Shown: positions 1 to 64,000 of the stretch, piece after piece
How positions within the stretch are numbered: the stretch's first letter is position 1
How the letters are laid out: every line of letters begins with the position of its first letter
Assembly: GCA_002356515.1 (NCBI GenBank)
Contig: AP017605.1
Coordinates: 3,605,001 to 3,669,000 of the forward strand
DNA from: Mesorhizobium loti
GTDB lineage: Bacteria; Pseudomonadota; Alphaproteobacteria; Rhizobiales; Rhizobiaceae
Length of the DNA: 64,000 nucleotides
Direction of reading: 5' to 3'
Program-made: the position numbers and the translations under genes
Notes under the pieces: generated by a model
Database searches by the model: none
What the model was told of the DNA's origin: nothing
What the model saw: only the letters and a program-made list of their open reading frames with translations

Positions 1-28
1 AAGCGGCCAAGGCATTGCCATCTTGCAT
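1..28 (-). CDS. Possible N-terminus of a divergent gene, off left edge
   Basis: On the minus strand an ATG at position 28 is preceded by AGGA with a 7-base gap and opens a frame (MQDGNALAA...) that stays open to the window edge. Its position, divergent from a transport operon and facing palindromic operator-like sequences, would suit a transcriptional regulator such as a GntR-family repressor, but only nine codons are visible. The function is inference from layout alone. It could also be a chance start. Confidence 0.35.
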
Positions 29-46
29 TGTCGATTCCTGGTGCTA

Positions 47-88
47 GTATCTGTCTTGTACAGGATACATGCGTCTCTTGTAAGAGAC
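47..88. promoter_or_regulatory. Two palindromic operator-like sites
   Basis: Two inverted repeats lie between the possible divergent gene and the transport operon. The first is an imperfect palindrome spanning 47-68 (GTATCTGT ... ACAGGATAC) with the core TCTTGTACAGGA at 54-65. The second is perfect, with arms GTCTCTT (73-79) and AAGAGAC (82-88) around GT. Both contain TCTTGTA (54-60 and 76-82), repeated 22 bp apart, about two helical turns. TTGTACA-like cores are typical of GntR/FCD regulators, so this is plausibly the operator of the operon. The regulator itself is not in the window. Confidence 0.5.
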
Positions 89-155
89 AATCTTTCGATA
101 TTCATCGACGTGTCTTTTCCTGTGCATGGGGAACACAACACGAAAGGAGGTCGCC

Positions 156-1028
156 GTGAACGACACATCCGGAAGACGTGATTTTCTGAAATTGGGAATG
201 GCGGGACTGGCCACCGCCGGCGTGCTGGCAACCGTCGATGCGCAGAAGGCCGCCGCCCAGGCCGCATCCGACAGCCTGCTGCGCACCGTGCTCGACCGCG
301 GCAAGCTGATCGTCGGCACCGGCAGCACCAACGCGCCGTGGCATTTCGAGAACGATGCCGGCGAACTGGTCGGCATGGATATCACCATGGGGCGCATCCT
401 GGCCAAGGGCCTGTTCGACGATCCGACCAAGGTCGAGTTCGTCATGCAGGATCCGGCGCAGCGCATCCCCAATGTCACCACCAACAAGGTCGACATCACC
501 ATCCAGTTCATGACGATGACGGCGCAGCGTTCGCAGCTGATCAACTTCACCCGGCCCTACTATGTCGAAGGCGTTGCCTTGCTGACACTGCCCACCGCCG
601 AGAACAAGACCTTCGACAAGCTGCTTGCCGGCGGTTCGGCGACGCGCATTTCCATCCTGCAGAATGTCGATGCCGAAAGCTCCGTCCACTATGCCTTGCC
701 ACAGGCGCAGGTGCTGCAGATCGACACCCAGGCCAATGTGCTGCAAGCGCTGGAATCCAAGCGCGCCGACGCGGCCGCCGTCGATCTGTCCACCGTGCGC
801 TGGCTTGCCTCGCGCAATCCGGACAAATATTTCGACGCCGGCAAGAGCTGGTATTCGATGCTCTACGGCGCCGCCTTGCGGCAAGGCGATCTCGACTGGC
901 TGACCTTCGTCAACCAGACCTTCACCATCGCCATGTTCGGCCATGAATCGGCGCTCTATGATGCCGCCTTCAAGGATTATTTCGGCCAGGAACCGCCGGC
1001 CCGCCACCCCGGCTTCCCGGTGATCTGA
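156..1028 (+). CDS. ABC transporter substrate-binding protein (family 3, polar amino acid type)
   Basis: Periplasmic receptor of a polar amino-acid-type importer, about 290 residues, family SBP_bac_3. The GTG start at 156 is chosen because AAAGGAGG (143-150) lies five bases upstream; the ATG at 126 has no such site. The N-terminus carries a twin-arginine-like motif, GRRDFLKLG, then a hydrophobic stretch and an Ala-rich cleavage region, so export by Tat is likely. This is less common for such receptors, which mostly use Sec. The body has the usual sequence around GKLIVGTGSTNAPWHFEN and DITIQFMTMTAQRS. It is the first gene of an operon with two permeases, an ATPase and two catabolic genes. The ligand is unknown. 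Confidence 0.9.
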   Translation: MNDTSGRRDFLKLGMAGLATAGVLATVDAQKAAAQAASDSLLRTVLDRGKLIVGTGSTNAPWHFENDAGELVGMDITMGRILAKGLFDDPTKVEFVMQDPAQRIPNVTTNKVDITIQFMTMTAQRSQLINFTRPYYVEGVALLTLPTAENKTFDKLLAGGSATRISILQNVDAESSVHYALPQAQVLQIDTQANVLQALESKRADAAAVDLSTVRWLASRNPDKYFDAGKSWYSMLYGAALRQGDLDWLTFVNQTFTIAMFGHESALYDAAFKDYFGQEPPARHPGFPVI

Positions 1029-1101
1029 TCCCGATTTGCGGAAGGGTGGCATTCCAGCCCTTCCGCAATCCATTCGACGCCCTTCACACCGAGGCGGATG
1101 C

Positions 1102-1767
1102 ATGGGCTATGCCCTGAATTTCAACCTGATCTGGCGGCATTTCGACAAGCTGTGGGGCGGTCTGCTGCTCAGCCTCGAGCTTGCGGTGATCTCGATCGCC
1201 ATCGGCACCGTCATCGGCCTGGTGCTCGCGGTCTGGTATGTCTCGGCCGGGCGCGCCGTTCGGGCGATCATCGCCGCCTATGTCGAATTCATCCGCAACG
1301 TACCGCTGATCCTGCTCGTCTATCTCGTCTTCTACGGCCTGCCGACCGTGGTCGACCTGGCCTACAGCGCGCCGACCTCTTTCGTCCTGACGCTGTCGGT
1401 CTATAGCGGTGCCTATCTGGTCGAGGTGTTTCGCTCGGGTCTCGAAGCCGTTCCCCGCGGGCAGCTGGATGCCGGCAAGGCGATCGGACTGACGCCCTGG
1501 CAAAGGCTGATCCATGTGCGCCTGCCGACCATGCTGCGCATCACGCTGCCGGCGCTGTCCAACACCTTCATCTCGCTGTTCAAGGACACCTCGATCGCCT
1601 CGGTCATTTCGGTGCCCGAACTCACCTTCGGCGCCCAGTGGATCAACTTCAACACCTTCCGCATCGTCGAGGTCTATCTGGTGACGACGGCGATGTATCT
1701 GCTGACCGGCTACATCCTGCTTTTCGGGCTGAGGCTCGTCGAGCGCCGGTTCAGGGCGGCGCGCTGA
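1102..1767 (+). CDS. Amino acid ABC transporter permease (HisM/HisQ family), first subunit
   Basis: Inner-membrane permease subunit of about 221 residues with roughly five hydrophobic segments. The ABC-contacting EAA loop is recognisable in the region SGLEAVPRGQLDAGKAIGL. The ATG at 1102 follows GAGGCGG at a good distance; an upstream in-frame start at 1036 would add a non-hydrophobic leader and is less likely. The stop is one base before the next permease start, so the two are co-transcribed and probably form a heterodimer. Substrate unknown. Confidence 0.88.
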   Translation: MGYALNFNLIWRHFDKLWGGLLLSLELAVISIAIGTVIGLVLAVWYVSAGRAVRAIIAAYVEFIRNVPLILLVYLVFYGLPTVVDLAYSAPTSFVLTLSVYSGAYLVEVFRSGLEAVPRGQLDAGKAIGLTPWQRLIHVRLPTMLRITLPALSNTFISLFKDTSIASVISVPELTFGAQWINFNTFRIVEVYLVTTAMYLLTGYILLFGLRLVERRFRAAR

Positions 1768-1768
1768 C

Positions 1769-2419
1769 ATGGCAAGCCAGATCCTCTACGCCCTGCCCTT
1801 CCTCGCCAAAGGCTTCGCCGTGACCCTTTGGGTGTCGCTTCTGGTCGTCACCCTGTCGCTCGTCGCCGGCGTCCTGCTGGGAGTCGGCCTGGTCTATGGC
1901 CCCGCCCCGTTGCGCTGGGCGGTGCGCATCTTCAGTGACACCATTCGCGGCATTCCGATCCTGGTCTTGATGTTCTTCGTCTATTACGGTCTGCCGGCTG
2001 TCGGACTGCATCTGCCGTCCTTCTGGGCCGCCGTGCTGGCGCTGACCCTGTTCAAGACGGCGCAGGTCATCGAATATCTCAGGGGCGCGGTCGCCTCGAT
2101 CCCGAAAGGCCAATCCGAGGCCGCGATGGCGATCGGGCTGACCTTCCGCCAGCGCCTCACCTACGTCATCTTTCCGCAGGCCTTCAGGCGCTTCCTGCCG
2201 CCCTGGATCAACGGCGTCACCGACGCGGTCAAGGGCAGCGCGCTGGTGTCGCTGCTCGGCATCACCGATTTGATGCAGGCCATCAACCAGGTCATCGGCC
2301 GCACCTATGAGGCGATGCCGCTCTATATCCTCGGCGCGCTCATCTATTTCGCGGTCAATTACGCGCTCTCGCTCGCCGCCCGGCGGCTCGAGCGGCGTTT
2401 TTCTTTCATTCGGGAATAG
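1769..2419 (+). CDS. Amino acid ABC transporter permease (HisM/HisQ family), second subunit
   Basis: Second permease subunit, 216 residues, starting one base after the preceding permease stop. It has several transmembrane stretches and an EAA loop around SIPKGQSEAAMAIGLTF, the contact site for the ATPase. Presence of two distinct permeases indicates a heterodimeric channel of the polar amino acid uptake family. The end abuts the ATPase gene. Confidence 0.88.
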   Translation: MASQILYALPFLAKGFAVTLWVSLLVVTLSLVAGVLLGVGLVYGPAPLRWAVRIFSDTIRGIPILVLMFFVYYGLPAVGLHLPSFWAAVLALTLFKTAQVIEYLRGAVASIPKGQSEAAMAIGLTFRQRLTYVIFPQAFRRFLPPWINGVTDAVKGSALVSLLGITDLMQAINQVIGRTYEAMPLYILGALIYFAVNYALSLAARRLERRFSFIRE

Positions 2420-2420
2420 C

Positions 2421-3218
2421 ATGATGTCCGACGCTGCAAATGCCAGTCCCGCGCTGCTCGACGTGCGCGATGTCTCCAAGGCCTTCGGCTCCGTCGAGGT
2501 GCTGCGTTCCGTTAGCCTTCAGGTGAACCGCGGCGAGGTGGTGACCGTCATCGGCCCCTCGGGCAGCGGCAAGACCACGCTGCTGCGCTGCGTCAACTTC
2601 CTCGAAAGCTACGACTCAGGCTCGATCCGCATCGACGGCAAGGAGGTCGGCTATCTCTCAGCCGGAACGCGCCAGCGCCGCAGCGAGCGCGACTTGGCCA
2701 GTATGCGCGCCGAAACCGGCATGGTGTTCCAGAGCTTCAACCTGTTTCCGCATCTGACGGCGGCCGGCAACATCATGCTTGGCCTTACCAAGGTGCGCGG
2801 AAAGAGCGAGGCCGAGGCGCGCCAGGCCGCCGAACACTGGCTCGGCCGCGTCGGCCTTGCCCACAAGGCCGACAGCCTGCCGGCCGAACTCTCAGGCGGC
2901 CAGCAGCAGCGCGTCGGCATCGCGCGCGCCGTGGCGATGGAACCAAAGATCCTTCTGCTCGACGAGATCACCTCGGCGCTCGACCCCGAACTGGTCGGCG
3001 AGGTGTTGGCCGTGGTGCGCAGCCTCGCCGAGGACGGCATGACCATGCTGATGGTGACGCACGAAATGGCCTTTGCCCGCGACGCTTCGAGCCGCATAGT
3101 CTTCATGGCCGATGGCGGCGTCAGCGCCGTCGGCCCGCCCAAGGAGATCCTCGCGGCGGAGACCAGCAACGAGCGCCTCCGCACCTTCCTGGCGCGCTTC
3201 CGCGCCTCGCATTTTTGA
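2421..3218 (+). CDS. Amino acid ABC transporter ATP-binding protein
   Basis: Cytoplasmic ATPase of the same importer, 265 residues from the ATG at 2421 (a second ATG follows directly at 2424). Walker A is GPSGSGKTT, the signature is LSGGQQQR, and Walker B is ILLLDEITSALDPE. Note that the Walker B box reads DEITSALD where most homologues have DEPTSALD. The gene begins two bases after the second permease and completes the set. A longer upstream frame overlaps the permease and is not needed. Confidence 0.9.
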   Translation: MMSDAANASPALLDVRDVSKAFGSVEVLRSVSLQVNRGEVVTVIGPSGSGKTTLLRCVNFLESYDSGSIRIDGKEVGYLSAGTRQRRSERDLASMRAETGMVFQSFNLFPHLTAAGNIMLGLTKVRGKSEAEARQAAEHWLGRVGLAHKADSLPAELSGGQQQRVGIARAVAMEPKILLLDEITSALDPELVGEVLAVVRSLAEDGMTMLMVTHEMAFARDASSRIVFMADGGVSAVGPPKEILAAETSNERLRTFLARFRASHF

Positions 3219-3288
3219 CATTGGACGGCCGACGCCGCCCATTTTTTGAATATCGGATGGCTGAAGCCATCCAAGGGAGCCTTCTTCC

Positions 3289-3750
3289 ATGACACCTTAC
3301 ATCCGGCTCGCCGAACTCGGCCTGACGTTGCCCGAGCCGCCGACGCCCATCGCCAACTTCGTCACCCATGCCGAGAGCGGGCGATTGATCTTCCTGTCCG
3401 GACAGGGGCCGCTACGCGCCGACGGCACGCTTTGCACGGGCAAGGTCGGCGAGGATGTCACCGTCGAGCAGGCTTACGAGCATGCCCGCCTGACCGGGCT
3501 CAACCTGCTGGCCGTCATGCATGCCGCCGCCGGCGATCTTGGCCGCATCGTGCGCGTCGTCAAGCTGCTCGGCTTCGTCAACGCGACGCCGACCTTCAGC
3601 GACCACCCGAAAGTGGTCAATGGCTGTTCGGACCTGTTCGCCGATGTGTTCGCTGATATTGGCGGCCATGCCCGCTCGGCGATCGGCGTCGGCTCGCTGC
3701 CTGGTAACATCACTGTCGAAATCGAAGCGGTCGTCGAGATCGCCGCCTGA
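3289..3750 (+). CDS. RidA/YjgF-family protein
   Basis: A 153-residue member of the RidA (YjgF/YER057c/UK114) family. Family members hydrolyse reactive enamine/imine intermediates released by PLP-dependent lyases, usually as trimers. Family-like stretches are [15 protein letters not shown] near the N-terminus, [25 protein letters not shown] in the middle (shown here only as a region) and the C-terminal [24 protein letters not shown]-like site lies upstream. It sits between a transporter and a PLP enzyme, so it probably detoxifies or completes the product of that enzyme. Confidence 0.85.
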
Positions 3751-3775
3751 CCTGCCACCCACGGGATCTGCTGAC

Positions 3776-4981
3776 ATGAAAACCACTTCCGCCGCCGGCT
3801 CCAACACCACCATCCGCGAACGGCTCGGCCTTCGCCCGATCATCAATGTCTCCGGCACCATGACCGCGCTCGGCGCGTCGATCATCGTCCCGGAGGCGAT
3901 CAGCGCCATGGCCGAAATGGCTTCGCAATGGGTGGAAATGGATGATCTGCAGCGTGCCGCGAGCACCATCGTCGCGCGCCTCACCGGCGGCGAGGCCGGC
4001 TTCATCACCGCTTGCTGTGCCAGCGGCATCACCATGGCGATCGCCGGCGCGATGACGGGAACCAACCTGCTCGCCATCGAGCGTCTGCCCGACGACACAG
4101 GCGGTCTCAAGTCCGAGGTCGTCATCCAGCTGGGCCACATCGTCAATTACGGCGCACCGATCGACCAGTCGATCCGCGTCGCCGGCGCCAAAGTCATCCC
4201 GGCAGGCACCGTCAGCGTCACCCAGGACTACCATGTGCGCGAAGCGATCAACGAGCGGACGGCGGCGGGCCTCTACGTCGTTGCCCACCACACGGTGCAG
4301 TACGGCATGCTGTCGCTGGAGGAATTCTGCGAGATCTGCCACGCCAAGGGCGTGCCGGTGATCGTCGATGCCGCGTCCGAATACGATCTGCGCGGCTTCC
4401 TGGCGCGCGGCGCCGATGTCGTCATCTACAGCGGCCACAAATTCCTCTCAGGGCCGACCAGCGGCATCGTCACCGGTCGCAAGGACTTGGTGCGCTCAGC
4501 CTATCTGCAGAACCGCGGCGTGGCGCGGGCCATGAAGGTCGGCAAGGAAAGCATCGCCGGCACCATGGCGGCACTCGAAGCCTGGGAAAAGCGCGACCAC
4601 GCCGGCATCCGCCGGCGCGAGGAGGCGGCGCTCAATCTCTGGAAGGACGCTTTGCAAGGACTGCCGGGCATCTTTGCCAAGATCATTCCCGACCCGACCG
4701 CCAATCCGCTCGACCGCCTGCAGATCTTCGTATCGCCGGAAAGCCGCTTCAGCGCCGCCGGCCTCGCCTCGGCGCTGGCCGCGGGCTCACCGCCGATCAT
4801 CGTGCGCAACCACGAGGTCGAGCGCGGCCACTTCTTCCTCGACCCTTGCAACCTGCATCCCGGCGAAGCGGAGATCGTCGCCGAACGCCTGCGGGCCACA
4901 CTTACCGCGAAGGACCGCCCGGCCGATGCGATGAAAGCCGCACGCAAGGATTCGTCTGGCGTCTTGAAGTGGCCGGACTGA
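3776..4981 (+). CDS. SelA/DgaE-like PLP-dependent enzyme (aminotransferase-fold)
   Basis: A 401-residue fold-type I PLP enzyme resembling selenocysteine synthase SelA and D-glucosaminate-6-phosphate ammonia-lyase DgaE. The Schiff-base lysine is Lys222 in [12 protein letters not shown], preceded by the conserved acidic residue in VPVIVDAAS. The N-terminal part has [13 protein letters not shown], typical of the SelA-like group. No tRNA-Sec or SelB is seen, so a role in selenocysteine synthesis is unlikely. Next to an amino acid importer and RidA, a beta-eliminating or deaminating lyase acting on an imported amino compound is the best inference. Substrate not known. Confidence 0.8.
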
Positions 4982-5354
4982 GCGCCAAGTCAACAGCTCC
5001 AAACACCAGTGATCACGCGACTGTGATCAGCCGGATTTGCGGGCGGCGGGAATAAACCGTCTCCGCGACAGGTCTGCTCGGCATACGCCACGTCTGGCGT
5101 TGAGGAGACCGGCATGCCGCATCATTGCAGGAACAGCGAACACGGCTGCAGCGTCGGCTGCCGCCGTGAGCTGGCAGGCATGATCGCCGTCAGGCTCTCC
5201 TTTGTGGCGCTTGACACCGGTGACGCAGATGAATTCACTTTCAGCAAGGCAGGTGGCTCTGCCTGTTCCCGGGGGCTTTGGCCCTGCGAGCAGGGCAAGG
5301 TCGCCGTCGCATCTTGAGGCGGCACGGCCCGGAGTATCGGATCATGGTGCTGCT
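4982..5354 (+). other. Gap between catabolic operon and ECF sigma gene
   Basis: This 373-base stretch has several signals. A perfect inverted repeat TGATCAC / GTGATCA (5010-5016 and 5023-5029) may end the upstream operon. GGGAATAAACC at 5048-5058 looks like an ECF-type -35 element, and GTCT at 5072-5075 falls about 16 bases after GGAATAA, so an autoregulated ECF promoter is possible. A second perfect inverted repeat ACGCCA / TGGCGT lies at 5085-5090 and 5095-5100. A short open frame with a strong GAGGAG site begins at 5114 and is listed separately. Confidence 0.5.
5114..5317 (+). CDS. Candidate small Cys-rich leader protein upstream of ECF sigma gene
   Basis: A 67-codon frame opens with ATG at 5114, six bases after GAGGAG, a better ribosome binding site than that of the sigma gene itself. 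The product would hold six cysteines (positions near 5, 12, 16 and three in the last 20 residues) and two adjacent histidines near the N-terminus. Codon bias is weaker than in neighbouring genes. No family is recognised. It may be a translated leader, a small protein, or chance. Confidence 0.25.
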   Translation: MPHHCRNSEHGCSVGCRRELAGMIAVRLSFVALDTGDADEFTFSKAGGSACSRGLWPCEQGKVAVAS

Positions 5355-5894
5355 TTGAGCGAGACGGCCCTGGCAGAGCGCTTCAACCAAGTGGTGCTGC
5401 CGCATCTCGGCGACGCGCTGGCGCTGGCCCGCTGGCTGACCGGCAATGCCGCCGACGCCGAGGATGTCGTCCAGGACGCCTGCATCAAGGCGCATGCCGG
5501 CATATCAGGCTATGCCGGCGGCAACCCCCGCGCATGGCTGCTGACCATCGTGCGCAACACCTCCTACACCTGGATGGCACGCAACCGGCCGCGCGCCATG
5601 ATGGCCGTCGGCGACCTCGGCGATCTCGACGACATGGCCGCCGCACACGGCACCAGCCTGCCGGACGAGGACGGCCCGGAGGCGAGCCTGATCGCCAGGG
5701 CCGATACAGCAGCACTCGAGGCGGCGATCGCAGCCCTGCCGCAGCCATTTCGCGAGACGCTGGTGCTGCGCGATATCAACGGCCTCAGCTATCGCGAAAT
5801 ATCGGCCATGCTTGCCGTACCGATCGGCACGGTGATGTCCAGGCTTGCCCGTGCGCGCGGCCTACTGGCGTCTGAATTGGGGAGAGCGTCATGA
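5355..5894 (+). CDS. RNA polymerase ECF sigma factor
   Basis: Extracytoplasmic-function sigma factor, 179 residues if translation starts at the TTG at 5355, where the sequence becomes sigma-like (LSETALAERFNQ). An in-frame ATG at 5229 would add about 42 residues that do not look like sigma. Region 2 is visible around DAEDVVQDACIKA, and region 4 with its helix-turn-helix around GLSYREISAMLAVPIGTVMSRL. The C-terminus overlaps the anti-sigma gene by four bases (ATGA), so the pair is translationally coupled. Probably autoregulated through the GGAATAA element upstream. Confidence 0.88.
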   Translation: MSETALAERFNQVVLPHLGDALALARWLTGNAADAEDVVQDACIKAHAGISGYAGGNPRAWLLTIVRNTSYTWMARNRPRAMMAVGDLGDLDDMAAAHGTSLPDEDGPEASLIARADTAALEAAIAALPQPFRETLVLRDINGLSYREISAMLAVPIGTVMSRLARARGLLASELGRAS

Positions 5895-6799
5895 CGCACG
5901 ACGACGGACTGCCCAACGATCCCGAAGGTATCAGACTCATGATCCATGCCCTTGTAGATGGCGAGCTTGACGCGGCGGCCGCCCTTGCCGTGGAACGGCG
6001 CATCGCCGCCGACCCCAGGCTTGCCGCGGAGCATGCCCGCATTGTCGCCTTGCAAGGCACTGTCAGCCGCTTGCCGCGTCCCGATGTCAGCGACGCGTTT
6101 CGGGCCCGCATCGCGTCGATCGGCATGGCAGGCGCCGAACGGCAGGAACAAGCCGAGACGGCCGAGCCGCAGCGCGGCACGCTATCGGCACTTCCCGGAT
6201 TGATAGCAGGCGCTGGCGGCGGCCAGCGACGAGAAGCCGGAACACGTCCTTCTCAGGCGCGGCCATCGTCAAGGGCGCGCCGCTTCGGCTCATTCGACTG
6301 GCGCGCCATGGCCGCCTCGATCATGATCAGCGCGGTGTTGGCCAGCGGGGCGACGCAATGGGTGATGCAGAGCGGCGTCGAGGACGGCTTTGCCGCGGCG
6401 GTTGCCAGCGGCCACCGCCGCAGCCTGCTTGCCGCGAGCCCGATCGACATCGTCTCGTCCGACCGCCATACGGTGAAGCCCTGGCTCGACGCCCGCATCG
6501 GCGTCTCGCCGCCGGCGCCCGACCTTGCCCAGGACGGCTTCGCGCTGATCGGTGGCCGGGTCGAGGTGATCTCAGGCCGGCCGGTGCCGGCCCTGGTCTA
6601 CCGTCATCGCGAGCACCTGATCACGCTGGTCGCCGAACCGCAGCAGGGCGGCAAGACCACCCAGCCCGACGACCTTTCATCCGGCGGCTTCTCGATGGTG
6701 CACTGGAGCGACGGCGCCTTCTCCTATTGGGCGATCTCCGACATGGAACGCCCCGAGCTCGACGACTTCGTCGCCCGCTTCCGCAAGGCAGCGGTGTGA
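5891..6799 (+). CDS. Membrane anti-sigma factor
   Basis: A 302-residue protein with a cytoplasmic N-terminal segment (about residues 10-80, containing LVDGELDAAAALAVERR), typical of anti-sigma domains that hold an ECF factor. A Pro/Arg-rich linker follows, then one membrane helix at about residues 138-159 and a periplasmic C-terminal part. No HxxxCxxC zinc motif is visible, so it is not a ZAS-type redox sensor. The 4-base overlap with the sigma gene supports partnership. It presumably senses an envelope signal; the signal is unknown. Confidence 0.82.
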   Translation: MTHDDGLPNDPEGIRLMIHALVDGELDAAAALAVERRIAADPRLAAEHARIVALQGTVSRLPRPDVSDAFRARIASIGMAGAERQEQAETAEPQRGTLSALPGLIAGAGGGQRREAGTRPSQARPSSRARRFGSFDWRAMAASIMISAVLASGATQWVMQSGVEDGFAAAVASGHRRSLLAASPIDIVSSDRHTVKPWLDARIGVSPPAPDLAQDGFALIGGRVEVISGRPVPALVYRHREHLITLVAEPQQGGKTTQPDDLSSGGFSMVHWSDGAFSYWAISDMERPELDDFVARFRKAAV

Positions 6800-6926
6800 G
6801 GGCAGCCCTGTCCCGTTTTTGATTCTAACGCTCTGAGGCACTCGCCCGACCGGGAATGCCAGCGCGCCTGTCCCTGGCTGCAAGCCAGATCGCCGGGCTC
6901 GCCGTTTCCTTCAAAACAATAACTTT

Positions 6927-6947
6927 ACAAATATTCGTATTTATGTG
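6927..6947. promoter_or_regulatory. AT-rich inverted repeat upstream of sugar operon
   Basis: Just before the sugar operon, in a locally AT-rich stretch (6911-6966), AAATA (6929-6933) and TATTT (6938-6942) form a perfect inverted repeat around TTCG, extended imperfectly to ACAAATA and TATTTATGT. It is well placed to be an operator, plausibly for the RpiR-type regulator encoded in the same operon. Function is inference. Confidence 0.4.
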
Positions 6948-6973
6948 AAGTCGTGGTGATTAAAGGATCATCC

Positions 6974-7957
6974 ATGACCGCCCATCGTTTCGCCACGCGC
7001 CTGAATTCCTTTGCCTCGCGGCCGCAGGCCGAATGGCCCGATCTTACCGGCAAGCCGTCGCTGATGCAGATGGCGGCGCGCGCCGCCAAGGTCGAGGGGC
7101 TTACCGATCTAGACCTCAATTTTCCTGACCATGTCGGTGAAAAGCCTGCGGAAATCGCGCGCAAACTGGGCGATCTCGGGCTTTCCATCAATGGCTTTGC
7201 CATGCGCTACTACTCCAACCCCGCCTTCAAGCTCGGCGCCTTCACCAATCCCGATCCGGCGGTGCGCCGCGAGGCCATCGATCTGACCAAGGCGGGCATC
7301 GACGCCACGCGTGAAGCCGGTGCCAGCCTGATGACGCTGTGGCTGGGGCAGGATGGCTTCGACTACGCCTTTCAGGCCGACTATGCGACGCTCTGGCAAC
7401 ACGAAATCGATGGAATTCGTGAAGTGACCGCGCATGATCCCGGCTGCCAGATCAGCCTGGAGTACAAGCCCAACGAGCCGCGTTCCTATTCGCTGATGCC
7501 GGACGCCGCGACCACCTTGCTGGCGATCCGTGAGGTCGGCCTGCCCAATCTCGGCGTCACCCTCGATTTCGCTCACGTCCTCTATGCCGACGAGCAGCCA
7601 GCCTTTGCCGCTGCCCTCGTCGCCCGGCACAGCAAGCTTCTTGGCGTGCATCTCAATGACGGCTACGCCAAGCGCGACGACGGTCTGATGGTCGGCGCCG
7701 TGCACACGCTGCAGACGATCGAATTGCTGCGCCAGATCCGCCGCGACGGCTACGCCGGCGCCATCTACTTCGACACCTTTCCCGACATGACCGGGCTCGA
7801 TCCGGTGCGCGAATGCGAAGTCAACATCGCCACCGTCAAGCGCATGCTCGGCGTCGTTGAGCGACTCGACAGAGACAACCGTCTGTCATCCGCCATCGAC
7901 CGCCAAGACGCGGTCGCCACGCAGGCCATCGTGCAGGAGATCATGCTCGGGGCCTGA
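6974..7957 (+). CDS. Sugar isomerase/epimerase, TIM-barrel (AP endonuclease 2 family)
   Basis: A 327-residue xylose-isomerase-like TIM barrel. The ATG at 6974 has AAAGGA six bases upstream; GTG codons at 6953/6956 are weaker choices. Likely metal ligands are the Glu in LEYKPNEP, the Asp in VTLDFAH, the His in LGVHLNDG and the acidic residues in YFDTFPD, the order seen in rhamnose- and xylose-isomerase-like enzymes. It opens an operon with a sugar ABC importer, an RpiR regulator and a PfkB kinase, so it most likely isomerises or epimerises the imported sugar or its phosphate. Exact sugar not determinable. Confidence 0.8.
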   Translation: MTAHRFATRLNSFASRPQAEWPDLTGKPSLMQMAARAAKVEGLTDLDLNFPDHVGEKPAEIARKLGDLGLSINGFAMRYYSNPAFKLGAFTNPDPAVRREAIDLTKAGIDATREAGASLMTLWLGQDGFDYAFQADYATLWQHEIDGIREVTAHDPGCQISLEYKPNEPRSYSLMPDAATTLLAIREVGLPNLGVTLDFAHVLYADEQPAFAAALVARHSKLLGVHLNDGYAKRDDGLMVGAVHTLQTIELLRQIRRDGYAGAIYFDTFPDMTGLDPVRECEVNIATVKRMLGVVERLDRDNRLSSAIDRQDAVATQAIVQEIMLGA

Positions 7958-8008
7958 CCGCCGAAGCCGCTCAACCACACCGCCGTTTTCAAACCAGGGA
8001 GGAAGACC

Positions 8009-9061
8009 ATGAAGTTTCTGCTTGCCGCCGCCACCGCCACACTGATGGCGCTCGCCATTGCACCGGCCTATAGCGCCGATCTTGCGCCGCTCAACTCCGA
8101 CACCGAGAAGGATCGCATCGACTGGTCGCAGCTCGAAGCGAAGTTCGGCGCGTTCCCCAAACTGCCCGCAGGCACCAAGGCGGGCGCCGTCTCCAAGACG
8201 CTGACCAATGAATACTGGCGCTCGCTCGGCGAAGGCTACAAGGCCTTCGGCGACAAGATCGGCGTGCCCGTCGTCTACCAGGCGGCGCAGAACGAGGGCG
8301 ACCAGCTCGGCCAGCTCACCATCGCCGAGGGCCTAGTCACGCAGGGCTACAACGTCCTGCTTGTCTCGCCGCAGACCGATTCCAACCTGCAGCCGATCAT
8401 GGAACAGGCCAAGGCCGCCAACGTGCCGGTGGTCAACGTCAACGACGCCGTCATTCCGCAGGCCGAGCACTATGTCGGCAATGTCCAGCGTGACAATGGC
8501 GTGCGCGTCGCCAGATGGTTCATCAAGAACCGGCCGAATGGCGGCAAGGTCGCCATCGTCGAGGGCCAGGCGGGCGTCTATGCCGCCGTCCAGCGCACCG
8601 ACGGCTTCAAGTCCACCATCTCCGAGGGCGGCAAATTCCAGGTCGTCGCCAGCGTGCCCGGCAATTGGGATCGCCAGACGTCCTATGACGCCGCCACCAA
8701 CATCCTGCAGCAGCACCCCGACCTGATCGGCTTCTACGCCAACAATGACGGCATGGCGCTGGGCATCGTCGAGGCGGTCAAGGCTGCCGGCCTGCAGGAT
8801 AAGGTCGCGGTGTTCGGCACTGACGGCATTTCCGACGCCTATGCCTCGATCCGCGCCGGCGAACTGACCGGCACGGTGGACTCGTTCCCGGTGCTGACCG
8901 GCGAGGTGGCCCTCGAAGCGGCGCTGCGACTGGTGGCTGGGCAGAAGCTGCCGCGTGTCGTCGCCACGCCGCAGGCGCTGATCACCAAGGACAATGCCGA
9001 CCGCTATTCCGGCCCCGAAGCACGCAAGGCGCTGCTCGAGGACGCGGCCGCCGGCCAGTAG
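8009..9061 (+). CDS. Sugar ABC transporter substrate-binding protein (RbsB type)
   Basis: Periplasmic binding protein of about 350 residues with a clear Sec signal peptide, cleaved probably after AYSA at residue 23. GGGAGGAAG just upstream gives a strong ribosome binding site. The two-lobe Peripla_BP_4 fold is indicated by LVSPQTDSNLQPIMEQAK, NVPVVNVNDAV, and FYANNDGMALGIVEAVK, where an Asn-Asp pair commonly contacts the sugar. It pairs with the RbsA- and RbsC-type genes downstream. Confidence 0.9.
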   Translation: MKFLLAAATATLMALAIAPAYSADLAPLNSDTEKDRIDWSQLEAKFGAFPKLPAGTKAGAVSKTLTNEYWRSLGEGYKAFGDKIGVPVVYQAAQNEGDQLGQLTIAEGLVTQGYNVLLVSPQTDSNLQPIMEQAKAANVPVVNVNDAVIPQAEHYVGNVQRDNGVRVARWFIKNRPNGGKVAIVEGQAGVYAAVQRTDGFKSTISEGGKFQVVASVPGNWDRQTSYDAATNILQQHPDLIGFYANNDGMALGIVEAVKAAGLQDKVAVFGTDGISDAYASIRAGELTGTVDSFPVLTGEVALEAALRLVAGQKLPRVVATPQALITKDNADRYSGPEARKALLEDAAAGQ

Positions 9062-9149
9062 GGCATCGACCCGATTAAAGGCGGGGCGGCGGGTGCCGGC
9101 CAGGACATTTCGCTCCCTGCTGGCACCCTTGCCCGCGGAACAGGATCCC

Positions 9150-10673
9150 ATGTCACCCCGGTTGCAATTCGAGGGCATTTCAAAAGACTTTCCGGGCGTG
9201 CGGGCACTGAGCGACGTGTCCTTCTCGGTCGGCGCCGGCGAAATCCATGGCCTGCTCGGCGAGAACGGCGCCGGCAAGTCGACGTTGCTGCGCATCCTGT
9301 CCGGCGTCTACCGGCCGAGCGCCGGACGCGTGCTGATCGACGGCGTGCCGGTGGCGCTCAGCAACCCGGTCGCAGCGCGAGCCGCCGGTGTCGCCATGAT
9401 CCACCAGGAACTGCAGCAGGTGCCGCGCCTCAGCGTCGCCCAGAACATGTTCCTCGGCCATCCGCTGACGCACGGCGGCCTCTTCGTCGCCCGGCGCGAG
9501 CAGGAGCGCCGCGCCGCCTCGGCCCTTGCCGCGCTCGATGCGACCATCGATCCGGCGGCTCCGCTCGGCAGCTTGAAGGTGGCGCAGCGGCAGATCGTCG
9601 AGATCGCCCGCGCGCTGCTCGACCGCGCCAGGATCATCGCCATGGACGAGCCGACATCCAGCCTGACCCCGAGCGAGTTCGAGCGGCTGGCCGAAGTCAT
9701 CAAAGGCCTCGCTCGCGACGGCGTCGCCGTCGTCTATGTCTCACACAAGTTGGACGAGGTGTTCGGCATCTGCCGGCGCGCCACCATCATGCGCGACGGC
9801 GTCGTCATCGAGTCCGCCGATCTGGCAGGGGTCTCCGAACAGGCCGTGGTGTCGATGATGGTCGGCCGCGAACTTGCTCAGGAAGAACACCGCTCCCACG
9901 CCACCAGGGATGTCAGGCTCGGCGTGCGCGGGCTGTCCTCGCCGAAGGTCCGCAATATCTCCTTCGACCTCCATCGCGGCGAGGTGCTGGGCATTGCCGG
10001 CCTGGTCGGCTCGGGCCGCACCGAGCTGCTGCGGCTGCTCGCCGGCGCCGACCGCGCCTCGTCGGGCACCGTCGAGATCGACGGCAAGGCAGTCCGGCTG
10101 TCCAGCCCGCGCGATGCGATTGCCGCCGGCATCGGCCTGGTGCCGGAGGAGCGCAAGCGTGAAGGCATCGTGCCGCTGCGTCCGGTCACCTCCAACATGG
10201 CGCTCGCCTCGATGGGCGTCTTCGCCAGGCACGGCGTCATCGACCACGCCAGGCTGAGGCGCGTGGCGGGGGAGAAGATGAAGCGGGTCAATCTCAGGCC
10301 CTTCCTGCTCGACCGGCCCATCCGCATGTTCAGCGGCGGCAACCAGCAGAAGGCGATCATCGGCCGCTGGCTGGCGGCGGGAACGCGTATCCTGCTGTTC
10401 GACGAGCCGACGCGCGGCATCGATGTCGGCGCCAAGGCGGAAATCTACCATCTGATCGAAGAGCTCGCCGCTGAAGGCCACTGCGTCATCGTCGTCTCGT
10501 CCGAACTTCCCGAGGTGATCAGGCTCGCCGACCGCGTGCTGGTGATGCGCGAGGGGGCGGTTGCCGCCGAACTCGACCGGGCCAGCCTCAGCGAGCAGGC
10601 GATCGCCGCGCACGCCATACCCCAGTCGCAAGGCCCGGCCGGCCGGTCAGGCGCGCAAGGAGCCGGCGCATGA
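9150..10673 (+). CDS. Sugar ABC transporter ATPase with two ATP-binding domains (RbsA type)
   Basis: A 507-residue tandem ATPase. The N-terminal half has intact Walker A (GENGAGKST) and Walker B with DEPTSSLTP. The C-terminal half has the degenerate GLVGSGRTE P-loop and FSGGNQQKAIIGRWLA, both characteristic of RbsA/MglA-type transporters for monosaccharides. The ATG at 9150 follows GGAT and gives the normal N-terminus; the frame is open further upstream but that is out of register with any known start. Lies between the receptor and permease genes. Confidence 0.9.
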   Translation: MSPRLQFEGISKDFPGVRALSDVSFSVGAGEIHGLLGENGAGKSTLLRILSGVYRPSAGRVLIDGVPVALSNPVAARAAGVAMIHQELQQVPRLSVAQNMFLGHPLTHGGLFVARREQERRAASALAALDATIDPAAPLGSLKVAQRQIVEIARALLDRARIIAMDEPTSSLTPSEFERLAEVIKGLARDGVAVVYVSHKLDEVFGICRRATIMRDGVVIESADLAGVSEQAVVSMMVGRELAQEEHRSHATRDVRLGVRGLSSPKVRNISFDLHRGEVLGIAGLVGSGRTELLRLLAGADRASSGTVEIDGKAVRLSSPRDAIAAGIGLVPEERKREGIVPLRPVTSNMALASMGVFARHGVIDHARLRRVAGEKMKRVNLRPFLLDRPIRMFSGGNQQKAIIGRWLAAGTRILLFDEPTRGIDVGAKAEIYHLIEELAAEGHCVIVVSSELPEVIRLADRVLVMREGAVAAELDRASLSEQAIAAHAIPQSQGPAGRSGAQGAGA

Positions 10674-10694
10674 AAAAGAAGAACAGGATTGCCC

Positions 10695-11672
10695 ATGTCT
10701 GACCTATCGCAAGCTGTACCGGCGCGGCCGGGCGCTGCCATCCTGCAGCGCTTTTCCATGCGCGACGCCGGCACGCTGATCGGCCTTCTGGTGATCCTCG
10801 CCGTCTTCGGCGCGCTGGTGCCGGGCTTCTTTGCCGAGCGCAACCTGATCAACATCCTGCAGCAGTCGAGCATCAATGCCTGCCTGGCGCTGGGCATGAC
10901 GCTGGTCATCATCTCCGGCGGCATCGACCTGTCGGTTGGACCGACGGCAGCGCTCTCGGCCGTCATCTCGGCCTCGATGCTGATTGCAGGCGTGCCGTTT
11001 CCGCTGGCCATCGCCGCCGGCTTCGCCATTGGGCTGCTCTGCGGCCTCGTCAATGGCGTTCTTGTCGCCTATGTCGGCCTGCAGCCCTTCATCGTGACAT
11101 TGGGAACGCTGAGCACCTACAGAGCGCTGGCGCTGATCTATACCGGCGGCAATCCGGTGCTCGGCCTGCCCGCCAGCTTCCGCGCCATCTTCAACGGCTC
11201 GCTGTTCGGCCTGCCTCTGGCGGTCATCATCGTCGCCTGCGTCGCTGTCATCGCCTGGATCATGCTGAAGAAGACGCCGTTCGGCGAGTATCTGCTGGCC
11301 GTCGGCGGCAATGAGGAGGCGGCCTACATTGCCGGCGTGCCGATCGCCCGCACCAAGATCGCCGCCTATATGATCTCGGGCCTGCTGGCGGCACTGGCCG
11401 CGCAGATCCTGATCGGCCGGCTGGGTGCGGCCGAACCCATCCTCGGCAATCTCTGGGAACTCGACGCGATTGCCGCCGCGGCCATCGGCGGGGCATCGCT
11501 GATGGGCGGCAAGGGCAGCATCGTCGGCACCATCCTCGGCGCCGTCATCCTCGGGGCCATGCGCAACGGTTTGACGCTGATGAACGTGCAGTCCTTCTAT
11601 CAGCTCTTGGCAACTGGTCTTATAATCCTCGCCGCGATGCTTATCGATCGTGTGACGAGGGGGCGTGGATGA
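10695..11672 (+). CDS. Sugar ABC transporter permease (RbsC type)
   Basis: A 325-residue inner-membrane protein with eight to ten hydrophobic segments, BPD_transp_2 family. Family signatures are ALGMTLVIISGGIDLSVG near residue 55-75 and AAAAIGGASLMGGKGS in the C-terminal half. The ATG at 10695 is used, 21 bases after the ATPase stop. It overlaps the RpiR gene by four bases (ATGA), an arrangement that ties regulator translation to the transporter. Confidence 0.9.
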   Translation: MSDLSQAVPARPGAAILQRFSMRDAGTLIGLLVILAVFGALVPGFFAERNLINILQQSSINACLALGMTLVIISGGIDLSVGPTAALSAVISASMLIAGVPFPLAIAAGFAIGLLCGLVNGVLVAYVGLQPFIVTLGTLSTYRALALIYTGGNPVLGLPASFRAIFNGSLFGLPLAVIIVACVAVIAWIMLKKTPFGEYLLAVGGNEEAAYIAGVPIARTKIAAYMISGLLAALAAQILIGRLGAAEPILGNLWELDAIAAAAIGGASLMGGKGSIVGTILGAVILGAMRNGLTLMNVQSFYQLLATGLIILAAMLIDRVTRGRG

Positions 11673-12544
11673 CCTTGAGCGGGCTGGACCTGAAAGCGGT
11701 AGGACCGCGCATCCGCATGATGATGCCGCATCTCACCCCGCTGGAAGCGAAGGTGGTGGAAACCGTCTTCGGCCGGCGCGGCTTCGATGAGACGATCCCG
11801 CTGAAGCAGATCGCCGAGGAGTCCGGCGTGTCCGAGGCGATGGTGGTCAAGATCGCCAAGAAGCTCGGCTTCTCCGGCTATCGCGACTTCCGCACCGCCG
11901 TCTATGAATACAGCCGCCTGCCGACGGCCGAGATGCATCAGGAACTGTCGTCCGACGACAGTTCGGCGGAGATCGTGCAGAAGGTGTTCCGCACCTCGAT
12001 CCAGGCGCTGGAGGAGACGCTCGCCATCCTCGATATCGAGGATTTCGACCGTGCCGCCGAGCTGCTCTTCCGGGCGAAGAACCGTGATTTCTATGGAGTC
12101 GGCGGTTCGGCGCAGATCGCACGCGACGTCTCGCACAAATTCCTGCGGATCGGCATCCGCGCATCGGTCTACGACGATTCGCACATGATGCTGATGTCGG
12201 CCTCGCTGCTTGGCGCGGATGACATCGCTGTCGGCTTCTCGCATTCCGGCAATACCTCGGCCGTCATCGACGCCATACAGCTCGCGCGCAAGAATGGCGC
12301 ACGCACGCTGGCCATCACCAATTACGACAACTCGCCGCTGGCCCAGATCGCCGACATCGTGCTGTGCTCGACCGCGCAAGGCTCGCCGCTGATGGGCGAG
12401 AACGCGGCGGCGCGCATTGCCCAGCTCAACATACTCGACGCACTGTTCGTGGCGGTGGCGCAACGCGACTACCAGGCGGCGGAGCGCAATCTTGGCCGCA
12501 CCATGTCGGCGGTCACGTCGAAACGAAAAGACCGGGGCTCATGA
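11669..12544 (+). CDS. RpiR-family transcriptional regulator with SIS domain
   Basis: A 291-residue regulator. The N-terminal helix-turn-helix is in the region IPLKQIAEESGVSEAMVVKI, followed by KKLGFSGYRDFR, a hallmark of RpiR proteins. The C-terminal SIS domain (about residues 130-260, with GVGGSAQIARDVSHK and SHSGNTSAVIDA) binds sugar phosphates. It overlaps the genes on both sides by four bases and so is part of the operon it most likely controls, probably responding to the phosphosugar made by the kinase or isomerase. Confidence 0.9.
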   Translation: MTLSGLDLKAVGPRIRMMMPHLTPLEAKVVETVFGRRGFDETIPLKQIAEESGVSEAMVVKIAKKLGFSGYRDFRTAVYEYSRLPTAEMHQELSSDDSSAEIVQKVFRTSIQALEETLAILDIEDFDRAAELLFRAKNRDFYGVGGSAQIARDVSHKFLRIGIRASVYDDSHMMLMSASLLGADDIAVGFSHSGNTSAVIDAIQLARKNGARTLAITNYDNSPLAQIADIVLCSTAQGSPLMGENAAARIAQLNILDALFVAVAQRDYQAAERNLGRTMSAVTSKRKDRGS

Positions 12545-13440
12545 CGCTGCCGAAAACGCCTCTGGTCACCGTCTTCGGCAGTTTGCATTACGACATCATG
12601 GTCGACGCCCCCGATCGCCCGCGCAAGGGCGAGACGGTGACCGGCCAGGCCTGGCACCCGAAATGCGGCGGCAAGGGCGGCAACCAGGCGGTTTCAGCGG
12701 CACGGGCCGGCGCCAGATCCGCAATGATCGGCGCCGTCGGCGACGACGATTTCGGCCGTGCGCTGCTGGCCAATCTCGATCGCGGCGGCGTCGACCGCCG
12801 CTTCGTGCGGGTGGCCGCGGGCGCCGGCTCCGGCATGAGCGTGGCGATCTTCGACGCAGGCGGCGACTATGGCGCGGTGATCGTCTCGGGCAGCAATCTG
12901 ACGCTCGGCGATGTCGACATTACCTCGGCTTCCGGGATGATAGCCCAGACGACGGTGCTTCTATTGCAGAACGAAGTGCCGGAAGCCGCCAACATTGCCG
13001 CCGCTCGCGCCGTGAAGGCGCAAGGCGGCTACGTCGTGCTCAACGCGGCCCCGGCGCGCAAGCTTTCCGACGAGTTAATCGCGCTGGTCGACATCCTCGT
13101 GGTCAATGCCATCGAGGCGGAATTCCTGGCCGGCATGGCGGTGGTCGAGAGGCTCGACGGCGCCGCGCAGGCGGCACGGCTTCTGGTCTATCTCTGTCCC
13201 GTGGCGATCGTCACGGCGGGCGGCGAGGGCGTCGCCTGCTGCGACAGGACCGGCGAGGCCTTCGCTCTTCCCGCCATCCCGGTCAAGCTTGTCAGCACCC
13301 ATGGCGCGGGCGATGAATTCGTCGGCGCGCTGGCCGCGGCACTTGCCCGTGGGCAGGACATACGGGCGGCCGTCACCGCCGCCAACGCCGCTTCGGCCCT
13401 GCTGGTCTCGACGCCCGAGGCCGAGCGTCAAAGCCTATAG
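12541..13440 (+). CDS. PfkB-family carbohydrate kinase (ribokinase-like)
   Basis: A 299-residue kinase. The N-terminal PfkB signature is GGKGGNQAVSAARAGA, with the two-glycine motif. The C-terminal anion hole and catalytic base are in THGAGDEFVGAL, with catalytic Asp258. In ribokinases the motif usually reads TGAGD; here it is HGAGD, a mild variation. It starts within the RpiR stop codon (ATGA). It presumably phosphorylates the imported sugar or the isomerised product. The upstream extension of the frame lies inside the RpiR gene and is not the start. Confidence 0.85.
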   Translation: MTLPKTPLVTVFGSLHYDIMVDAPDRPRKGETVTGQAWHPKCGGKGGNQAVSAARAGARSAMIGAVGDDDFGRALLANLDRGGVDRRFVRVAAGAGSGMSVAIFDAGGDYGAVIVSGSNLTLGDVDITSASGMIAQTTVLLLQNEVPEAANIAAARAVKAQGGYVVLNAAPARKLSDELIALVDILVVNAIEAEFLAGMAVVERLDGAAQAARLLVYLCPVAIVTAGGEGVACCDRTGEAFALPAIPVKLVSTHGAGDEFVGALAAALARGQDIRAAVTAANAASALLVSTPEAERQSL

Positions 13441-13542
13441 CGGGCCGGTTTCGGCCTTGCCGGACTGCAAGCAGGCCTGCCTATCCTTGCGGCCTCGCGC
13501 GAATTCCGCTAAGGCGCGCCTTTGTCGCCGGGGAGCAGAAGC

Positions 13543-14040
13543 TTGAACGACCAACGCGCCGACGTCGCCATCATCATGGGCAGCCAGTCCGACTGGGCAA
13601 CGATGCGCCAGGCGGCCGAAACGCTTGAGGCGCTGGGCGTCCCGCACAAACGGCTGATCATCTCCGCGCATCGCACGCCCGATCGGCTCTATGAATTCGC
13701 CAAGGGCGCTAAGGCCGCCGGCTACAAGGTCATCATCGCCGGCGCCGGCGGTGCCGCGCACCTGCCCGGCATGACGGCGGCGATGACGCCGCTGCCGGTG
13801 TTCGGCGTGCCTGTCGAATCGAAGGCGCTGTCGGGACAGGATTCGCTGCTCTCGATCGTCCAGATGCCTGCCGGCATTCCGGTGGGCACACTGGCCATCG
13901 GCAAGGCCGGTGCGGCCAATGCGGCCCTGCTGGCGGCCGCCGTGCTGGCGCTCTACGACGACAAGCTTGCCCAGCGCCTGGATGCCTGGCGCGCCTCGCA
14001 GACCGCCAAGGTCGCCACTGAGCCGACGGACACGCCGTGA
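13543..14040 (+). CDS. purE: 5-(carboxyamino)imidazole ribonucleotide mutase
   Basis: Class I PurE, 165 residues, converts N5-CAIR to CAIR in purine synthesis. It has IIMGSQSDW at the N-terminus, the catalytic-site SAHRTP, and [11 protein letters not shown]. The TTG at 13543 is chosen because GGGGAG (13530-13535) lies just upstream and the protein then begins like other PurE sequences; a TTG at 13522 would precede the ribosome site. The last bases overlap the purK GTG start. Confidence 0.93.
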
Positions 14041-15113
14041 GCCTGCCCGCCGGATCGACCATCGGCATCATTGGCGGCGGCCAGCTCGGCCGCATGCTGG
14101 CAATGGCCGCCGCGCGCCTCGGCTACCGCACCATCGTGCTGGAGCCGCAGCCGGATTGCCCGGCGGTACAGGTCGCCAACCGGCAGGTAACGGCCCCCTA
14201 TGACGACCCGGTCGCCCTTGCCGAACTGGCGGCGGCAAGTTCCGTCGTCACCTACGAGTTCGAGAACGTGCCGGTCGCGGCGGCAGAAGCGCTTGCCGCC
14301 AAGGTTGCGGTCTATCCGCCGGCGCGCGCGCTTGACGTGGCGCAGGACCGGGTGAGCGAAAAGACATTCCTCAACGGCATCGGCATTGCCACCGCGGACT
14401 TCCGGCCGGTCGACACTGATGATGAGTTGACGGCGGCGCTGAAAGCATTCAGCGGCAGCGGCATATTGAAGACGCGGCGCATGGGCTATGATGGCAAGGG
14501 CCAGCGCGTCTTCCGCAACATGGAAACGGGCGGTTTTGCCGGCACCTGCGAGGCGATGGGCAATGTGCCGCTGATCCTGGAAAGCTTCGTGCCCTTCGAG
14601 CGCGAAATCTCGGTGATTGCAGCGCGCGGCTTGGATGGCGCCGTGGCTGCCTACGATCCGACCGAGAATGTCCACCGCCACGGCATTCTCCACACCTCGA
14701 CCCTGCCGGCCAATGTCAAACCCGAAACGGCTGATGCAGCGCGTGCTGCAGCGGCGAAAATCCTGTCGGCGCTCGACTATGTCGGCGTCATCGGCGTCGA
14801 ATTCTTCGTGCTGGCCGACGGTTCGCTGCTGGCCAACGAGATTGCGCCGCGCGTCCACAATTCCGGCCATTGGACCGAGGCCGCCTGCATCGTTTCACAG
14901 TTCGAGCAGCACATCCGCGCCATTGCCGGCCTGCCGCTCGGCAGTCCGGACCGCCATTCCGATTGCGCGATGGAAAATCTGATCGGCGACGACGTGCTGC
15001 GCGTCCCGGCCCTGCTCGCCGAGCCAGACCTGATGCTGCACCTCTACGGCAAGGCCGAGGCGCGGCCCGGCCGCAAGATGGGCCATTTCACCCGCATCAG
15101 CCGCCGCGTTTAA
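14037..15113 (+). CDS. purK: N5-carboxyaminoimidazole ribonucleotide synthase
   Basis: A 358-residue ATP-grasp enzyme that makes N5-CAIR from AIR, bicarbonate and ATP, feeding PurE. It starts with GTG overlapping the purE stop (GTGA). Recognisable elements are [11 protein letters not shown] at the N-terminus, the ATP-grasp lysine and glycine-rich loop around [11 protein letters not shown], and the metal-binding [14 protein letters not shown] near the C-terminus. Co-translation with purE is expected. Confidence 0.94.
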
Positions 15114-15128
15114 CGCCCTGAAGCCAAC

Positions 15129-15548
15129 CTACTGAACCTCGTCGCTGTTCTCGTCGGGACTGGCGCAGCTCGCATCGCCTTCCTCGCAATTGGCCGAGGC
15201 GGCGAGCTGCTTGATGCGCTCATTGGTCAGCCTGGTCAGACATTCTGAAACCTCCATCGCGTGGATGGAGCCGCCGGCGCTGGCGGCGGTGGTGTGCGCG
15301 CATTCGGCGTCACGGAAGGCGATCCAGGCGCGTTGTGCCGCCTGCAGCAATCTTTTGCTGTCGGCATCGTCGGAGCTGATCAGGTTCTGATAGGCGGCAT
15401 TGAGCCTGGCGTCCGCGGCCTGATAGTCCTCGCCGGCGCAGATGTTCATCGTCTGCTGGCTGTCGTCGGAGCGGTCGCATTCCTGCGCGCGTGCAAGCGA
15501 TGCTCCCGCCAGCAAGACAAGGCAGGCAGACAGGAATATTCGGCGCAT
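15129..15548 (-). CDS. LprI/DUF1311-like secreted protein
   Basis: A 139-residue protein with a signal peptide (MRRIFLSACLVLL..., cleavage probably after ARA) and a lysozyme-inhibitor-LprI-like N-terminal domain (DUF1311) with spaced cysteines: CDRSDDSQQTMNIC, then AECAH and VSECL. The ATG at 15548 has GGGGGA at a proper distance; the ATG at 15554 is too close. The C-terminal tail has a Cys pair and acidic residues. It converges on purK with 15 bases between the stops. Role in the periplasm not known; LprI itself inhibits lysozyme. Confidence 0.8.
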   Translation of the reverse strand: MRRIFLSACLVLLAGASLARAQECDRSDDSQQTMNICAGEDYQAADARLNAAYQNLISSDDADSKRLLQAAQRAWIAFRDAECAHTTAASAGGSIHAMEVSECLTRLTNERIKQLAASANCEEGDASCASPDENSDEVQ

Positions 15549-15668
15549 GGTCATCCCCCAAATCACTTGAAACCAAGGCATCATCCCAGCCCGCCTGGGA
15601 CCGTGCAATGCCGGGGGAGCCGACATGGCGGATATTTGATGATATGGGGGTGTGGAGCACGCTTGCGG

Positions 15669-15697
15669 TTGACACGGACAAGGCTCCTCGTTTATGA
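15669..15697 (+). promoter_or_regulatory. Sigma-70 promoter of rpmJ
   Basis: TTGACA (15669-15674) and TTATGA (15692-15697) are separated by 17 bases, a near-consensus housekeeping promoter. It would give an rpmJ transcript with a leader of about 75 bases. No other gene lies close downstream in this direction. Confidence 0.7.
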
Positions 15698-15713
15698 GCC
15701 ACCCACCGTTGAA

Positions 15714-15737
15714 AAGGCGCGTCTTCTGGCGCGCCTT
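15714..15737 (+). other. Leader hairpin in rpmJ 5' UTR
   Basis: AAGGCGCG (15714-15721) pairs perfectly with CGCGCCTT (15730-15737) around an 8-base loop. It lies between the predicted promoter and the rpmJ start. No U tract follows, so it is more likely an mRNA structure (protein binding or stability) than a terminator. Confidence 0.45.
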
Positions 15738-15780
15738 AAAATTTCGACCCGGGACCGGGTCCACACCGACAGGCAAGACC

Positions 15781-15906
15781 ATGAAGATCAAGAATTCGCT
15801 CAAGGCGCTGAAGGCGCGTCACCGCGACAACCAGCTGGTTCGCCGCAAGGGCCGCGTTTACATCATCAACAAGACCGCCCCGCGCTACAAGGCGCGCCAG
15901 GGCTGA
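15781..15906 (+). CDS. rpmJ: Ribosomal protein L36
   Basis: A 41-residue bL36, component of the large ribosomal subunit, starting [17 protein letters not shown]. It contains no cysteine, so it is the zinc-free (C-minus) form, as is normal in many Alphaproteobacteria. Alone rather than in the spc operon. A hairpin at 15916-15934 (CGGAGGC/GCCTCCG) follows the stop and may act as a weak terminator. Confidence 0.96.
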
Positions 15907-15915
15907 GCTTTCGGC

Positions 15916-15934
15916 CGGAGGCTTTTCGCCTCCG
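15916..15934 (+). terminator. Hairpin after rpmJ
   Basis: CGGAGGC (15916-15922) and GCCTCCG (15928-15934) form a 7-bp stem with a TTTTC loop, 10 bases after the rpmJ stop. There is no clear U tract after it, so termination efficiency is doubtful. Confidence 0.45.
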
Positions 15935-16015
15935 CCCATTGATGCTTGTCGGCCTGCCGACCTTCTCGCGCTAAAATCACTTTGCTGTTCCGCCGCCCGG
16001 GACTAGGATCGGGCC

Positions 16016-16624
16016 ATGCGGATTCTTTTTGCATTTTTGATAGCTCTCCCTGTTTCCGGCGCCATAAACGTGCCGGTCTGGGCCGCGGACGATCAGCCCG
16101 CAGCGCCGGCTGCCCCGGAGGCTCCCGCCGCGCCGATGACCAAACAGGCCCGGCTCGACAAGCTGTTCTCCGACCTCAAGCGCGAACGCAACGAAAAAGC
16201 CGCCGAACGCATCGCTGGCAACATCTGGAGCGAATGGTTCCAGTCCGGCAGCGCCTCGATCGATCTGATGATGCTGTGGTCGCAAAAGGCGATGGATAAC
16301 CAGAAATTCGACGTCGCGCTCGATTTCCTCGACCAGGTGGTGACCTTGCAGCCGACCTATGCCGAAGGCTGGAACCGGCGCGCCACAGTGCATTTCATGA
16401 TGAAGAACTACGGCAAGTCGATGGCCGACATCGACCGCACGCTGCAGCTCGAGCCGCGCCATTTCGGCGCGCTGTCGGGTCTGGCGCAGATCATGGCACT
16501 GACCGGCCACAAACAGTCGGCGCTCGAGGCTTGGCAGAAGGTGCTGGCCATCTACCCGATGATGCGCAGCGCCCAGGACCAGGTCGCGACACTTTCCGAA
16601 GAGCTTGCTGGCGAGGGAATTTGA
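16016..16624 (+). CDS. Secreted TPR-repeat protein
   Basis: A 202-residue protein with an N-terminal signal peptide (ends near VWAADD), a Pro/Ala-rich linker, and two to three tetratricopeptide repeats from about residue 95 (DVALDFLDQVVTLQPTYAEG, KSMADIDRTLQLEPRHFG, SALEAWQKVLAIYP). Such proteins act as periplasmic adaptors; the partner is unknown. It stands alone between rpmJ and a hydrolase gene, and is followed by an unusual repeat array. Confidence 0.8.
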   Translation: MRILFAFLIALPVSGAINVPVWAADDQPAAPAAPEAPAAPMTKQARLDKLFSDLKRERNEKAAERIAGNIWSEWFQSGSASIDLMMLWSQKAMDNQKFDVALDFLDQVVTLQPTYAEGWNRRATVHFMMKNYGKSMADIDRTLQLEPRHFGALSGLAQIMALTGHKQSALEAWQKVLAIYPMMRSAQDQVATLSEELAGEGI

Positions 16625-16631
16625 TCCCTGA

Positions 16632-16719
16632 AGGGAGTAAGGGAATAGGGCAGTAAGGCAGTAGGGGTACCTCGGGACACTCACCCTACTGCCCTACTGC
16701 CCTACTGCCCTACTGCCCT
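16632..16719. repeat. Tandem 8-mer array arranged as an inverted repeat
   Basis: Four perfect tandem copies of CCCTACTG occupy 16684-16715. Upstream, 16632-16667 holds degenerate copies of the complementary unit (AGGGAGTA, AGGGAATA, GGGCAGTA, AGGCAGTA). Together they form a large hairpin with a central loop of about 20 bases. It lies between the TPR and hydrolase genes and could terminate transcription in either direction; simple slippage-prone repeats are also likely. Confidence 0.8.
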
Positions 16720-16759
16720 CCCCCAAAACCAATCCCGGCCCACCTCCGTATATCCCCGC

Positions 16760-17827
16760 ATGAACCTGATCTACGCCGCCTTCGCCTTCCTTCTCGCATT
16801 CATCCTTGTCCTGGTCGGCGTCACCCGTGCCGGCTCGTGGCTTATCGAGCGTCGCTATCAGCCGATCGGAGAATTCGCCGATATCAACGGCGCCCGCATC
16901 CACTATATCCATATTCCGGCACCCCCCAACGCCGACCTGCCGCCGATCGTCTTCATCCATGGCGCCAGCGCCAATCTCAGGGATCAGATGCTGCCGCTGA
17001 GGCCACTGCTCGAGGGCCGGGCCGAGATGCTGTTCTTCGACCGGCCGGGTCATGGCTGGTCGGGGCGCGGCCCTGGCAACAATGAGGATCCGTCGGCGCA
17101 GGCCGCCACCATCGCCGCCCTGATGGACCGTCTTGGCATCAAGAAGGCGATCATCGTCGGCCATTCCTTCGGCGGCGTGGTGACGGCGGCTTTCGGCCGC
17201 GAGCATGCCGACAAGACGCTCGGTCTCGTCTTCCTGGCGCCGGCAACCCATCCCTGGCCGGGCGGCGCGACATCCTGGTACTACGATCTGACCACCGTTC
17301 CGGTGATCGGCCGGCTGTTTTCCGAGGCACTGACCTATCCGGCCGGAACGCTTCAGATGGCCGATGCGACGACCTGCGTGTTCTCACCCAACAAGGTGCC
17401 GGACAATTATCTCAACACAGCCGCGATCCCGCTGGTGCTGCGGCCGCCGGCCTTTCGCGCCAACGCCACCGACGTTGCCGGGCTCTACGCCTATGCGCTT
17501 GGCGCCGCACCGCACTACAACCAGATCACCGCGCCGACCGTCGTCATCTCCGGCGACCGCGACAAGGTCGTCTACGCGCATATCCATTCCGCCGGCCTGG
17601 TGCGCGACATAGCAGGCGCCGAACTCGTCTGGGTGCACAATCTCGGCCACAAGCCGGACTGGATCGCCCCCGACCTCGCCGTCGGCGCGATCGAAAAGAT
17701 CGCCGGCAAGGATGTCGACCTGGAGGCGATGGCCAGGACGGTCGAGGCGCGGATCGCCGGCGATGCCTATGGTGCCGGCAGATGCGCCGACATCAAGGAG
17801 CCCAAGGCCGAACTCGCGCCGACCTGA
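16760..17827 (+). CDS. Alpha/beta hydrolase, membrane-anchored
   Basis: A 355-residue alpha/beta hydrolase. An N-terminal hydrophobic helix (about residues 4-22) should anchor it to the membrane. Family features are VFIHGASANLRDQ (oxyanion region), FFDRPGHGWS, the nucleophile elbow GHSFGG, a catalytic-acid candidate in VISGDRDKVVY, and the histidine in NLGHKPDW. Substrate unknown. The next gene starts one base after its stop, suggesting a two-gene operon. Confidence 0.85.
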   Translation: MNLIYAAFAFLLAFILVLVGVTRAGSWLIERRYQPIGEFADINGARIHYIHIPAPPNADLPPIVFIHGASANLRDQMLPLRPLLEGRAEMLFFDRPGHGWSGRGPGNNEDPSAQAATIAALMDRLGIKKAIIVGHSFGGVVTAAFGREHADKTLGLVFLAPATHPWPGGATSWYYDLTTVPVIGRLFSEALTYPAGTLQMADATTCVFSPNKVPDNYLNTAAIPLVLRPPAFRANATDVAGLYAYALGAAPHYNQITAPTVVISGDRDKVVYAHIHSAGLVRDIAGAELVWVHNLGHKPDWIAPDLAVGAIEKIAGKDVDLEAMARTVEARIAGDAYGAGRCADIKEPKAELAPT

Positions 17828-17828
17828 C

Positions 17829-18293
17829 ATGTATGTCCTCAAGCACGGCATCAAGAAAAACCCGGAAAAGCGATGGGCGCTGCCGGATCGCATCTTCTTC
17901 GGCTGCGGCGCGTGCCACATTCTCGCCGGCACGTTCCTCGAACATCCGCCTCTTAAAGGATTTCATGCAGAACGGATCATTCCGGCCGAGAGCTTCGCGG
18001 GAAACCATATCTACGTGACGAACGGCGTCATCGCTTTCGACTACCACGGTTACTCCGGCCGCGACCGCCTCCCGGATCATCATCGAAGGGGTTGGGCCTC
18101 CCACAGCGCCGGTTGGCACTGCACGATCGAGAAGGTCGATTTCAACTTGCTCGACACGGCCGAATTAAATCAGCGCAAGATGCTGGGTCCGGATCAGTAT
18201 CCGTATGACGCCGTTCTTCGTGCGCGCCGGTTTCTTCAACGCATAGACCACGCTGGAGCTGCGGCAAGAGCGCTCAGGATCGCCACGGCTTGA
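17829..18293 (+). CDS. Conserved-looking protein of unknown function with a Cys-x-Cys-x-x-Cys-like core
   Basis: A 154-residue protein starting one base after the hydrolase stop, so probably co-transcribed. I do not recognise a family. The N-terminal third has RIFFGCGACHILAGTFLE, with two cysteines and a histidine; the middle has HIYVTNGVIAFDYHGYSGRDRL and WASHSAGWHCTIEK, rich in His, Tyr and Trp. It has no signal peptide or membrane segment. The His/Cys content suggests a metal site or a papain-like arrangement, but that is speculation. Confidence 0.65.
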   Translation: MYVLKHGIKKNPEKRWALPDRIFFGCGACHILAGTFLEHPPLKGFHAERIIPAESFAGNHIYVTNGVIAFDYHGYSGRDRLPDHHRRGWASHSAGWHCTIEKVDFNLLDTAELNQRKMLGPDQYPYDAVLRARRFLQRIDHAGAAARALRIATA

Positions 18294-18355
18294 AGCCATT
18301 CGGGCCGAACTCTTGAAAGGCGCTCGGCCAATGTTTCCGTGAAGGATGAACCGCT

Positions 18356-19792
18356 CTAACGGCTGCCTTGCGTTTCCGACCCGACATAAGCGATGCGCAG
18401 CATGTTGGTCGAGCCGGGCGTCCTCAGCGGCACGCCGGCCGTGATGATGACGCGGTCGCCCGGCTTGCCGAAGCCTTCCTCCAGTGCAATGCGGCACGCG
18501 CGATTGACCATGTCGTCGAGGTCGATGGCATCGGGCGAGACGACGCAATGCGTGCCCCACAAAAGCGACAGCCGCCGCGCGGTGTTGAGGATCGGCGACA
18601 GCGCGATGATCGGCACCTGCGGACGTTCGCGCGCGGCGCGCAGCCCGGTGGTGCCGGACGCCGTGTAGGTGATGATAGCCGACAGTTTCAGCGTCTCGGC
18701 GATCTCGCGGGCGGCCAGTGAAATGGCGTCGGCGCCTGTCGCTTCCGGCTCGGAGCGCTGGGCGTTGATGATGCCGGCATAGGTTGGGTCGGTTTCGACC
18801 TTGGTGGCGATGCGGTTCATCATCGCCACGGCCTCGACCGGATAGGCACCCGCCGCTGATTCCGCCGACAGCATGATGGCGTCGGCGCCCTCGAAGACGG
18901 CGATCGACACGTCGGAGACTTCGGCGCGGGTCGGCACCGGGGCCGTGATCATCGATTCCAGCATCTGCGTGGCGACCACCACCGGCTTGCCGGCGCGGCG
19001 CGCGGCGCGCGTGATCTGCTTCTGGATGCCGGGCACGGCTTCCAGCGGCATCTCGACGCCGAGATCGCCGCGGGCAACCATCAGCGCGTCGGACAGCTCG
19101 ATGATCTCAGCCAACCGGGCAACGGCCTGCGGCTTTTCGATCTTCGCCATGATCAGCGCCCGGCCGCGCGCGATCTTGCGCGCTTCAGCCAGATCTTCGG
19201 GGCGCTGCACAAAGGACAGCGCGATCCAGTCGACACCCGTGGCGAGCACCGCGTCGAGGTCCTTGCGATCCTTCTCGGTCAGCGCGCCGACCGGCAGGTC
19301 GGTATCGGGCAGGCTGACGCCCTTCTTGTCGGAAATCGTGGTGCCGGCGACGACGGTGCAGGTGATCGACTTGCCGTCGCTCTTCACGGCCTTCAGCTCA
19401 AGCTTGCCGTCGTCGATCAAAAGACGGTGACCAGCCTCGACCGAACTCAGGATTTCCGGATGCGGCAGGTAGACCCTGGTCGACGTGCCGGGCTCGGGAT
19501 TGTCGTCGAGCGTAAAGGTCTGGCCTGGCGTCAGCACTTCCTTGCCATTGGCGAACTTGCCGACGCGCAGCTTGGGGCCTTGCAAATCGGCCAGGATACC
19601 GATCGGCCGGCCGACCTTCTCCTCGACGGCACGGATGCGGCCGACCAACGTACGCATCAACTCGTGATCGGTGTGGCTCATGTTGATGCGGAACACATCG
19701 GCGCCCGCTTCGAACAGTTTCTTCAGCATCTCCTCGGAGGAGGAGGCCGGACCGATTGTGGCTAGGATCTTGACCTTGCGGCTGCGTCTCAT
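18356..19792 (-). CDS. pyk: Pyruvate kinase
   Basis: A 478-residue pyruvate kinase, last step of glycolysis (PEP + ADP to pyruvate + ATP). Family features: KILATIGPASSSEEM and FRINMSHTDHE at the N-terminus, active-site lysine region ALIMAKIEKPQA, VARGDLGVEMP, and the C-terminal allosteric domain with TASGTTGLRAARERP. The start ATG overlaps the stop of the upstream DUF1036 gene by four bases, indicating co-translation. Normal length for a type II-like bacterial enzyme. Confidence 0.96.
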   Translation of the reverse strand: MRRSRKVKILATIGPASSSEEMLKKLFEAGADVFRINMSHTDHELMRTLVGRIRAVEEKVGRPIGILADLQGPKLRVGKFANGKEVLTPGQTFTLDDNPEPGTSTRVYLPHPEILSSVEAGHRLLIDDGKLELKAVKSDGKSITCTVVAGTTISDKKGVSLPDTDLPVGALTEKDRKDLDAVLATGVDWIALSFVQRPEDLAEARKIARGRALIMAKIEKPQAVARLAEIIELSDALMVARGDLGVEMPLEAVPGIQKQITRAARRAGKPVVVATQMLESMITAPVPTRAEVSDVSIAVFEGADAIMLSAESAAGAYPVEAVAMMNRIATKVETDPTYAGIINAQRSEPEATGADAISLAAREIAETLKLSAIITYTASGTTGLRAARERPQVPIIALSPILNTARRLSLLWGTHCVVSPDAIDLDDMVNRACRIALEEGFGKPGDRVIITAGVPLRTPGSTNMLRIAYVGSETQGSR

Positions 19793-20307
19793 TGACTATT
19801 TGTTCCCGGGGCGGCTGGTGCGCCTCCCGTTGCGGGCTCATCGGTCAGCTGGACCATCCAGCTTGCCTGCTCGCCCGTGTCATATTCCTGAAATCCGGCG
19901 CGCTGGAAGCCCCGGGCGACGCAGTCGTTTACGCCGGCGATCTTGAACTCTTTTTCAGCCACGCACATGTTGATCGGGCCGTCCCAGCGTCCACCGCGCT
20001 CGGCGTCTTCTGCATAAAGATAGTAAAACCTTGATGACAGCGGCCCTTCGATCAACGTCTTGCAGCTCGATCCTTCGATGTGCCACCAGCCCTCGGTGAT
20101 CCAGCCGGCCTTGGCGCGATAGCCGATGCCGACGCCGACCAGGTTCTGCGTGGCGTTGCAGACGCGGAAATCGGCGCGCGCCGGCGAGGCCATGACCATC
20201 GCCGACAGGCCAACGGTCAGCATCAGGAGCGGCATGGCAAAGGCAGAGCGCATGCGCTGCCTGCCGGCGGAACCCATCCCAATACCCCTCAAGAACCACA
20301 TCAGCAT
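19789..20307 (-). CDS. DUF1036 membrane/periplasmic protein
   Basis: DUF1036-family protein. It has an N-terminal hydrophobic signal (MPLLMLTVGLSAMVMA, cleavage probably after ARA) and then the family core DFRVCNATQNLVGVGIGY ... GWWHIEGSSCKTL, with conserved cysteines (VCN, SSC, NMC, NDC). The start is uncertain: the ATG at 20307 has a purine-rich site, the ATG at 20343 has none, and the ATG at 20253 would begin right at the signal peptide. It is coupled to pyk by a 4-base overlap. Function unknown; the pairing with pyk is recurrent in Rhizobiales as far as I recall. Confidence 0.8.
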   Translation of the reverse strand: MLMWFLRGIGMGSAGRQRMRSAFAMPLLMLTVGLSAMVMASPARADFRVCNATQNLVGVGIGYRAKAGWITEGWWHIEGSSCKTLIEGPLSSRFYYLYAEDAERGGRWDGPINMCVAEKEFKIAGVNDCVARGFQRAGFQEYDTGEQASWMVQLTDEPATGGAPAAPGTNSQ

Positions 20308-20523
20308 CTCTCTGCGCCCCTTTTCGGAAAAGTCCGGGCGCATGTCAACGCGCCGTTTTGACCAATTCCAATCGATTTAGGAAGGCTCCCGGCGCACTAT
20401 CCGTCGCCCCTCGCCAGATTTCAGCGGAAACCTTGGCCAAACAACGGCATTGCACACACGTCGTCTTCGTGGAATGACGATAGCACCCTCCCCGGAAGCC
20501 AGCGAACAGACCATTTCCCGCCA

Positions 20524-21321
20524 ATGACCCGATCCACAGTTTTCGCGCCTTTCGACATTGTCGCGGGCGACCGCAAGCGGGGCATCGTGCTTCTGGCCGA
20601 TCATGCCCGCCGCGACCTGCCCGAGGACTATGGCAGCCTCGGCCTGCCCGCGGCAGAATTCGACCGCCACATCGCCTATGACATCGGCGTTGAAATGGTG
20701 ACGCGTGAACTCGCCGGCTTGCTCGACGTACCGGCGGTCATCGCCAATTTCTCGCGGCTGTTGATCGATCCCAATCGCGGCGAGGACGATCCGACGCTCA
20801 TCCGCCAGCTCTATGACGGCACCGTGGTGCCAGGAAACTATCCCATCGCGCCGGAGGAGCGCGAAAGGCGGCTCGACCGCTTCTACCGTCCCTACCACGA
20901 CGCCGTCGGCGCCATGATCGCCTCGGTCGCGCAGGCTTCCGGCCAGGCACCCTTCATCTTCTCGGTGCATTCCTTCACGCCGGTCATGCAGGGCAGGCAG
21001 CGCCCGTGGCATGTGGGCATCCTGTGGGATCGGGACGACCGGGTGGCGCGGCCGCTGATCGACATGCTGGCCGAGGACAAAGACCTCGTTGTTGGCGACA
21101 ATGAGCCCTATGACGGCGCACTGCGCGGCGACACCATGTTCAAACACGCCATCGTCAACGGCTATGCCCATGCGCTGATCGAAATCCGCCAGGACCTGAT
21201 AGCGGACCAGAAGGGGGCGATCGCCTGGGCCGAGCGTCTGGCGCCGATCGTTGACGCCATCGACCGCCGTCCCGATATACATGTCGTGAAGATGTTCGGC
21301 TCGCGCACCGGGCCGCTATGA
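20524..21321 (+). CDS. N-formylglutamate amidohydrolase
   Basis: A 265-residue member of the N-formylglutamate amidohydrolase family (PF05013), zinc enzymes that release formate and glutamate in histidine breakdown. Typical regions are VLLADHARRDLPEDYGSLG, NFSRLLIDPNRGEDDPTLI and FIFSVHSFTPVMQG. No hut genes are nearby, so the true substrate may differ. The stop overlaps an alternative start of the DUF1244 gene, so both are in one operon. Confidence 0.88.
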   Translation: MTRSTVFAPFDIVAGDRKRGIVLLADHARRDLPEDYGSLGLPAAEFDRHIAYDIGVEMVTRELAGLLDVPAVIANFSRLLIDPNRGEDDPTLIRQLYDGTVVPGNYPIAPEERERRLDRFYRPYHDAVGAMIASVAQASGQAPFIFSVHSFTPVMQGRQRPWHVGILWDRDDRVARPLIDMLAEDKDLVVGDNEPYDGALRGDTMFKHAIVNGYAHALIEIRQDLIADQKGAIAWAERLAPIVDAIDRRPDIHVVKMFGSRTGPL

Positions 21322-21332
21322 CGGAGGTTTCG

Positions 21333-21641
21333 ATGACCGAACTCAGCGACGAGCAGAAGCGCGACTTCGAGGCCGCCGCCTTTCGCCGGCTGGTCGAGCA
21401 TCTCAGGGAACGCAGCGACGTGCAGAACATCGACCTGATGAACCTCGCCGGCTTCTGTCGCAACTGCCTGTCGAACTGGTATCGCGAAGCGGCCAATGCC
21501 GAGGGCGTCGATCTAAGCAAGGACCAGTCGCGCGAGATCGTCTACGGCATGCCCTATGCTGAATGGCAGGCGCTCAACCAAACGGAAGCGTCGGACGCCA
21601 AGAAGGCGGAGTTCGAGGCCAGGCGGCCGAAGGATCACTAG
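21333..21641 (+). CDS. DUF1244 family protein
   Basis: A 102-residue protein of the DUF1244 family, marked by LMNLAGFCRNCLSNWYREAA and YGMPYAEW. The ATG at 21333 is preferred because GGAGG lies five bases before it; an ATG at 21318 overlaps the upstream stop and would add five residues. The two cysteines in CRNC could bind metal. Function unknown. Downstream 21642-21817 holds no gene that I can support. Confidence 0.88.
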   Translation: MTELSDEQKRDFEAAAFRRLVEHLRERSDVQNIDLMNLAGFCRNCLSNWYREAANAEGVDLSKDQSREIVYGMPYAEWQALNQTEASDAKKAEFEARRPKDH

Positions 21642-21817
21642 CGGTTCTATATGGCACGCCCCTGCGACGGGAGGAGCGCCTGCGATAATCTCCAAAGCCG
21701 CCCTGTTCCTCAGAGGGTCCGCACTTGGTCCAAGCACTTGCTCGGACGCGGTTCTTGACTGAAAATTGAATCGATCTAATTTGCCGTGCAAAACCATTTT
21801 CTGACCGGATTCGCCTG

Positions 21818-22993
21818 ATGATCGCGTCGAACGCCATGCAGACTGCCATTCGCGGGCGATGGGCCGTGGCCGCCATTTTCCTCGCCAATGGCTTCCTGAC
21901 CGGCAGCTGGGCGCCGCAGATTCCGGTGTTCCTGACCCGGCTCGACATCTCGAAATTCACGCTTGGCCTGCTGATCCTTTTGTTCGGCGCCGGCGCCGTC
22001 ACCGCCATGACCTGGTGCGGCCACCTGATCTCGAAACACGGCTCGCGCAGCGTGCTGCGCTGGTTCGGCCTGTGCGGCAGCGTCGGCCTGCTGGTCGTGG
22101 CGCTGGCGCCCAACGTACCGCTGGCGGCCATCGCTATGTTCATCTTCGGCGGCTCGATCGGCGGCATGGATGTCGCGATGAATGCGAATGCGGTGGTGGT
22201 CGAGCGAAAATTGTCCCGCGCCATCATGTCCTCCTCGCACGGCTTCTGGAGCCTCGGCGGTTTCGCCGGCGGCGCGCTTGGCGGCTTTGCCATCCAGCAC
22301 TACGGTCACCTCGCCCATGCCGCGGTGGTGACCGTGCTCGCCTTCGCAGCGATCGCGATTGCCGTCGGCTACCTCGTCGCCGAGGACAGGCCACAGGCGG
22401 TCGAGCATCATAAATTCACGTTGCCGGCGAACCCGCTTGTCTACCTCGTCGGCCTGATGGCATTGCTGACGATGGTCTCCGAGGGTGCGGTGCTCGACTG
22501 GGCGGCACTGTATCTCAGGCAGGAACTCGGCGCCGACCTTGCCGTCGCCGGCCTCGCCTATGCCGCCTTTTCCGGCGTCATGGCGATCATGCGCTTCTTC
22601 GGCGACGGCGTGCGCAACCGTTTTGGTGCGGTGGCGACGCTGCGCGGCTCGGCCATTGTCGCTGCCGTAGGCATGCTGATTGCAGGCCTGTCGCCTTCGC
22701 CCTGGCTCGCGATCGCGGCCTTTGCACTGTGCGGCTTCGGCATCGCCAACATGGTGCCGATCATCTTTTCGGCCGGCGGCAACCAGGAAGGCATGTCGTC
22801 GGGCACTGGCATGAGCGTTGTCACCACCATGGGCTATTCCGGCATTCTGGTGGCCCCGTCCGCGATCGGCTTCGTCGCCGAGCATTCCAGCTTCGGGCCG
22901 ATCTTCGTCGCCGTGTCGGTGCTGCTGATCGTCGTCTTGCTGATGGCGGGCCTCGCTCACCGCGCCGAATTCGCCGCCGCCCCCGCCGAATAG
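21818..22993 (+). CDS. Major facilitator superfamily transporter
   Basis: A 391-residue MFS protein with about twelve hydrophobic segments. The loop between helices 2 and 3 reads GHLISKHGSRSVLRW, the usual MFS signature position. It resembles the sugar/fucose-permease-like and YbjJ-like group of MFS proteins, but the substrate is unclear. Its 3' end overlaps the convergent LysR gene by 37 bases. A second in-frame ATG lies at 21836. Confidence 0.88.
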   Translation: MIASNAMQTAIRGRWAVAAIFLANGFLTGSWAPQIPVFLTRLDISKFTLGLLILLFGAGAVTAMTWCGHLISKHGSRSVLRWFGLCGSVGLLVVALAPNVPLAAIAMFIFGGSIGGMDVAMNANAVVVERKLSRAIMSSSHGFWSLGGFAGGALGGFAIQHYGHLAHAAVVTVLAFAAIAIAVGYLVAEDRPQAVEHHKFTLPANPLVYLVGLMALLTMVSEGAVLDWAALYLRQELGADLAVAGLAYAAFSGVMAIMRFFGDGVRNRFGAVATLRGSAIVAAVGMLIAGLSPSPWLAIAAFALCGFGIANMVPIIFSAGGNQEGMSSGTGMSVVTTMGYSGILVAPSAIGFVAEHSSFGPIFVAVSVLLIVVLLMAGLAHRAEFAAAPAE

Positions 22994-23865
22994 CGCTTTA
23001 GCTCCTCGTGGAGGAAATCCGCCACGCGGCGGATGCGCACGCTGCTGCGCACATCACGATGCATGGCGAGCCACACCGGCAGGTTTGGCAGCGGCAGGCC
23101 AGGGAGAACCTTCTCCACCAGCGGATCGCGATCGGCCAGCGGCTCCTGGCCGAGGCCGATGCCGTTTCCCGCCCGCACCGCCTCCCACAGGACGATCTGG
23201 TTGTCGGCCCTGAACCGGAAACTGCTCCGGGTGACCGGGAGGCCGAATTGCGTAAAGCCCCGGATCATCTCGTCGCTGCGATCGAAGCCGATCAAGGGGT
23301 GGTCGACGAGGTCGGCCGGCACGAGCGGGCGGCCACGCCGGTCGAGATAGGAAATCGCCGCGCAGGCGCAGAGCAGGATGTCGCAGACCTTGCGCGCCAC
23401 CAGTTCGTTCTGCGCCGGCTTGACCATGCGGATGGCGATATCGGCATCCCGCCGCAGCAGGTTCTCGACCTGGTTCGAGGCAACGATCTCGACCTCGATG
23501 CCGGGTTCCTCAATGCCGAGCCGTGCCATCATGTCGGGCAGCACATAGGCCGCCACCACCTCGCTGGCAGCAATGCGCACCGTGCCTTCGATGGCCTCGA
23601 CCGAGCCCAGCGCCAGCCGTGAAAAAGCACTTGCCTGCTCGCTGACCGCCTTGCCGCGCTCGAACAGCGTGGCCCCGGCTTCCGTCAGTGCATAGCCGTT
23701 GCGCCCACGCCGGAACAGGGTGACACCGAGCGCCTGTTCCAACTCCCCGATGTGACGCCCGAGCGTCGGCTGGCTGGCCGACAGTTTTCGCGCGGCCGCT
23801 GACAGGCTGCCGGTTTCCGCGACCGTGACGAAGCTTTTGATCAGGTTCCAGTCGATGTCTGCCAT
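22957..23865 (-). CDS. LysR-family transcriptional regulator
   Basis: A 302-residue LysR-type regulator. The N-terminal winged helix is DWNLIKSFVTVAETGSLSAAARKL with SQPTLGRHIGELE; an effector-binding domain follows (about residues 90-295). It is divergent from the oxidoreductase gene at 23980, 114 bases away, which it most likely controls. An inverted repeat ATTCA-ATAA-TGAAT (23864-23877) overlaps its own start, consistent with autoregulation. Its 3' end runs 37 bases into the MFS gene. Confidence 0.92.
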   Translation of the reverse strand: MADIDWNLIKSFVTVAETGSLSAAARKLSASQPTLGRHIGELEQALGVTLFRRGRNGYALTEAGATLFERGKAVSEQASAFSRLALGSVEAIEGTVRIAASEVVAAYVLPDMMARLGIEEPGIEVEIVASNQVENLLRRDADIAIRMVKPAQNELVARKVCDILLCACAAISYLDRRGRPLVPADLVDHPLIGFDRSDEMIRGFTQFGLPVTRSSFRFRADNQIVLWEAVRAGNGIGLGQEPLADRDPLVEKVLPGLPLPNLPVWLAMHRDVRSSVRIRRVADFLHEELKRYSAGAAANSAR

Positions 23866-23877
23866 TCAATAATGAAT
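23864..23877. promoter_or_regulatory. Inverted repeat at LysR start
   Basis: ATTCA and TGAAT flank ATAA and overlap the lysR start codon. LysR-type proteins bind interrupted dyads of this kind between divergent genes. It is the most evident dyad in the 114-base intergenic region. Confidence 0.4.
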
Positions 23878-23979
23878 ATCAAACCTGCATCCATCGTCAA
23901 TTTCAATTCATCCGTGAGGTAATCATATTCGACCTGCAAACACCGATACGGACCGCAAACACCAAACAGGAGAACTCAA

Positions 23980-24939
23980 ATGACCAAGATCGCAATTCTC
24001 GGCGCCAATGGCCGACTCGGCCGCGTGGTTGGCAAGGCTTTCATCGATGCCGGCTTCGATGTCCGCGCCATCACCCGCACCGGCAAGGTGCCGGCAGAAC
24101 TCAAGGGCGCCACGGCGGTTACGGGCGATGCGCTGGACCGTCCATCGCTGATCCGCGCCACGGAAGGCGTCGATATCATCTTCAACGGCCTCAACCCGAT
24201 CTACACCGACTGGGGCAAATGCTTGCCGATGGCCGAAAATGTCATGGCCGCCTGTTATGCCAACAACGCGCTGCATCTGTTCCCAGGCACCGTCTACAAT
24301 TATGGCTCGCCGATGCCGGCGGTGATCACGGAAGACACGCCGTTCCACCCGACCACGGAAAAGGGCCGCGTTCGCTGCGCCATGGAGGAGCTGTTCCGCC
24401 GCGAGGCCGACGCGGGCCGGGTGCGCACCATTCTGCTGCGCGCCGGCGATTTCTTCGGCGGCACCGGCAGCGGCTCCTGGTTCGACCTGGTCGTCGCCGC
24501 CAAGATGAGCAAGGGCGTCTACACCGCGCCCGGCCCGGCCGACCTCGTGCATGAATGGGCTTACCTGCCGGATTTCGCCGTGGGCTTCGTCGCGCTGGCC
24601 AGGAATCTCGACAAGCTCGGCTCCTATGAGGCGCTGAATTTTCCCGGCCATGCGGTCACCGACCTGCAGATCAGGGCCGCCGCCGAAAAGGCGCTTGGCC
24701 GACCGCTGAAGATGAGCTCGATGCCCTGGTGGGTGCTGCGCGCCGGCAGCCCGTTCGTGGCGATGTGGCGCGAGATCGTCTCGATGTCCTATCTGCGCTT
24801 CGAGCCGCACCAGCTGGCTTCGACGCGGCTGGAAGGCATCATCGGCGAAATCCCGCACACGCCGCTGGATCAGGCGGTCGCCCACGCCCTCGAGGACATC
24901 GGCATCGCCACTGTGAACGGCGTTTCGAAAGCGGCCTGA
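23980..24939 (+). CDS. NAD(P)-binding oxidoreductase/epimerase (extended or NmrA-like SDR)
   Basis: A 319-residue Rossmann-fold protein with the nucleotide-binding GANGRLGRVVG (a GxxGxxG type) at residues 8-18. AGGAG precedes the ATG. Further family regions are VDIIFNGLNP, FPGTVYNYGSP (tyrosine of the SDR active site possibly here) and LRAGDFFGG. Its neighbour is a divergent LysR regulator. The physiological substrate is unknown. Confidence 0.83.
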   Translation: MTKIAILGANGRLGRVVGKAFIDAGFDVRAITRTGKVPAELKGATAVTGDALDRPSLIRATEGVDIIFNGLNPIYTDWGKCLPMAENVMAACYANNALHLFPGTVYNYGSPMPAVITEDTPFHPTTEKGRVRCAMEELFRREADAGRVRTILLRAGDFFGGTGSGSWFDLVVAAKMSKGVYTAPGPADLVHEWAYLPDFAVGFVALARNLDKLGSYEALNFPGHAVTDLQIRAAAEKALGRPLKMSSMPWWVLRAGSPFVAMWREIVSMSYLRFEPHQLASTRLEGIIGEIPHTPLDQAVAHALEDIGIATVNGVSKAA

Positions 24940-24966
24940 ACGCAACGCTGAGGGCGGCGCGCCAAC

Positions 24967-25125
24967 TCAGAGCCGCCCCATCAAAAGCAGCACCAGAACC
25001 ACCACCAGCACCACGCCGACAATGCCCGAGGGTCCATAACCCCAGGAGCGCGAATGCGGCCAGGCCGGCACCGCGCCGATGAGGACAAGGATCAGGACGA
25101 CGATGACAAGCGTGCTGATCGGCAT
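24967..25125 (-). CDS. Small membrane protein, DUF3309 family
   Basis: A 52-residue protein with two hydrophobic segments, LVIVVLILVLIGAVPAW and GIVGVVLVVVLVLLLMGRL, joined by PHSRSWGYGPSG. This is the DUF3309 pattern, common in Proteobacteria. The ATG at 25125 has a GGGGAA site upstream; a longer frame to 25182 is not convincing. Function unknown. Confidence 0.85.
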   Translation of the reverse strand: MPISTLVIVVLILVLIGAVPAWPHSRSWGYGPSGIVGVVLVVVLVLLLMGRL

Positions 25126-25186
25126 GAGACATTCCCCGCGTTCTTGCCGAGACGATGCTTCGCATTGCTCGTGCAGGGACAATGCA

Positions 25187-25217
25187 AAAGGCCGCCCGGT
25201 TGTTCCGGACGGCCTTT
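25187..25217 (-). terminator. Strong hairpin downstream of RND gene
   Basis: AAAGGCCGCCCGG (25187-25199) and CCGGACGGCCTTT (25205-25217) form a 13-bp stem with one mismatch and a 5-base loop. A/T runs flank both sides, so it could act on either strand. On the minus strand it terminates the RND efflux transcript. Confidence 0.8.
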
Positions 25218-25239
25218 GCCGATCAGATTGGCGTTCGGT

Positions 25240-28200
25240 CTATTCCGCCGCTTTCGGAAAAGCGATCGCCGGCTCGCCGCCCGCATCCCGGCCCGGTGTG
25301 CCCGCCGACGAAACCGTTCCCTTGCCGCGCCGGAATACCCGGCGGAAAAAGGCGTAGAAGCGGCTGTTCTTGCTGCGCGTGAAGATCATCAGCATCGACG
25401 GCGTCACCACCAGTGTCAGCAAGGTAGCGAAGGACAGGCCGAAGACGATGGCCGAGGACAGCGAAATCCACCATTGCGTCGACGGCGCGTTGATCGTCGT
25501 CTCGTGATGGAAGATTTCCAGCCCAAGGCCGAAGGCGATCGGCAGCACGCCGAGGATCGCCGACACCGCCGTCAGCACCACCGGGCGCGCACGCTCGCGG
25601 CAGGTCTGCAGCACCGCATCCATCTTGTCCCAACCCTCTTCGCGCAGCCGGTCATAGGTGTCGATCAGCACGATGTTGTTGTTCACCACCACGCCGGCCA
25701 GCGCGATGACGCCAATGCCCGACATGACGATGCCGAACGTCTCGCCTGTAATCAGTAGCCCGAGAAGCACGCCGATCGTCGCCATGACCACACAGGACAG
25801 CACCATCAGCACGCTGGTGAACTTGTTGAACTGCATCAGCAGCACGAGGAAGATCAGGAAGATCGCCGCGCCAAAGGCTTTGATAAGGAATGAGCCGGCC
25901 TCGGCGCTGTCCTCGTTCGAGCCGGCCAGCTTCCAGCGGATCCCGCTGCCGAGATTCATGTCGGTGACGGCCTGGGTGACCTCCTGCTGCACGGCGGCGA
26001 CCTGGGTGCCGGCGCTGACATTGGCCTGCACCACCACGGTGCGTGCGCCGTCGATGCGGTTGAGGATGCCAACGCTCGGCTTCGCCTTGCGGACGACGAA
26101 GTTCGAGATCGGCACCGATCCTTGCGAGGTCTGCACCCTGAGCTCGTCGAGCGTCGACAGCGTGCGCCGGTCCTCCGGCAAGCGCAGCCGGATGTCGACC
26201 GCCTTGTCTGCGCCGGCAGGCCGGTATTCCGACAGCTTCAGACCGTTGGTGACGAGCTGCACCACCGTCCCAACCGAAGTCGGGCTGATACCGTATTGCG
26301 CAGCCTTGGCGCGGTCGACCTCGATCGCCCAGTCGACGCCGGGCGGCGGCAAGCCATCGGAAATGTCGATGACGCCGGGCACCTTGGCGATGCGCGCCGC
26401 AACGGCGCGCGCCTTCTCGTCCAGTCCCTTTGGGTCGACGGCCGAAAGCCTGATCTGGATCGGCTTGCCGGTCGGCGGGCCGGCTTCCGGCACGCGCACC
26501 TCGACATCGACGCCGGGAATGCCGGCCATTACGCCTCGCAGATCGCTCAGGATCTGGTTCGCCGACTTGCGCTCGCGCCAGTCGATGAATTCATACTGGA
26601 TGACGCCGACCACGTCTTCCGGGACATCCTGGCCACCGCCTTGCGTCTTGCCGACGCGGGTGTAGACAGATTTGATGCCGGGCCAGCCAAGCATTCTGTC
26701 TTCCGCAATCTTCGTTGCGGTGTCCATTTCGGCCAGCGACAGGTTGCCCCGCGCGTGCACATAGAGCAGGCCGTAGTCGGGCTCGACGCTGGGGAAAAAT
26801 TCGACACCCGCGCCATATTTCACATAACCAACGAATACGCCGGTCAGCAAGACAACGGTAAGCACCAGCACGGTGATGGGGAAACGGACGGCCTGTTTGA
26901 CGATGGCCATGTACCAGCCATCGCGATTGTCGTCCTCATGATGCTCGGGCGCCTTGGCGAAGATCGCCCCCAGCGTTGGTGCGAACACCAGCGCATAGAG
27001 CATCGAGGCCGAGAGCGTGACGATCAGCGTGATCGGCATATACTTCATGAAGTCGCCGATGATGCCGGGCCAGAACAGCAGCGGCGAGAAGGCGGCGATG
27101 CGCGTCATCGTTGCCGCGATGACCGGACCGGCCATGCGCTTGGCGGCTAGCGCGAACGCGTCCGCCTTCGGCATGCCTTCACTCATCCGCCGTTCCGCGA
27201 ACTCGGTGACGATGATGGCGTCGTCGACGAGCATACCGACAGCCAGGATCAGGCTGAACAGCACGATCATGTTGATCGTGTAGCCCATCATCGCAAGAAG
27301 CAGGATGCCGATCAGGAAGGATGATGGAATGGCCAGGCCGATCAGCAGCGAGGCACGGCCGGACAGCGCGTAGAGGATGACGATGAACACCAGGATCACC
27401 GCGATCATGACATGGTTCTGCAGGTCTCCCAGCAACTGATTGACAAAGACCGACTTGTCCTGCGTGTAGGTGACGTTCATGCCTTGCGGCATGGCCTTGA
27501 CGAAGGCGTCGGACACAGCCCGCACCTTGGTGAGCGTGTCGATCAGATTGGCGCCGATGCGCTTCTTCACCTCGATGGCGATGGCCGGTTTGCCGTTGAG
27601 GCGCGTGATCGTGGTGGCGTCGGCGAAGGTCGAGCGGATCGTCGCGATGTCCTTGGCCTGCACCACGGCATTGGGACCTGCGACCACCGGCAGCGCCGCC
27701 ACATCCTCCGGTGTCTCGATCAGCGACGGCACCTTGACGGCGTATTTGCCCTCCGACCCCTCGATGTTGCCGGCGGCAACGAGACTGTTGGAAGCACCGA
27801 CGGCGCCGATCAGCTGGTCGAGCTGCAAGCCGTAGGAAGACAGCTTCATCGGATCGATGACGACCTCGACGAGGTCGTCGCGGGAACCCTGCAGCGAGCC
27901 TTCGAGAACGCCCGGCACTTCCTCGATGCGGTCGCGCAGCTCGCGCGCGGCGGCGGCCAGCACGCGTTCGGGCAATTCGCCCGACAGCGTGACGACGAGC
28001 ACCGGGAACTCGGAGATGTTGATTTCGGTGACGACAGGCTCCTCAGCCGCCTGCGGCAGGTCGGCCTTGCCGTCCTGCACCTTGGAGCGCGTATCCTGCA
28101 GCGCCGTCGCCAGGTTTGTCTGCGGCTGGAACTCGACCATTACATAGCCGCCGCCCTGGAAGGCGGCCGAGCGCATCTCCTTGAGGCCTTTGAGGCTCTT

Positions 28201-28413
28201 CAGCTTGTTTTCCATCGGTCGCAGCAGAAGTCGCTCGGAATCCTCCGGCGAAATGCCCTGATAGATCAGGCTGACATACATATTCGGAACCGGGACATCC
28301 GGCTCAGCTTCCTTTGGCGTCGACTGATAGGCAAACCCACCAGCGATTAAGAGGAAGACCAGGACCGCGATGGTCAGGCGGGCGTTGTTGATCGCGAGTT
28401 TGACGATATCCAT
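25240..28413 (-). CDS. RND efflux transporter permease (HAE1/AcrB family)
   Basis: A 1057-residue resistance-nodulation-division pump. The N-terminus is cytoplasmic with a first helix at residues 12-28, then a large periplasmic loop, a block of five or so helices at about 335-480, a second loop and a final helix block. The proton-relay residues are in GMLVDDAIIV (Asp397-Asp398). It drives export by proton antiport and works with the adaptor encoded just upstream. No outer-membrane channel gene lies here, so it must borrow one. The C-terminus is basic and Ser/Pro-rich. Substrates unknown. Confidence 0.93.
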   Translation of the reverse strand: MDIVKLAINNARLTIAVLVFLLIAGGFAYQSTPKEAEPDVPVPNMYVSLIYQGISPEDSERLLLRPMENKLKSLKGLKEMRSAAFQGGGYVMVEFQPQTNLATALQDTRSKVQDGKADLPQAAEEPVVTEINISEFPVLVVTLSGELPERVLAAAARELRDRIEEVPGVLEGSLQGSRDDLVEVVIDPMKLSSYGLQLDQLIGAVGASNSLVAAGNIEGSEGKYAVKVPSLIETPEDVAALPVVAGPNAVVQAKDIATIRSTFADATTITRLNGKPAIAIEVKKRIGANLIDTLTKVRAVSDAFVKAMPQGMNVTYTQDKSVFVNQLLGDLQNHVMIAVILVFIVILYALSGRASLLIGLAIPSSFLIGILLLAMMGYTINMIVLFSLILAVGMLVDDAIIVTEFAERRMSEGMPKADAFALAAKRMAGPVIAATMTRIAAFSPLLFWPGIIGDFMKYMPITLIVTLSASMLYALVFAPTLGAIFAKAPEHHEDDNRDGWYMAIVKQAVRFPITVLVLTVVLLTGVFVGYVKYGAGVEFFPSVEPDYGLLYVHARGNLSLAEMDTATKIAEDRMLGWPGIKSVYTRVGKTQGGGQDVPEDVVGVIQYEFIDWRERKSANQILSDLRGVMAGIPGVDVEVRVPEAGPPTGKPIQIRLSAVDPKGLDEKARAVAARIAKVPGVIDISDGLPPPGVDWAIEVDRAKAAQYGISPTSVGTVVQLVTNGLKLSEYRPAGADKAVDIRLRLPEDRRTLSTLDELRVQTSQGSVPISNFVVRKAKPSVGILNRIDGARTVVVQANVSAGTQVAAVQQEVTQAVTDMNLGSGIRWKLAGSNEDSAEAGSFLIKAFGAAIFLIFLVLLMQFNKFTSVLMVLSCVVMATIGVLLGLLITGETFGIVMSGIGVIALAGVVVNNNIVLIDTYDRLREEGWDKMDAVLQTCRERARPVVLTAVSAILGVLPIAFGLGLEIFHHETTINAPSTQWWISLSSAIVFGLSFATLLTLVVTPSMLMIFTRSKNSRFYAFFRRVFRRGKGTVSSAGTPGRDAGGEPAIAFPKAAE

Positions 28414-28492
28414 GGCTAACGCCTGTCGTTGAATTTCAGGAGCTGCGTCGCAGCCGATTGACCCCGCCCGGGGTATCCCGCCGTAGCCAGCG

Positions 28493-29674
28493 CTACTGCG
28501 TCCCGGCGGTGGCTTCGCCGATCAGCTTGTTGATGGTCGCCTGGTCGGCCTCGACCGGCTTGACCTCATCGCCTTCCTTCACCAGCTCCTGGCCGGCGAC
28601 GATGATGCGTGCATCGGCCGGGATGCCGCCGAGCACGAGGCCGGTCGGCGTGTCGTCGACGAGATCGATCGGGAAGAACGCCACCTTGTTGTCCTTGCCG
28701 ACGGCGCGGATGCCGAGATCGCCCTTGTCGCCGAGCGTCACCACCGAACGGGGCAGCAGGACCGCATCGGTCGGCAATGCGCTGAGCTGGATCTCCGCCG
28801 TCATGCCGGCCGGCACCGAGCCATCGCCATTGGGGATGGCGACCTCGATACGGAAGGTGCGGGTCGCCGACGACGCGTCGCGGCTGATATAGCGCACCGT
28901 GCCCTCGACGGTCTGGCCGCTGACCAACCGAACGCTGGCCTTGTCGCCGATCTTGAGATAGCCGAGGTCGCGCTCACTGATTTCGCCGCGCGCGATCACC
29001 GGATCGAGCTTGAGGATGGTCGCCACCTCGCCGCCCTGCATGACGGAGCTGCCGAGTTCCACCGGCACCCGGTCGATGACGCCGTCGAACGGCGCCTTGA
29101 CTTCGTTGCGGTCGAGCTCGGCCTGCGCGGTATCCAGCTGCGACTGCGCCAGGGTCAGATTAGAGCGGGCGGTGTCGAGCTGCAGCTTGGGCAAATTGCC
29201 GGTCTTCATCAGCCGCAGCGACGCGTCCAGTTCGGCCTGGCGCTGAGCCACGAGCTGCTTGGCATTGTCGACCATCGAGATCTTTTCCTCGGCCGCCAGC
29301 ATCAGCACCAGATCGCCCGTCTTGACGTGATCGCCTTGCTTGACCGGCAGCTTGTCGATGACGCCGGCGACGCGGGTTGCGAGCACGGCGCGCTTGTCGG
29401 CCTCGGTCAGGCCGGAAATACGGATGGCGCGCGCATAGGTCTTGCGCGGCGGCGTCACCACGGCAACGGTGCGCAGCGGCGCCTTCGGTTCGGCTTCCGC
29501 CGTCTTCGGCTTGCTCGCGTCCGGCGCCTTGCCCTGCTCGACCTCGGCTGCCTTGGCCTTGTTGGCCGCTACGCTGCCGACCGACGAGAATTCGCCTGTC
29601 CCCATCCACGCCGCGAAACCGATGAGCACAACAATGGCTGCAAGCTTGTGAAACCTGATTTTAGGCATCGTCAT
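28493..29674 (-). CDS. RND efflux periplasmic adaptor (membrane fusion protein)
   Basis: A 393-residue membrane fusion protein. It has a membrane anchor at residues 11-24, an Ala/Lys/Pro-rich segment, biotinyl-lipoyl-like halves (VIDKLPVKQGDHVKTGDLVL and VKAPFDGVIDRVPVELGSSV) and an alpha-hairpin of coiled-coil character between them. A beta-barrel and membrane-proximal domain follow. It bridges the pump downstream, 79 bases away, and an unlinked outer-membrane channel. The ATG at 29668 is an equally possible start. TGC-rich palindromic sites lie upstream. Confidence 0.92.
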   Translation of the reverse strand: MTMPKIRFHKLAAIVVLIGFAAWMGTGEFSSVGSVAANKAKAAEVEQGKAPDASKPKTAEAEPKAPLRTVAVVTPPRKTYARAIRISGLTEADKRAVLATRVAGVIDKLPVKQGDHVKTGDLVLMLAAEEKISMVDNAKQLVAQRQAELDASLRLMKTGNLPKLQLDTARSNLTLAQSQLDTAQAELDRNEVKAPFDGVIDRVPVELGSSVMQGGEVATILKLDPVIARGEISERDLGYLKIGDKASVRLVSGQTVEGTVRYISRDASSATRTFRIEVAIPNGDGSVPAGMTAEIQLSALPTDAVLLPRSVVTLGDKGDLGIRAVGKDNKVAFFPIDLVDDTPTGLVLGGIPADARIIVAGQELVKEGDEVKPVEADQATINKLIGEATAGTQ

Positions 29675-30560
29675 TTTTCCACTGCGGGTTCGGCCAGCAC
29701 CGCGCCTTCATGACGCGGGCGCGTCGCCGATATGGGTGCGCGCCTGACCGTGTTCAATTTGCCGTGATAGGCGAGCGTGCTTCTACATCAAAGTTGCACT
29801 GCAATATAGTCCGAAAGTTGCAGCAGCATTGCGTAGCCGGGCAAGGTGTGGCCGCCGCGAAACTGTTCTCGACTTGCTAAAATACCGGTTCAGCGGACTT
29901 GCAGCCGGCTGATGATCTGCCCTCCCAAGACCAGTCCCGAACGACCGATCCGTCATTGCCGACAAGCAACGCGATGCTCGTCGAAATACCGGCGTCATCA
30001 CCCACCCGGACTATTTACCCTTGATGCGGATTTTGACCGGCTGGCCAGATCATTTTCGGTCAACGAAGGACATCAAGCTCCGGCGACGTGTCGCCTGACC
30101 AATACATTGGAATTGCTCGGAAAATGTCACGATGCGCCAATCAGGCGGAGATTGCCCGAGGCCGGTTCGTTGATTTTGAACCCGGCGTCGAGAGCGTCGG
30201 CACCCCACGGCACTGGAGCGTCTGAGATCGGGGTGGCCCCCGGTTCGCGAGGTGACGCGAACACGGTGCGGCTGCGGAAGCTCAGGCCATTTTCCGTGTC
30301 AATTCACAGGACTGGTGTCGATCGTTCCGCTCACGATTTTCCGGCCACACTGTCCGACCGCGCTCGGCATCGTGGGAATGTTGGTGGCAGCAGGCGTCAG
30401 CATGATGAAGCTTCCTCCACACGCGAAGGTTGTCGCCTTGCCGGATCGCCCCACCCGCTATTCCGATTTCCGGAAGACCTCGCTGATGGTCTTGATCGAT
30501 CCGGAGATAGCCGGGCAGCGGCTGACCAGATCGGCTATTGCTCCTTCGGTGCCGACGGGT
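29675..30560. other. Region without a supported gene
   Basis: 886 bases separate the divergent-facing RND adaptor and patatin genes. Open frames cross it on both strands, but none has the GC-biased third positions, ribosome binding site or family motifs seen in real genes nearby. I see no TetR-type regulator, which often accompanies RND pumps. Apart from the TTGCA-type palindromes I find nothing to annotate. It may contain a decayed gene. Confidence 0.6.
29794..29804. promoter_or_regulatory. TTGCA-C-TGCAA palindrome upstream of RND operon
   Basis: A perfect 11-base palindrome (TTGCA, C, TGCAA), with AAGTTGCA (29791-29798) repeated at 29815-29822, 24 bases on. It is about 120 bases upstream of the adaptor gene and in the right place for repressor binding. 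The regulator is not evident next door. Similar TGC-N3-GCA sites occur near the patatin and phaA genes. Confidence 0.45.
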
Positions 30561-31691
30561 TCAGGCCCGGCGGCGCTCCGCTTCTGGGTTCTTGCGTGCG
30601 GCGAGGAACTCCTTGACCCGGCGGCCCGGTGCGGGACCGCGCAGCGGTTTGTAGCCGTCATCGAGTTCACCGGAGAGATCGAGCGTCGGCCGCTTACCGA
30701 CCGCGTCGTAATTCTCGTCCAGCCAGTCGCTGGCGGCGGTGCGGCCGAGATCTCTGAGATAGGTCAGGAACGCCCATTCAGCATTGACCTTCGACGATGC
30801 CGACAGGTCCTTGAACGCCTCGTCGGCATCGATGCGGTGCATGCGGATGTCGCGGTACTCGCCATGCGGCAGCCGGCCGGCGGCGATCAGTTCCTTGACG
30901 AAGGCGATCGAGCGGAATTCGCGCAGCAGCCCGGCATTGAAGGTGATTTCGTCGATGCGGTTCTGTATCTCGTTGGCGCTCCTGGGCGTCCCCTCGCGCA
31001 CCACCGGATTGATCTGCACCAGCAGCACATCCTCGGTCGCCGCCGTCTTGAAAAACGGGAACAGCGCCGGGTTGCCGCCATAACCGCCATCCCAGTAGGG
31101 CACGCCCTTGATCTCGACGGCGCGGAACAATTGCGGCAGGCAGGCCGAGGCCATCACCGTGTCGAGGTCGATCTCGCCATCGGAAAACACCCGCAACTGT
31201 CCGGTCTCGACATTGGTGGCGGAGATGAACAGCTCCATCGACTTGCAGGCACGGACATTTTTGAAGTCGATCTCCTGCTGCACCACGTCGCGCAGCGGAT
31301 TGAGGCCGAGCGGGTTGGCGACATAGGGCGAAAACACCCGCGACATGGTGTCGAAGACGACGTAGCCCGGCGTGTTCTCGATCGACCAATTGCCCCAGGC
31401 GACATCCCACGGCATGCGCTGCACCGGACTGAACCGGCCTTTCGCCGCCACGGCGCGCCAGAAATCGTCGAGCTTCTTGCGCGCGCCCTCGACCCCGCCG
31501 CGCACATATCCGTCGGCCAGCGCCACCGCGTTCATGGCGCCGGCGCTGGTGCCGGACACCGCTGCGATCTCCAGCCTGCCATCCTCCAGCAGGCGATCCA
31601 GAACGCCCCAGGAGAAGGCGCCATGCGAGCCGCCGCCCTGAAGCGCGATGTTGATCTTCTTCTTTTCCTCCGCCTTGCCGTTCTTCGTCAT
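30561..31691 (-). CDS. Patatin-like phospholipase
   Basis: A 376-residue patatin-family lipid acyl hydrolase. It has the glycine-rich oxyanion loop ALQGGGSHGAFSWGVLDRLLE, the nucleophile motif GTSAG, and the catalytic Asp in DGGYGGNP, so a Ser-Asp dyad is intact. No signal peptide: an acidic-lysine N-terminus precedes the core. Patatin-like proteins near PHB genes have been linked to PHB granules, but here several genes intervene. A CTGCACTGCAA motif lies upstream. Confidence 0.88.
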   Translation of the reverse strand: MTKNGKAEEKKKINIALQGGGSHGAFSWGVLDRLLEDGRLEIAAVSGTSAGAMNAVALADGYVRGGVEGARKKLDDFWRAVAAKGRFSPVQRMPWDVAWGNWSIENTPGYVVFDTMSRVFSPYVANPLGLNPLRDVVQQEIDFKNVRACKSMELFISATNVETGQLRVFSDGEIDLDTVMASACLPQLFRAVEIKGVPYWDGGYGGNPALFPFFKTAATEDVLLVQINPVVREGTPRSANEIQNRIDEITFNAGLLREFRSIAFVKELIAAGRLPHGEYRDIRMHRIDADEAFKDLSASSKVNAEWAFLTYLRDLGRTAASDWLDENYDAVGKRPTLDLSGELDDGYKPLRGPAPGRRVKEFLAARKNPEAERRRA

Positions 31692-31762
31692 GGCGTTCCT
31701 GTCATGCTGATGCGCCAGCCTGCCCCAACGTCATTGAAGGAAGCAGTCATTGGCGGCCTATG

Positions 31763-31773
31763 TTGCAGTGCAG
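31763..31773. promoter_or_regulatory. CTGC-N3-GCAA motif upstream of patatin gene
   Basis: On the minus strand this reads CTGC-ACT-GCAA, one base from the CTGC-N3-GCAG consensus reported for PhaR of some Rhodobacterales. It lies about 75 bases before the patatin start, within a near-palindrome (ATGCTGCACTGCAACATA). Involvement of PhaR is an inference. Confidence 0.4.
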
Positions 31774-31896
31774 CATATAAGGACGAACCAAGGCAAGAAC
31801 ACGAACACGGTCGCGTGATCACATGAAATTTCAGTCATGCAGAAAGCCCCTCCACTGAAGCGGAGAGGCCCTCGTCTTTCGAAACAGACCGGGTGT

Positions 31897-32985
31897 CTAG
31901 GCGACCAGATCCGGCACCGGACCAACATAGCGCGATTGCGGCCGGATCAGCCGCCCCGTCGTCTGCTGCTCGCGCGCATGCGCGATCCAGCCTGCAACGC
32001 GCCCGGCGGCGAAGACATTGCTGAAGGCCTGTGGCGGGAAACCCGCCGCTTCGAGCACCAGCGCGGTGTAGAATTCGACATTGGTCTGCAGCGAGCGCTG
32101 CGGCTTGGCGATCCGCAACACTTCGAGCGCCGTCTTTTCGACCTCCTCGGCGAAAGCCAGCCGGCGGCCGGTCTCGCCCGCGCCACCGAGCTGCCGCACG
32201 ACGGCTTTCAGCACATCGGCGCGCGGATCGCGCACACGGTAGATGCGATGGCCGAACCCCATGATCCGCCTGCCATGCGCGATCTCGTTGCGCAGCCAGC
32301 CGGCCGCATCGCCATGCGCCTCGATCGCGTCAAGCATCTCGATCACCGGGCCGGGTGCGCCGCCATGCAGCGGCCCCTTGAGCGCGCCGAGCCCGGCCAG
32401 CACCGACGAGGTCAGGCCGGCCAATGTCGAAGCGACGACGCGTGTGGCGAAGGTCGAGGCGTTGAGGCCGTGGTCGCAGACGGTCACCAGATAGGTGTCG
32501 AGCGCTTTTGCCAAGGCCGGCGACAGAACGGAACCCCGGAGCATCCGCAACATGTCGGCGGCATGCTCGGCCTTTCCATCCGGCGCGACCGGCTGCTCGC
32601 CGCGCCGCAGGCGCAACAAGGCAGGCGTCAGCACCGCGGGCGCCGCGATCAGCCGCAAGGCATCTTCCAAGGTCTCGCCATCCGGCAGCAGAGCCATGCC
32701 GGCGCGCATGGCGCTGTAGATTTCGAGTGGCGCCAGCAGCGACAGCGAAGGCAGGGTCCGCTCGAACACCTCGGCACGCGCCTCACCCAGTTGCGTCGTC
32801 AGTTCGGCATCGCCAGGCAGATCCTCGAAGAAGCCGTCGAGCAACAGCCTGATAACCTGCGGAAAGCTCCATCGCCCGGCCAGTTCCGGCAGCGAATGAC
32901 CACGGATCGTCAGGCGCCCGCCCAGACCATCCACGTCGGACAGCACGGTTTCGGCCGCCACCACATCATCGAGCCCATTCGCCAT
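31897..32985 (-). CDS. Citrate synthase-like protein (citrate/methylcitrate synthase family)
   Basis: A 362-residue citrate synthase-family protein. The ATG at 32985 follows AAGGAG; an upstream in-frame ATG lacks this. The substrate-site histidines are His207 in GPLHGG and His246 in GFGHRIY; the DPRA arginine is Arg255. The position of the third catalytic residue, an Asp in most citrate synthases (NVDFY), is Glu304 here (NVEFY). It may therefore use propionyl-CoA or another acyl-CoA, or belong to a divergent subfamily. It lies divergent from a second, HTH-fused paralogue. Confidence 0.85.
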   Translation of the reverse strand: MANGLDDVVAAETVLSDVDGLGGRLTIRGHSLPELAGRWSFPQVIRLLLDGFFEDLPGDAELTTQLGEARAEVFERTLPSLSLLAPLEIYSAMRAGMALLPDGETLEDALRLIAAPAVLTPALLRLRRGEQPVAPDGKAEHAADMLRMLRGSVLSPALAKALDTYLVTVCDHGLNASTFATRVVASTLAGLTSSVLAGLGALKGPLHGGAPGPVIEMLDAIEAHGDAAGWLRNEIAHGRRIMGFGHRIYRVRDPRADVLKAVVRQLGGAGETGRRLAFAEEVEKTALEVLRIAKPQRSLQTNVEFYTALVLEAAGFPPQAFSNVFAAGRVAGWIAHAREQQTTGRLIRPQSRYVGPVPDLVA

Positions 32986-33040
32986 AGCCTTGTCTCCTTG
33001 AAGCTTTTCCGGATGGGAGATAAGGCTGGACAAACCAAGC

Positions 33041-33065
33041 ATCAATCTTGATCAATAGAATCAAT
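33041..33065. promoter_or_regulatory. Three phased ATCAAT hexamers between divergent citrate synthase genes
   Basis: ATCAAT occurs at 33041-33046, 33051-33056 and 33060-33065, spaced by 10 and 9 bases, so all three sit on one face of the helix. A TTGATCAA palindrome is embedded. The array lies in the 93-base gap between the two divergent citrate synthase-like genes, just upstream of the HTH-fused one. It is a good operator candidate, possibly for that protein itself. Confidence 0.55.
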
Positions 33066-33078
33066 ATCAGGGCCGAAA

Positions 33079-34218
33079 ATGTCGGAATGGCTGTCGCGGG
33101 AAGAGGCGCTGGAGAGGCTCAAGGTGCGGCCACAGACGCTCTATGCCTATGTCAGCCGCGGGCGCATCGGCATGCAGCCGGATGAGGCCGACCCGCGCCG
33201 CAGCCGGTACCGCGCCGATGACATCGCGGCGCTGGCCACCCGTCGGGCACGCGGACGCAGCCCCTCGGCCATCGCCGAAAGCGCCATCGCCTGGGGTGAG
33301 CCGTCGATCGTCACCGCAATTTCGACCGTTGTGCACGGTCGCCTCATCTACCGGGGGCAGGACGCCGTTGCGCTCTCCAGATCGGCAACGCTGGAGGAAA
33401 CCGCCGCCGTGCTGTGGGGCCTGGCTGAACCGGTGGCTTTCAAGGCGCCGTCGTCGCAGGCGCCTCATCCAGTCGGCCGCGCCTCGACCTTTGCCCAGCT
33501 TGCCTTGCTTGCCAGCCAGGGGCGGCCTTCTCTTGGACGCAGCGCCGCCTCGCTGTGCACCGAGGCCGCGCAAACGGTGGGAGCGCTGGCTCAGTCGCTG
33601 GGCGCCGCAGCCGGCAAAGAGCCCGTCCATCTGCGGCTGGCGCGAGGCTGGTCGGTGGATGATGCCGGCGCGGAAGCCATACGGTGCGCCCTTGTCCTGC
33701 TTGCCGATCATGAACTCAACGCATCGACCTTCGCTGCCCGCGTTGCGGCCTCGACCGGAGCCTCGCCTGCCGCATGCCTGCTGGCGGGCCTGGCAACGCT
33801 GTCCGGCCCGCGCCATGGCGGCGCCGGCGAGGCTGTGATGCAGCTCGCCGAGGATGCCGCAAGACACGGCTCCGATGCAGCGATCCGGCGCTGGCTTGGC
33901 CACGACCGGCCATTGCCGGCATTCGGCCATCCGCTCTATCCCGACGGGGATCCCCGTGCCACCGCACTTTTGGCCGCTATCCCCGTCGACGAGACACTGC
34001 AGCAGTTGGAAAAGGCCGCGATTGCCATGACCGGCACGCGGCCGAATATCGACTTCGCCCTGGCTGCGCTGACACGCGGTCTCGGTCTGCCGCGCGATGC
34101 GCCGTTCCATCTGTTCGCGCTGGGACGCAGCGTCGGCTGGGCCGCGCACATGGTCGAACAGATCGTCAGCGGCAGCATCATCCGGCCGCGCGGCCGCTAT
34201 GAGGGACTGTTGCCCTGA
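33079..34218 (+). CDS. Citrate synthase-like protein with N-terminal helix-turn-helix
   Basis: A 379-residue fusion. Residues 5-55 (SREEALERLKVRPQTLYAYVSRGRI, then RYRADDIAAL) resemble a MerR/excisionase-like helix-turn-helix. The rest is a citrate synthase fold: His211 in ADHELNAST, His246 in GPRHGG, His284 in FGHPLY, and Asp325 in PNIDF. The Arg after the third His in usual enzymes (GHRVY) is Pro285 here. Catalytic His and Asp residues are kept, so it may be an enzyme, an acyl-CoA-sensing regulator, or both. Such HTH-fused citrate synthase family proteins are known in Rhizobiales, but I recall no established function. Confidence 0.82.
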   Translation: MSEWLSREEALERLKVRPQTLYAYVSRGRIGMQPDEADPRRSRYRADDIAALATRRARGRSPSAIAESAIAWGEPSIVTAISTVVHGRLIYRGQDAVALSRSATLEETAAVLWGLAEPVAFKAPSSQAPHPVGRASTFAQLALLASQGRPSLGRSAASLCTEAAQTVGALAQSLGAAAGKEPVHLRLARGWSVDDAGAEAIRCALVLLADHELNASTFAARVAASTGASPAACLLAGLATLSGPRHGGAGEAVMQLAEDAARHGSDAAIRRWLGHDRPLPAFGHPLYPDGDPRATALLAAIPVDETLQQLEKAAIAMTGTRPNIDFALAALTRGLGLPRDAPFHLFALGRSVGWAAHMVEQIVSGSIIRPRGRYEGLLP

Positions 34219-34233
34219 CCCTGTGTGACGTCG

Positions 34234-35232
34234 TCAGGCGGAGTTGGCATTGGTCCCGAACCGCGCTCGATAGGCTGCGGGCGTCGTGGCGAATTGCTGA
34301 CGGAAGTGATGCCGCAACGTCGCTGCCGCGCCAAAGCCGGCGGTTTCGGCAATCCGCTCGATCGGCAAGGCGGTGTCCTCCAGCAAAGTGCGCGCCCGCG
34401 AAAGCCGCTCCGAAAGCAGCCAGCGCGCCGGCGTGACACCGGTTGCGGCCGCGAAGCGGCGCAGAAATGTCCGCTCGCTCATTCCAGCCAGGCCGGCCAA
34501 AGTGGCAACAGAATAGTCGGCGGCGATGTCAGCGCGCATTCTGTCGATCAGCGGCCCGAGCCGGCTGCGTTCGTGCGGCTCCGGAACGGAACTCTCGACA
34601 TACTGCGCCTGGCCGCCATCCCGATGCGGCGGCACGACCAGGCGGCGTGCCACCATGTTGGCAGCCTTGGTGCCGAAATCGCGCCGCACCAGATGCAGGC
34701 ACAGATCGATGCCGGCCGCGCTGCCGGCCGATGTCAGCACATTTCCCTCATCGATGTACAAGACGTCAGGAACCACGGTGATGTCCGGGTACATCTCCCT
34801 CAGCCGCTCGCTGTAGCGCCAATGCGTGGTTGCCTTCTTGCCTGACAGCAGCCCGGCCGCGGCAAGCACGAAGACGCCCGAGCAGATGGACAGGATGCGC
34901 GCGCCCCGCTCATTGGCCTTGCGAAGCGCTTCGATCAGCAAGGGCGGCACTGGACACTCCACACCGCGCCATCCCGGCACGATCACCGTGCCGGCCTCGC
35001 CGATCAGGTCAGGTCCGCCGTCGGCGACGATGCGTACACCGCCCATTGCGCGCATTTCGCCGGCGTCGATGCCGGCGACTGCGAAACGGTACCAATCCGC
35101 ACCCATCTCCGGCCTGGGCAAGGCGAACATCTCGGCCGCCACGCCGAACTCGAACGTGCACAGCCCGTCATAGGCGACAGCAACGACAAGCCGATTGGGA
35201 GGGGGCGGTTTGGCAGGCGGCACATTTGGCAT
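34234..35232 (-). CDS. ftrA: AraC-family regulator with DJ-1/PfpI-like domain (GlxA/FtrA type)
   Basis: A 332-residue regulator. The N-terminal part is a class I glutamine amidotransferase-like (DJ-1/PfpI) domain (VVAVAYDGLCTFEFGVAAEM ... ILSICSGVFVLAAAG, where Cys is the usual nucleophile position). The C-terminal part is an AraC-type double helix-turn-helix (DYSVATLAGLAGMSERTFLRRF). The FtrA symbol rests on similarity of layout and the divergent rhodanese gene. The ATG at 35232 is chosen; the frame is open to 35325. It should control the divergent rhodanese gene, 112 bases away. Confidence 0.82.
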   Translation of the reverse strand: MPNVPPAKPPPPNRLVVAVAYDGLCTFEFGVAAEMFALPRPEMGADWYRFAVAGIDAGEMRAMGGVRIVADGGPDLIGEAGTVIVPGWRGVECPVPPLLIEALRKANERGARILSICSGVFVLAAAGLLSGKKATTHWRYSERLREMYPDITVVPDVLYIDEGNVLTSAGSAAGIDLCLHLVRRDFGTKAANMVARRLVVPPHRDGGQAQYVESSVPEPHERSRLGPLIDRMRADIAADYSVATLAGLAGMSERTFLRRFAAATGVTPARWLLSERLSRARTLLEDTALPIERIAETAGFGAAATLRHHFRQQFATTPAAYRARFGTNANSA

Positions 35233-35344
35233 GATCTTGACGATATATGGCAAAGCTGCCAGCTGCAATCGCCTGGCTCGGTGCGCTACCTCAGCTCCAG
35301 CAAAAGTGATGGAGACCAGCTCCATCAGAGATGGAGACCCCTTG

Positions 35345-35764
35345 ATGAGCTATGTGACAGACATTCCGGCGGCATCACCGGAAATTGCCCGCGACCACTT
35401 CCTAGGCCGGCTTTCCGTCGAGACCGACTGTTCCGACGTCGCCGCGACCCTGCGCGCCGGCGAGCCGGACTTTGTGCTTCTGCATGTGGTCGGTTCGCCT
35501 GATGCCTATGAGCGCCGCCATGTACCCGGCGCGCTGCATCTGCCGCACCGTGAGATATCGGCCGAGCGGATGGCAGAGTGGCCGGCAGGCACGCTGTTCG
35601 TGGTCTATTGCGCCGGGCCGCATTGCAATGGCGCGGACCGCGCGGCGTTCAAGCTGGCCAGCCTCGGCCTGCCGGTCAAGATCATGATCGGCGGCATAAC
35701 AGGCTGGCAGGACGAAGAGCTGCCTTTCGCCTCAGGCAAGGAGCCTGGTGCTCTGCGGGCGTGA
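35345..35764 (+). CDS. Rhodanese-like sulfurtransferase
   Basis: A 139-residue single-domain rhodanese. The active-site loop is YCAGPHCNG, with the sulfur-carrying Cys followed by a second Cys; HVPGALHLPHREI is the preceding conserved segment. GGAGA lies about eight bases upstream of the ATG. It carries sulfane sulfur, and the divergent FtrA-like regulator suggests control by a reactive electrophile or sulfur signal. Confidence 0.88.
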   Translation: MSYVTDIPAASPEIARDHFLGRLSVETDCSDVAATLRAGEPDFVLLHVVGSPDAYERRHVPGALHLPHREISAERMAEWPAGTLFVVYCAGPHCNGADRAAFKLASLGLPVKIMIGGITGWQDEELPFASGKEPGALRA

Positions 35765-35792
35765 TCCGAACGCGTAGCCGTGCCTTACCGGC

Positions 35793-36410
35793 TCACGACA
35801 TCGTGTCGAGCTTGCGCTGCATCGCCGCGATCTGGTCCTTCAACTGCTGCAGATCGTCGGACTTCTCCGGCGGCGCATCCTTCCTGGCCGGTTCGGCGGG
35901 AGCCGCGGCCGGCGCCGAGCCTGCGGGGGGAAAAGGCGTGAACAGCCGCATCGCGTTCTGGAACATTTCCATGTTGCGGCGTGTCTGTTCTTCCAGCGCC
36001 TTCATCGGCGTCGCAATTTTCATGACGTCCAGCGGCGACTTGCCGATTGCGCCCTTCATCTGCTCGCGAAACCGCTCCTGCTCCTTGGAGAAAGCGATCA
36101 TCGACTGTTCGAGGAAGCTCGGCACGATCATCTGCATCTGGTCGCCATAGAAGGCGATCAGCTGGCGCAGGAACGGGATCGGCAGCATGTTCTGCCCATC
36201 CTTGTTCTCCAGCTCGAAAATGATCTGGGTCAGCACCGGATGCGTGATGTCGTCACCGGTCTTGGCGTCCTGGACGGTGAACTCCTCGCCTTTCTTGACC
36301 ATCTCGGCCAGATCCTCGAGCGTCACATAGGTGCTCGTCCCCGTATTATAGAGGCGGCGGTTGGCGTATTTCTTGATAATGATCGGATCGTCTTTTGCGG
36401 CCATCTGCAT
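35793..36410 (-). CDS. phaR: Polyhydroxyalkanoate synthesis repressor
   Basis: A 205-residue PhaR. The N-terminal DNA-binding domain is recognised by IIIKKYANRRLYNTGTSTYVTL (first part), and the middle PHB accumulation domain by DITHPVLTQIIFELE and LPIPFLRQLIAFYGDQMQ. The C-terminus is Pro/Ala-rich with a coiled segment (QQLKDQIAAMQRKLD). PhaR represses PHB genes and is released when it binds PHB. It is divergent from phaA-phaB, with consensus sites in between. Confidence 0.95.
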   Translation of the reverse strand: MQMAAKDDPIIIKKYANRRLYNTGTSTYVTLEDLAEMVKKGEEFTVQDAKTGDDITHPVLTQIIFELENKDGQNMLPIPFLRQLIAFYGDQMQMIVPSFLEQSMIAFSKEQERFREQMKGAIGKSPLDVMKIATPMKALEEQTRRNMEMFQNAMRLFTPFPPAGSAPAAAPAEPARKDAPPEKSDDLQQLKDQIAAMQRKLDTMS

Positions 36411-36527
36411 CCTCCCCGGACACCGGCACGCCTGAGTAAGCAGCCGGTAACGATTGCGCCCTTTTCGAGGATATGCGCAAAAGCCTTATAATTCCAAGCA
36501 GTTTGTGCAGTGCGGGATCACATAATG

Positions 36528-36559
36528 CTGCATAGCAGGCAAAATATGCTGCGCAGCAG
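36528..36559. promoter_or_regulatory. Two CTGC-N3-GCAG sites between phaR and phaA
   Basis: CTGCATAGCAG (36528-36538) and CTGCGCAGCAG (36549-36559) are both perfect CTGC-N3-GCAG palindromes, 21 bases apart centre to centre, which is two helical turns. CTGC-N3/4-GCAG is the published PhaR recognition pattern in Rhodobacter sphaeroides. They lie about 150 bases upstream of phaA and 120 upstream of phaR, so autoregulation and control of phaAB are likely. Confidence 0.7.
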
Positions 36560-36699
36560 CGGCCAGCCTGCCGGCACGGCGACGCGTGACCTGCTTGGCG
36601 CGCATGGGCGCCATGCCGATTTCCGGTTTGACTTGGGGTTGGGAAAGGGCAAGAAAAGTCCTCAACGACAGAACAACACCTTGAAGTCTGGAGAAGAAA

Positions 36700-37878
36700 A
36701 TGTCCGATTCCATCGTCATTGCCAGCGCCGCGCGCACGGCCGTCGGCTCCTTCAACGGCGCCTTTGCCGCCACGCCTGCGCATGAACTCGGCGCCGTCGT
36801 CATCAGGGAACTTCTGTCGCGCGCCGGTGTCGAGGCCGCCGAGGTCGACGAGGTCATCCTCGGCCAGGTGCTGACCGCGGCTCAAGGACAGAACCCGGCC
36901 CGCCAGGCCTCGATCCTTGCCGGCCTGCCCAAGGAAACCACCGCCTGGGGCCTCAACCAGGTTTGCGGCTCGGGCCTGCGCGCCATCGCGCTCGGCATGC
37001 AGCAGATCGCCACCGGCGACGCCAAGGTGATCATCGCCGGCGGCCAGGAATCGATGTCGCTGTCGCCGCACGCCGAACATCTGCGCGCCGGCGTCAAGAT
37101 GGGCGACTACAAGATGATCGACACCATGATCAAGGACGGCCTGTGGGACGCCTTCAATGGCTACCACATGGGCAACACCGCCGAGAACGTCGCCCGCCAG
37201 TTCCAGATCACCCGTGACGACCAGGACCAGTTCGCGCTGGCCTCGCAGAACAAGGCCGAGGCCGCGCAGAAGGCCGGCAAGTTCAAGGACGAGATCGTCG
37301 CCTTCACCATCAAGGGCAGGAAGGGCGACACCATTGTCGACCAGGACGAATACATCCGCCATGGCGCCACGCTCGACGCCATGACCAAGCTGAAGCCGGC
37401 CTTCGACAAGGATGGCACGGTCACTGCCGCCAACGCTTCCGGCATCAATGATGGTGCGGCCGGCGCGCTGCTGATGAGCGAAGCGGAAGCCGCAAGGCGT
37501 GGCATCACCCCGCTGGCGCGCATCGCGTCCTGGGCAACCGCCGGCGTCGATCCAGCGATCATGGGCACCGGACCCATTCCGGCCTCGCGCAAGGCTTTGG
37601 AAAAGGCCGGCTGGTCGGTCGGCGATCTCGACCTTGTCGAAGCCAACGAAGCCTTTGCCGCCCAAGCCTGCGCCGTCAACAAGGACATGGGCTGGGATCC
37701 TTCGATCGTCAACGTCAATGGCGGCGCCATCGCCATCGGCCACCCGATCGGCGCCTCGGGCGCGCGCATCTTCAACACGCTGGTCTACGAGATGCGCCGG
37801 CGTGGCGCCAAGAAGGGCCTTGCCACGCTCTGCATCGGAGGCGGGATGGGCGTCGCGCTCTGCGTGGAAGCGCTCTGA
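36700..37878 (+). CDS. phaA: Acetyl-CoA acetyltransferase (beta-ketothiolase)
   Basis: A 392-residue thiolase, condensing two acetyl-CoA to acetoacetyl-CoA for PHB. The nucleophile Cys is in [10 protein letters not shown], the catalytic His in [17 protein letters not shown], and the second Cys in [12 protein letters not shown]. It starts after GGAGAAG, the first gene of phaA-phaB. Normal length for the family. Confidence 0.97.
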
Positions 37879-37969
37879 CAAAAACTGAAGATGGGCGGCG
37901 CGAGCCGCCCGTTTCCTATCCAGTGCCTGCTAAGCCCGACAACAGGGCGATTTCAAAAAGGGGAAATGC

Positions 37970-38695
37970 ATGACCAAGGTTGCAATCGTCACGGGTGGAT
38001 CGCGCGGCATCGGCGCGGCGATCTCGATAGCTTTGAAGAATGCCGGCTATTCGGTTGCCGCGAACTATGCCGGCAACGACGAGGCGGCGGCGAAGTTCAA
38101 GGCCGAAACCGGCATTCCGGTCTACAAATGGTCGGTTGCCGACTATGACGCTTGCGCTGCCGGCATCAAACAGGTCGAGGCCGACCTCGGCCCGGTCTCG
38201 GTTCTGGTCAACAATGCCGGCATCACCCGCGACGCCATGTTCCACAAGATCACTCGCGAGCAGTGGAAAGAGGTTATCGACACCAATCTGTCTGGCGTTT
38301 TCAACATGACGCATCCGCTGTGGAACGGCCTGCGCGAGCGCAAGTTCGGCCGCGTCATCACCATCTCCTCGATCAACGGCCAGAAGGGCCAGGCCGGCCA
38401 GGTCAACTACTCCGCCGCCAAGGCCGGCGATATCGGCTTCTCGAAGGCGCTTGCGCAAGAGGGTGCTCGCGCGGGCATCACCGTCAACGTCATCTGCCCC
38501 GGCTACATCGCCACGGAGATGGTCAAGGCGATCGACGAGAAGGTGCTCAACGAACGGATCATCCCGCAGATCCCGGTCGGCCGCCTCGGCGAGCCGGAAG
38601 AGATCGCGCGTTGCGTCGTCTTCCTCGCTTCCGAAGATGCCGGCTTCATCACCGGCTCGACCATCACGGCCAATGGCGGCCAGTACTTCGCCTGA
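37970..38695 (+). CDS. phaB: Acetoacetyl-CoA reductase
   Basis: A 241-residue short-chain dehydrogenase reducing acetoacetyl-CoA to (R)-3-hydroxybutyryl-CoA with NADPH. It has the cofactor motif TGGSRGIGAAIS and the active-site Ser/Tyr/Lys in ISSINGQKGQAGQVNYSAAKAG. AAGGGGAAA lies at the right distance from the ATG. No phaC lies in the window, so the synthase is elsewhere. Confidence 0.96.
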   Translation: MTKVAIVTGGSRGIGAAISIALKNAGYSVAANYAGNDEAAAKFKAETGIPVYKWSVADYDACAAGIKQVEADLGPVSVLVNNAGITRDAMFHKITREQWKEVIDTNLSGVFNMTHPLWNGLRERKFGRVITISSINGQKGQAGQVNYSAAKAGDIGFSKALAQEGARAGITVNVICPGYIATEMVKAIDEKVLNERIIPQIPVGRLGEPEEIARCVVFLASEDAGFITGSTITANGGQYFA

Positions 38696-38722
38696 GATGT
38701 CCAGCGGCTTCAACCCGTGACG

Positions 38723-38746
38723 AACGGACCGGGAAACCGGTCCGTT
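38723..38746 (+). terminator. Terminator after phaB
   Basis: AACGGACCGG (38723-38732) and CCGGTCCGTT (38737-38746) form a perfect 10-bp stem with a GAAA tetraloop, 28 bases after the phaB stop, then a short T run. A clean intrinsic terminator. Confidence 0.85.
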
Positions 38747-39404
38747 TCCAATTGACGCCCAGGAGCCAAAACGCCTCACCGCGGCGCGATGACCCAATCC
38801 GGCACGCAAAGGTTAATGGCGACAGCGGCGTCTGTGCGAACCCTGTGGCCAAGCCTGTGGATTGTCGGTGGATAAGCTGTTCACAACACAAGATATTGAG
38901 GGAACAAAACGGGAAAATAGCTTCGGCGCTGCTTTGTCGCCGATTCGTTCCGGCTTTGAGCGGAAGTTAACGTTAATGGCCCGGAATCCGCTGTAGCTGC
39001 TTAACGCCCGGTTCAGAAAGATTAACAATTTCATAATCTTGAGCGGCGGACACCGGGTCGCTGCCCTCGTTGCCCGGCAAAGGTTAAGGCCAGAGATCGC
39101 CCAGCATAAAACGGGCCAATTCGACGATTCAGCATGTGGTGAGACTCATGGTCACAAAATCCATATGTAGCCGTGAACAAAAGCTGAATCTGAGCGAGTC
39201 GCCGATTCGTCGCTGATTCGTTCCAGACTCGTTCCATCAGTTAAGCAGCAGCCAATTTAGCGCTAGACATAGAGGCCTTCGAGCCGCCGGTGGAACATTC
39301 CGCTTTCGCTTCGCGCCCGAAATCCCTATGTGTCGCCTGTCATACGCGCCAGTTGAGGCACGCTCCCGACAACCAGAGGCCTGAAAGCCCATATTTCCGA
39401 GCCG
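38747..39404. promoter_or_regulatory. Intergenic region dense in GANTC and TTAA sites
   Basis: 658 bases without a gene before the helicase. GANTC, the CcrM methylation site, starts at 38942, 38984, 39126, 39143, 39186, 39196, 39204, 39215 and 39226; the last five are 8-11 bases apart. TTAA occurs at 38813, 38967, 38973, 39001, 39022, 39084 and 39241, with CtrA-like spacing TTAA-N7-ATAA at 39022-39036 and TTAA-N7-TTCA at 39001-39015. Three tandem 12-mers (38842-38877) end in GTGGATAA, near a DnaA box. CGCCGATTCGT is repeated at 38939 and 39201. This looks like a cell-cycle-controlled promoter or a replication-linked region. Confidence 0.6.
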
Positions 39405-42400
39405 ATGAACATCCAGCCCAAACACACCGAGCCGCTGATCCTGTCGGGCCGCGACGTGACCGCCGTGCTTGGGCCGACCAACACCGGCAAGACCCATCTC
39501 GCCATCGAGCGCATGGTGGCGCATGAGACCGGCATCATCGGCCTGCCGCTCCGGTTGCTGGCCCGGGAGGTCTACACCCGCGTCTGCGAAAAGGTCGGTG
39601 CCCACAAGGTCGCGCTGATCACCGGCGAGGAGAAGATCCAGCCGCCAGGCGCCAAATATTCGGTCTGCACCGTCGAAGCCATGCCGCGCGAGACCGACGC
39701 TGCCTTCGTCGCCATCGACGAGGTGCAGCTCGCCGGCGACCTCGAGCGCGGCCACATCTTCACCGACCGCATCCTGCATCTGCGCGGCCGCCAGGAAACG
39801 CTGCTGTTGGGTGCAGCCACCATGCACGGCATCCTGCAGCGCCTGCTGAAGGGCGTCTCGGTGGTGACGCGGCCGCGGCTGTCGCACTTGGCCTATGCCG
39901 GTTCGAAGAAACTGACCCGCCTGCCGCGGCGCACCGCGATCGTCGCCTTCTCCGCCGACGAGGTATATGCCATCGCCGAGCTGATCCGCCGCCAGCAGGG
40001 CGGCGCCGCCGTCGTGCTCGGGGCGCTCTCGCCGCGCACCCGCAACGCCCAGGTGGCGCTGTTCCAGTCGGGCGATGTCGACTATCTCGTCGCCACCGAC
40101 GCCATCGGCATGGGCCTCAACCTCGATCTCGACCATGTCGCCTTCGCCCAGAACCGCAAATTCGACGGCTACCAGTATCGCAATCTGACGGCGGCCGAGC
40201 TTGGCCAGATCGCCGGCCGCGCCGGCCGGCATCTGCGCGACGGCACCTTCGGCGTCACCGGTCAGGTCGACCCGCTTGACGAAGAGCTGGTCAAGAAGAT
40301 CGAGAGCCATGATTTCGATCCGGTGAAGGTGCTGCAGTGGCGCACCGCGCATTTCGACTTCGCCAGTCTCGATGCGCTGAAGCGCTCGATCGAGACCAAC
40401 GCACCGGTCGAGGGCCTGACGCGCGCGCTGCCGGCGGTCGACGCACAGGCGCTCGAATATCTCTCCCGCGACGGCGACATCCGCGCGCTCGCCACCGATG
40501 CCAAGCGCGTGGCGCTGCTGTGGGAAGCTTGTGCTCTGCCTGACTACAGGAAGATCGCGCCGGCCCAGCATGCCGACCTCATCGCCTCGATCTACATGGA
40601 CCTTGCCCGCCACGGCCATGTCGACGAAAACTACATGGCCGAGCAGGTGCGCCGCGCCGACACCACCGAGGGCGACATCGACACGCTGTCGCACCGCATC
40701 GCCCAGATCCGCACCTGGACATTCGTGTCGAACCGGCCCGGCTGGCTGGCCGATCAGGCACACTGGCAGGAAAAGACGCGCGAAATCGAAGACAGATTGT
40801 CGGATGCGCTGCATGAGCGGTTGACGAAACGCTTCGTAGACCGCAGGACTTCCGTCCTCATGCGGCGCCTTAGAGAAAATACCATGCCTGAAGCCGAAAT
40901 TAGTCCTACCGGAACCGTCCTTGTCGAAGGCCATCATGTCGGCGAGTTGCAAGGGTTCCGCTTCACCGCCGACCAGACCGCCGGCGGCGAAGACGCCAAG
41001 GCCGTGCGAACGGCCGCGCAAAAGGCGCTGGCCGCCGAATTCGAGGCGCGTGCCGAACGTTTTGGCGCCTGCGCCAACGGCGACTTGGCGCTCGGCTCGG
41101 ACGGCACGCTGCGCTGGATCGGCGCGCCGATCGGCACGCTGGTCTCCGGCGAAGACGCGCTGAAGCCGCGCCTGGTGTTGCTGGCCGACGAACAACTGAC
41201 CGGCCCGGCGCGCGACAAGGTCGCCGCGCGCGCCGAACGGTTCGTCAATTTCCAGATCGAGTCGCTGCTGAAGCCGCTGGTCGACCTGAAGAACGCCGAC
41301 CAGATTTCCGGTATTGGCCGGGGCATCGCCTTCCAGCTGGTCGAGAATTTCGGCCTCATCAACCGCCGCGACATCGCCGAGGAGATGAAGTCGCTCGACC
41401 AGGAAGGCCGCGCGGCACTGCGCCGGCTCGGCGTGCGCTTCGGCGCCTACCATGTCTTCGTGCCGGCGCTGATCAAGCCGGCGCCCGCCGGGCTGGTGAC
41501 CTTGCTGTGGGCGCTGAAGAACGACGGCAAGGACAAGCCTGGTTTCGGCGACGTGGTCCACGCGCTGGCGTCGGGCCGCACCTCGGTGGTGATCGATCCG
41601 GCCTTCGACAAGGCCTTCTACAAGCTTGCCGGCTACCGCAATCTCGGCCGCCGCGCCGTGCGCATCGACATATTGGAACGGCTGGCGGACCTCATCCGTC
41701 CGGCGACCAACTGGAAGCCCGGCCTCGGCCAGCGTCCGGACGGCGCCTATGATGGCCACTCCTTCATGGTGACGCCGCCGATGATGTCGATCCTCGGCGC
41801 CACCGCCGACGACATGGAAGAGATCCTGAAAGGTCTCGGCTACCGCGCCGAGCCGAAGCCGGCGACCGAAGTCAAGGCGCGGCTCGAGGCGCAGGACACT
41901 GCCGCGCGCGAAGCCGCTGCAGCAAAGCTTGCGGCGGAAGAAGCCGCACGCGCCGAGCAGGCCAAGGCGGCGGAAGCCGCGGCAACGGATGCAGCCGCCG
42001 AAGCGGCGGTCGAGGGTTCGGAGCCGGCTGTTGCCGAGACCGCCATCGAAGCGCCGGCCGAAGCCATCGCGGAAGTGGCGGCGGAGCCCGTCGCGGAGGA
42101 GCAACCGGAAACTCCGGCCGAAGCCGTGGAAGAGCCCGCTACAGAGGCCGCTGTTGCTGAAGTGGCTGCTGAACCTGCTGCCGAGCCAGAGGCGGAAGCC
42201 ATTGCTGACGTCAGTGTCGCTGAGGGCGCCGACGCCCTAACCTCCCCCTCGATGGGGGAGGTCGCTGCGCGAAGCGACGCGGGTGGGGGTGATGGCGCCA
42301 ACGATTCAGGCAGTGCTGACGGTACCGCCGCTCCCCCCACCCCGGCGCTGCGCGCCGACCCTCCCCACGAGGGGGAGGGTCAAGTGGCCGAAGCGCCCAA

Positions 42401-42857
42401 ACCGATCCTGCTGTGGCGCCAGGGTCGTTTCGAACAGCGCCCCCGTCATCACGAAGGCCGCAACAACCGCCAGCGCAACGGACAAGCGCGCGGCCGAAAC
42501 AATGCACCCACCGATGCCGCCGGCGCACAGGCCACGGCTGCTCCCGGAGAACGTCCCGAGGGACGACGCGATGGCGCCGGCAAGCCGCGCTTCGACCGTT
42601 CGAAGTTCAAGCCCAAGCCGCAAGGTGAAGGCGAACAGCGCCGCGACGGCCGCCCGCAAGGCGAACGTCCCGAGCGCCGCGAAGGCCGTCCCGACTGGAA
42701 GGGTGGCCGGCCCGAGGGCAAGGGTGGTCCCGATCGCGGCAAGGGCGGCGCAAAGCCGGCCTTCCAATCAAAGCCGCGCGAGGAACGTCCAGTGCGCTTC
42801 GACCCGGATTCGCCCTTCGCCAAGCTCGCCGCCTTGCGCGACCAGCTGAAGAAGTAG
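39405..42857 (+). CDS. SUV3-like ATP-dependent RNA helicase with long low-complexity C-terminus
   Basis: An 1150-residue helicase like eukaryotic mitochondrial SUV3. Walker A is GPTNTGKTH (residues 23-31), the DEVQ form of motif II is at about 105-108, and motif VI is QIAGRAGRH at about 268-275. SUV3-like C-terminal regions follow to about residue 830. The rest is Ala/Glu-rich, then a block read from a repeat element (about 945-993), then an Arg/Gly/Pro-rich basic tail ending in DSPFAKLAALRDQLKK. The tail resembles RNA-binding disordered regions. No strong ribosome site is visible at the ATG. It probably acts in RNA turnover; the S4 gene follows directly. Confidence 0.9.
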   Translation: MNIQPKHTEPLILSGRDVTAVLGPTNTGKTHLAIERMVAHETGIIGLPLRLLAREVYTRVCEKVGAHKVALITGEEKIQPPGAKYSVCTVEAMPRETDAAFVAIDEVQLAGDLERGHIFTDRILHLRGRQETLLLGAATMHGILQRLLKGVSVVTRPRLSHLAYAGSKKLTRLPRRTAIVAFSADEVYAIAELIRRQQGGAAVVLGALSPRTRNAQVALFQSGDVDYLVATDAIGMGLNLDLDHVAFAQNRKFDGYQYRNLTAAELGQIAGRAGRHLRDGTFGVTGQVDPLDEELVKKIESHDFDPVKVLQWRTAHFDFASLDALKRSIETNAPVEGLTRALPAVDAQALEYLSRDGDIRALATDAKRVALLWEACALPDYRKIAPAQHADLIASIYMDLARHGHVDENYMAEQVRRADTTEGDIDTLSHRIAQIRTWTFVSNRPGWLADQAHWQEKTREIEDRLSDALHERLTKRFVDRRTSVLMRRLRENTMPEAEISPTGTVLVEGHHVGELQGFRFTADQTAGGEDAKAVRTAAQKALAAEFEARAERFGACANGDLALGSDGTLRWIGAPIGTLVSGEDALKPRLVLLADEQLTGPARDKVAARAERFVNFQIESLLKPLVDLKNADQISGIGRGIAFQLVENFGLINRRDIAEEMKSLDQEGRAALRRLGVRFGAYHVFVPALIKPAPAGLVTLLWALKNDGKDKPGFGDVVHALASGRTSVVIDPAFDKAFYKLAGYRNLGRRAVRIDILERLADLIRPATNWKPGLGQRPDGAYDGHSFMVTPPMMSILGATADDMEEILKGLGYRAEPKPATEVKARLEAQDTAAREAAAAKLAAEEAARAEQAKAAEAAATDAAAEAAVEGSEPAVAETAIEAPAEAIAEVAAEPVAEEQPETPAEAVEEPATEAAVAEVAAEPAAEPEAEAIADVSVAEGADALTSPSMGEVAARSDAGGGDGANDSGSADGTAAPPTPALRADPPHEGEGQVAEAPKPILLWRQGRFEQRPRHHEGRNNRQRNGQARGRNNAPTDAAGAQATAAPGERPEGRRDGAGKPRFDRSKFKPKPQGEGEQRRDGRPQGERPERREGRPDWKGGRPEGKGGPDRGKGGAKPAFQSKPREERPVRFDPDSPFAKLAALRDQLKK
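42239..42382. repeat. Palindromic repeat element inserted in-frame in helicase gene
   Basis: About 144 bases made of two hairpins, ACCTCCCC/GGGGGAGGT at the left and ACCCTCCCC/GGGGGAGGGT at the right, with GGGTGGGGGTGA and CCCCCACCCCG pairing in between. The same pattern occurs at 54759-54903. It is read in-frame, coding for a Gly/Ser/Pro-rich insert (TSPSMGEVAARSDAGGG ... PPTPALRADPPHEGEG). The length is close to a multiple of three and no stop arises. Confidence 0.85.
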
Positions 42858-42872
42858 GCTCGGTGTGGTTCG

Positions 42873-43259
42873 ATGGTTGCTGAAGGCCGCCAGCGCATCG
42901 ACAAATGGCTGTTCTTCTCGCGCGCGGTGAAATCGCGCTCGCTGGCGGCGAAGCTGGTTGTCGCCGGGCGGGTGCGCATCAATCGCGACAAAGCAGCGCA
43001 GGCCTCCGATCTGGTCAAGCCGGGCGACGTGCTGACCATCACGCTCGACCGCCGCATTTTCGTCTGGAAGGTGCTCGGCGCCGGGGTCAGGCGCGGCCCG
43101 GCTGAGGAAGCCCGCACCCTCTATGAGGACATGTCGCCCCCGCCGACGCCGAAGGGCGAGGTGCTTCCCGATGCCATCCCGGCGCTGCGCGAGGCCGGCA
43201 GCGGCCGCCCGACCAAAAGAGAGCGCCGGCAGACCGACCGTTTGCTTGGCGAAGAGTGA
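42873..43259 (+). CDS. S4-domain RNA-binding protein (Hsp15-like)
   Basis: A 128-residue protein with an S4 domain at residues 7-60 (QRIDKWLFFSRAVKSRSLAAKLV ... VRINRDKAAQASDLVKPGDVL), like Hsp15/YrfH that binds free 50S subunits with nascent chains. The C-terminal part is basic (KRERRQTDR). It starts 15 bases after the helicase stop, so the two form one RNA-related operon. Confidence 0.88.
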   Translation: MVAEGRQRIDKWLFFSRAVKSRSLAAKLVVAGRVRINRDKAAQASDLVKPGDVLTITLDRRIFVWKVLGAGVRRGPAEEARTLYEDMSPPPTPKGEVLPDAIPALREAGSGRPTKRERRQTDRLLGEE

Positions 43260-43506
43260 GACCTGCCGGCTCTAAAGTGAGCCGATCTCAGGCCAACGGC
43301 GGACACGCGACGGAACGGAACCCGGCAAACAAGCCGCTCGACGCGACATCGCACGCCCTTGTCGCGCCTGCGGCCTGGAATGCCATTCCTGAAACGCCGA
43401 AGCCGACGGGCATCGCCACCCTTGCAAGCGACGGGCAAAGGCGTTACCTCACGGAAAAAGCCCAAGAAAACTGGCCCATTAAGCTGGGACATCCCGGAGC
43501 CGACCG

Positions 43507-43845
43507 ATGACCTATGTCGTGACCGACAATTGCATCAAGTGCAAATACATGGACTGCATCGAGGTCTGTCCGGTCGACTGTTTCTACGAAGGCGAAAACA
43601 TGCTCGTCATCCATCCCGACGAGTGTATCGACTGCGGCGTCTGCGAGCCCGAATGCCCCGCCGACGCGATCAAGCCCGACACCGAGCCCGGTCTCGACAA
43701 ATGGCTGCAGATCAACACCGAATATGCCGAGAAATGGCCCAACATCACCGCCAAGAAGGAACCGCCGGCCGACGCCAAGACGTTCGACGGCGAGGCCGGC
43801 AAGTTCGAGAAATACTTCTCGGCCGAGCCCGGCGAAGGCGATTGA
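43507..43845 (+). CDS. fdxA: Ferredoxin FdxA, [3Fe-4S][4Fe-4S] type
   Basis: A 112-residue bacterial ferredoxin with the seven-iron pattern: [17 protein letters not shown] at the N-terminus for the 3Fe-4S/4Fe-4S clusters, then [12 protein letters not shown]. It is an electron carrier common in Alphaproteobacteria. The C-terminal part is charged ([19 protein letters not shown], first part). The upstream 247 bases contain no gene I can support. Confidence 0.95.
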
Positions 43846-44214
43846 CAATACGGCCGTTAAGGCTTGTATGACGCAGCGTAACGGGCACACTGGATTAACC
43901 GCCTTGACAGGCGGCGATTGGTTGTGGCCTTCGCTTATGCAGCAAAACCTTGATTCTTCCGACTTTTTGTGTTACATCAGCCAAACATGCCGGTGACACA
44001 ACGTCGATTTATGGCGCAGACGCCCCAAATCACTGAAAGGTGAAAATCCCATTCCGGACCAGAGCGATCTGGGCCAGGCGGTCGCAGTTCGTGCGGTTTG
44101 CCGGTCCCGGCCTTTCCGGTGGGTTCATCTGTTGTGCGGCTAACGATCGGTTTCCCCGGTCGCACGAGTTCAGCCGGCACCGCCGCCGGCCCACAACAAG
44201 GAGTTCAGGGCGTA
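43846..44214 (+). other. Gap between fdxA and carD
   Basis: 369 bases with no gene. A likely sigma-70 promoter for carD is TTGATT (43950-43955), 16 bases, TTACAT (43972-43977). GCCTTGACAGGC (43902-43913) is a small dyad. The carD leader would be about 230 bases, long enough for mRNA-level control, but I recognise no known RNA element. Confidence 0.5.
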
Positions 44215-44796
44215 ATGGCAACGATCACCCCACAGAAGAAGTCCACTGGTGCGCGTCATGGTTTCAAGACCGGCGAATACATTGTCTACCCGGCGCATGG
44301 CGTCGGCCAGATCGTGTCGATCGACGAGCAGGAAGTGGCCGGCCATAAGCTGGAACTGTTCGTCATCGACTTCCAGAAGGACAAGATGCGCCTGAAGGTG
44401 CCGGTCGCCAAGGCGACCTCCATCGGCATGCGCAAGCTGTCGGAAGAGGATTATGTCGAGCGTGCGCTGAAGGTCGTGCAGGGCCGCGCCCGCGTCAAGC
44501 GCACCATGTGGTCGCGCCGCGCCCAGGAATACGATGCCAAGATCAATTCCGGCGACCTGATCTCGATCTCGGAAGTCGTGCGCGACCTCTACCGTGCCGA
44601 CAACCAGCCGGAGCAGTCCTATTCCGAGCGCCAGCTTTACGAGGCGGCACTCGACCGCATGGCCCGCGAGATCGCGGCCGTCAACCGCATGTCGGAAACC
44701 GAAGCCGTGCGCCTGATCGAGGTCAACCTCAACAAGGGCCCTAAGCGTGGCGCCAAGGCCGACAACGAGGAAGCCGAGCAGGAAGAAGCTGCCTGA
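44215..44796 (+). CDS. carD: CarD-family transcriptional regulator
   Basis: A 193-residue CarD-like protein. The N-terminal RNA-polymerase interacting domain is marked by FKTGEYIVYPAHGVGQIVSIDEQEV, the usual CarD/TRCF RID pattern, and the helical C-terminal domain by ERALKVVQGRARVKRTMWSRRAQEYDAK (start only). It stabilises open complexes at stress and rRNA promoters. The ATG at 44215 follows AAGGAG. The acidic tail is short. Confidence 0.95.
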   Translation: MATITPQKKSTGARHGFKTGEYIVYPAHGVGQIVSIDEQEVAGHKLELFVIDFQKDKMRLKVPVAKATSIGMRKLSEEDYVERALKVVQGRARVKRTMWSRRAQEYDAKINSGDLISISEVVRDLYRADNQPEQSYSERQLYEAALDRMAREIAAVNRMSETEAVRLIEVNLNKGPKRGAKADNEEAEQEEAA

Positions 44797-44820
44797 GCTC
44801 TTGAGCCTTTAAGTTCACGA

Positions 44821-44847
44821 AAAACCCGGCCGCGCGCCGGGTTTTTT
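44821..44847 (+). terminator. Terminator after carD
   Basis: AAAACCCGGC (44821-44830) and GCCGGGTTTT (44836-44845) form a 10-bp stem followed by T residues, 24 bases after the stop: a classical intrinsic terminator. The convergent ABC ATPase gene ends just beyond it. Confidence 0.9.
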
Positions 44848-44879
44848 GTTTTGGAAGATCGGTCGCGGCGGGTAGCCGT

Positions 44880-45653
44880 CTACGCCTGCCCCCCGCCCTC
44901 CTTCTCCGCTTCCTGCTTCAGCGTCGCGATAAACCGCTTCGTCCGCTCACGCTCCGGATTGCCGAACAGCACGGCCGACGGCCCTTTTTCGACGACGACG
45001 CCGGCATCGAGGAACACCGCTTCCTGAGCGATCTTGGAGGCAAGCCGCAGATCATGCGTTGCCATCACCATGGTCGTGCCTTCGCTGGCGAGCTTGCCAA
45101 GCACGTCGACCACCTCTTGCGCCAGTTCCGGATCGAGCGCCGAGGTCGGCTCGTCGCAGAGCAGCACTTTCGGCGACGGCGCCAAGGCGCGGGCGATCGC
45201 CACACGCTGCTGCTGGCCACCTGAGAGCGTCGCCGGCCAGGCATCGGCCTTGTGGGCCATGCCGACCTTTTCCAGCAAAGCGAGCGCTCGCTCGCGCGCC
45301 CTCTCCGTCGGCCACTTCAGCACCGTCACCAGCCCTTCCATGACATTCTCGATCGCGGTGCGGTGCGGGAACAACTGGAAGTTCTGGAACACCATGCCAG
45401 TCTGCAGGCGCAGCCGCCTGATGTCGGCGGCCGGCACCTTGACGCCCGGACGAAACTCAAGCGTCTCGTCGCCGATGCGCACCGTGCCCGAAGTCGGGAT
45501 TTCCAGGAGGTTGATGCAGCGCAACAGCGTGCTCTTGCCGCCGCCCGAAGGGCCGACAAGCGCCGTGACGCTGCCTTCGGCAATCGCGACCGTCACGCCC
45601 TTCAGCACGAGATTGTCGCCGAAGCGCTTTTCGATGTTGGTGAGGCCGATCAT
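44880..45653 (-). CDS. Amino acid ABC transporter ATP-binding protein
   Basis: A 257-residue ATPase of a polar amino acid importer. Walker A is GPSGGGKST, the signature LSGGQQQR, and Walker B LLCDEPTSALDPE. It is the last gene of an operon read right to left, overlapping the permease by four bases. The gene order (receptor, permease, ATPase) is typical of cystine/glutamine-type transporters. Confidence 0.93.
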   Translation of the reverse strand: MIGLTNIEKRFGDNLVLKGVTVAIAEGSVTALVGPSGGGKSTLLRCINLLEIPTSGTVRIGDETLEFRPGVKVPAADIRRLRLQTGMVFQNFQLFPHRTAIENVMEGLVTVLKWPTERARERALALLEKVGMAHKADAWPATLSGGQQQRVAIARALAPSPKVLLCDEPTSALDPELAQEVVDVLGKLASEGTTMVMATHDLRLASKIAQEAVFLDAGVVVEKGPSAVLFGNPERERTKRFIATLKQEAEKEGGGQA

Positions 45654-46330
45654 GAGCGTGCCTCCAGGAAGCCGCCATAGCGGTTGAGCCGTTCCTCCAG
45701 CCGCGTCTGCAAGGCCGACAGCACCGAGCTCATCGCCAGATAGAGGATCGCTGCCTCGACATAGAGGATCAGCGGCTCATAGGTGGTGGCGACGATACGC
45801 TGCGCCGCCTGGAACATTTCCGGCACGGTGATGGCGGCGGCCAGCGACGTGTCCTTGACCAGCGAGATGAAGGTGTTGGAGAGCGGCGGCACCGCGACGC
45901 GTCCGGCCTGCGGCAGGATGGTGCGCCGCATCGCCTGGCTCCAGGTCATGCCGATCGAATAGGCGGCTTCCCACTGGCCCTTCGGCACCGAGCCGATGGC
46001 CGCACGGATGATTTCCGACGTGTAAGCGCCGATGTTCAGCGTGAATCCGATCAGCGCTGCGGTGAAAGCATCTAGCAGGATGCCGACCGACGGCAGGCCG
46101 TAGAAGATCAGGAACAACTGCACCAGAAGCGGCGTGCCGCGGAATATCCAGACATAGAAGCGCACGACCGCGACCAGCGGGTTCGGCCCGAACAACCGGC
46201 CGAGTGCCGCGCCCAGGCCGACGGTCAGGCCGAGAACGAAGGACAACAGCGTCAACGGCACGGTGAAGATCAGGGCGGCCCAGAGCAGCGAAGGCAGCGA
46301 CTCCAGCATCAGTTGCAGCCAGTGCGGCAC
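45650..46330 (-). CDS. Amino acid ABC transporter permease
   Basis: A 226-residue permease with about five membrane segments and an EAA loop at SVPKGQWEAAYSIGMTW. Only one permease is present, so the channel is probably a homodimer. It lies 139 bases after the receptor gene, behind an internal terminator-like hairpin, and overlaps the ATPase start. Confidence 0.93.
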   Translation of the reverse strand: MPHWLQLMLESLPSLLWAALIFTVPLTLLSFVLGLTVGLGAALGRLFGPNPLVAVVRFYVWIFRGTPLLVQLFLIFYGLPSVGILLDAFTAALIGFTLNIGAYTSEIIRAAIGSVPKGQWEAAYSIGMTWSQAMRRTILPQAGRVAVPPLSNTFISLVKDTSLAAAITVPEMFQAAQRIVATTYEPLILYVEAAILYLAMSSVLSALQTRLEERLNRYGGFLEARS

Positions 46331-46398
46331 GAAAGACCCTCCGGAATGATCGAGACGGCATCATTGAAACGCGAATGCGAGCGCCATATCACGACAAA

Positions 46399-46429
46399 AG
46401 CGGCGAGCCGTCAAAAGACGCTCGCCGCT
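46399..46429 (-). terminator. Intra-operon hairpin after receptor gene
   Basis: A near-perfect stem (AGCGGCGAGC with GTC, loop TTTT on the transcribed strand, then GAC and GCTCGCCGCT) is followed on the minus strand by TTTTGT. It lies between the receptor and permease genes. Partial termination here would raise receptor over channel expression, a common arrangement in ABC operons. Confidence 0.75.
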
Positions 46430-46469
46430 GAGTGCTTTGCGGGACCCATGGCCGGCCCCTCCCAAAAAA

Positions 46470-47243
46470 TTACTTCGAAACGTCCTGGCCGAAATAGGTG
46501 TCGGCGATCTTCTTGTAGGTGCCGTCGGCCTTGATGTCGGCCAGCGCCTTGTTGATGGCGGCGACCAGTTCCGGATCGCCCTTGCGCACGATGACGCCGG
46601 AATAGTCGGCGTTTTCCTCTTGTGCGGCGATCTTCACATTGGCGTCGGGCTTGTGCTTCTTGAAGTCGAGGAACGACAGGCTGTCATTGATCGTAGCGTC
46701 GGCGCGGCCGGTGAGCAGCAGCTGGATCGACTGGTCGAAGCCGTCGGTACCGACCAGCTCGGCGCCGTTCGTCTCAGCCAGCTTGCCAAAGTTCGAAGTC
46801 AGCGACTGCGCCGACTTCTTGCCCTTGAGATCGGCGAAGGTCTTGATGTCGGTGTTGTCGCCGCGCACGATCAGCACCGCCTTGGAGGCGATGTAGGGAT
46901 CAGAGAAATCATACTTGGCCTTGCGGGCGTCGGTGATGCCAACTTCGTTGATGACAGCGTCATAGCGGCTGACGTCGAGGCCGGCGATCAGACCGTCCCA
47001 CTTGCCTTCGAGGAACTCGACCTTGACGCCGAGCTTGTCGCCGATTGCCTTGGCGATTTCGACGTCGAAGCCGACCAGGGCGCCGGAAGCGTCATGATAG
47101 GTGAAGGGTGCGTAGGTGCCCTCGGTGCCGACCTTGAGGGTCCCGGCCTGCTTGATCTGGTCGAGATTGGCGCCGGCGTGGCCAGCGGTGACCGCCAGGG
47201 CCTGCAGCGTTCCGGCGACGATAAGCGACTTGAGCCATTTCAT
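46470..47243 (-). CDS. Amino acid ABC transporter substrate-binding protein (cystine/FliY-like)
   Basis: A 257-residue family-3 receptor with a Sec signal peptide (cleaved near GHAGANLD) and the standard LKVGTEGTYAPFTYHDASGALVGFDVEI (start only). YDAVINEVGITDARKAKYDFSDPY is the conserved central segment. It resembles cystine/FliY-type receptors, but the ligand is not proven. First gene of the operon. Confidence 0.92.
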   Translation of the reverse strand: MKWLKSLIVAGTLQALAVTAGHAGANLDQIKQAGTLKVGTEGTYAPFTYHDASGALVGFDVEIAKAIGDKLGVKVEFLEGKWDGLIAGLDVSRYDAVINEVGITDARKAKYDFSDPYIASKAVLIVRGDNTDIKTFADLKGKKSAQSLTSNFGKLAETNGAELVGTDGFDQSIQLLLTGRADATINDSLSFLDFKKHKPDANVKIAAQEENADYSGVIVRKGDPELVAAINKALADIKADGTYKKIADTYFGQDVSK

Positions 47244-47569
47244 TTTTTTGTGATCCCGTCCTTGGCCTGATGTCAGGCTTGTTGTGAGGACTGGAAAATG
47301 ACAGATGCCGGCCGAAAGAATAAGGAACCAGATTTCAAAAACAAAGAAGTCCAGAAACCAAATTCTCTAAAAGCGATTTTTCGCAGCGTTTGAGGACTCC
47401 CGGCAACCGCATCGAAATCGCCCGGACGGCATCGCTCGCCTGCCCGCGCCAGCGGAACCTTTCTCGCGCATGGCAGTTTTGGCTGTTCTAGGGCGCGACG
47501 CCGCAATTTCAACCGGTGCCCTGCCAGTTCGTAACGTCGGCTATATCGCCTGAGCCAGGGGAGCGCCTC
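47244..47569. other. Gap between receptor gene and rpoH2
   Basis: 326 bases between divergent genes. It holds the EcfG-like promoter of rpoH2 at 47454-47478 and presumably the receptor operon promoter nearer 47244. I find no other gene; open frames on the minus strand have no ribosome site or family match. Confidence 0.5.
47454..47478 (+). promoter_or_regulatory. EcfG-type promoter of rpoH2
   Basis: GGAAC (47454-47458), 16 bases, then AGTT (47475-47478). The consensus for general-stress sigma EcfG/RpoE2 is GGAAC-N16/17-CGTT, so one base differs. It is about 90 bases upstream of the rpoH2 start. In Sinorhizobium meliloti rpoH2 is known to be under RpoE2 control, which fits. Confidence 0.55.
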
Positions 47570-48433
47570 ATGATGGAAGACACGGCAGGACGGATCATGG
47601 TCCGCGCGGCAATGAAGGCTCCCTACCTCGAACGCGATGAGGAACATCGGCTGGCCTTGCTCTGGAAGGAAGACAACGACCAGAACGCGTTGCACTGCAT
47701 CACCGTCGCCCATATGCGGCTGGTCATTTCCATGGCCTCGAAATTCCGTCACTACGGCTTGCCGCTTGGTGACCTGATCCAGGAAGGCCATGTCGGTCTG
47801 CTGGAGGCCGCCGCCCGCTTCGAGCCCGAGCGCGAAGTGCGGTTTTCGACCTATGCAACGTGGTGGATCCGCGCCTCTATGCAGGACTACATCCTGCGCA
47901 ACTGGTCGATCGTGCGCGGCGGAACGAGTTCGGCGCAGAAAGCCCTGTTCTTCAATCTGCGACGCCTGCGCGCCCGGCTGGCGAACGGCGCGGAGCCGCT
48001 CTCCAACACAGCGCTCTACCACGAGGTGTCGGTTGCGCTTGGTGTCTCCGAGGCTGATGTGGCGATGATGGATTCACGGCTGTCCGCGCCCGACTCCTCC
48101 CTGAACGCGCCGCTTGCCGACGATGCGGGCGCCACCGAGCGGATGGATTTCCTGGTTTCGGACGACCCCCTGCCCGACGAGATCGTCGGCGACAAGATCG
48201 ATGTCGCGCGTCGTTCCCTCTGGCTGAAAGCGGCTCTCGCTGCCCTCAACGCCCGGGAGCTTCGCATCATCGAGGAACGCCGGCTGACCGACGAAGGCGC
48301 CACGCTCGAAGCCCTCGGCGAAACGCTGGGCATTTCCAAGGAACGCGTCCGCCAGATCGAGGCGCGCGCCATGGAAAAGCTGAAGCTGGCGCTGGTGAAA
48401 CAGAACCCGGAATTTCTGGCGACGGCCGCCTGA
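47570..48433 (+). CDS. rpoH2: RNA polymerase sigma-32-family factor RpoH2
   Basis: A 287-residue heat-shock-type sigma factor. Region 2 includes LPLGDLIQEGHVGLLEAAARFEP and the RpoH box is in QKALFFNLRRLRA; region 4 ends with ISKERVRQIEARAMEKLK. The ATG at 47570 follows AGGGGAG six bases away; an ATG at 47573 is also possible. The assignment to RpoH2 rather than RpoH1 is from the EcfG-like promoter and is an inference. It directs stress genes. Confidence 0.88.
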   Translation: MMEDTAGRIMVRAAMKAPYLERDEEHRLALLWKEDNDQNALHCITVAHMRLVISMASKFRHYGLPLGDLIQEGHVGLLEAAARFEPEREVRFSTYATWWIRASMQDYILRNWSIVRGGTSSAQKALFFNLRRLRARLANGAEPLSNTALYHEVSVALGVSEADVAMMDSRLSAPDSSLNAPLADDAGATERMDFLVSDDPLPDEIVGDKIDVARRSLWLKAALAALNARELRIIEERRLTDEGATLEALGETLGISKERVRQIEARAMEKLKLALVKQNPEFLATAA

Positions 48434-48453
48434 CGGCAATAGAGCGATTCGAG

Positions 48454-48480
48454 ATTTAAAATATAAGATTTATTTTAAAT
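48454..48480. promoter_or_regulatory. AT-rich perfect palindrome
   Basis: ATTTAAAATA (48454-48463) and TATTTTAAAT (48471-48480) form a 10-bp perfect inverted repeat around TAAGATT, in an AT-rich island of about 50 bases within a GC-rich genome. It is 21 bases after rpoH2 and 130 before the caspase gene. It could end the rpoH2 transcript, or be a binding site for an AT-preferring regulator such as MucR/Ros. Confidence 0.45.
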
Positions 48481-48606
48481 AAAATATGTCGCTGTAGCGG
48501 GGGATTCTATTCTTTTTAAGCTTGCGGATTGTGATTTCTCTAAAAGATCCAGGCATGGCAAAAAGCCTCTTTGGGCTACCAGACCATAACAAAGGTGGGT
48601 TTTGCC

Positions 48607-50574
48607 ATGCTGAAACGCTACGCGTTCCTTGCGGCCTTGATTATCATGAGCCTCTCGACGCTCGACGCTCGCGCCGATCGAAGGGTTGCGCTGGTGATCG
48701 GCAATTCGCAGTACCAGCAAATCCCGGCGCTCAAGAATCCGGACAAGGACGCTGAGGACGTTTCGAACACGTTCCGGCAGGCCGGTTTCGACGTGTTCGT
48801 CGCCAAGGACGTGACCAAGCTCCAATTCGAAGAGAAGTTCCGCAACTATCTGGCCGCCGCCGACGGCGCCGATCTCGCCGTCGTCTATTATTCCGGCCAC
48901 GGCTTTCAGATCGGCGGCGAGAATTTCCTGATCCCGGTCGATGCGTCGCTGAAGGATGCGGCCGACATGGAGGTCCAGACAATCAGGCTTGACGACGTGC
49001 TGCAGCAATTGCGCACGAAGTCGAAGATCCAGATGATCATCCTCGATGCCTGCCGCAACGATCCGTTCCCGCGCAAGGACTACTGGCTGCGCGACCAATT
49101 GATCGTCTCCGGCGGCACCGGGCTCGCGCAGGTAACAGGCTCGCAGAATGCGCTGATTGCCTTTGCCACCGAGCCCGGCTCCGTCGCCTATGACGGGTCC
49201 GGCGATCTTAGCCCCTTCTCATCGGCCTTTTCCCGCCGCGCGCTGGCGCCGAACCAGGAAATCCGCGCCGTCATGGCGGCGGTGCGCCGCGATGTGGTCA
49301 AGGCGACCAATGGCAGGCAGGTTCCGTGGGAGAATTCCTCGCTGATCGACGATGTCGTGCTGATGCGCGAGGCGGAGCAACCGGCGCTGCCGGCGCCCGA
49401 CGCCCAGCAAAGCCAGCAAGTAGCGGAGCGCGGTATCCAGGCCGCCGCAGCCGCCGAAGCTATCGAAAATCACGACATCAGCGTCCCGGTCGGCGTCGGT
49501 CCGATTGCGCTGAAGCTGGATTTTCCGGCCAAGGATGCCTCGATCAACCTCAAACTGGCCGGCTATCCGGCCGTTGGAACGCTGTCTTTGCCGGATCGCG
49601 TCCTGTCGCCGCAGTCGAGCCTGATGGCCGCTGAAGTCGATCAATTGCGCTACGAGCCGCAGATCGGCTCGGTGGCTCCCGTCGAGATTGGCTTTCAAAT
49701 CCGCGCCGGCGACGCGTCGAAACGGGCGACGATGACACTGTCGCCGAGCATCGACCCCTGCGACCAGGCCGCCGGCGAGCCGCTCGACCTGCAAGGCGTC
49801 GTCCCCGGCCGGTTACCGAACGAGATTGCGGGCGGCGCGGTCGAGGCTTGCGAGGCGGCGGTGAAAGCCTATCCCGATATCGCCCGCTTCCGTTACGAAC
49901 TCGGGCGGGCGCTGCTGGCCGCCGGCAACATCGACGAGGCCAGGAAGGCCATCCAGGAAGCGTCCGACAAGGGACACGTCCGCGCCGTCTACGAGCTCGG
50001 CTACCTCGCCTCCTCGGGAATAGGGATGCCCGTGGATGCCACGCAAGCGAATGGTCTCTATTCGCAAGCGTCCGACAGGGGCGACCCCTACGCCATGAGC
50101 GCGTGGGGCCGCGCCCTGTTCAATGGCGTCGGCGTCCAGCGCGATACCGGCAAAGGACTTGACCTCATGCTCACGGCAGCAGCGATGGGGCATATCGGCG
50201 CCATGAATGATCTTGCGATGATCTTCAAGGAAGGCCGCAATGGCGTGCCCGCCGATCCGGCCCGTGCCTTGGCTTTCCTCAGGGCCGGCATCGAGCGGCA
50301 AGAGGCCTATTCGATGGGCGTTCTCGGTCTTTCGCCCAGGCCAAGCACGCTGACGGTCGCGGCGTGCAAGCCCAAGGTGGTGACGAAAGTCATCACGAAG
50401 ATAAAGGTGATCCGTACACCTGTCCCAAAAGCGCCGCCGCCGAAGATCGTCAAGCCAAGGGTCCCGATAGTGCCGGGGGAAACCGGACCAGCGCCCTGGC
50501 GTGGCGGCAATGGCGGCGACTCTGACCACAACACCGGCGGTGGCAACACTGGCGGTGGCAATACTGCCGGATGA
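48607..50574 (+). CDS. Secreted caspase-like (peptidase C14) protein with Sel1 repeats
   Basis: A 655-residue protein. A signal peptide (residues 1-24) is followed by a caspase-like domain: RVALVIGNSQY, catalytic His98 in YYSGHGF, catalytic Cys149 in ILDACRND. From about residue 420 come Sel1/TPR-like repeats (ARFRYELGRALLAAGNIDEA, AVYELGYLASSGIG, DLAMIFKEGRNG). The C-terminus is Pro/Lys-rich and then Gly/Asn-rich (GGGNTGGGNTAG). The ATG at 48607 has AAAGGTGGG upstream. It may be processed or anchored; substrates unknown. It follows the stress sigma gene. Confidence 0.85.
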   Translation: MLKRYAFLAALIIMSLSTLDARADRRVALVIGNSQYQQIPALKNPDKDAEDVSNTFRQAGFDVFVAKDVTKLQFEEKFRNYLAAADGADLAVVYYSGHGFQIGGENFLIPVDASLKDAADMEVQTIRLDDVLQQLRTKSKIQMIILDACRNDPFPRKDYWLRDQLIVSGGTGLAQVTGSQNALIAFATEPGSVAYDGSGDLSPFSSAFSRRALAPNQEIRAVMAAVRRDVVKATNGRQVPWENSSLIDDVVLMREAEQPALPAPDAQQSQQVAERGIQAAAAAEAIENHDISVPVGVGPIALKLDFPAKDASINLKLAGYPAVGTLSLPDRVLSPQSSLMAAEVDQLRYEPQIGSVAPVEIGFQIRAGDASKRATMTLSPSIDPCDQAAGEPLDLQGVVPGRLPNEIAGGAVEACEAAVKAYPDIARFRYELGRALLAAGNIDEARKAIQEASDKGHVRAVYELGYLASSGIGMPVDATQANGLYSQASDRGDPYAMSAWGRALFNGVGVQRDTGKGLDLMLTAAAMGHIGAMNDLAMIFKEGRNGVPADPARALAFLRAGIERQEAYSMGVLGLSPRPSTLTVAACKPKVVTKVITKIKVIRTPVPKAPPPKIVKPRVPIVPGETGPAPWRGGNGGDSDHNTGGGNTGGGNTAG

Positions 50575-50643
50575 GCCACGCCATCGCCGCACAAGCAGTG
50601 TCGAAACTGACTATTCCGCAGCGGCCTGAACGCCGACGCCGAC

Positions 50644-52113
50644 TTACTTGTCGGTGACGATCTTGACCTTGTCGCCGGCCGAAACCGCGGCCCCCGGCGA
50701 CAGCGCATTGAGCACCCGGAACAGGTCGAGCTTGCGGTCGACGCCGACCATCTGCGCGGCGAGCGAGCCCATGGTCTGGCCCGGCTGCACGGTGAGCACA
50801 CGGATATGCAGCGGCTTCAAGGCCGCCTTTTCCGCAGGACTGAGGATACGAAACGACCCGCTGACCGAGCGCGCCACCGTCTCCAGCGAGGTGCTGGCCG
50901 ACGGTGCCGCGGTCAGCAGCCGGTAGACTTGGCCGCCGGCGCGGATCACCGCGATATCGAACTGCCAGCCTTCCGCGCCGGCATGCGCGGTCGCGGCCTC
51001 GTTGCCGTTGATGGTTTCCTGCTTGACGGTGCTGTCGTCGAGACCGGCCACCCAGCCGCTTCTGATGTAGTCGGTCAAGGCGCGGTTCTTGTCGATCGAG
51101 ACGCCGTCGAAGCGGATCGCAATGTCGCCCGGCCCCGTCGCCGTCACCGCCGCCGCCGAATTGTCGATGATGAAACCGTCCGGCACCGTGAAGGAGACGC
51201 CGAGGCCCGGATGAAGGAAGGTCTCGCCGCGCACATAGCCTTCTTCCGGCGTATCGCCATAGAGCAGGCCGTCTATGCCGGCGAGGAAAGAATCGCGGTC
51301 GCGCGTGCCGACCCCGGGCATGCCGAACTGGCGGGCGTGACGCTGCGCCAGGTCGATACGCTGTGGCGTGTTGGGGTGCGTCGCCAGGAAGTCGAGGCTG
51401 GCATCGGTGGCACCGCTGATCGAGCGGAAGTCGGTATAGGCCGACATCGACTGCAGGAAGCGGCCAGCGGCATAGGGATCGTAGCCGGCTTCGCCGATCG
51501 ACTTGATGCCGATGGCATCCGCCTCCAGCTCCTGGTTGCGCGAGAACTGCGCCAGTCGGAGCTTGCCGCGGATCAATGCCGCCTTGGCGGTCGGGCTGTC
51601 GCCGAGCACATCCGAGACCACCTTGGTCGCCAGGCCTTCCTCGGCCTCCAGCTGCTGACGCTGCAGGCCGTGATTGGCGGTGACGTGGCCCATCTCATGC
51701 GCGATGACGGCGGCGAGTTCCGACGAATCATTGGCGAGCGCCAAAAGGCCGCGCGTGATGTAGAGATAGCCGCCCGGCAGCGCGAAAGCGTTGACGTTCG
51801 GCGAATTGAGAATGGTGATGCGATAGGTCTGGGTCGGGTTCGCCGACACCACGGTCAGATTGCCGACCACCTTGGCAACCATGCGCTCGAGCTTGGGATC
51901 GGAATACTCGCCACCATAGGTGGCCAGGATGCGCGGATGCTGCGCCTTGGCGAGTTCGGCAAGCTTGTTGTTGGCGCCGACATTGTCGACCGTGATCGGC
52001 CTGTCGGACGGCTGGAAGCCGGACTCCTGGACTTCCGGAGGCGTGAACATCTGGCAGCTTGCCAAGGCCACGGCAAAGCCGGCCAGCGCCAGAAAGCGCG
52101 CCAGCGGATTCAT
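50644..52113 (-). CDS. Lipoprotein M48 metalloprotease with C-terminal LysM-like domain
   Basis: A 489-residue protein. The lipobox LASC gives a lipidated Cys20. The zinc motif HEMGH is at residues 139-143 and a further Glu, in ELEADAIG, is the likely third ligand. TPR-like helices are not evident; the C-terminal part ends in PGQTMGSLAAQMVG ... LSPGAAVSAGDKVKIV, a LysM-like module. It resembles BepA-type periplasmic quality-control proteases. Convergent with the caspase-like gene. Confidence 0.9.
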   Translation of the reverse strand: MNPLARFLALAGFAVALASCQMFTPPEVQESGFQPSDRPITVDNVGANNKLAELAKAQHPRILATYGGEYSDPKLERMVAKVVGNLTVVSANPTQTYRITILNSPNVNAFALPGGYLYITRGLLALANDSSELAAVIAHEMGHVTANHGLQRQQLEAEEGLATKVVSDVLGDSPTAKAALIRGKLRLAQFSRNQELEADAIGIKSIGEAGYDPYAAGRFLQSMSAYTDFRSISGATDASLDFLATHPNTPQRIDLAQRHARQFGMPGVGTRDRDSFLAGIDGLLYGDTPEEGYVRGETFLHPGLGVSFTVPDGFIIDNSAAAVTATGPGDIAIRFDGVSIDKNRALTDYIRSGWVAGLDDSTVKQETINGNEAATAHAGAEGWQFDIAVIRAGGQVYRLLTAAPSASTSLETVARSVSGSFRILSPAEKAALKPLHIRVLTVQPGQTMGSLAAQMVGVDRKLDLFRVLNALSPGAAVSAGDKVKIVTDK

Positions 52114-52223
52114 TCGTAGCTTGTCGACGCCGATCGCCAGAACGGCTTCCTTTCAGGTCCCGGCGCATGACCACGAAAATCGGGGGCGATCCTCGGAACC
52201 CATCATGCGCTAAAAACAAACTT

Positions 52224-52271
52224 CTACAGCATCCGTCGCGCGTCCCTCGGGGCGTGCGGCGGATGCTGTAG
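52224..52271. repeat. 48-base palindrome between M48 and thiQ genes
   Basis: CTACAGCATCCG (52224-52235) pairs perfectly with CGGATGCTGTAG (52260-52271); pairing continues imperfectly through the CG-rich middle, leaving a small loop. It is 100 bases past the thiQ stop. It may be a strong terminator for the thi operon or a member of a dispersed palindromic family. Confidence 0.7.
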
Positions 52272-52370
52272 GCAAATCACGGCTTGTGCCGACCAGTAGG
52301 CGGACCTAGCCACACTACTTCTGCCATGGCAAGCAAGCGCCCCATCGCCTGTAGCCGGTTTGACCGTAAA

Positions 52371-53147
52371 TTATGTCGGCTTCCGGGCAATATCTCGTGA
52401 TACCGCATTCCCGGCACTCGCACCGACATAGCGCTGGAACACCTCCGGACCAGCCCCGGCAAAGAAATCTTCCGCGCTGCCGGTGGCAGCGACTGCACCA
52501 TTGTCCAGAAACACCACATTCTGGCCGATCCGGTGGGCATCCTGAGGCTGATGCGTGACGAACAGCACTGTCATGCCGCGTTCGGCATGCAAGCCGGCAA
52601 CCAGATCGAGCATGTCGTCGCGCAAGGCCGGCCCCAGCGAAGCAAAGGGTTCGTCGAGCAGAAGCACCGGGCGATCGCGCACCAGGACGCGCGCCAACGC
52701 AACACGCTGGCGCTCGCCGCCGGAGAGTTCATGCGGCAAGCGTCTTTCCTTGCCGCCAAGCCCTGTGCGTTCCAACGCCTCGGCGATGGCGATTCGATCG
52801 GCCTCGGTCAGCCGCAGCGCTGGCGAGCGGCCGAGCCCGACATTCTGCTCGACGGAAAGATGGGCAAAAAGATTGTTTTCCTGGAACACCATCGACACCG
52901 GCCGCGCGGCTGGCGGCGCGGCGCCGACATCGGCCCCGCCGATCAGCACGCGGCCGGACTGCGGTGTCTCGAAGCCAGCGATCAGGTTGAGCAACGTCGA
53001 CTTTCCCGAACCGCTCGGCCCCATAATGGCGGTGATTTCCGCCGCGGCGAACCCGACATCGAAAGCAATCAGCGCCTCGCCATAGCTGAACGAGACCTTG
53101 TCCAGCCGTACCGGAACGCCCTTCCTGCCCACCGCCCCGTCAGACAT
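52371..53147 (-). CDS. thiQ: Thiamine ABC transporter ATP-binding protein
   Basis: A 258-residue ATPase: Walker [10 protein letters not shown], signature LSGGERQR and Walker [13 protein letters not shown]. The ATG at 53147 overlaps the thiP stop by eight bases. A long upstream extension of the frame lies inside thiP and is not coding. Last gene of thiBPQ, controlled by the riboswitch ahead of thiB. Confidence 0.92.
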
Positions 53148-54858
53148 TACGGACCTTTTCCCTTCCCAGCCAATCCGCGGCCAGTACCAAAGCGAGGCAG
53201 ACCAGGCCAAGCAACAGCGCCAGGCCGGCGGCGTCCTCGGTGCGGTAGCTGCCCATGCGCGAAAGCAGAAGGTAAGGCAAGGTCTGCACGGAATCACTGC
53301 CGAACAGCGCAATGACGCCGAGATCGCCAAGCGACAGCGCCATGGCGAAAGCAAAAGCGGTGGCGAGCGGCCGCCGCAATGACGGCCAGTCCACCAGCCG
53401 CAGCCTCGCCCAGCCGGAAATGCCGAGCTGCGCGCAGAGCCGTTCGTGACGCTCGCTCGCCGCGTCATAGGCGGGGCGGACGGCGCGCAGCGCGAACGGC
53501 ATCGCCATAACAGCATTGACGGTGGCGACCATGACCGGGGCGATGGCAAAGACATCGCCGGCATGGCGCAGCAACAGGAACCAGCCGGCGCCGATGACGA
53601 TCGGCGGCACGACCAGGACAAAACCGGCGCCGGTGTCGGTTGCATGTTCGAGCACTGTCCTTGGACCGGCGCGGCGGTTCAACGCCAGTGCCCGTCGCGC
53701 CATGGTCAGGGCCAGCGACAGCATCACCGAAAGCAGCGCCGACAGGAAGGCCAGCACCGCACTGGTCAGTGTAACCTGCCGAACAGTGGCTTCGCCGGCG
53801 AGCCGGCCGAGATCGGCCCCTAACCCGGCGAGCACCGTGGCCGCCATGGGTCCGACAACGAACAGCAGCGCCAGCACGATAAGCGCGGCGTTCAGTGTGG
53901 TCTCGGTCCCGTTGACGGAGAGATAGCGGCGCGGCGCGACCGGCAGGTTGGTGTCGCCGACGACATTGGCGCCAAGCCGCGTCAGCGCCAGCACCACGAC
54001 GAAGGTGAGCGCGATCTGCAGCGTCGTCAGGGCGACAGCCCGCGCGGGATCGAAATCGAAGCGCAGCGCCTGGTAAATGCCGACCTCCAGCGTCGTCGCG
54101 GCCGGCCCACCGCCCAGCGTCAAAACGATGGTGAAGGATGTGATGCAGAGCATGAAGACCAGACCGGCGACGCCGGGTAAGGCACCGCGCAGCGTCGGCC
54201 ATTCGATCAGCCGGAACGCCGGCCGCGCCCCCATGCCGAGCTGGCTCGCCAGCCGCCATTGGTCGGCGGGAATGGTCTGCAGCGCCTCAAGGAACAGCCG
54301 CGTCGCCAACGGCAGGTTGAAGAAGACGTGGGCGACGAGAATGCCGGGCAGGCCATAGATGCCTGGCCAGCCCTGACCGCCGACGGCGCTGAACAGCCCG
54401 GCGAAATAGCCGGCGCGGCCGTAAAGCGCGAGAATGCCGAGCGCCGCGACGATCGCCGGCAGCGCCAGCGGCACGGCGAAGAGCTGCAGGATGAAGGCGC
54501 GGCCGAAAAAACGCGGATGCCGCGACAGCGCGCGTGCGACGAACAGAGCTGGGATAACCGAGAGCAGGGTCGAAAGGGCTGCCTGCCAGAGCGTGAAGCG
54601 CACGACACGTAGGAGATAGGGATCGAAAGCTGCCCAGGCGCCCGAAAGGTCATGAGCGCCTTCGACAAGCAGCCCGGCAAACGCGCCGCCGATCAGCAGT
54701 GTGATGGCGGCGAGCGCGATGATGCCGGCACTGATGCGGGAGTCAGACGCGCGCCTTCCACCCTCCCCTTTGTGGGGAGGGTCGGAACGCGGATGCCGCG
54801 AAGCGGTGTCCGCGAGCCGGGGTGGGGGTGAGGCAGTGCTCAGCGTCGCAGCCCCCAC
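53140..54858 (-). CDS. thiP: Thiamine ABC transporter permease
   Basis: A fused double-unit permease of about 572 residues with some twelve helices in two halves, as usual for ThiP. The only in-frame start visible is GTG at 54858, inside a palindromic repeat that also supplies a GGAG site. About the first 33 residues ([19 protein letters not shown]) would thus be repeat-derived. The true membrane part begins at [17 protein letters not shown]. The end overlaps thiQ. A non-standard start nearer the first helix cannot be excluded. Confidence 0.88.
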
Positions 54859-54903
54859 CCCGCTCCGCTTCGCGGATCGACCCTCCCCACAAGGGGGAGG
54901 GTG
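54759..54903. repeat. Palindromic repeat element at thiB-thiP junction
   Basis: About 145 bases. Left hairpin CCCTCCCC/GGGGAGGG, right hairpin CCCTCCCC-ACAA-GGGGGAGGG, with GGGGTGGGGGTG and CCCCCACCCCG in between. It has the same layout and many identical blocks as the element at 42239-42382. It lies 11 bases after the thiB stop and spans the 5' end of thiP, contributing its start codon. Confidence 0.85.
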
Positions 54904-54913
54904 AGAAGCGCAC

Positions 54914-55912
54914 TCATTTGCTCATCACCGCCAGCCATTCATCGACCCAGGCCTTGCGGTTGGCCGCGACCTCTTCGGGGCTGAACAGCAAGGTCTTGGT
55001 CGGCTTGACCAGTTTGTCGAAGGCCGGGTTGAGCGGCTTGTCGGTCTTTCCAGCCGGGAACATCCAGTTGGTCTCGGGGATGGCGTCCTGGAATTTCGGG
55101 CCGGTCATGAAGGCGATGAATTTTGCCGCCAGCGGGTTCTTGGCGCCGGTCGTGGTGATGCCAGCGACCTCGATCTGCAGATACTCGCCTTCCTCGAAGG
55201 AAGCCGCCTGGTAGCGCTGCGTGTTCTCCGCGACCATGTGGTAGGCCGGCGACGTCGTGTAGGACAGCACCATCGGCGCCTCGCCCTTGGTGAACAGGCC
55301 ATAGGCCTCGCTCCAGCCCGGCGTCACGGTGAGCACCTTTGTCTTGAGCTTGGCCCAGGCTTCCGGCGCCTTGTCGCCATACACCGACTTCACCCACAAC
55401 AGCAGGCCGAGGCCGGGTGTCGAGGTGCGCGGATCCTGGATGACGATCTTGTCGTCGGTGCTGCCTTCGACCAGTTCCTTCAGGCTCTTGGGCGGCGTCT
55501 TCAGCTTCTGCGTGTCATAGACAACAGCGAAATAGCCGTAATCGAAGGGCACAAACGTATCGTCGCTCCAGCCACCCGGCACGTTGACATCGGAGACCGT
55601 GCCATGCGGGGCGAACAACCCGCTAGCCTTGGCATCAGCGGTGAGATTGGTGTCGAGGCCGAGCACGATATCGGCCTTGGTCGACGCCCCTTCGAGCTTG
55701 ACGCGGTTGAGCAGCGCCACGCCATCGGCGACCGAGACGAACTCGACATCGCAGCCGCATTCGGCCTCGAATTCCTTCTTAACCACGGGGCCGGGACCCC
55801 AGTCGGCGGTGAAGCTCTCATAGGTGTAGACGGTGAGCTTGTCCTTGGCCAAGGCCGGCCCGGACAGCGTCACGACCATGGCTGAGACAAGAGCGTATAA
55901 AAGCGTGCGCAT
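54914..55912 (-). CDS. thiB: Thiamine ABC transporter substrate-binding protein
   Basis: A 332-residue receptor with a signal peptide (ends near ALAKDKL). Family segments are [32 protein letters not shown] and [19 protein letters not shown] precedes the ATG at 55912. The frame is open further upstream through the riboswitch, but that is not translated. It binds thiamine and its phosphates in the periplasm. Confidence 0.94.
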
Positions 55913-55965
55913 CGGCGCCTCCTTCGTTCGAATTGAAAGGAATTGAGGCGTCGGACTGGCCGAAA

Positions 55966-56065
55966 CGTCTAATCCCTCCGCCGGTACAAACCGGATCAGG
56001 TTCAGCGGGTTGGCGAGATTGCCTCTCAGCCGGTCCGCGAAGATCGCGTCCGGCACCCCGTTAGA
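55966..56065 (-). ncRNA. TPP riboswitch (THI element)
   Basis: On the minus strand, from about 56065 down to 55966, the sequence carries the conserved parts of a THI box: CGGGGTGCC near the 5' end, GGCTGAGAGG, and ACCCGCTGAACCTGATC followed by GGAGGGATTAGAC. It is in the 5' leader of thiB and should switch off thiBPQ when thiamine pyrophosphate is abundant. Confidence 0.95.
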
Positions 56066-56158
56066 GCGTTTCGACACATAGGCCCGGCCGAGGAACCGCG
56101 CAAGTGGCAGTTTGCCGGCCTTCCGTTTCCGCTGCCGGGCTGGTACAGGCCACCAGAT

Positions 56159-56803
56159 ATGAGCACATTCACCATCCTGCTTGGCGGCGATCTCATCCGC
56201 ACGCCCCGGCTCGACCGCCAGGTCGAAGGCTCACGCGTCATCGCCGCGGATGCCGGCATCGGCCATGCCCGGCTGCTCGGCCTTGTGCCCGAACTGTGGG
56301 TGGGCGATTTCGATTCGGTTCCCGCCGATCTCCCCGCCGACCTCGCCGCGGTGCCGCGCCAGACCTTCCCGGCGGAGAAGGACAAGACCGACGGCGAACT
56401 GGCGGTCGCCGCAGCCCTCGAGCGCGGCGCGACTCGTCTTGTGCTGGCGGGTGCCTTCGGCGGCAAGCGTGCCGACCACGCTTTCCTGCATCTGGCGCTC
56501 GGCTTGCGGCTGGCCGAGGCCGGAACGGATGTGCTGCTGACCAGCGGCGCCCAGGAAGGTATCCCCCTGCTGTTGGGAACGGCCGGCTTCGACTATGCCG
56601 ACGGCACGCTGTTTTCGATCCTCGGTTTTTCCGAGCTTGCCGGCCTGACCGTCACCGGCGCGAAATGGCCGCTGAACCAGGTCGAGGTGGCCTTCGGTTC
56701 TTCACTGACCATCTCCAACGAGGTTCGGGGCCGCCTCGAGATCGCGCTCGGCCACGGCCGCGCACTGCTGCTCGCGCATCCCTATCCGCTACCCGAAAGC
56801 TGA
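56159..56803 (+). CDS. thiN: Thiamine pyrophosphokinase
   Basis: A 214-residue thiamine pyrophosphokinase that makes thiamine pyrophosphate. It has [11 protein letters not shown], the Asp-rich WVGDFDSVP, the lysine/aspartate motif [11 protein letters not shown], and LTISNEV near the C-terminus. It is divergent from riboswitch-controlled thiBPQ, so import and activation of thiamine lie together. The stop is one base from the ABC-F start. Confidence 0.93.
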
Positions 56804-56804
56804 C

Positions 56805-58625
56805 ATGGCCCCGCCCCTTCTCAATCTCGACGGGATAAAACTGACCTTCGGCGGCACGCCGCTGCTCGATGGCGCCGCCTTGACGGCTTCGGCCGGCGAC
56901 AAGATTGCCCTGGTCGGTCGCAATGGATCCGGCAAGTCGACGCTGCTCAAGATCGCCGCCGGCCTGATCGAACCGCAGGACGGCGAGGTGTTCCGTCAGC
57001 CTTCGGCGACCGTCCGCTATCTGCCGCAAATGCCAGACATGGAAGGTTTCGCCACCGTGCGCGCCTATGTCGAGGCGGGGCTGGGGCCTGCCGACGATCC
57101 GTACCGCGCCAGCTATCTGATGGAGCATCTCGGTCTCACGGGCGAGGAGCGGCCGGGCGATCTCTCCGGCGGCGAGGCGAGGCGCGCCGCCCTGGCGCGC
57201 GTCATGGCGCCGGAGCCCGACATTCTGCTGCTTGATGAGCCGACCAACCATCTTGATCTGTCCGTCATCGAATGGCTCGAAGAGGAGCTCGTCCGCACCT
57301 CATCGGCGCTCATCGTCATCTCGCACGACCGCCGCTTTCTCGAGCGCGTGTCGCGCGCCACTGTCTGGCTCGACCGGGGCCAGACCCGCAGGCTGGACAA
57401 GGGTTTCGGCCATTTCGAGGAATGGCGCGACCTGGTTCTGGAAGAGGAAGAGCGCGAACAGCACAAGCTCGGCCGCCAGATCGTGCGCGAGGAACACTGG
57501 CTGCGCTACGGCGTGACGGCGCGGCGCAAGCGCAACATGCGCCGGTTGGGCGAGTTGCAGACCATGCGCCAGCGCTTCCGCGGCCATCGCGGCGCCGAAG
57601 GGACGGCGACCATGGTGGCGAGCGACGCCGCCGAATCCGGCAAGTTGGTGATCGAGGCGAAGAACATCGAGAAGAGCTTTGGCGACCTCACCGTGGTCAA
57701 AGGCTTCTCGACCCGCATCCAGCGTGGCGACCGCGTCGGTCTCGTCGGCCCGAACGGCGCCGGCAAGACGACGCTTTTGAAGATGCTGACCGGCGAATTG
57801 GCGCCGGACGCCGGTTCGATCAGGCTCGGCACCAATCTGGAAATCGCCACACTCGACCAGAAGCGCGAGGCGGTCGATCCGCAGGAGACGCTGGCGCAAT
57901 ACCTCACCGACGGGCGCGGCGAAAACCTCGTCATCAATGGCGAGCAGCGCCATGTCGTCTCCTACATGAAGGATTTCCTGTTCAAGCCGGAGCAGGCACG
58001 CACGCCGGTGCGCGAACTGTCCGGCGGCGAGCGGGCGCGGCTGATCCTGGCGCGCGTGCTGGCGCGGCCGGCGAACCTCCTGGTGCTCGATGAGCCGACC
58101 AACGATCTCGACATGGAGACGCTGGAGCTGCTGCAGGAACTGGTCGCCGGCTTTGCCGGCACCGTCATCCTGGTCAGCCACGACCGTGATTTCCTCGACC
58201 GCACGGTCACCAGCATCATCGCACCGGACGGCGACGGGCGCTGGATCGAATATGCCGGCGGCTATTCCGACATGCTGGCGCAGCGCGGCGGCACCAGGCT
58301 CGACGACCGCAAGGCGCGCGCCAAAGCTGAAGCCGGCGACGCACAGTCGCCAGGCAAGAGCGAACCGGCAGCCCCGAAAGGGCCTGCGAAGAAACTGTCG
58401 TTCAAGCAGAAATTCGCCCTGGAATCGCTCCCCAAGAAGATCGAGGCGGTGACCGCGTCGATCTCGCGGCTGGAGAACAACATCGCCGACCCGGCCTATT
58501 ACGAGCGCGATCCGGCCTCGTTCCAGAAGACCATCGCCGCCCTCGACAAGGAGCGCGCCACGCTGGCCGCGCTCGAGGAAGAGTGGCTGGAACTGGAGAT
58601 GCTGCGCGAGGAGATGGAAGGGTGA
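56805..58625 (+). CDS. ABC-F ATPase (Uup-like)
   Basis: A 606-residue soluble tandem ATPase: first Walker A GRNGSGKST, second GPNGAGKTT; signatures LSGGEARR and LSGGERAR; Walker B LLLDEPTNHLD and LVLDEPTNDLD. The linker between them is basic (EEHWLRYGVTARRKRNMRR). The C-terminal coiled coil (EAVTASISRLENNIAD) resembles Uup, which binds branched DNA or ribosomes. One base follows the thiN stop, so the two may be co-transcribed. Confidence 0.93.
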   Translation: MAPPLLNLDGIKLTFGGTPLLDGAALTASAGDKIALVGRNGSGKSTLLKIAAGLIEPQDGEVFRQPSATVRYLPQMPDMEGFATVRAYVEAGLGPADDPYRASYLMEHLGLTGEERPGDLSGGEARRAALARVMAPEPDILLLDEPTNHLDLSVIEWLEEELVRTSSALIVISHDRRFLERVSRATVWLDRGQTRRLDKGFGHFEEWRDLVLEEEEREQHKLGRQIVREEHWLRYGVTARRKRNMRRLGELQTMRQRFRGHRGAEGTATMVASDAAESGKLVIEAKNIEKSFGDLTVVKGFSTRIQRGDRVGLVGPNGAGKTTLLKMLTGELAPDAGSIRLGTNLEIATLDQKREAVDPQETLAQYLTDGRGENLVINGEQRHVVSYMKDFLFKPEQARTPVRELSGGERARLILARVLARPANLLVLDEPTNDLDMETLELLQELVAGFAGTVILVSHDRDFLDRTVTSIIAPDGDGRWIEYAGGYSDMLAQRGGTRLDDRKARAKAEAGDAQSPGKSEPAAPKGPAKKLSFKQKFALESLPKKIEAVTASISRLENNIADPAYYERDPASFQKTIAALDKERATLAALEEEWLELEMLREEMEG

Positions 58626-58757
58626 CGAGCATTCGGCCGTAGGCCGATCAATCGACAACGATTTGTCGATTGAAGCGACGAACCGCCCGCAGCCATAGCG
58701 GAGGGCCGGGCGCTCCCACCCGCAACCCAGGTCGCTCGATTATTGCCTCCATACGAG

Positions 58758-58780
58758 AATGCGCATACATTATGCGCATA
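58758..58780. promoter_or_regulatory. Repeated ATGCGCAT operator upstream of ccdA
   Basis: The palindrome ATGCGCAT occurs at 58759-58766 and again at 58772-58779, 13 bases apart, 15 bases upstream of the ccdA start. Two adjacent dyads are the usual layout for autorepression by an antitoxin ribbon-helix-helix dimer. Confidence 0.55.
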
Positions 58781-58794
58781 TTGCGGAGGCTATT

Positions 58795-59037
58795 ATGCGT
58801 AAGATTGCCTTGAATGCGATCCGTCAGCCAGCCAATCTGTCGATCGATTCGAACCTCATGAGGGAAGCCAAGGGGCTGGACGTGAATGTCTCACGCGCCG
58901 CGGAAGCTGGCATCGCGGAGGCGGTGGCGGCTGAAAAAACGCGGCTGTGGAAGCTTGAGAACCGCGCCACGATGGACGCCTGGAACGACTACGTCGAAAA
59001 GAACGGCATCCCCTTGGAAGAGCACCGGCAGTTCTGA
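58795..59037 (+). CDS. ccdA: CcdA-type antitoxin
   Basis: An 80-residue antitoxin. The N-terminal part (MRKIALNAIRQPANLSIDSNL start) is typical of CcdA/ribbon-helix-helix and contains NLSIDSNLMREAKGL; the C-terminal part (AEKTRLWKLENRATMDAWNDY) is the toxin-binding segment. GGAGG lies five bases before the ATG. It overlaps ccdB by one base (TGATG). It neutralises CcdB and represses the operon. Confidence 0.88.
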   Translation: MRKIALNAIRQPANLSIDSNLMREAKGLDVNVSRAAEAGIAEAVAAEKTRLWKLENRATMDAWNDYVEKNGIPLEEHRQF

Positions 59038-59336
59038 TGCCCCGCTATGATGTCTTCGCCGGTCGGATCGAAGGCAACTATCTGCTCGACGTTCAATCCG
59101 ACCTGCTCGACAATTTCAAGACCCGAGTAGTCGTCCCTCTGCTGCCGGTCGCGACGGTGCCGCCACCGATGCGAAAGCTTCATCCGATCTTCGAGATCAA
59201 CGGCCGAAAGCTGGTCATGGCGACACACCTGATTGCCACCGTCCCAGTGAGTGAATTGGGGGAAAGTCGCCTGAACCTGACAAAGCACCACGACGACATC
59301 GTCGCCGCGCTCGACATGCTGTTCCAGGGCTTCTGA
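59037..59336 (+). CDS. ccdB: CcdB-type toxin
   Basis: A 99-residue CcdB-family protein, the F-plasmid type of gyrase poison. Family regions are MPRYDVFAGR, YLLDVQSDLLD and VVVPLLP. The F toxin ends in a Trp-Gly-Ile needed for gyrase binding; here the end is LFQGF, so the Trp is Gln, as in some divergent homologues. Toxicity should not be assumed. A chromosomal copy of a plasmid addiction module. Confidence 0.85.
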   Translation: MPRYDVFAGRIEGNYLLDVQSDLLDNFKTRVVVPLLPVATVPPPMRKLHPIFEINGRKLVMATHLIATVPVSELGESRLNLTKHHDDIVAALDMLFQGF

Positions 59337-59368
59337 ACGAAGGCGACAGCCGAGCGAAACGCCCGTCG

Positions 59369-61048
59369 TCAGCCCGCTGTCTTCGCCTGCCAGGCCTTGA
59401 TCGCCTCGTCGAAGACCTTCTCGCCCGGAATGCCTTTTTCCATGGTCAGCAGCGCCCGCCGTCCGGTCTTGTAGACCACCGGCACATCGATCCAGTCCTG
59501 GCCGCGCAGCAAGGTCATGTTGGCGTCCTCGTCGGCCTTGGTGTCGTTGAGCGCAACGAGGAAGAAGCCGTCGGCGATCTTGGCCGGAATTCCGATCAGC
59601 GGGCTGCCGGCATCCTGCTCCGAACTCTTCATGGCGACGCGCAATATGTTGTCGACACCACCGCCCTCGAAACCGTCGGGCGTCAGGAAGATCATCTCGA
59701 TGATATGGCTGGCCGGCAGCGTCTGGTCGGTGTTGCGGCGGATGGTCATGCGCAGCTGGATGTCCTTGCCGGGAATGGTCGCCTCGGCGCGGATCGCCGG
59801 CTCGGGCGGCAGGTCGCCGCCGGGCGATTCCTGCACCAGCGACCACACGATGCTGCCGGGCTCGGCCGAACCCTGCGCCGTGCTGGTGCGCTCCTCATAG
59901 AAGATCGCCTTCTGGCCGACCGGCACCGAGCTTGCCGTCGCTGGAGCGGCGGCCGCCGGTGCTGCGGGCGCAGCGCCTGTAGGTGCTGCCGGCGGCGTGG
60001 CGGCAGCATCGGCCGGCGCCGCCGGTGCGGTTCCGTTGGCAGGCGGGGTTGCGGCGGGGGCGGTGCCTGCCGCAGGCGCAGGTGCGGCTGCGGCTGGTGC
60101 CGCCGCGGCGGGCGCGGCTGCAGCCGGTGGCGGCGCGGCCGGCGCATTCGTCGCCGATGGCGGCGTGGTCAGCGCGGCGACGGATTCCCCCTCGCCTATG
60201 CCGGTTTGTCCACTGGCCGGGCCGGGGTCGGTTTCGCCGCCTTCAGGCGTCAGCCGCTGCGTGAATTTCGTCGCTTCGGCGCCCGCTGCAGGTGCCGGCG
60301 GCGTCGCCGCCGCGTCGGTCGCCGGCTTGGCCGGTGCCGGTTTCACCGGTTCGGTCTTGGCAACAACCTTGCTGCCGCCCAGGCCCAGCATCTTGCCGAA
60401 AGCATCCTTGTTCAGCCAGATGCCATAACCGCCGCCGGCAACGACCAGCAAGGCGACAACGGCGGCGATCAGCCCGCCATAACTGCGCTTGCGCTCGGCC
60501 GGACGCAGGCGCTGGAACGTATCGGCCGCCGCCGGCTCGTCGTCGTTCGGGAAGACATCGGCGCGGTCATCGTCCTGCTCCGCATCCATGCCCGGCAAGG
60601 CATGGTCGGCGAGGTCGGGGGCTACTGGTTGCACCGGCGCGGGCTTCTGCCAGCTCGGCTCGGTCTTGGCGGCAGGCGGCGGCGCGGGACGGCTAGGCTC
60701 GGGCTTCGCGGCTGGCGGTGCCGGCCACGCCGGCTCCGCCTTCACCGGCTGGCGCGTGTGGCTCGGCTGGTTCTTGTTGCGGTCGATCGAGGAAAAGATG
60801 TGTTCCAGCTCGGCAAGCGGATCCGTTTCCGGCACGCTCTTGGCATAGTCGCGCTCGACGCTGGCAATGGCGTCTTCCAGCGAGCGCTTCTGCTTGGCTA
60901 TGACCTCGGCGGCCAGCGGCGGCGAATATTCCGCGAGCTTCTTTGCCAGCGCGGAACGGGCACCATCGTAGGTCCGTGTGCGCGTTTCGGGCGTCGGCTC
61001 GCCGTATTTGTCGAGCGCCTTTTTCAGAACAGCAACGAAATCTGCCAT
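59369..61048 (-). CDS. Pro/Ala-rich single-pass membrane protein of unknown function
   Basis: A 559-residue protein. The first 90 residues are helical and charged; a Pro/Ala-rich stretch follows, then one transmembrane helix (GGLIAAVVALLVVAGGGYGIW, about residues 190-210), a very long Ala/Pro linker, and a folded C-terminal part (about residues 380-555) with FYEERTSTAQGSAEPGS and GFFLVALNDTKAD. Topology suggests cytoplasmic N-terminus and periplasmic C-terminus spanning peptidoglycan. I do not recognise the family. It stands between ccdAB and purA. Confidence 0.75.
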   Translation of the reverse strand: MADFVAVLKKALDKYGEPTPETRTRTYDGARSALAKKLAEYSPPLAAEVIAKQKRSLEDAIASVERDYAKSVPETDPLAELEHIFSSIDRNKNQPSHTRQPVKAEPAWPAPPAAKPEPSRPAPPPAAKTEPSWQKPAPVQPVAPDLADHALPGMDAEQDDDRADVFPNDDEPAAADTFQRLRPAERKRSYGGLIAAVVALLVVAGGGYGIWLNKDAFGKMLGLGGSKVVAKTEPVKPAPAKPATDAAATPPAPAAGAEATKFTQRLTPEGGETDPGPASGQTGIGEGESVAALTTPPSATNAPAAPPPAAAAPAAAAPAAAAPAPAAGTAPAATPPANGTAPAAPADAAATPPAAPTGAAPAAPAAAAPATASSVPVGQKAIFYEERTSTAQGSAEPGSIVWSLVQESPGGDLPPEPAIRAEATIPGKDIQLRMTIRRNTDQTLPASHIIEMIFLTPDGFEGGGVDNILRVAMKSSEQDAGSPLIGIPAKIADGFFLVALNDTKADEDANMTLLRGQDWIDVPVVYKTGRRALLTMEKGIPGEKVFDEAIKAWQAKTAG

Positions 61049-61123
61049 GCTTCAGTCGACCTGTATTTTGCTTCCGCGCCGGCCCCCGCAAATCAGCCGC
61101 TATGCCCGGAAAGGCTTCAGAAA

Positions 61124-62422
61124 CTAGTCTTGAAACGGATCGGTCACAAGTATCGTGTCGTCCCGTTCCGGGCTGGTGGAGAGGAGGGCTACCGGCGCGC
61201 CGATCAACTCCTCTATGTACCGGACATATTTGACGGCCTGGGCCGGAAGATCGTTCCAGCTGCGCGCGCCGGCAGTGGTGCCTTTCCACCCTTCCAGCGT
61301 CTCGTAGACCGGTTCGACACGGGCCTGCGCGCCCTGGCTCGCCGGCAAATAGTCGATCATCTCGCCGTCGAGGCGATAGCCGGTGCAGACCTTGATCTCG
61401 TCCAGCCCGTCGAGCACGTCGAGCTTGGTCAGCGCGATGCCCTTGATGCCGTTGACGGCGACGGCCTGGCGCACCAGCACCGCGTCGAACCAGCCACAGC
61501 GGCGCTTGCGCCCGGTGACGACGCCGAATTCATGGCCGCGCGTGCCGAGGAATTCGCCGATCTCGTTCTTCTGTTCGGTCGGGAACGGACCTTCGCCGAC
61601 GCGCGTCGTGTAGGCCTTGGTGATCCCAAGGACATAACCGATGGCGCCCGGACCGACGCCCGAGCCGGCGGCGGCCTGGCCGGCCACCGTGTTGGACGAG
61701 GTGACGAACGGATAGGTGCCGTGATCGATATCGAGCAGCGTGCCTTGCGCCCCCTCGAACAGGATGCGCTCGCCGGCGCGGCGCTTGTCGTCGAGGATCT
61801 TCCAGACACGGTCCATATAGGGCAGGATCTCATCCGCGACCGAGGTCAATTCCGCCATGATCGCGTCATGCGTGACTTCGCCATGGCCAAGCCCGCGGCG
61901 CAGCGCATTGTGGTGCGTCAGCAGCCTGTCGACCTTCAGGGGAAGCGTTTCCAAATCCGCCAGATCCATCACCCGCACCGCGCGCCGACCCACCTTGTCC
62001 TCATAGGCGGGACCAATGCCCCGGCGGGTCGTGCCGATCTTCGTCCCGGAATTTGAGGCGGCGTCCTCACGGAATCCGTCCAGCTCCCGGTGCAACGACA
62101 GGATAAGCGCTGTGTTTTCGGCTATTTTCAGGCGATCCGGCGTCACGTCGACACCCTGCGCCTTGAGCTTCGCCACTTCCGCCACGAAAGCATGCGGATC
62201 GAAGACGACGCCATTGCCGATGATGGACAGCTTGCCCTGCCGCACGACGCCGGACGGCAACAGCGACAGCTTGTAGACCTTGCCGTCGACGACCAGCGTG
62301 TGGCCGGCATTATGGCCACCCTGGAAACGCACCACGACATCGGCACGCTCCGACAGCCAGTCGACGATCTTGCCCTTGCCTTCGTCGCCCCATTGCGAGC
62401 CGACGACCACCACATTGGCCAT
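61124..62422 (-). CDS. purA: Adenylosuccinate synthetase
   Basis: A 432-residue PurA, making adenylosuccinate from IMP and Asp with GTP. GDEGKGK (residues 12-18) is the P-loop, GHNAGHT the following catalytic region, and [14 protein letters not shown] and [10 protein letters not shown] later signatures. The ATG at 62422 is the family's normal start; the frame upstream is longer but not conserved. Confidence 0.97.
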
Positions 62423-62635
62423 GTTTCTTTTCCCTTGAGACGCCGCCGAGCGGCTTGGATATGGTTCGAAACGACAGGCCTCTATAGCGTCAAGACCTCG
62501 CGAGTGCGACCTTTCTTTGCCGCCGAAAATGCCCTGAGGCACAACAATTTTCGGCTTTGACATCATTTACTTGGACAGGCGGTGGCAATAGGCCGGCAAA
62601 CACCGTAGCGCATCCGCCGCGGCCGGAATCCCGCG

Positions 62636-63568
62636 ATGCATCGACACGCCTACTTATTCCTGCTGCTCACCACCTTGCTGTGGGGCGGCAATTCGGTGGC
62701 CGGCAAGCTCGCGGTCGATCATGTCTCGCCGATGATGCTGGTCTTCCTGCGCTGGATGCTGGCGGTGGCGATCCTGCTGCCGATCGGCTGGCGCACGATC
62801 CAGGAGGACTGGCCGGTGGTGCGCAGGCACCGGCTCATCCTGGCGGCACTCGGCGCCAGTGGCTTCACGCTGTTCAACACCATCTTCTACACGGCGCTCA
62901 ACTACACGACCGCCATCAACGTCTCGATCGAACAGGCGGCGATGCCGATCCTAATCATCGTTGCCAATTTCATCTTCTTCCGGCTGCGCGTGAACTGGGC
63001 GCAGATCGCAGGCGTCGTGCTGACCATTGCCGGCGTCATCCTGACCGCTTGCCACGGCGACCCGCGCCGGCTGCTGACGCTGGAGCTCAATTTCGGCGAC
63101 GCCATCATGCTGGTGGCGGTCGTCCTCTACAGCGGCTATTCGGTCGGGCTGCGGCTGAAGCCTGCGATGCGCTGGCAGAGCCTGATGCTGGCCATGTCGA
63201 TCGCCGCGCTCATCACCTCGCTGCCCTTCTTGCTGTGGGAGGTCGCTGCCGGCAAGGTCATCGTGCCCGACGCGCGCGGCTGGACGGTCATCGTCTACAC
63301 TGCGATCGGCGCCTCGGTCATCTCGCAGATAACTTACATCAGGGGCAACGAACTGATCGGCGCCAACCGCGCCGGCCTGTTCATCAATCTGGTGCCGATC
63401 TTCGGCACGCTGCTTTCGGTGCTGATCGTCGGCGAGACGTTCCAGCTCTATCAGGCACTGGCGCTTGTGCTCGTGCTGGGCGGCATCGGTCTCGCCGAAT
63501 ACAGCGGGCGCAAGATGGCGATGACCCCGCCGTCAAGGCGCACTGAGCAGCAAGAAGGCGCGACATAG
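62636..63568 (+). CDS. EamA-family (drug/metabolite) transporter
   Basis: A 310-residue membrane protein with ten hydrophobic segments in two EamA repeats, typical of the DMT superfamily. LLLTTLLWGGNSVAGKLAV is the N-terminal repeat start and GANRAGLFINLVPIFGTLLSV is in the second. It probably exports a metabolite or amino acid. It is divergent from purA. The stop lies in the loop of a terminator-like hairpin. Confidence 0.88.
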   Translation: MHRHAYLFLLLTTLLWGGNSVAGKLAVDHVSPMMLVFLRWMLAVAILLPIGWRTIQEDWPVVRRHRLILAALGASGFTLFNTIFYTALNYTTAINVSIEQAAMPILIIVANFIFFRLRVNWAQIAGVVLTIAGVILTACHGDPRRLLTLELNFGDAIMLVAVVLYSGYSVGLRLKPAMRWQSLMLAMSIAALITSLPFLLWEVAAGKVIVPDARGWTVIVYTAIGASVISQITYIRGNELIGANRAGLFINLVPIFGTLLSVLIVGETFQLYQALALVLVLGGIGLAEYSGRKMAMTPPSRRTEQQEGAT

Positions 63569-63579
63569 GCCGCGCCTTC
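63554..63579. terminator. Convergent hairpin between transporter and serA
   Basis: GAAGGCGCG (63554-63562) and CGCGCCTTC (63571-63579) form a perfect 9-bp stem whose loop holds the transporter stop codon. It lies between two convergent genes and could serve both. There is no clear U tract. Confidence 0.55.
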
Positions 63580-63600
63580 CGATCTTGGCAAAAAGCCGGA

Positions 63601-64000
63601 TCAGATCCCGCCCACGTCGAACTGCAGCCGTTTGGCCGAGTCGATCGACTTGTGCGCCCGCACCTGCTCCAGCACTTTTTCCGGGAACGGCGCGTCGAGA
63701 TAGAGCAGCGCGATGGCGTCGCCGCCCGGCCGGTTGCGGCCAAGCTGGAAGTTGGCGATGTTGACGCCGTTCTCGCCGCACACCGTGCCGAGCAGGCCGA
63801 TGATGCCGGGAGCATCGGCATTGGTGGTGTAGAGCATGTGCTGTCCGACCTCGGCGTCGAGGTTGATGCCCTTGATCTGGATGAAGCGCGGCTTGCCGTC
63901 CGAGAAGCAGGTGCCGGCGATCGACCGCGTCATGTGCTCGGTCTTGACCGTCAGCTTGATGTAGCCGTCGAACACGCCCGACTTGTCGCGCTTGACCTCG
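63601..64000 (-). CDS. serA: D-3-phosphoglycerate dehydrogenase, C-terminal part
   Basis: The 3' portion (133 codons) of a gene continuing off the right edge. It encodes the C-terminal ACT-domain region of SerA: FIQIKGINLDAEV, then LYTTNADAPGIIGLLGTVCG and NIANFQLGRNRPGGDAIALL (start only), as in long-form SerA. The full enzyme oxidises 3-phosphoglycerate in serine synthesis, and the ACT domain usually confers serine feedback. Confidence 0.88.
   Translation of the reverse strand, partial: EVKRDKSGVFDGYIKLTVKTEHMTRSIAGTCFSDGKPRFIQIKGINLDAEVGQHMLYTTNADAPGIIGLLGTVCGENGVNIANFQLGRNRPGGDAIALLYLDAPFPEKVLEQVRAHKSIDSAKRLQFDVGGI

Follow-up and report, generated by a model that had tools for sequence, protein, structure and literature searches.

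A palindromic repeat element lies in frame within the gene for a SUV3-like helicase of Mesorhizobium loti, and related elements occur both dispersed through the genome and in frame in two further genes. We put at about 0.83 the probability that this is a non-autonomous, REPIN-like palindromic repeat, inserted in an ancestor within Mesorhizobium into an Ala/Glu-rich linker of the helicase, where it now forms a segment of protein rich in Gly, Ser, Pro, and Ala. In the course of events proposed here, a transposase supplied in trans would move the element as a hairpin, and an insertion would survive if its length were a multiple of three, its frame open, and its site a linker or surface loop. Recombination would spread or remove the insert allele between species, and in-frame deletions between the hairpins would erode the element. 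On our reading, a loop or linker can tolerate the element, which is RPE-like, thanks to its in-frame position and its scarcity of stop codons.

Architecture of the helicase element and of its second copy

The window is a stretch of 64,000 nucleotides from contig AP017605.1. Its relevant features are as follows.

39405-42857, plus strand: SUV3-like helicase gene, host of the insert (ORF of 1150 aa; Pfam DEXQc_Suv3 1.1e-26, Helicase_C 9.9e-10)
42240-42380, plus strand: palindromic element, 141 nt, in frame at residues 946-992, peptide TSPSMGEVAARSDAGGGDGANDSGSADGTAAPPTPALRADPPHEGEG
42240-42262, plus strand: left terminal hairpin, 9-bp stem, of the 21-nt CCTCCCC..GGGGAGG type
42261-42278, plus strand: left inner stem, GTCGCT...AGCGAC
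42281-42290, plus strand: left-half block GGGTGGGGGT
42335-42344, plus strand: right-half inverted partner block CCCCACCCCG
42358-42380, plus strand: right terminal hairpin, ACCCTCCCC..GGGGAGGGT
53143-54858, minus strand: permease ORF, BPD_transp_1
54760-54902, no strand assigned: second family copy, 143 nt, overlapping the start of the minus-strand permease ORF
55956-56070, minus strand: TPP riboswitch (Rfam RF00059, 68.6 bits), near the BPD_transp_1 permease ORF

The helicase element, bounded by ACC...GGT, is built from two opposed halves, both about 49 nt long and both containing a terminal hairpin, an inner stem, and a block resembling GGGTGGGGG. Read through, it has the order ACCTCCCCCTCGATGGGGGAGGT, inner stem, GGGTGGGGGT, spacer, CCCCCCACCCCG, second inner stem, ACCCTCCCCACGAGGGGGAGGGT. 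The original prediction named two hairpins of the CCTCCCC/GGGGAGG type together with the blocks GGGTGGGGG and CCCCCACCCC, and all of these are present. The pattern CCTCCCC-N(3-8)-GGGGAGG is found four times in the window, at 42241-42261 and 42360-42378 in the helicase copy and at 54762-54780 and 54882-54900, and not once in 100 shuffles. The folding energy is -102.7 kcal/mol for 42236-42385 (z -7.3 against shuffles) and -122.5 kcal/mol for 54757-54907 (z -11.6). A block-by-block match had been claimed between the helicase copy and 54760-54902; this holds for the architecture, but the inner stems and spacers differ. In the window, searched against Rfam at the gathering threshold, the TPP riboswitch is the sole match, and the palindromic family has none. 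The copy at 54760-54902 may be located between two genes that belong to an operon for thiamine transport.

The insert amounts to exactly 47 codons, residues 946-992, and preserves the reading frame, as had been predicted for an insert at about residues 945-993. Judging by this open frame, it is probably translated. The frame is open in 25 of 25 full alleles, a count obtained by scoring translations, in which out-of-frame copies would go unseen. An AlphaFold2 model built with 15 alignment rows has a mean pLDDT of 41.2 across the whole helicase, and the low score of the linker is for that reason uninformative.

A dispersed family with members in frame in three genes

The genome around the window spans 8.45 Mb in four contigs. 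The perfect hairpin pattern occurs at 42 places in it, while a control pattern occurs at none, and 32 of the 42 hairpins form 16 pairs at a spacing of 79-120 nt (counted by eye). We built a covariance model, R1, from 29 halves aligned from 20 fetched stretches, with the halves in the window left out. At E<=0.001 it finds at least 53 halves, a lower bound because 150 of 6199 candidates were scored, and all four halves of the window are among them in spite of their exclusion from the model. Further genomic copies, for which the original prediction had proposed a search, therefore exist in number. The halves fall into 33 clusters, of which 18 are two opposed halves, two are pairs in the reverse arrangement, and 13 are single. 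All 53 lie on the largest contig and none on the other three, among the 150 of 6199 candidates scored. Across the order, at least 39 of 101 genomes (this one included) contain one or more R1 matches under stricter filters, with 59 candidates scored per genome. It might be argued that a GC-rich, Ala/Pro-rich linker merely happens to form hairpins, and by eye the linker is indeed GC-rich and of low complexity; the four hairpins against none in shuffles, the at least 53 halves genome-wide, and the out-of-sample recovery of the window's own halves make such an accident exceedingly improbable.

A REPIN is a miniature mobile unit made of two REPs in inverted orientation. The 18 of 33 clusters with two opposed halves resemble this arrangement (REPIN paper PMC3116915), but, unlike in REPINs, no RAYT-like gene flanked by the family was found with model R1 at the loci of the genome's two Y1_Tnp matches. 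These two genes were considered as sources of the family's transposase and rejected, since neither is flanked by the family (their 3.3-kb loci have no R1 match).

Stop codons are few in any frame of these elements. In 16 copies from the genome, related to one another and not independent, 80 of 96 frames are open. Dinucleotide shuffles give 64.9 open frames (sd 3.7), and not one of 300 reaches 80. Copy length is divisible by three in only eight of the 16.

At least four elements lie in frame in three genes supported by Pfam: one in the SUV3-like helicase, one in UvrD, and two in FtsY. The UvrD of this genome (889 aa; Pfam UvrD-helicase 1e-85, UvrD_C 5e-67) carries the insert TSPSMGEVAPRSGAGGGGSAGASHPSPSLRDDPPHQGEG between DEYQDTN and GDDDQSIY, a position between motifs II and III. 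PDB entry 3lfu (DNA helicase II), the UvrD of E. coli, aligns with it in two pieces, with residues 238-241 (4) standing opposite residues 277-329 (53), and the comparison at this site is clean, unlike that at the helicase linker. Position in a disordered segment had been offered as the reason why the helicase insert was tolerated; disorder alone is not a sufficient explanation, because the same family is in frame in UvrD between motifs II and III. In FtsY (SRP54 5e-71), both copies lie in the proline-rich N-terminal region. The genic copies use one frame throughout, giving T-S-P-x-x-G-E-V and x-P-P-x-x-G-E-G, and annotators of rhizobial proteins should bear in mind a possible repeat origin for peptides such as SPSMGEV or PPHEGEG.

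A codon test on 31 clusters, those outside the window, flagged UvrD alone and missed both FtsY copies; in none of the other 28 clusters is there an open frame accompanied on both sides by coding-like codons. Because the test missed the FtsY copies, four genic elements in 33 clusters is a lower bound. Further candidates for host genes were rejected: the long ORFs at L010 and on both strands at L015, where the element is N-terminal to the known domain, and the long ORF at L024, which has no Pfam match.

The loop of UvrD differs among genomes, as recorded here:

L007:1671-4337 and loci L138-L195: UvrD loops with differing in-frame palindromic types by genome

A UvrD query matched all 41 genomes of the genus, and 30 loci were fetched, with 29 loops readable. 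By eye, one of the 29 (the present genome) belongs to the family of the helicase element, eight have a second palindromic type (SSPLEGEV...PPLKGEG), six a third (ISPLEGEMSGR...), and the other 14 a sequence of a fourth kind (SAEGRKPDRAS). The third type also occurs at two other stretches of the present genome, L017 and L020; for the second type, the strain of locus L126 is the one other place where the core was encountered. The fourth sequence was considered as a repeat family and is not counted as a dispersed element, because exact copies are few in 13 genomes (one copy in five, two in one, none in seven); the present genome has none. Beyond the genus, the loop is short in 35 of 71 genomes and long in 36. 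Of 28 loops read from other genera, 24 are long, in a sample made up of best matches, and terminal hairpins, of several kinds, could be seen by eye in at least eight. A single loop in a conserved repair helicase has thus received different palindromic elements, in frame, on more than one occasion. In the UvrD loop at L162 (genome G001), a G run comes after a very long C run; a palindrome may have been misassembled here.

FtsY varies in a comparable way: it matched in 41 genomes, and the 30 loci read (two of them cut at the start) contain 0 to 3 family copies each. In its N-terminal region (L014:2150-4177, L250-L279), the recurring peptides PHPPAGTFSPYxDGEK and PSPRPSRGEGKGEG look like further in-frame repeats.

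Comparison with described repeats

The original prediction likened the element to the RPE of Rickettsia, which passages of two papers describe as palindromic repeats of about 150 bp in several families, many of them in frame in unrelated genes (PMC10969869, PMC3733652). The likeness is borne out in these respects: the Mesorhizobium element is palindromic, is dispersed in many copies, and stands in frame in unrelated genes (helicase, UvrD, FtsY). The hosts differ, and the likeness is one of description. The reference list of PMC10969869 includes Ogata 2000 and 2002, with a 2002 title that calls protein-coding palindromes a unique feature of Rickettsia, and a passage of this 2024 review treats such protein evolution outside Rickettsia as merely conceivable. 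Our observations extend a phenomenon of the RPE type, best known from Rickettsia, to free-living bacteria.

Di Nocera et al. 2013 (PMC3733652) report hairpin REPs, often dimers, within the ORFs of several species; many of the host genes listed serve replication or repair, and UvrD/REP helicase and RNA helicases are named. The present elements agree with those passages in being hairpin repeats inside ORFs and in having helicase hosts, UvrD among them; the word Mesorhizobium is absent from the main text of that paper. In that paper, CGTC REPs are recognized by a tag, CGTC (or TGTC, CCTC), together with A-T pairing at stem positions one and two (PMC3733652). By eye, neither that tag nor a GTAG tag next to the stem is found in the 29 aligned halves; the stem starts with ACC and is preceded by TCG, read from the centre.

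Brucella belongs to the same order as Mesorhizobium. Its Bru-RS, dispersed palindromic repeats of 103-105 nt that are classed as intergenic in a table of PMC2267715, are, by description, a like case of a dispersed palindromic repeat in an alphaproteobacterium, but the Mesorhizobium family differs in standing also in frame inside genes. A literature search of open-licence papers found none on in-frame palindromic elements in Mesorhizobium. The kind of element is already known; the family, its hosts, the recurrent use of a shared site in UvrD, and the way in which the ends are conserved like DNA appear to be new.

Distribution and evolution of the helicase insert

In a DNA search with the helicase, 40 of the 41 genomes of the genus gave a match. 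Scanning named genomes yielded 178 confirmed relatives, of which the best 80 were kept; the tree of the helicase core has 80 rows, namely our own sequence and 79 loci, with L134 left out. The insert is full in 25 rows, partial in four, reduced to a scar in three, and absent from 45; one row (L126) has another element, and two end before the site. For 15 of the 80 rows the state was assigned manually from the peptides; for the others it follows from similarity to two pieces of peptide that had been typed in. Over the 77 scorable rows, our own included, the insert is patchy, with a minimum of 15 changes on the tree, or 16 if the other three rows are taken as absent. Occurrence of the same residues in distant genera had been named as an observation that would refute the original prediction, and none of the three rows named as other genera (two Pseudaminobacter, one Corticibacterium), a small sample, has them. 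The insert is present in L060 and L072, two rows that bear no genus name and are placed inside the Mesorhizobium rows.

Near relatives may differ in state: L068 has the insert and L118 does not, and their sequence further out is nearly identical. The clean gap anticipated in orthologues, on the other hand, appears in none of eight helicase pairs, as absent alleles hold other Ala/Glu-rich codons at this place. This counts against the insertion reading: the helicase pairs compared offer no clean empty site, and the absent alleles have other linker sequence instead. The flanks of present and absent alleles are too diverged for a target duplication, such as a MITE would leave, to show. From the differences between near relatives and the other linker sequence of absent alleles, we infer one old insertion, probably followed by exchange of linker alleles through recombination, with losses. 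Erosion is illustrated by L096, which compared with its relative L121 has lost in frame the stretch between the hairpins and has one hairpin left; among the scars, L073 is similar to L096, and L097 is different. Here one family stands in frame in three core genes of a large, culturable genus, and named strains include full, partial, scarred, and absent alleles, so that one can test directly between two views of such inserts, as tolerated noise and as raw material for proteins.

Silent divergence between the two main clades, in 24 of the 25 full alleles (L082, which the start pattern did not catch, was left out), is 0.135 in the 5' block, 0.144 in the 3' block, and 0.448 in the helicase core, with 0.965 in the spacer, a value that may be too high because the middle of the insert is gappy. 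Silent sites of the ends thus change about three times more slowly than those of the core. The corresponding dN/dS values, for which similarity scoring to two typed peptide pieces lowers dN, are 0.54 in the 5' block, 0.78 in the 3' block, 0.40 in the spacer, and 0.08 in the core. With such low silent divergence at dN/dS values of 0.54 and 0.78, the ends are alike as DNA more than as peptide. In the left hairpin, two stem pairs have changed on both sides, a result reached by 19 of 500 shuffles and counted on 23 alleles, ten of them distinct (L082 and L084 left out). An insert that is merely tolerated would not be expected to show slow silent change at its ends, and some further cause is required. 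Gene conversion, selection on structure, or template switching inside the hairpin may supply it.

Were the insert taken into use, its mRNA hairpins or its peptide would now serve the helicase and be kept by selection, in line with the low silent divergence of the ends (0.135 and 0.144, against 0.448 in the core and 0.965 in the spacer) and with the both-sided changes in the left hairpin. Those changes, however, are two cells of ten distinct rows, the dN/dS of the end blocks suggests a peptide under little constraint, scars and partial copies persist, and 45 of 77 scorable sequences, near relatives of carriers among them, do without the insert. We judge such use to be decidedly unlikely.

Gene conversion would add to insertion and not replace it: other genomic copies would overwrite the ends of the helicase copy, and the unmatched spacer would drift. 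Conserved ends with a free spacer are what short tracts between dispersed copies should produce, and full alleles are patchy on the helicase tree. Overwriting by common copies should, however, have changed the hairpin type, and the helicase copy keeps the 21-nt type (6 of 42 hairpins) rather than the dominant CTTGT type (23 of 42), which makes conversion very unlikely in our estimation. The dominant type occurs in none of helicase, UvrD, and FtsY. In an association noticed after the fact, four of the six hairpins of the 21-nt type are genic, against three of the other 36; such a pattern is compatible with old insertions that persist in genes, with turnover among the intergenic copies.

A broader proposal builds on an insertion of a REPIN-like repeat, the reading we prefer. 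Genes for helicases that unwind hairpins may be recurrent, long-term homes for hairpin elements in the family around Mesorhizobium, with the loop between motifs II and III of UvrD as a landing pad where palindromic families replace each other in frame. Genic elements would then evolve as DNA, with slow ends and a free spacer, and would retain their function as mobile or structured DNA even as part of a translated frame. We consider this unlikely; if true, it could tie the fate of the elements to the helicases that process them.

The same helicase linker has apparently received other elements independently. The outgroup row L126 carries an in-frame element at a different point of the linker, and L134, likewise from an outgroup strain, has a single half inside the helicase (37 bits); these inserts are apparently separate events involving related elements. 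The genome of L126 contains at least 59 halves (150 candidates scored). At 15 loci read there, GGGAGGG is found in 15 of 18 classed cores, a count to which the right half of the insert itself contributes (28 segments unclassed), whereas in the genome of the window GGGTGGG is found in 35 of 39 (47 unclassed). Another family element lies downstream of the helicase of the L126 strain, at L126:8405-8490.
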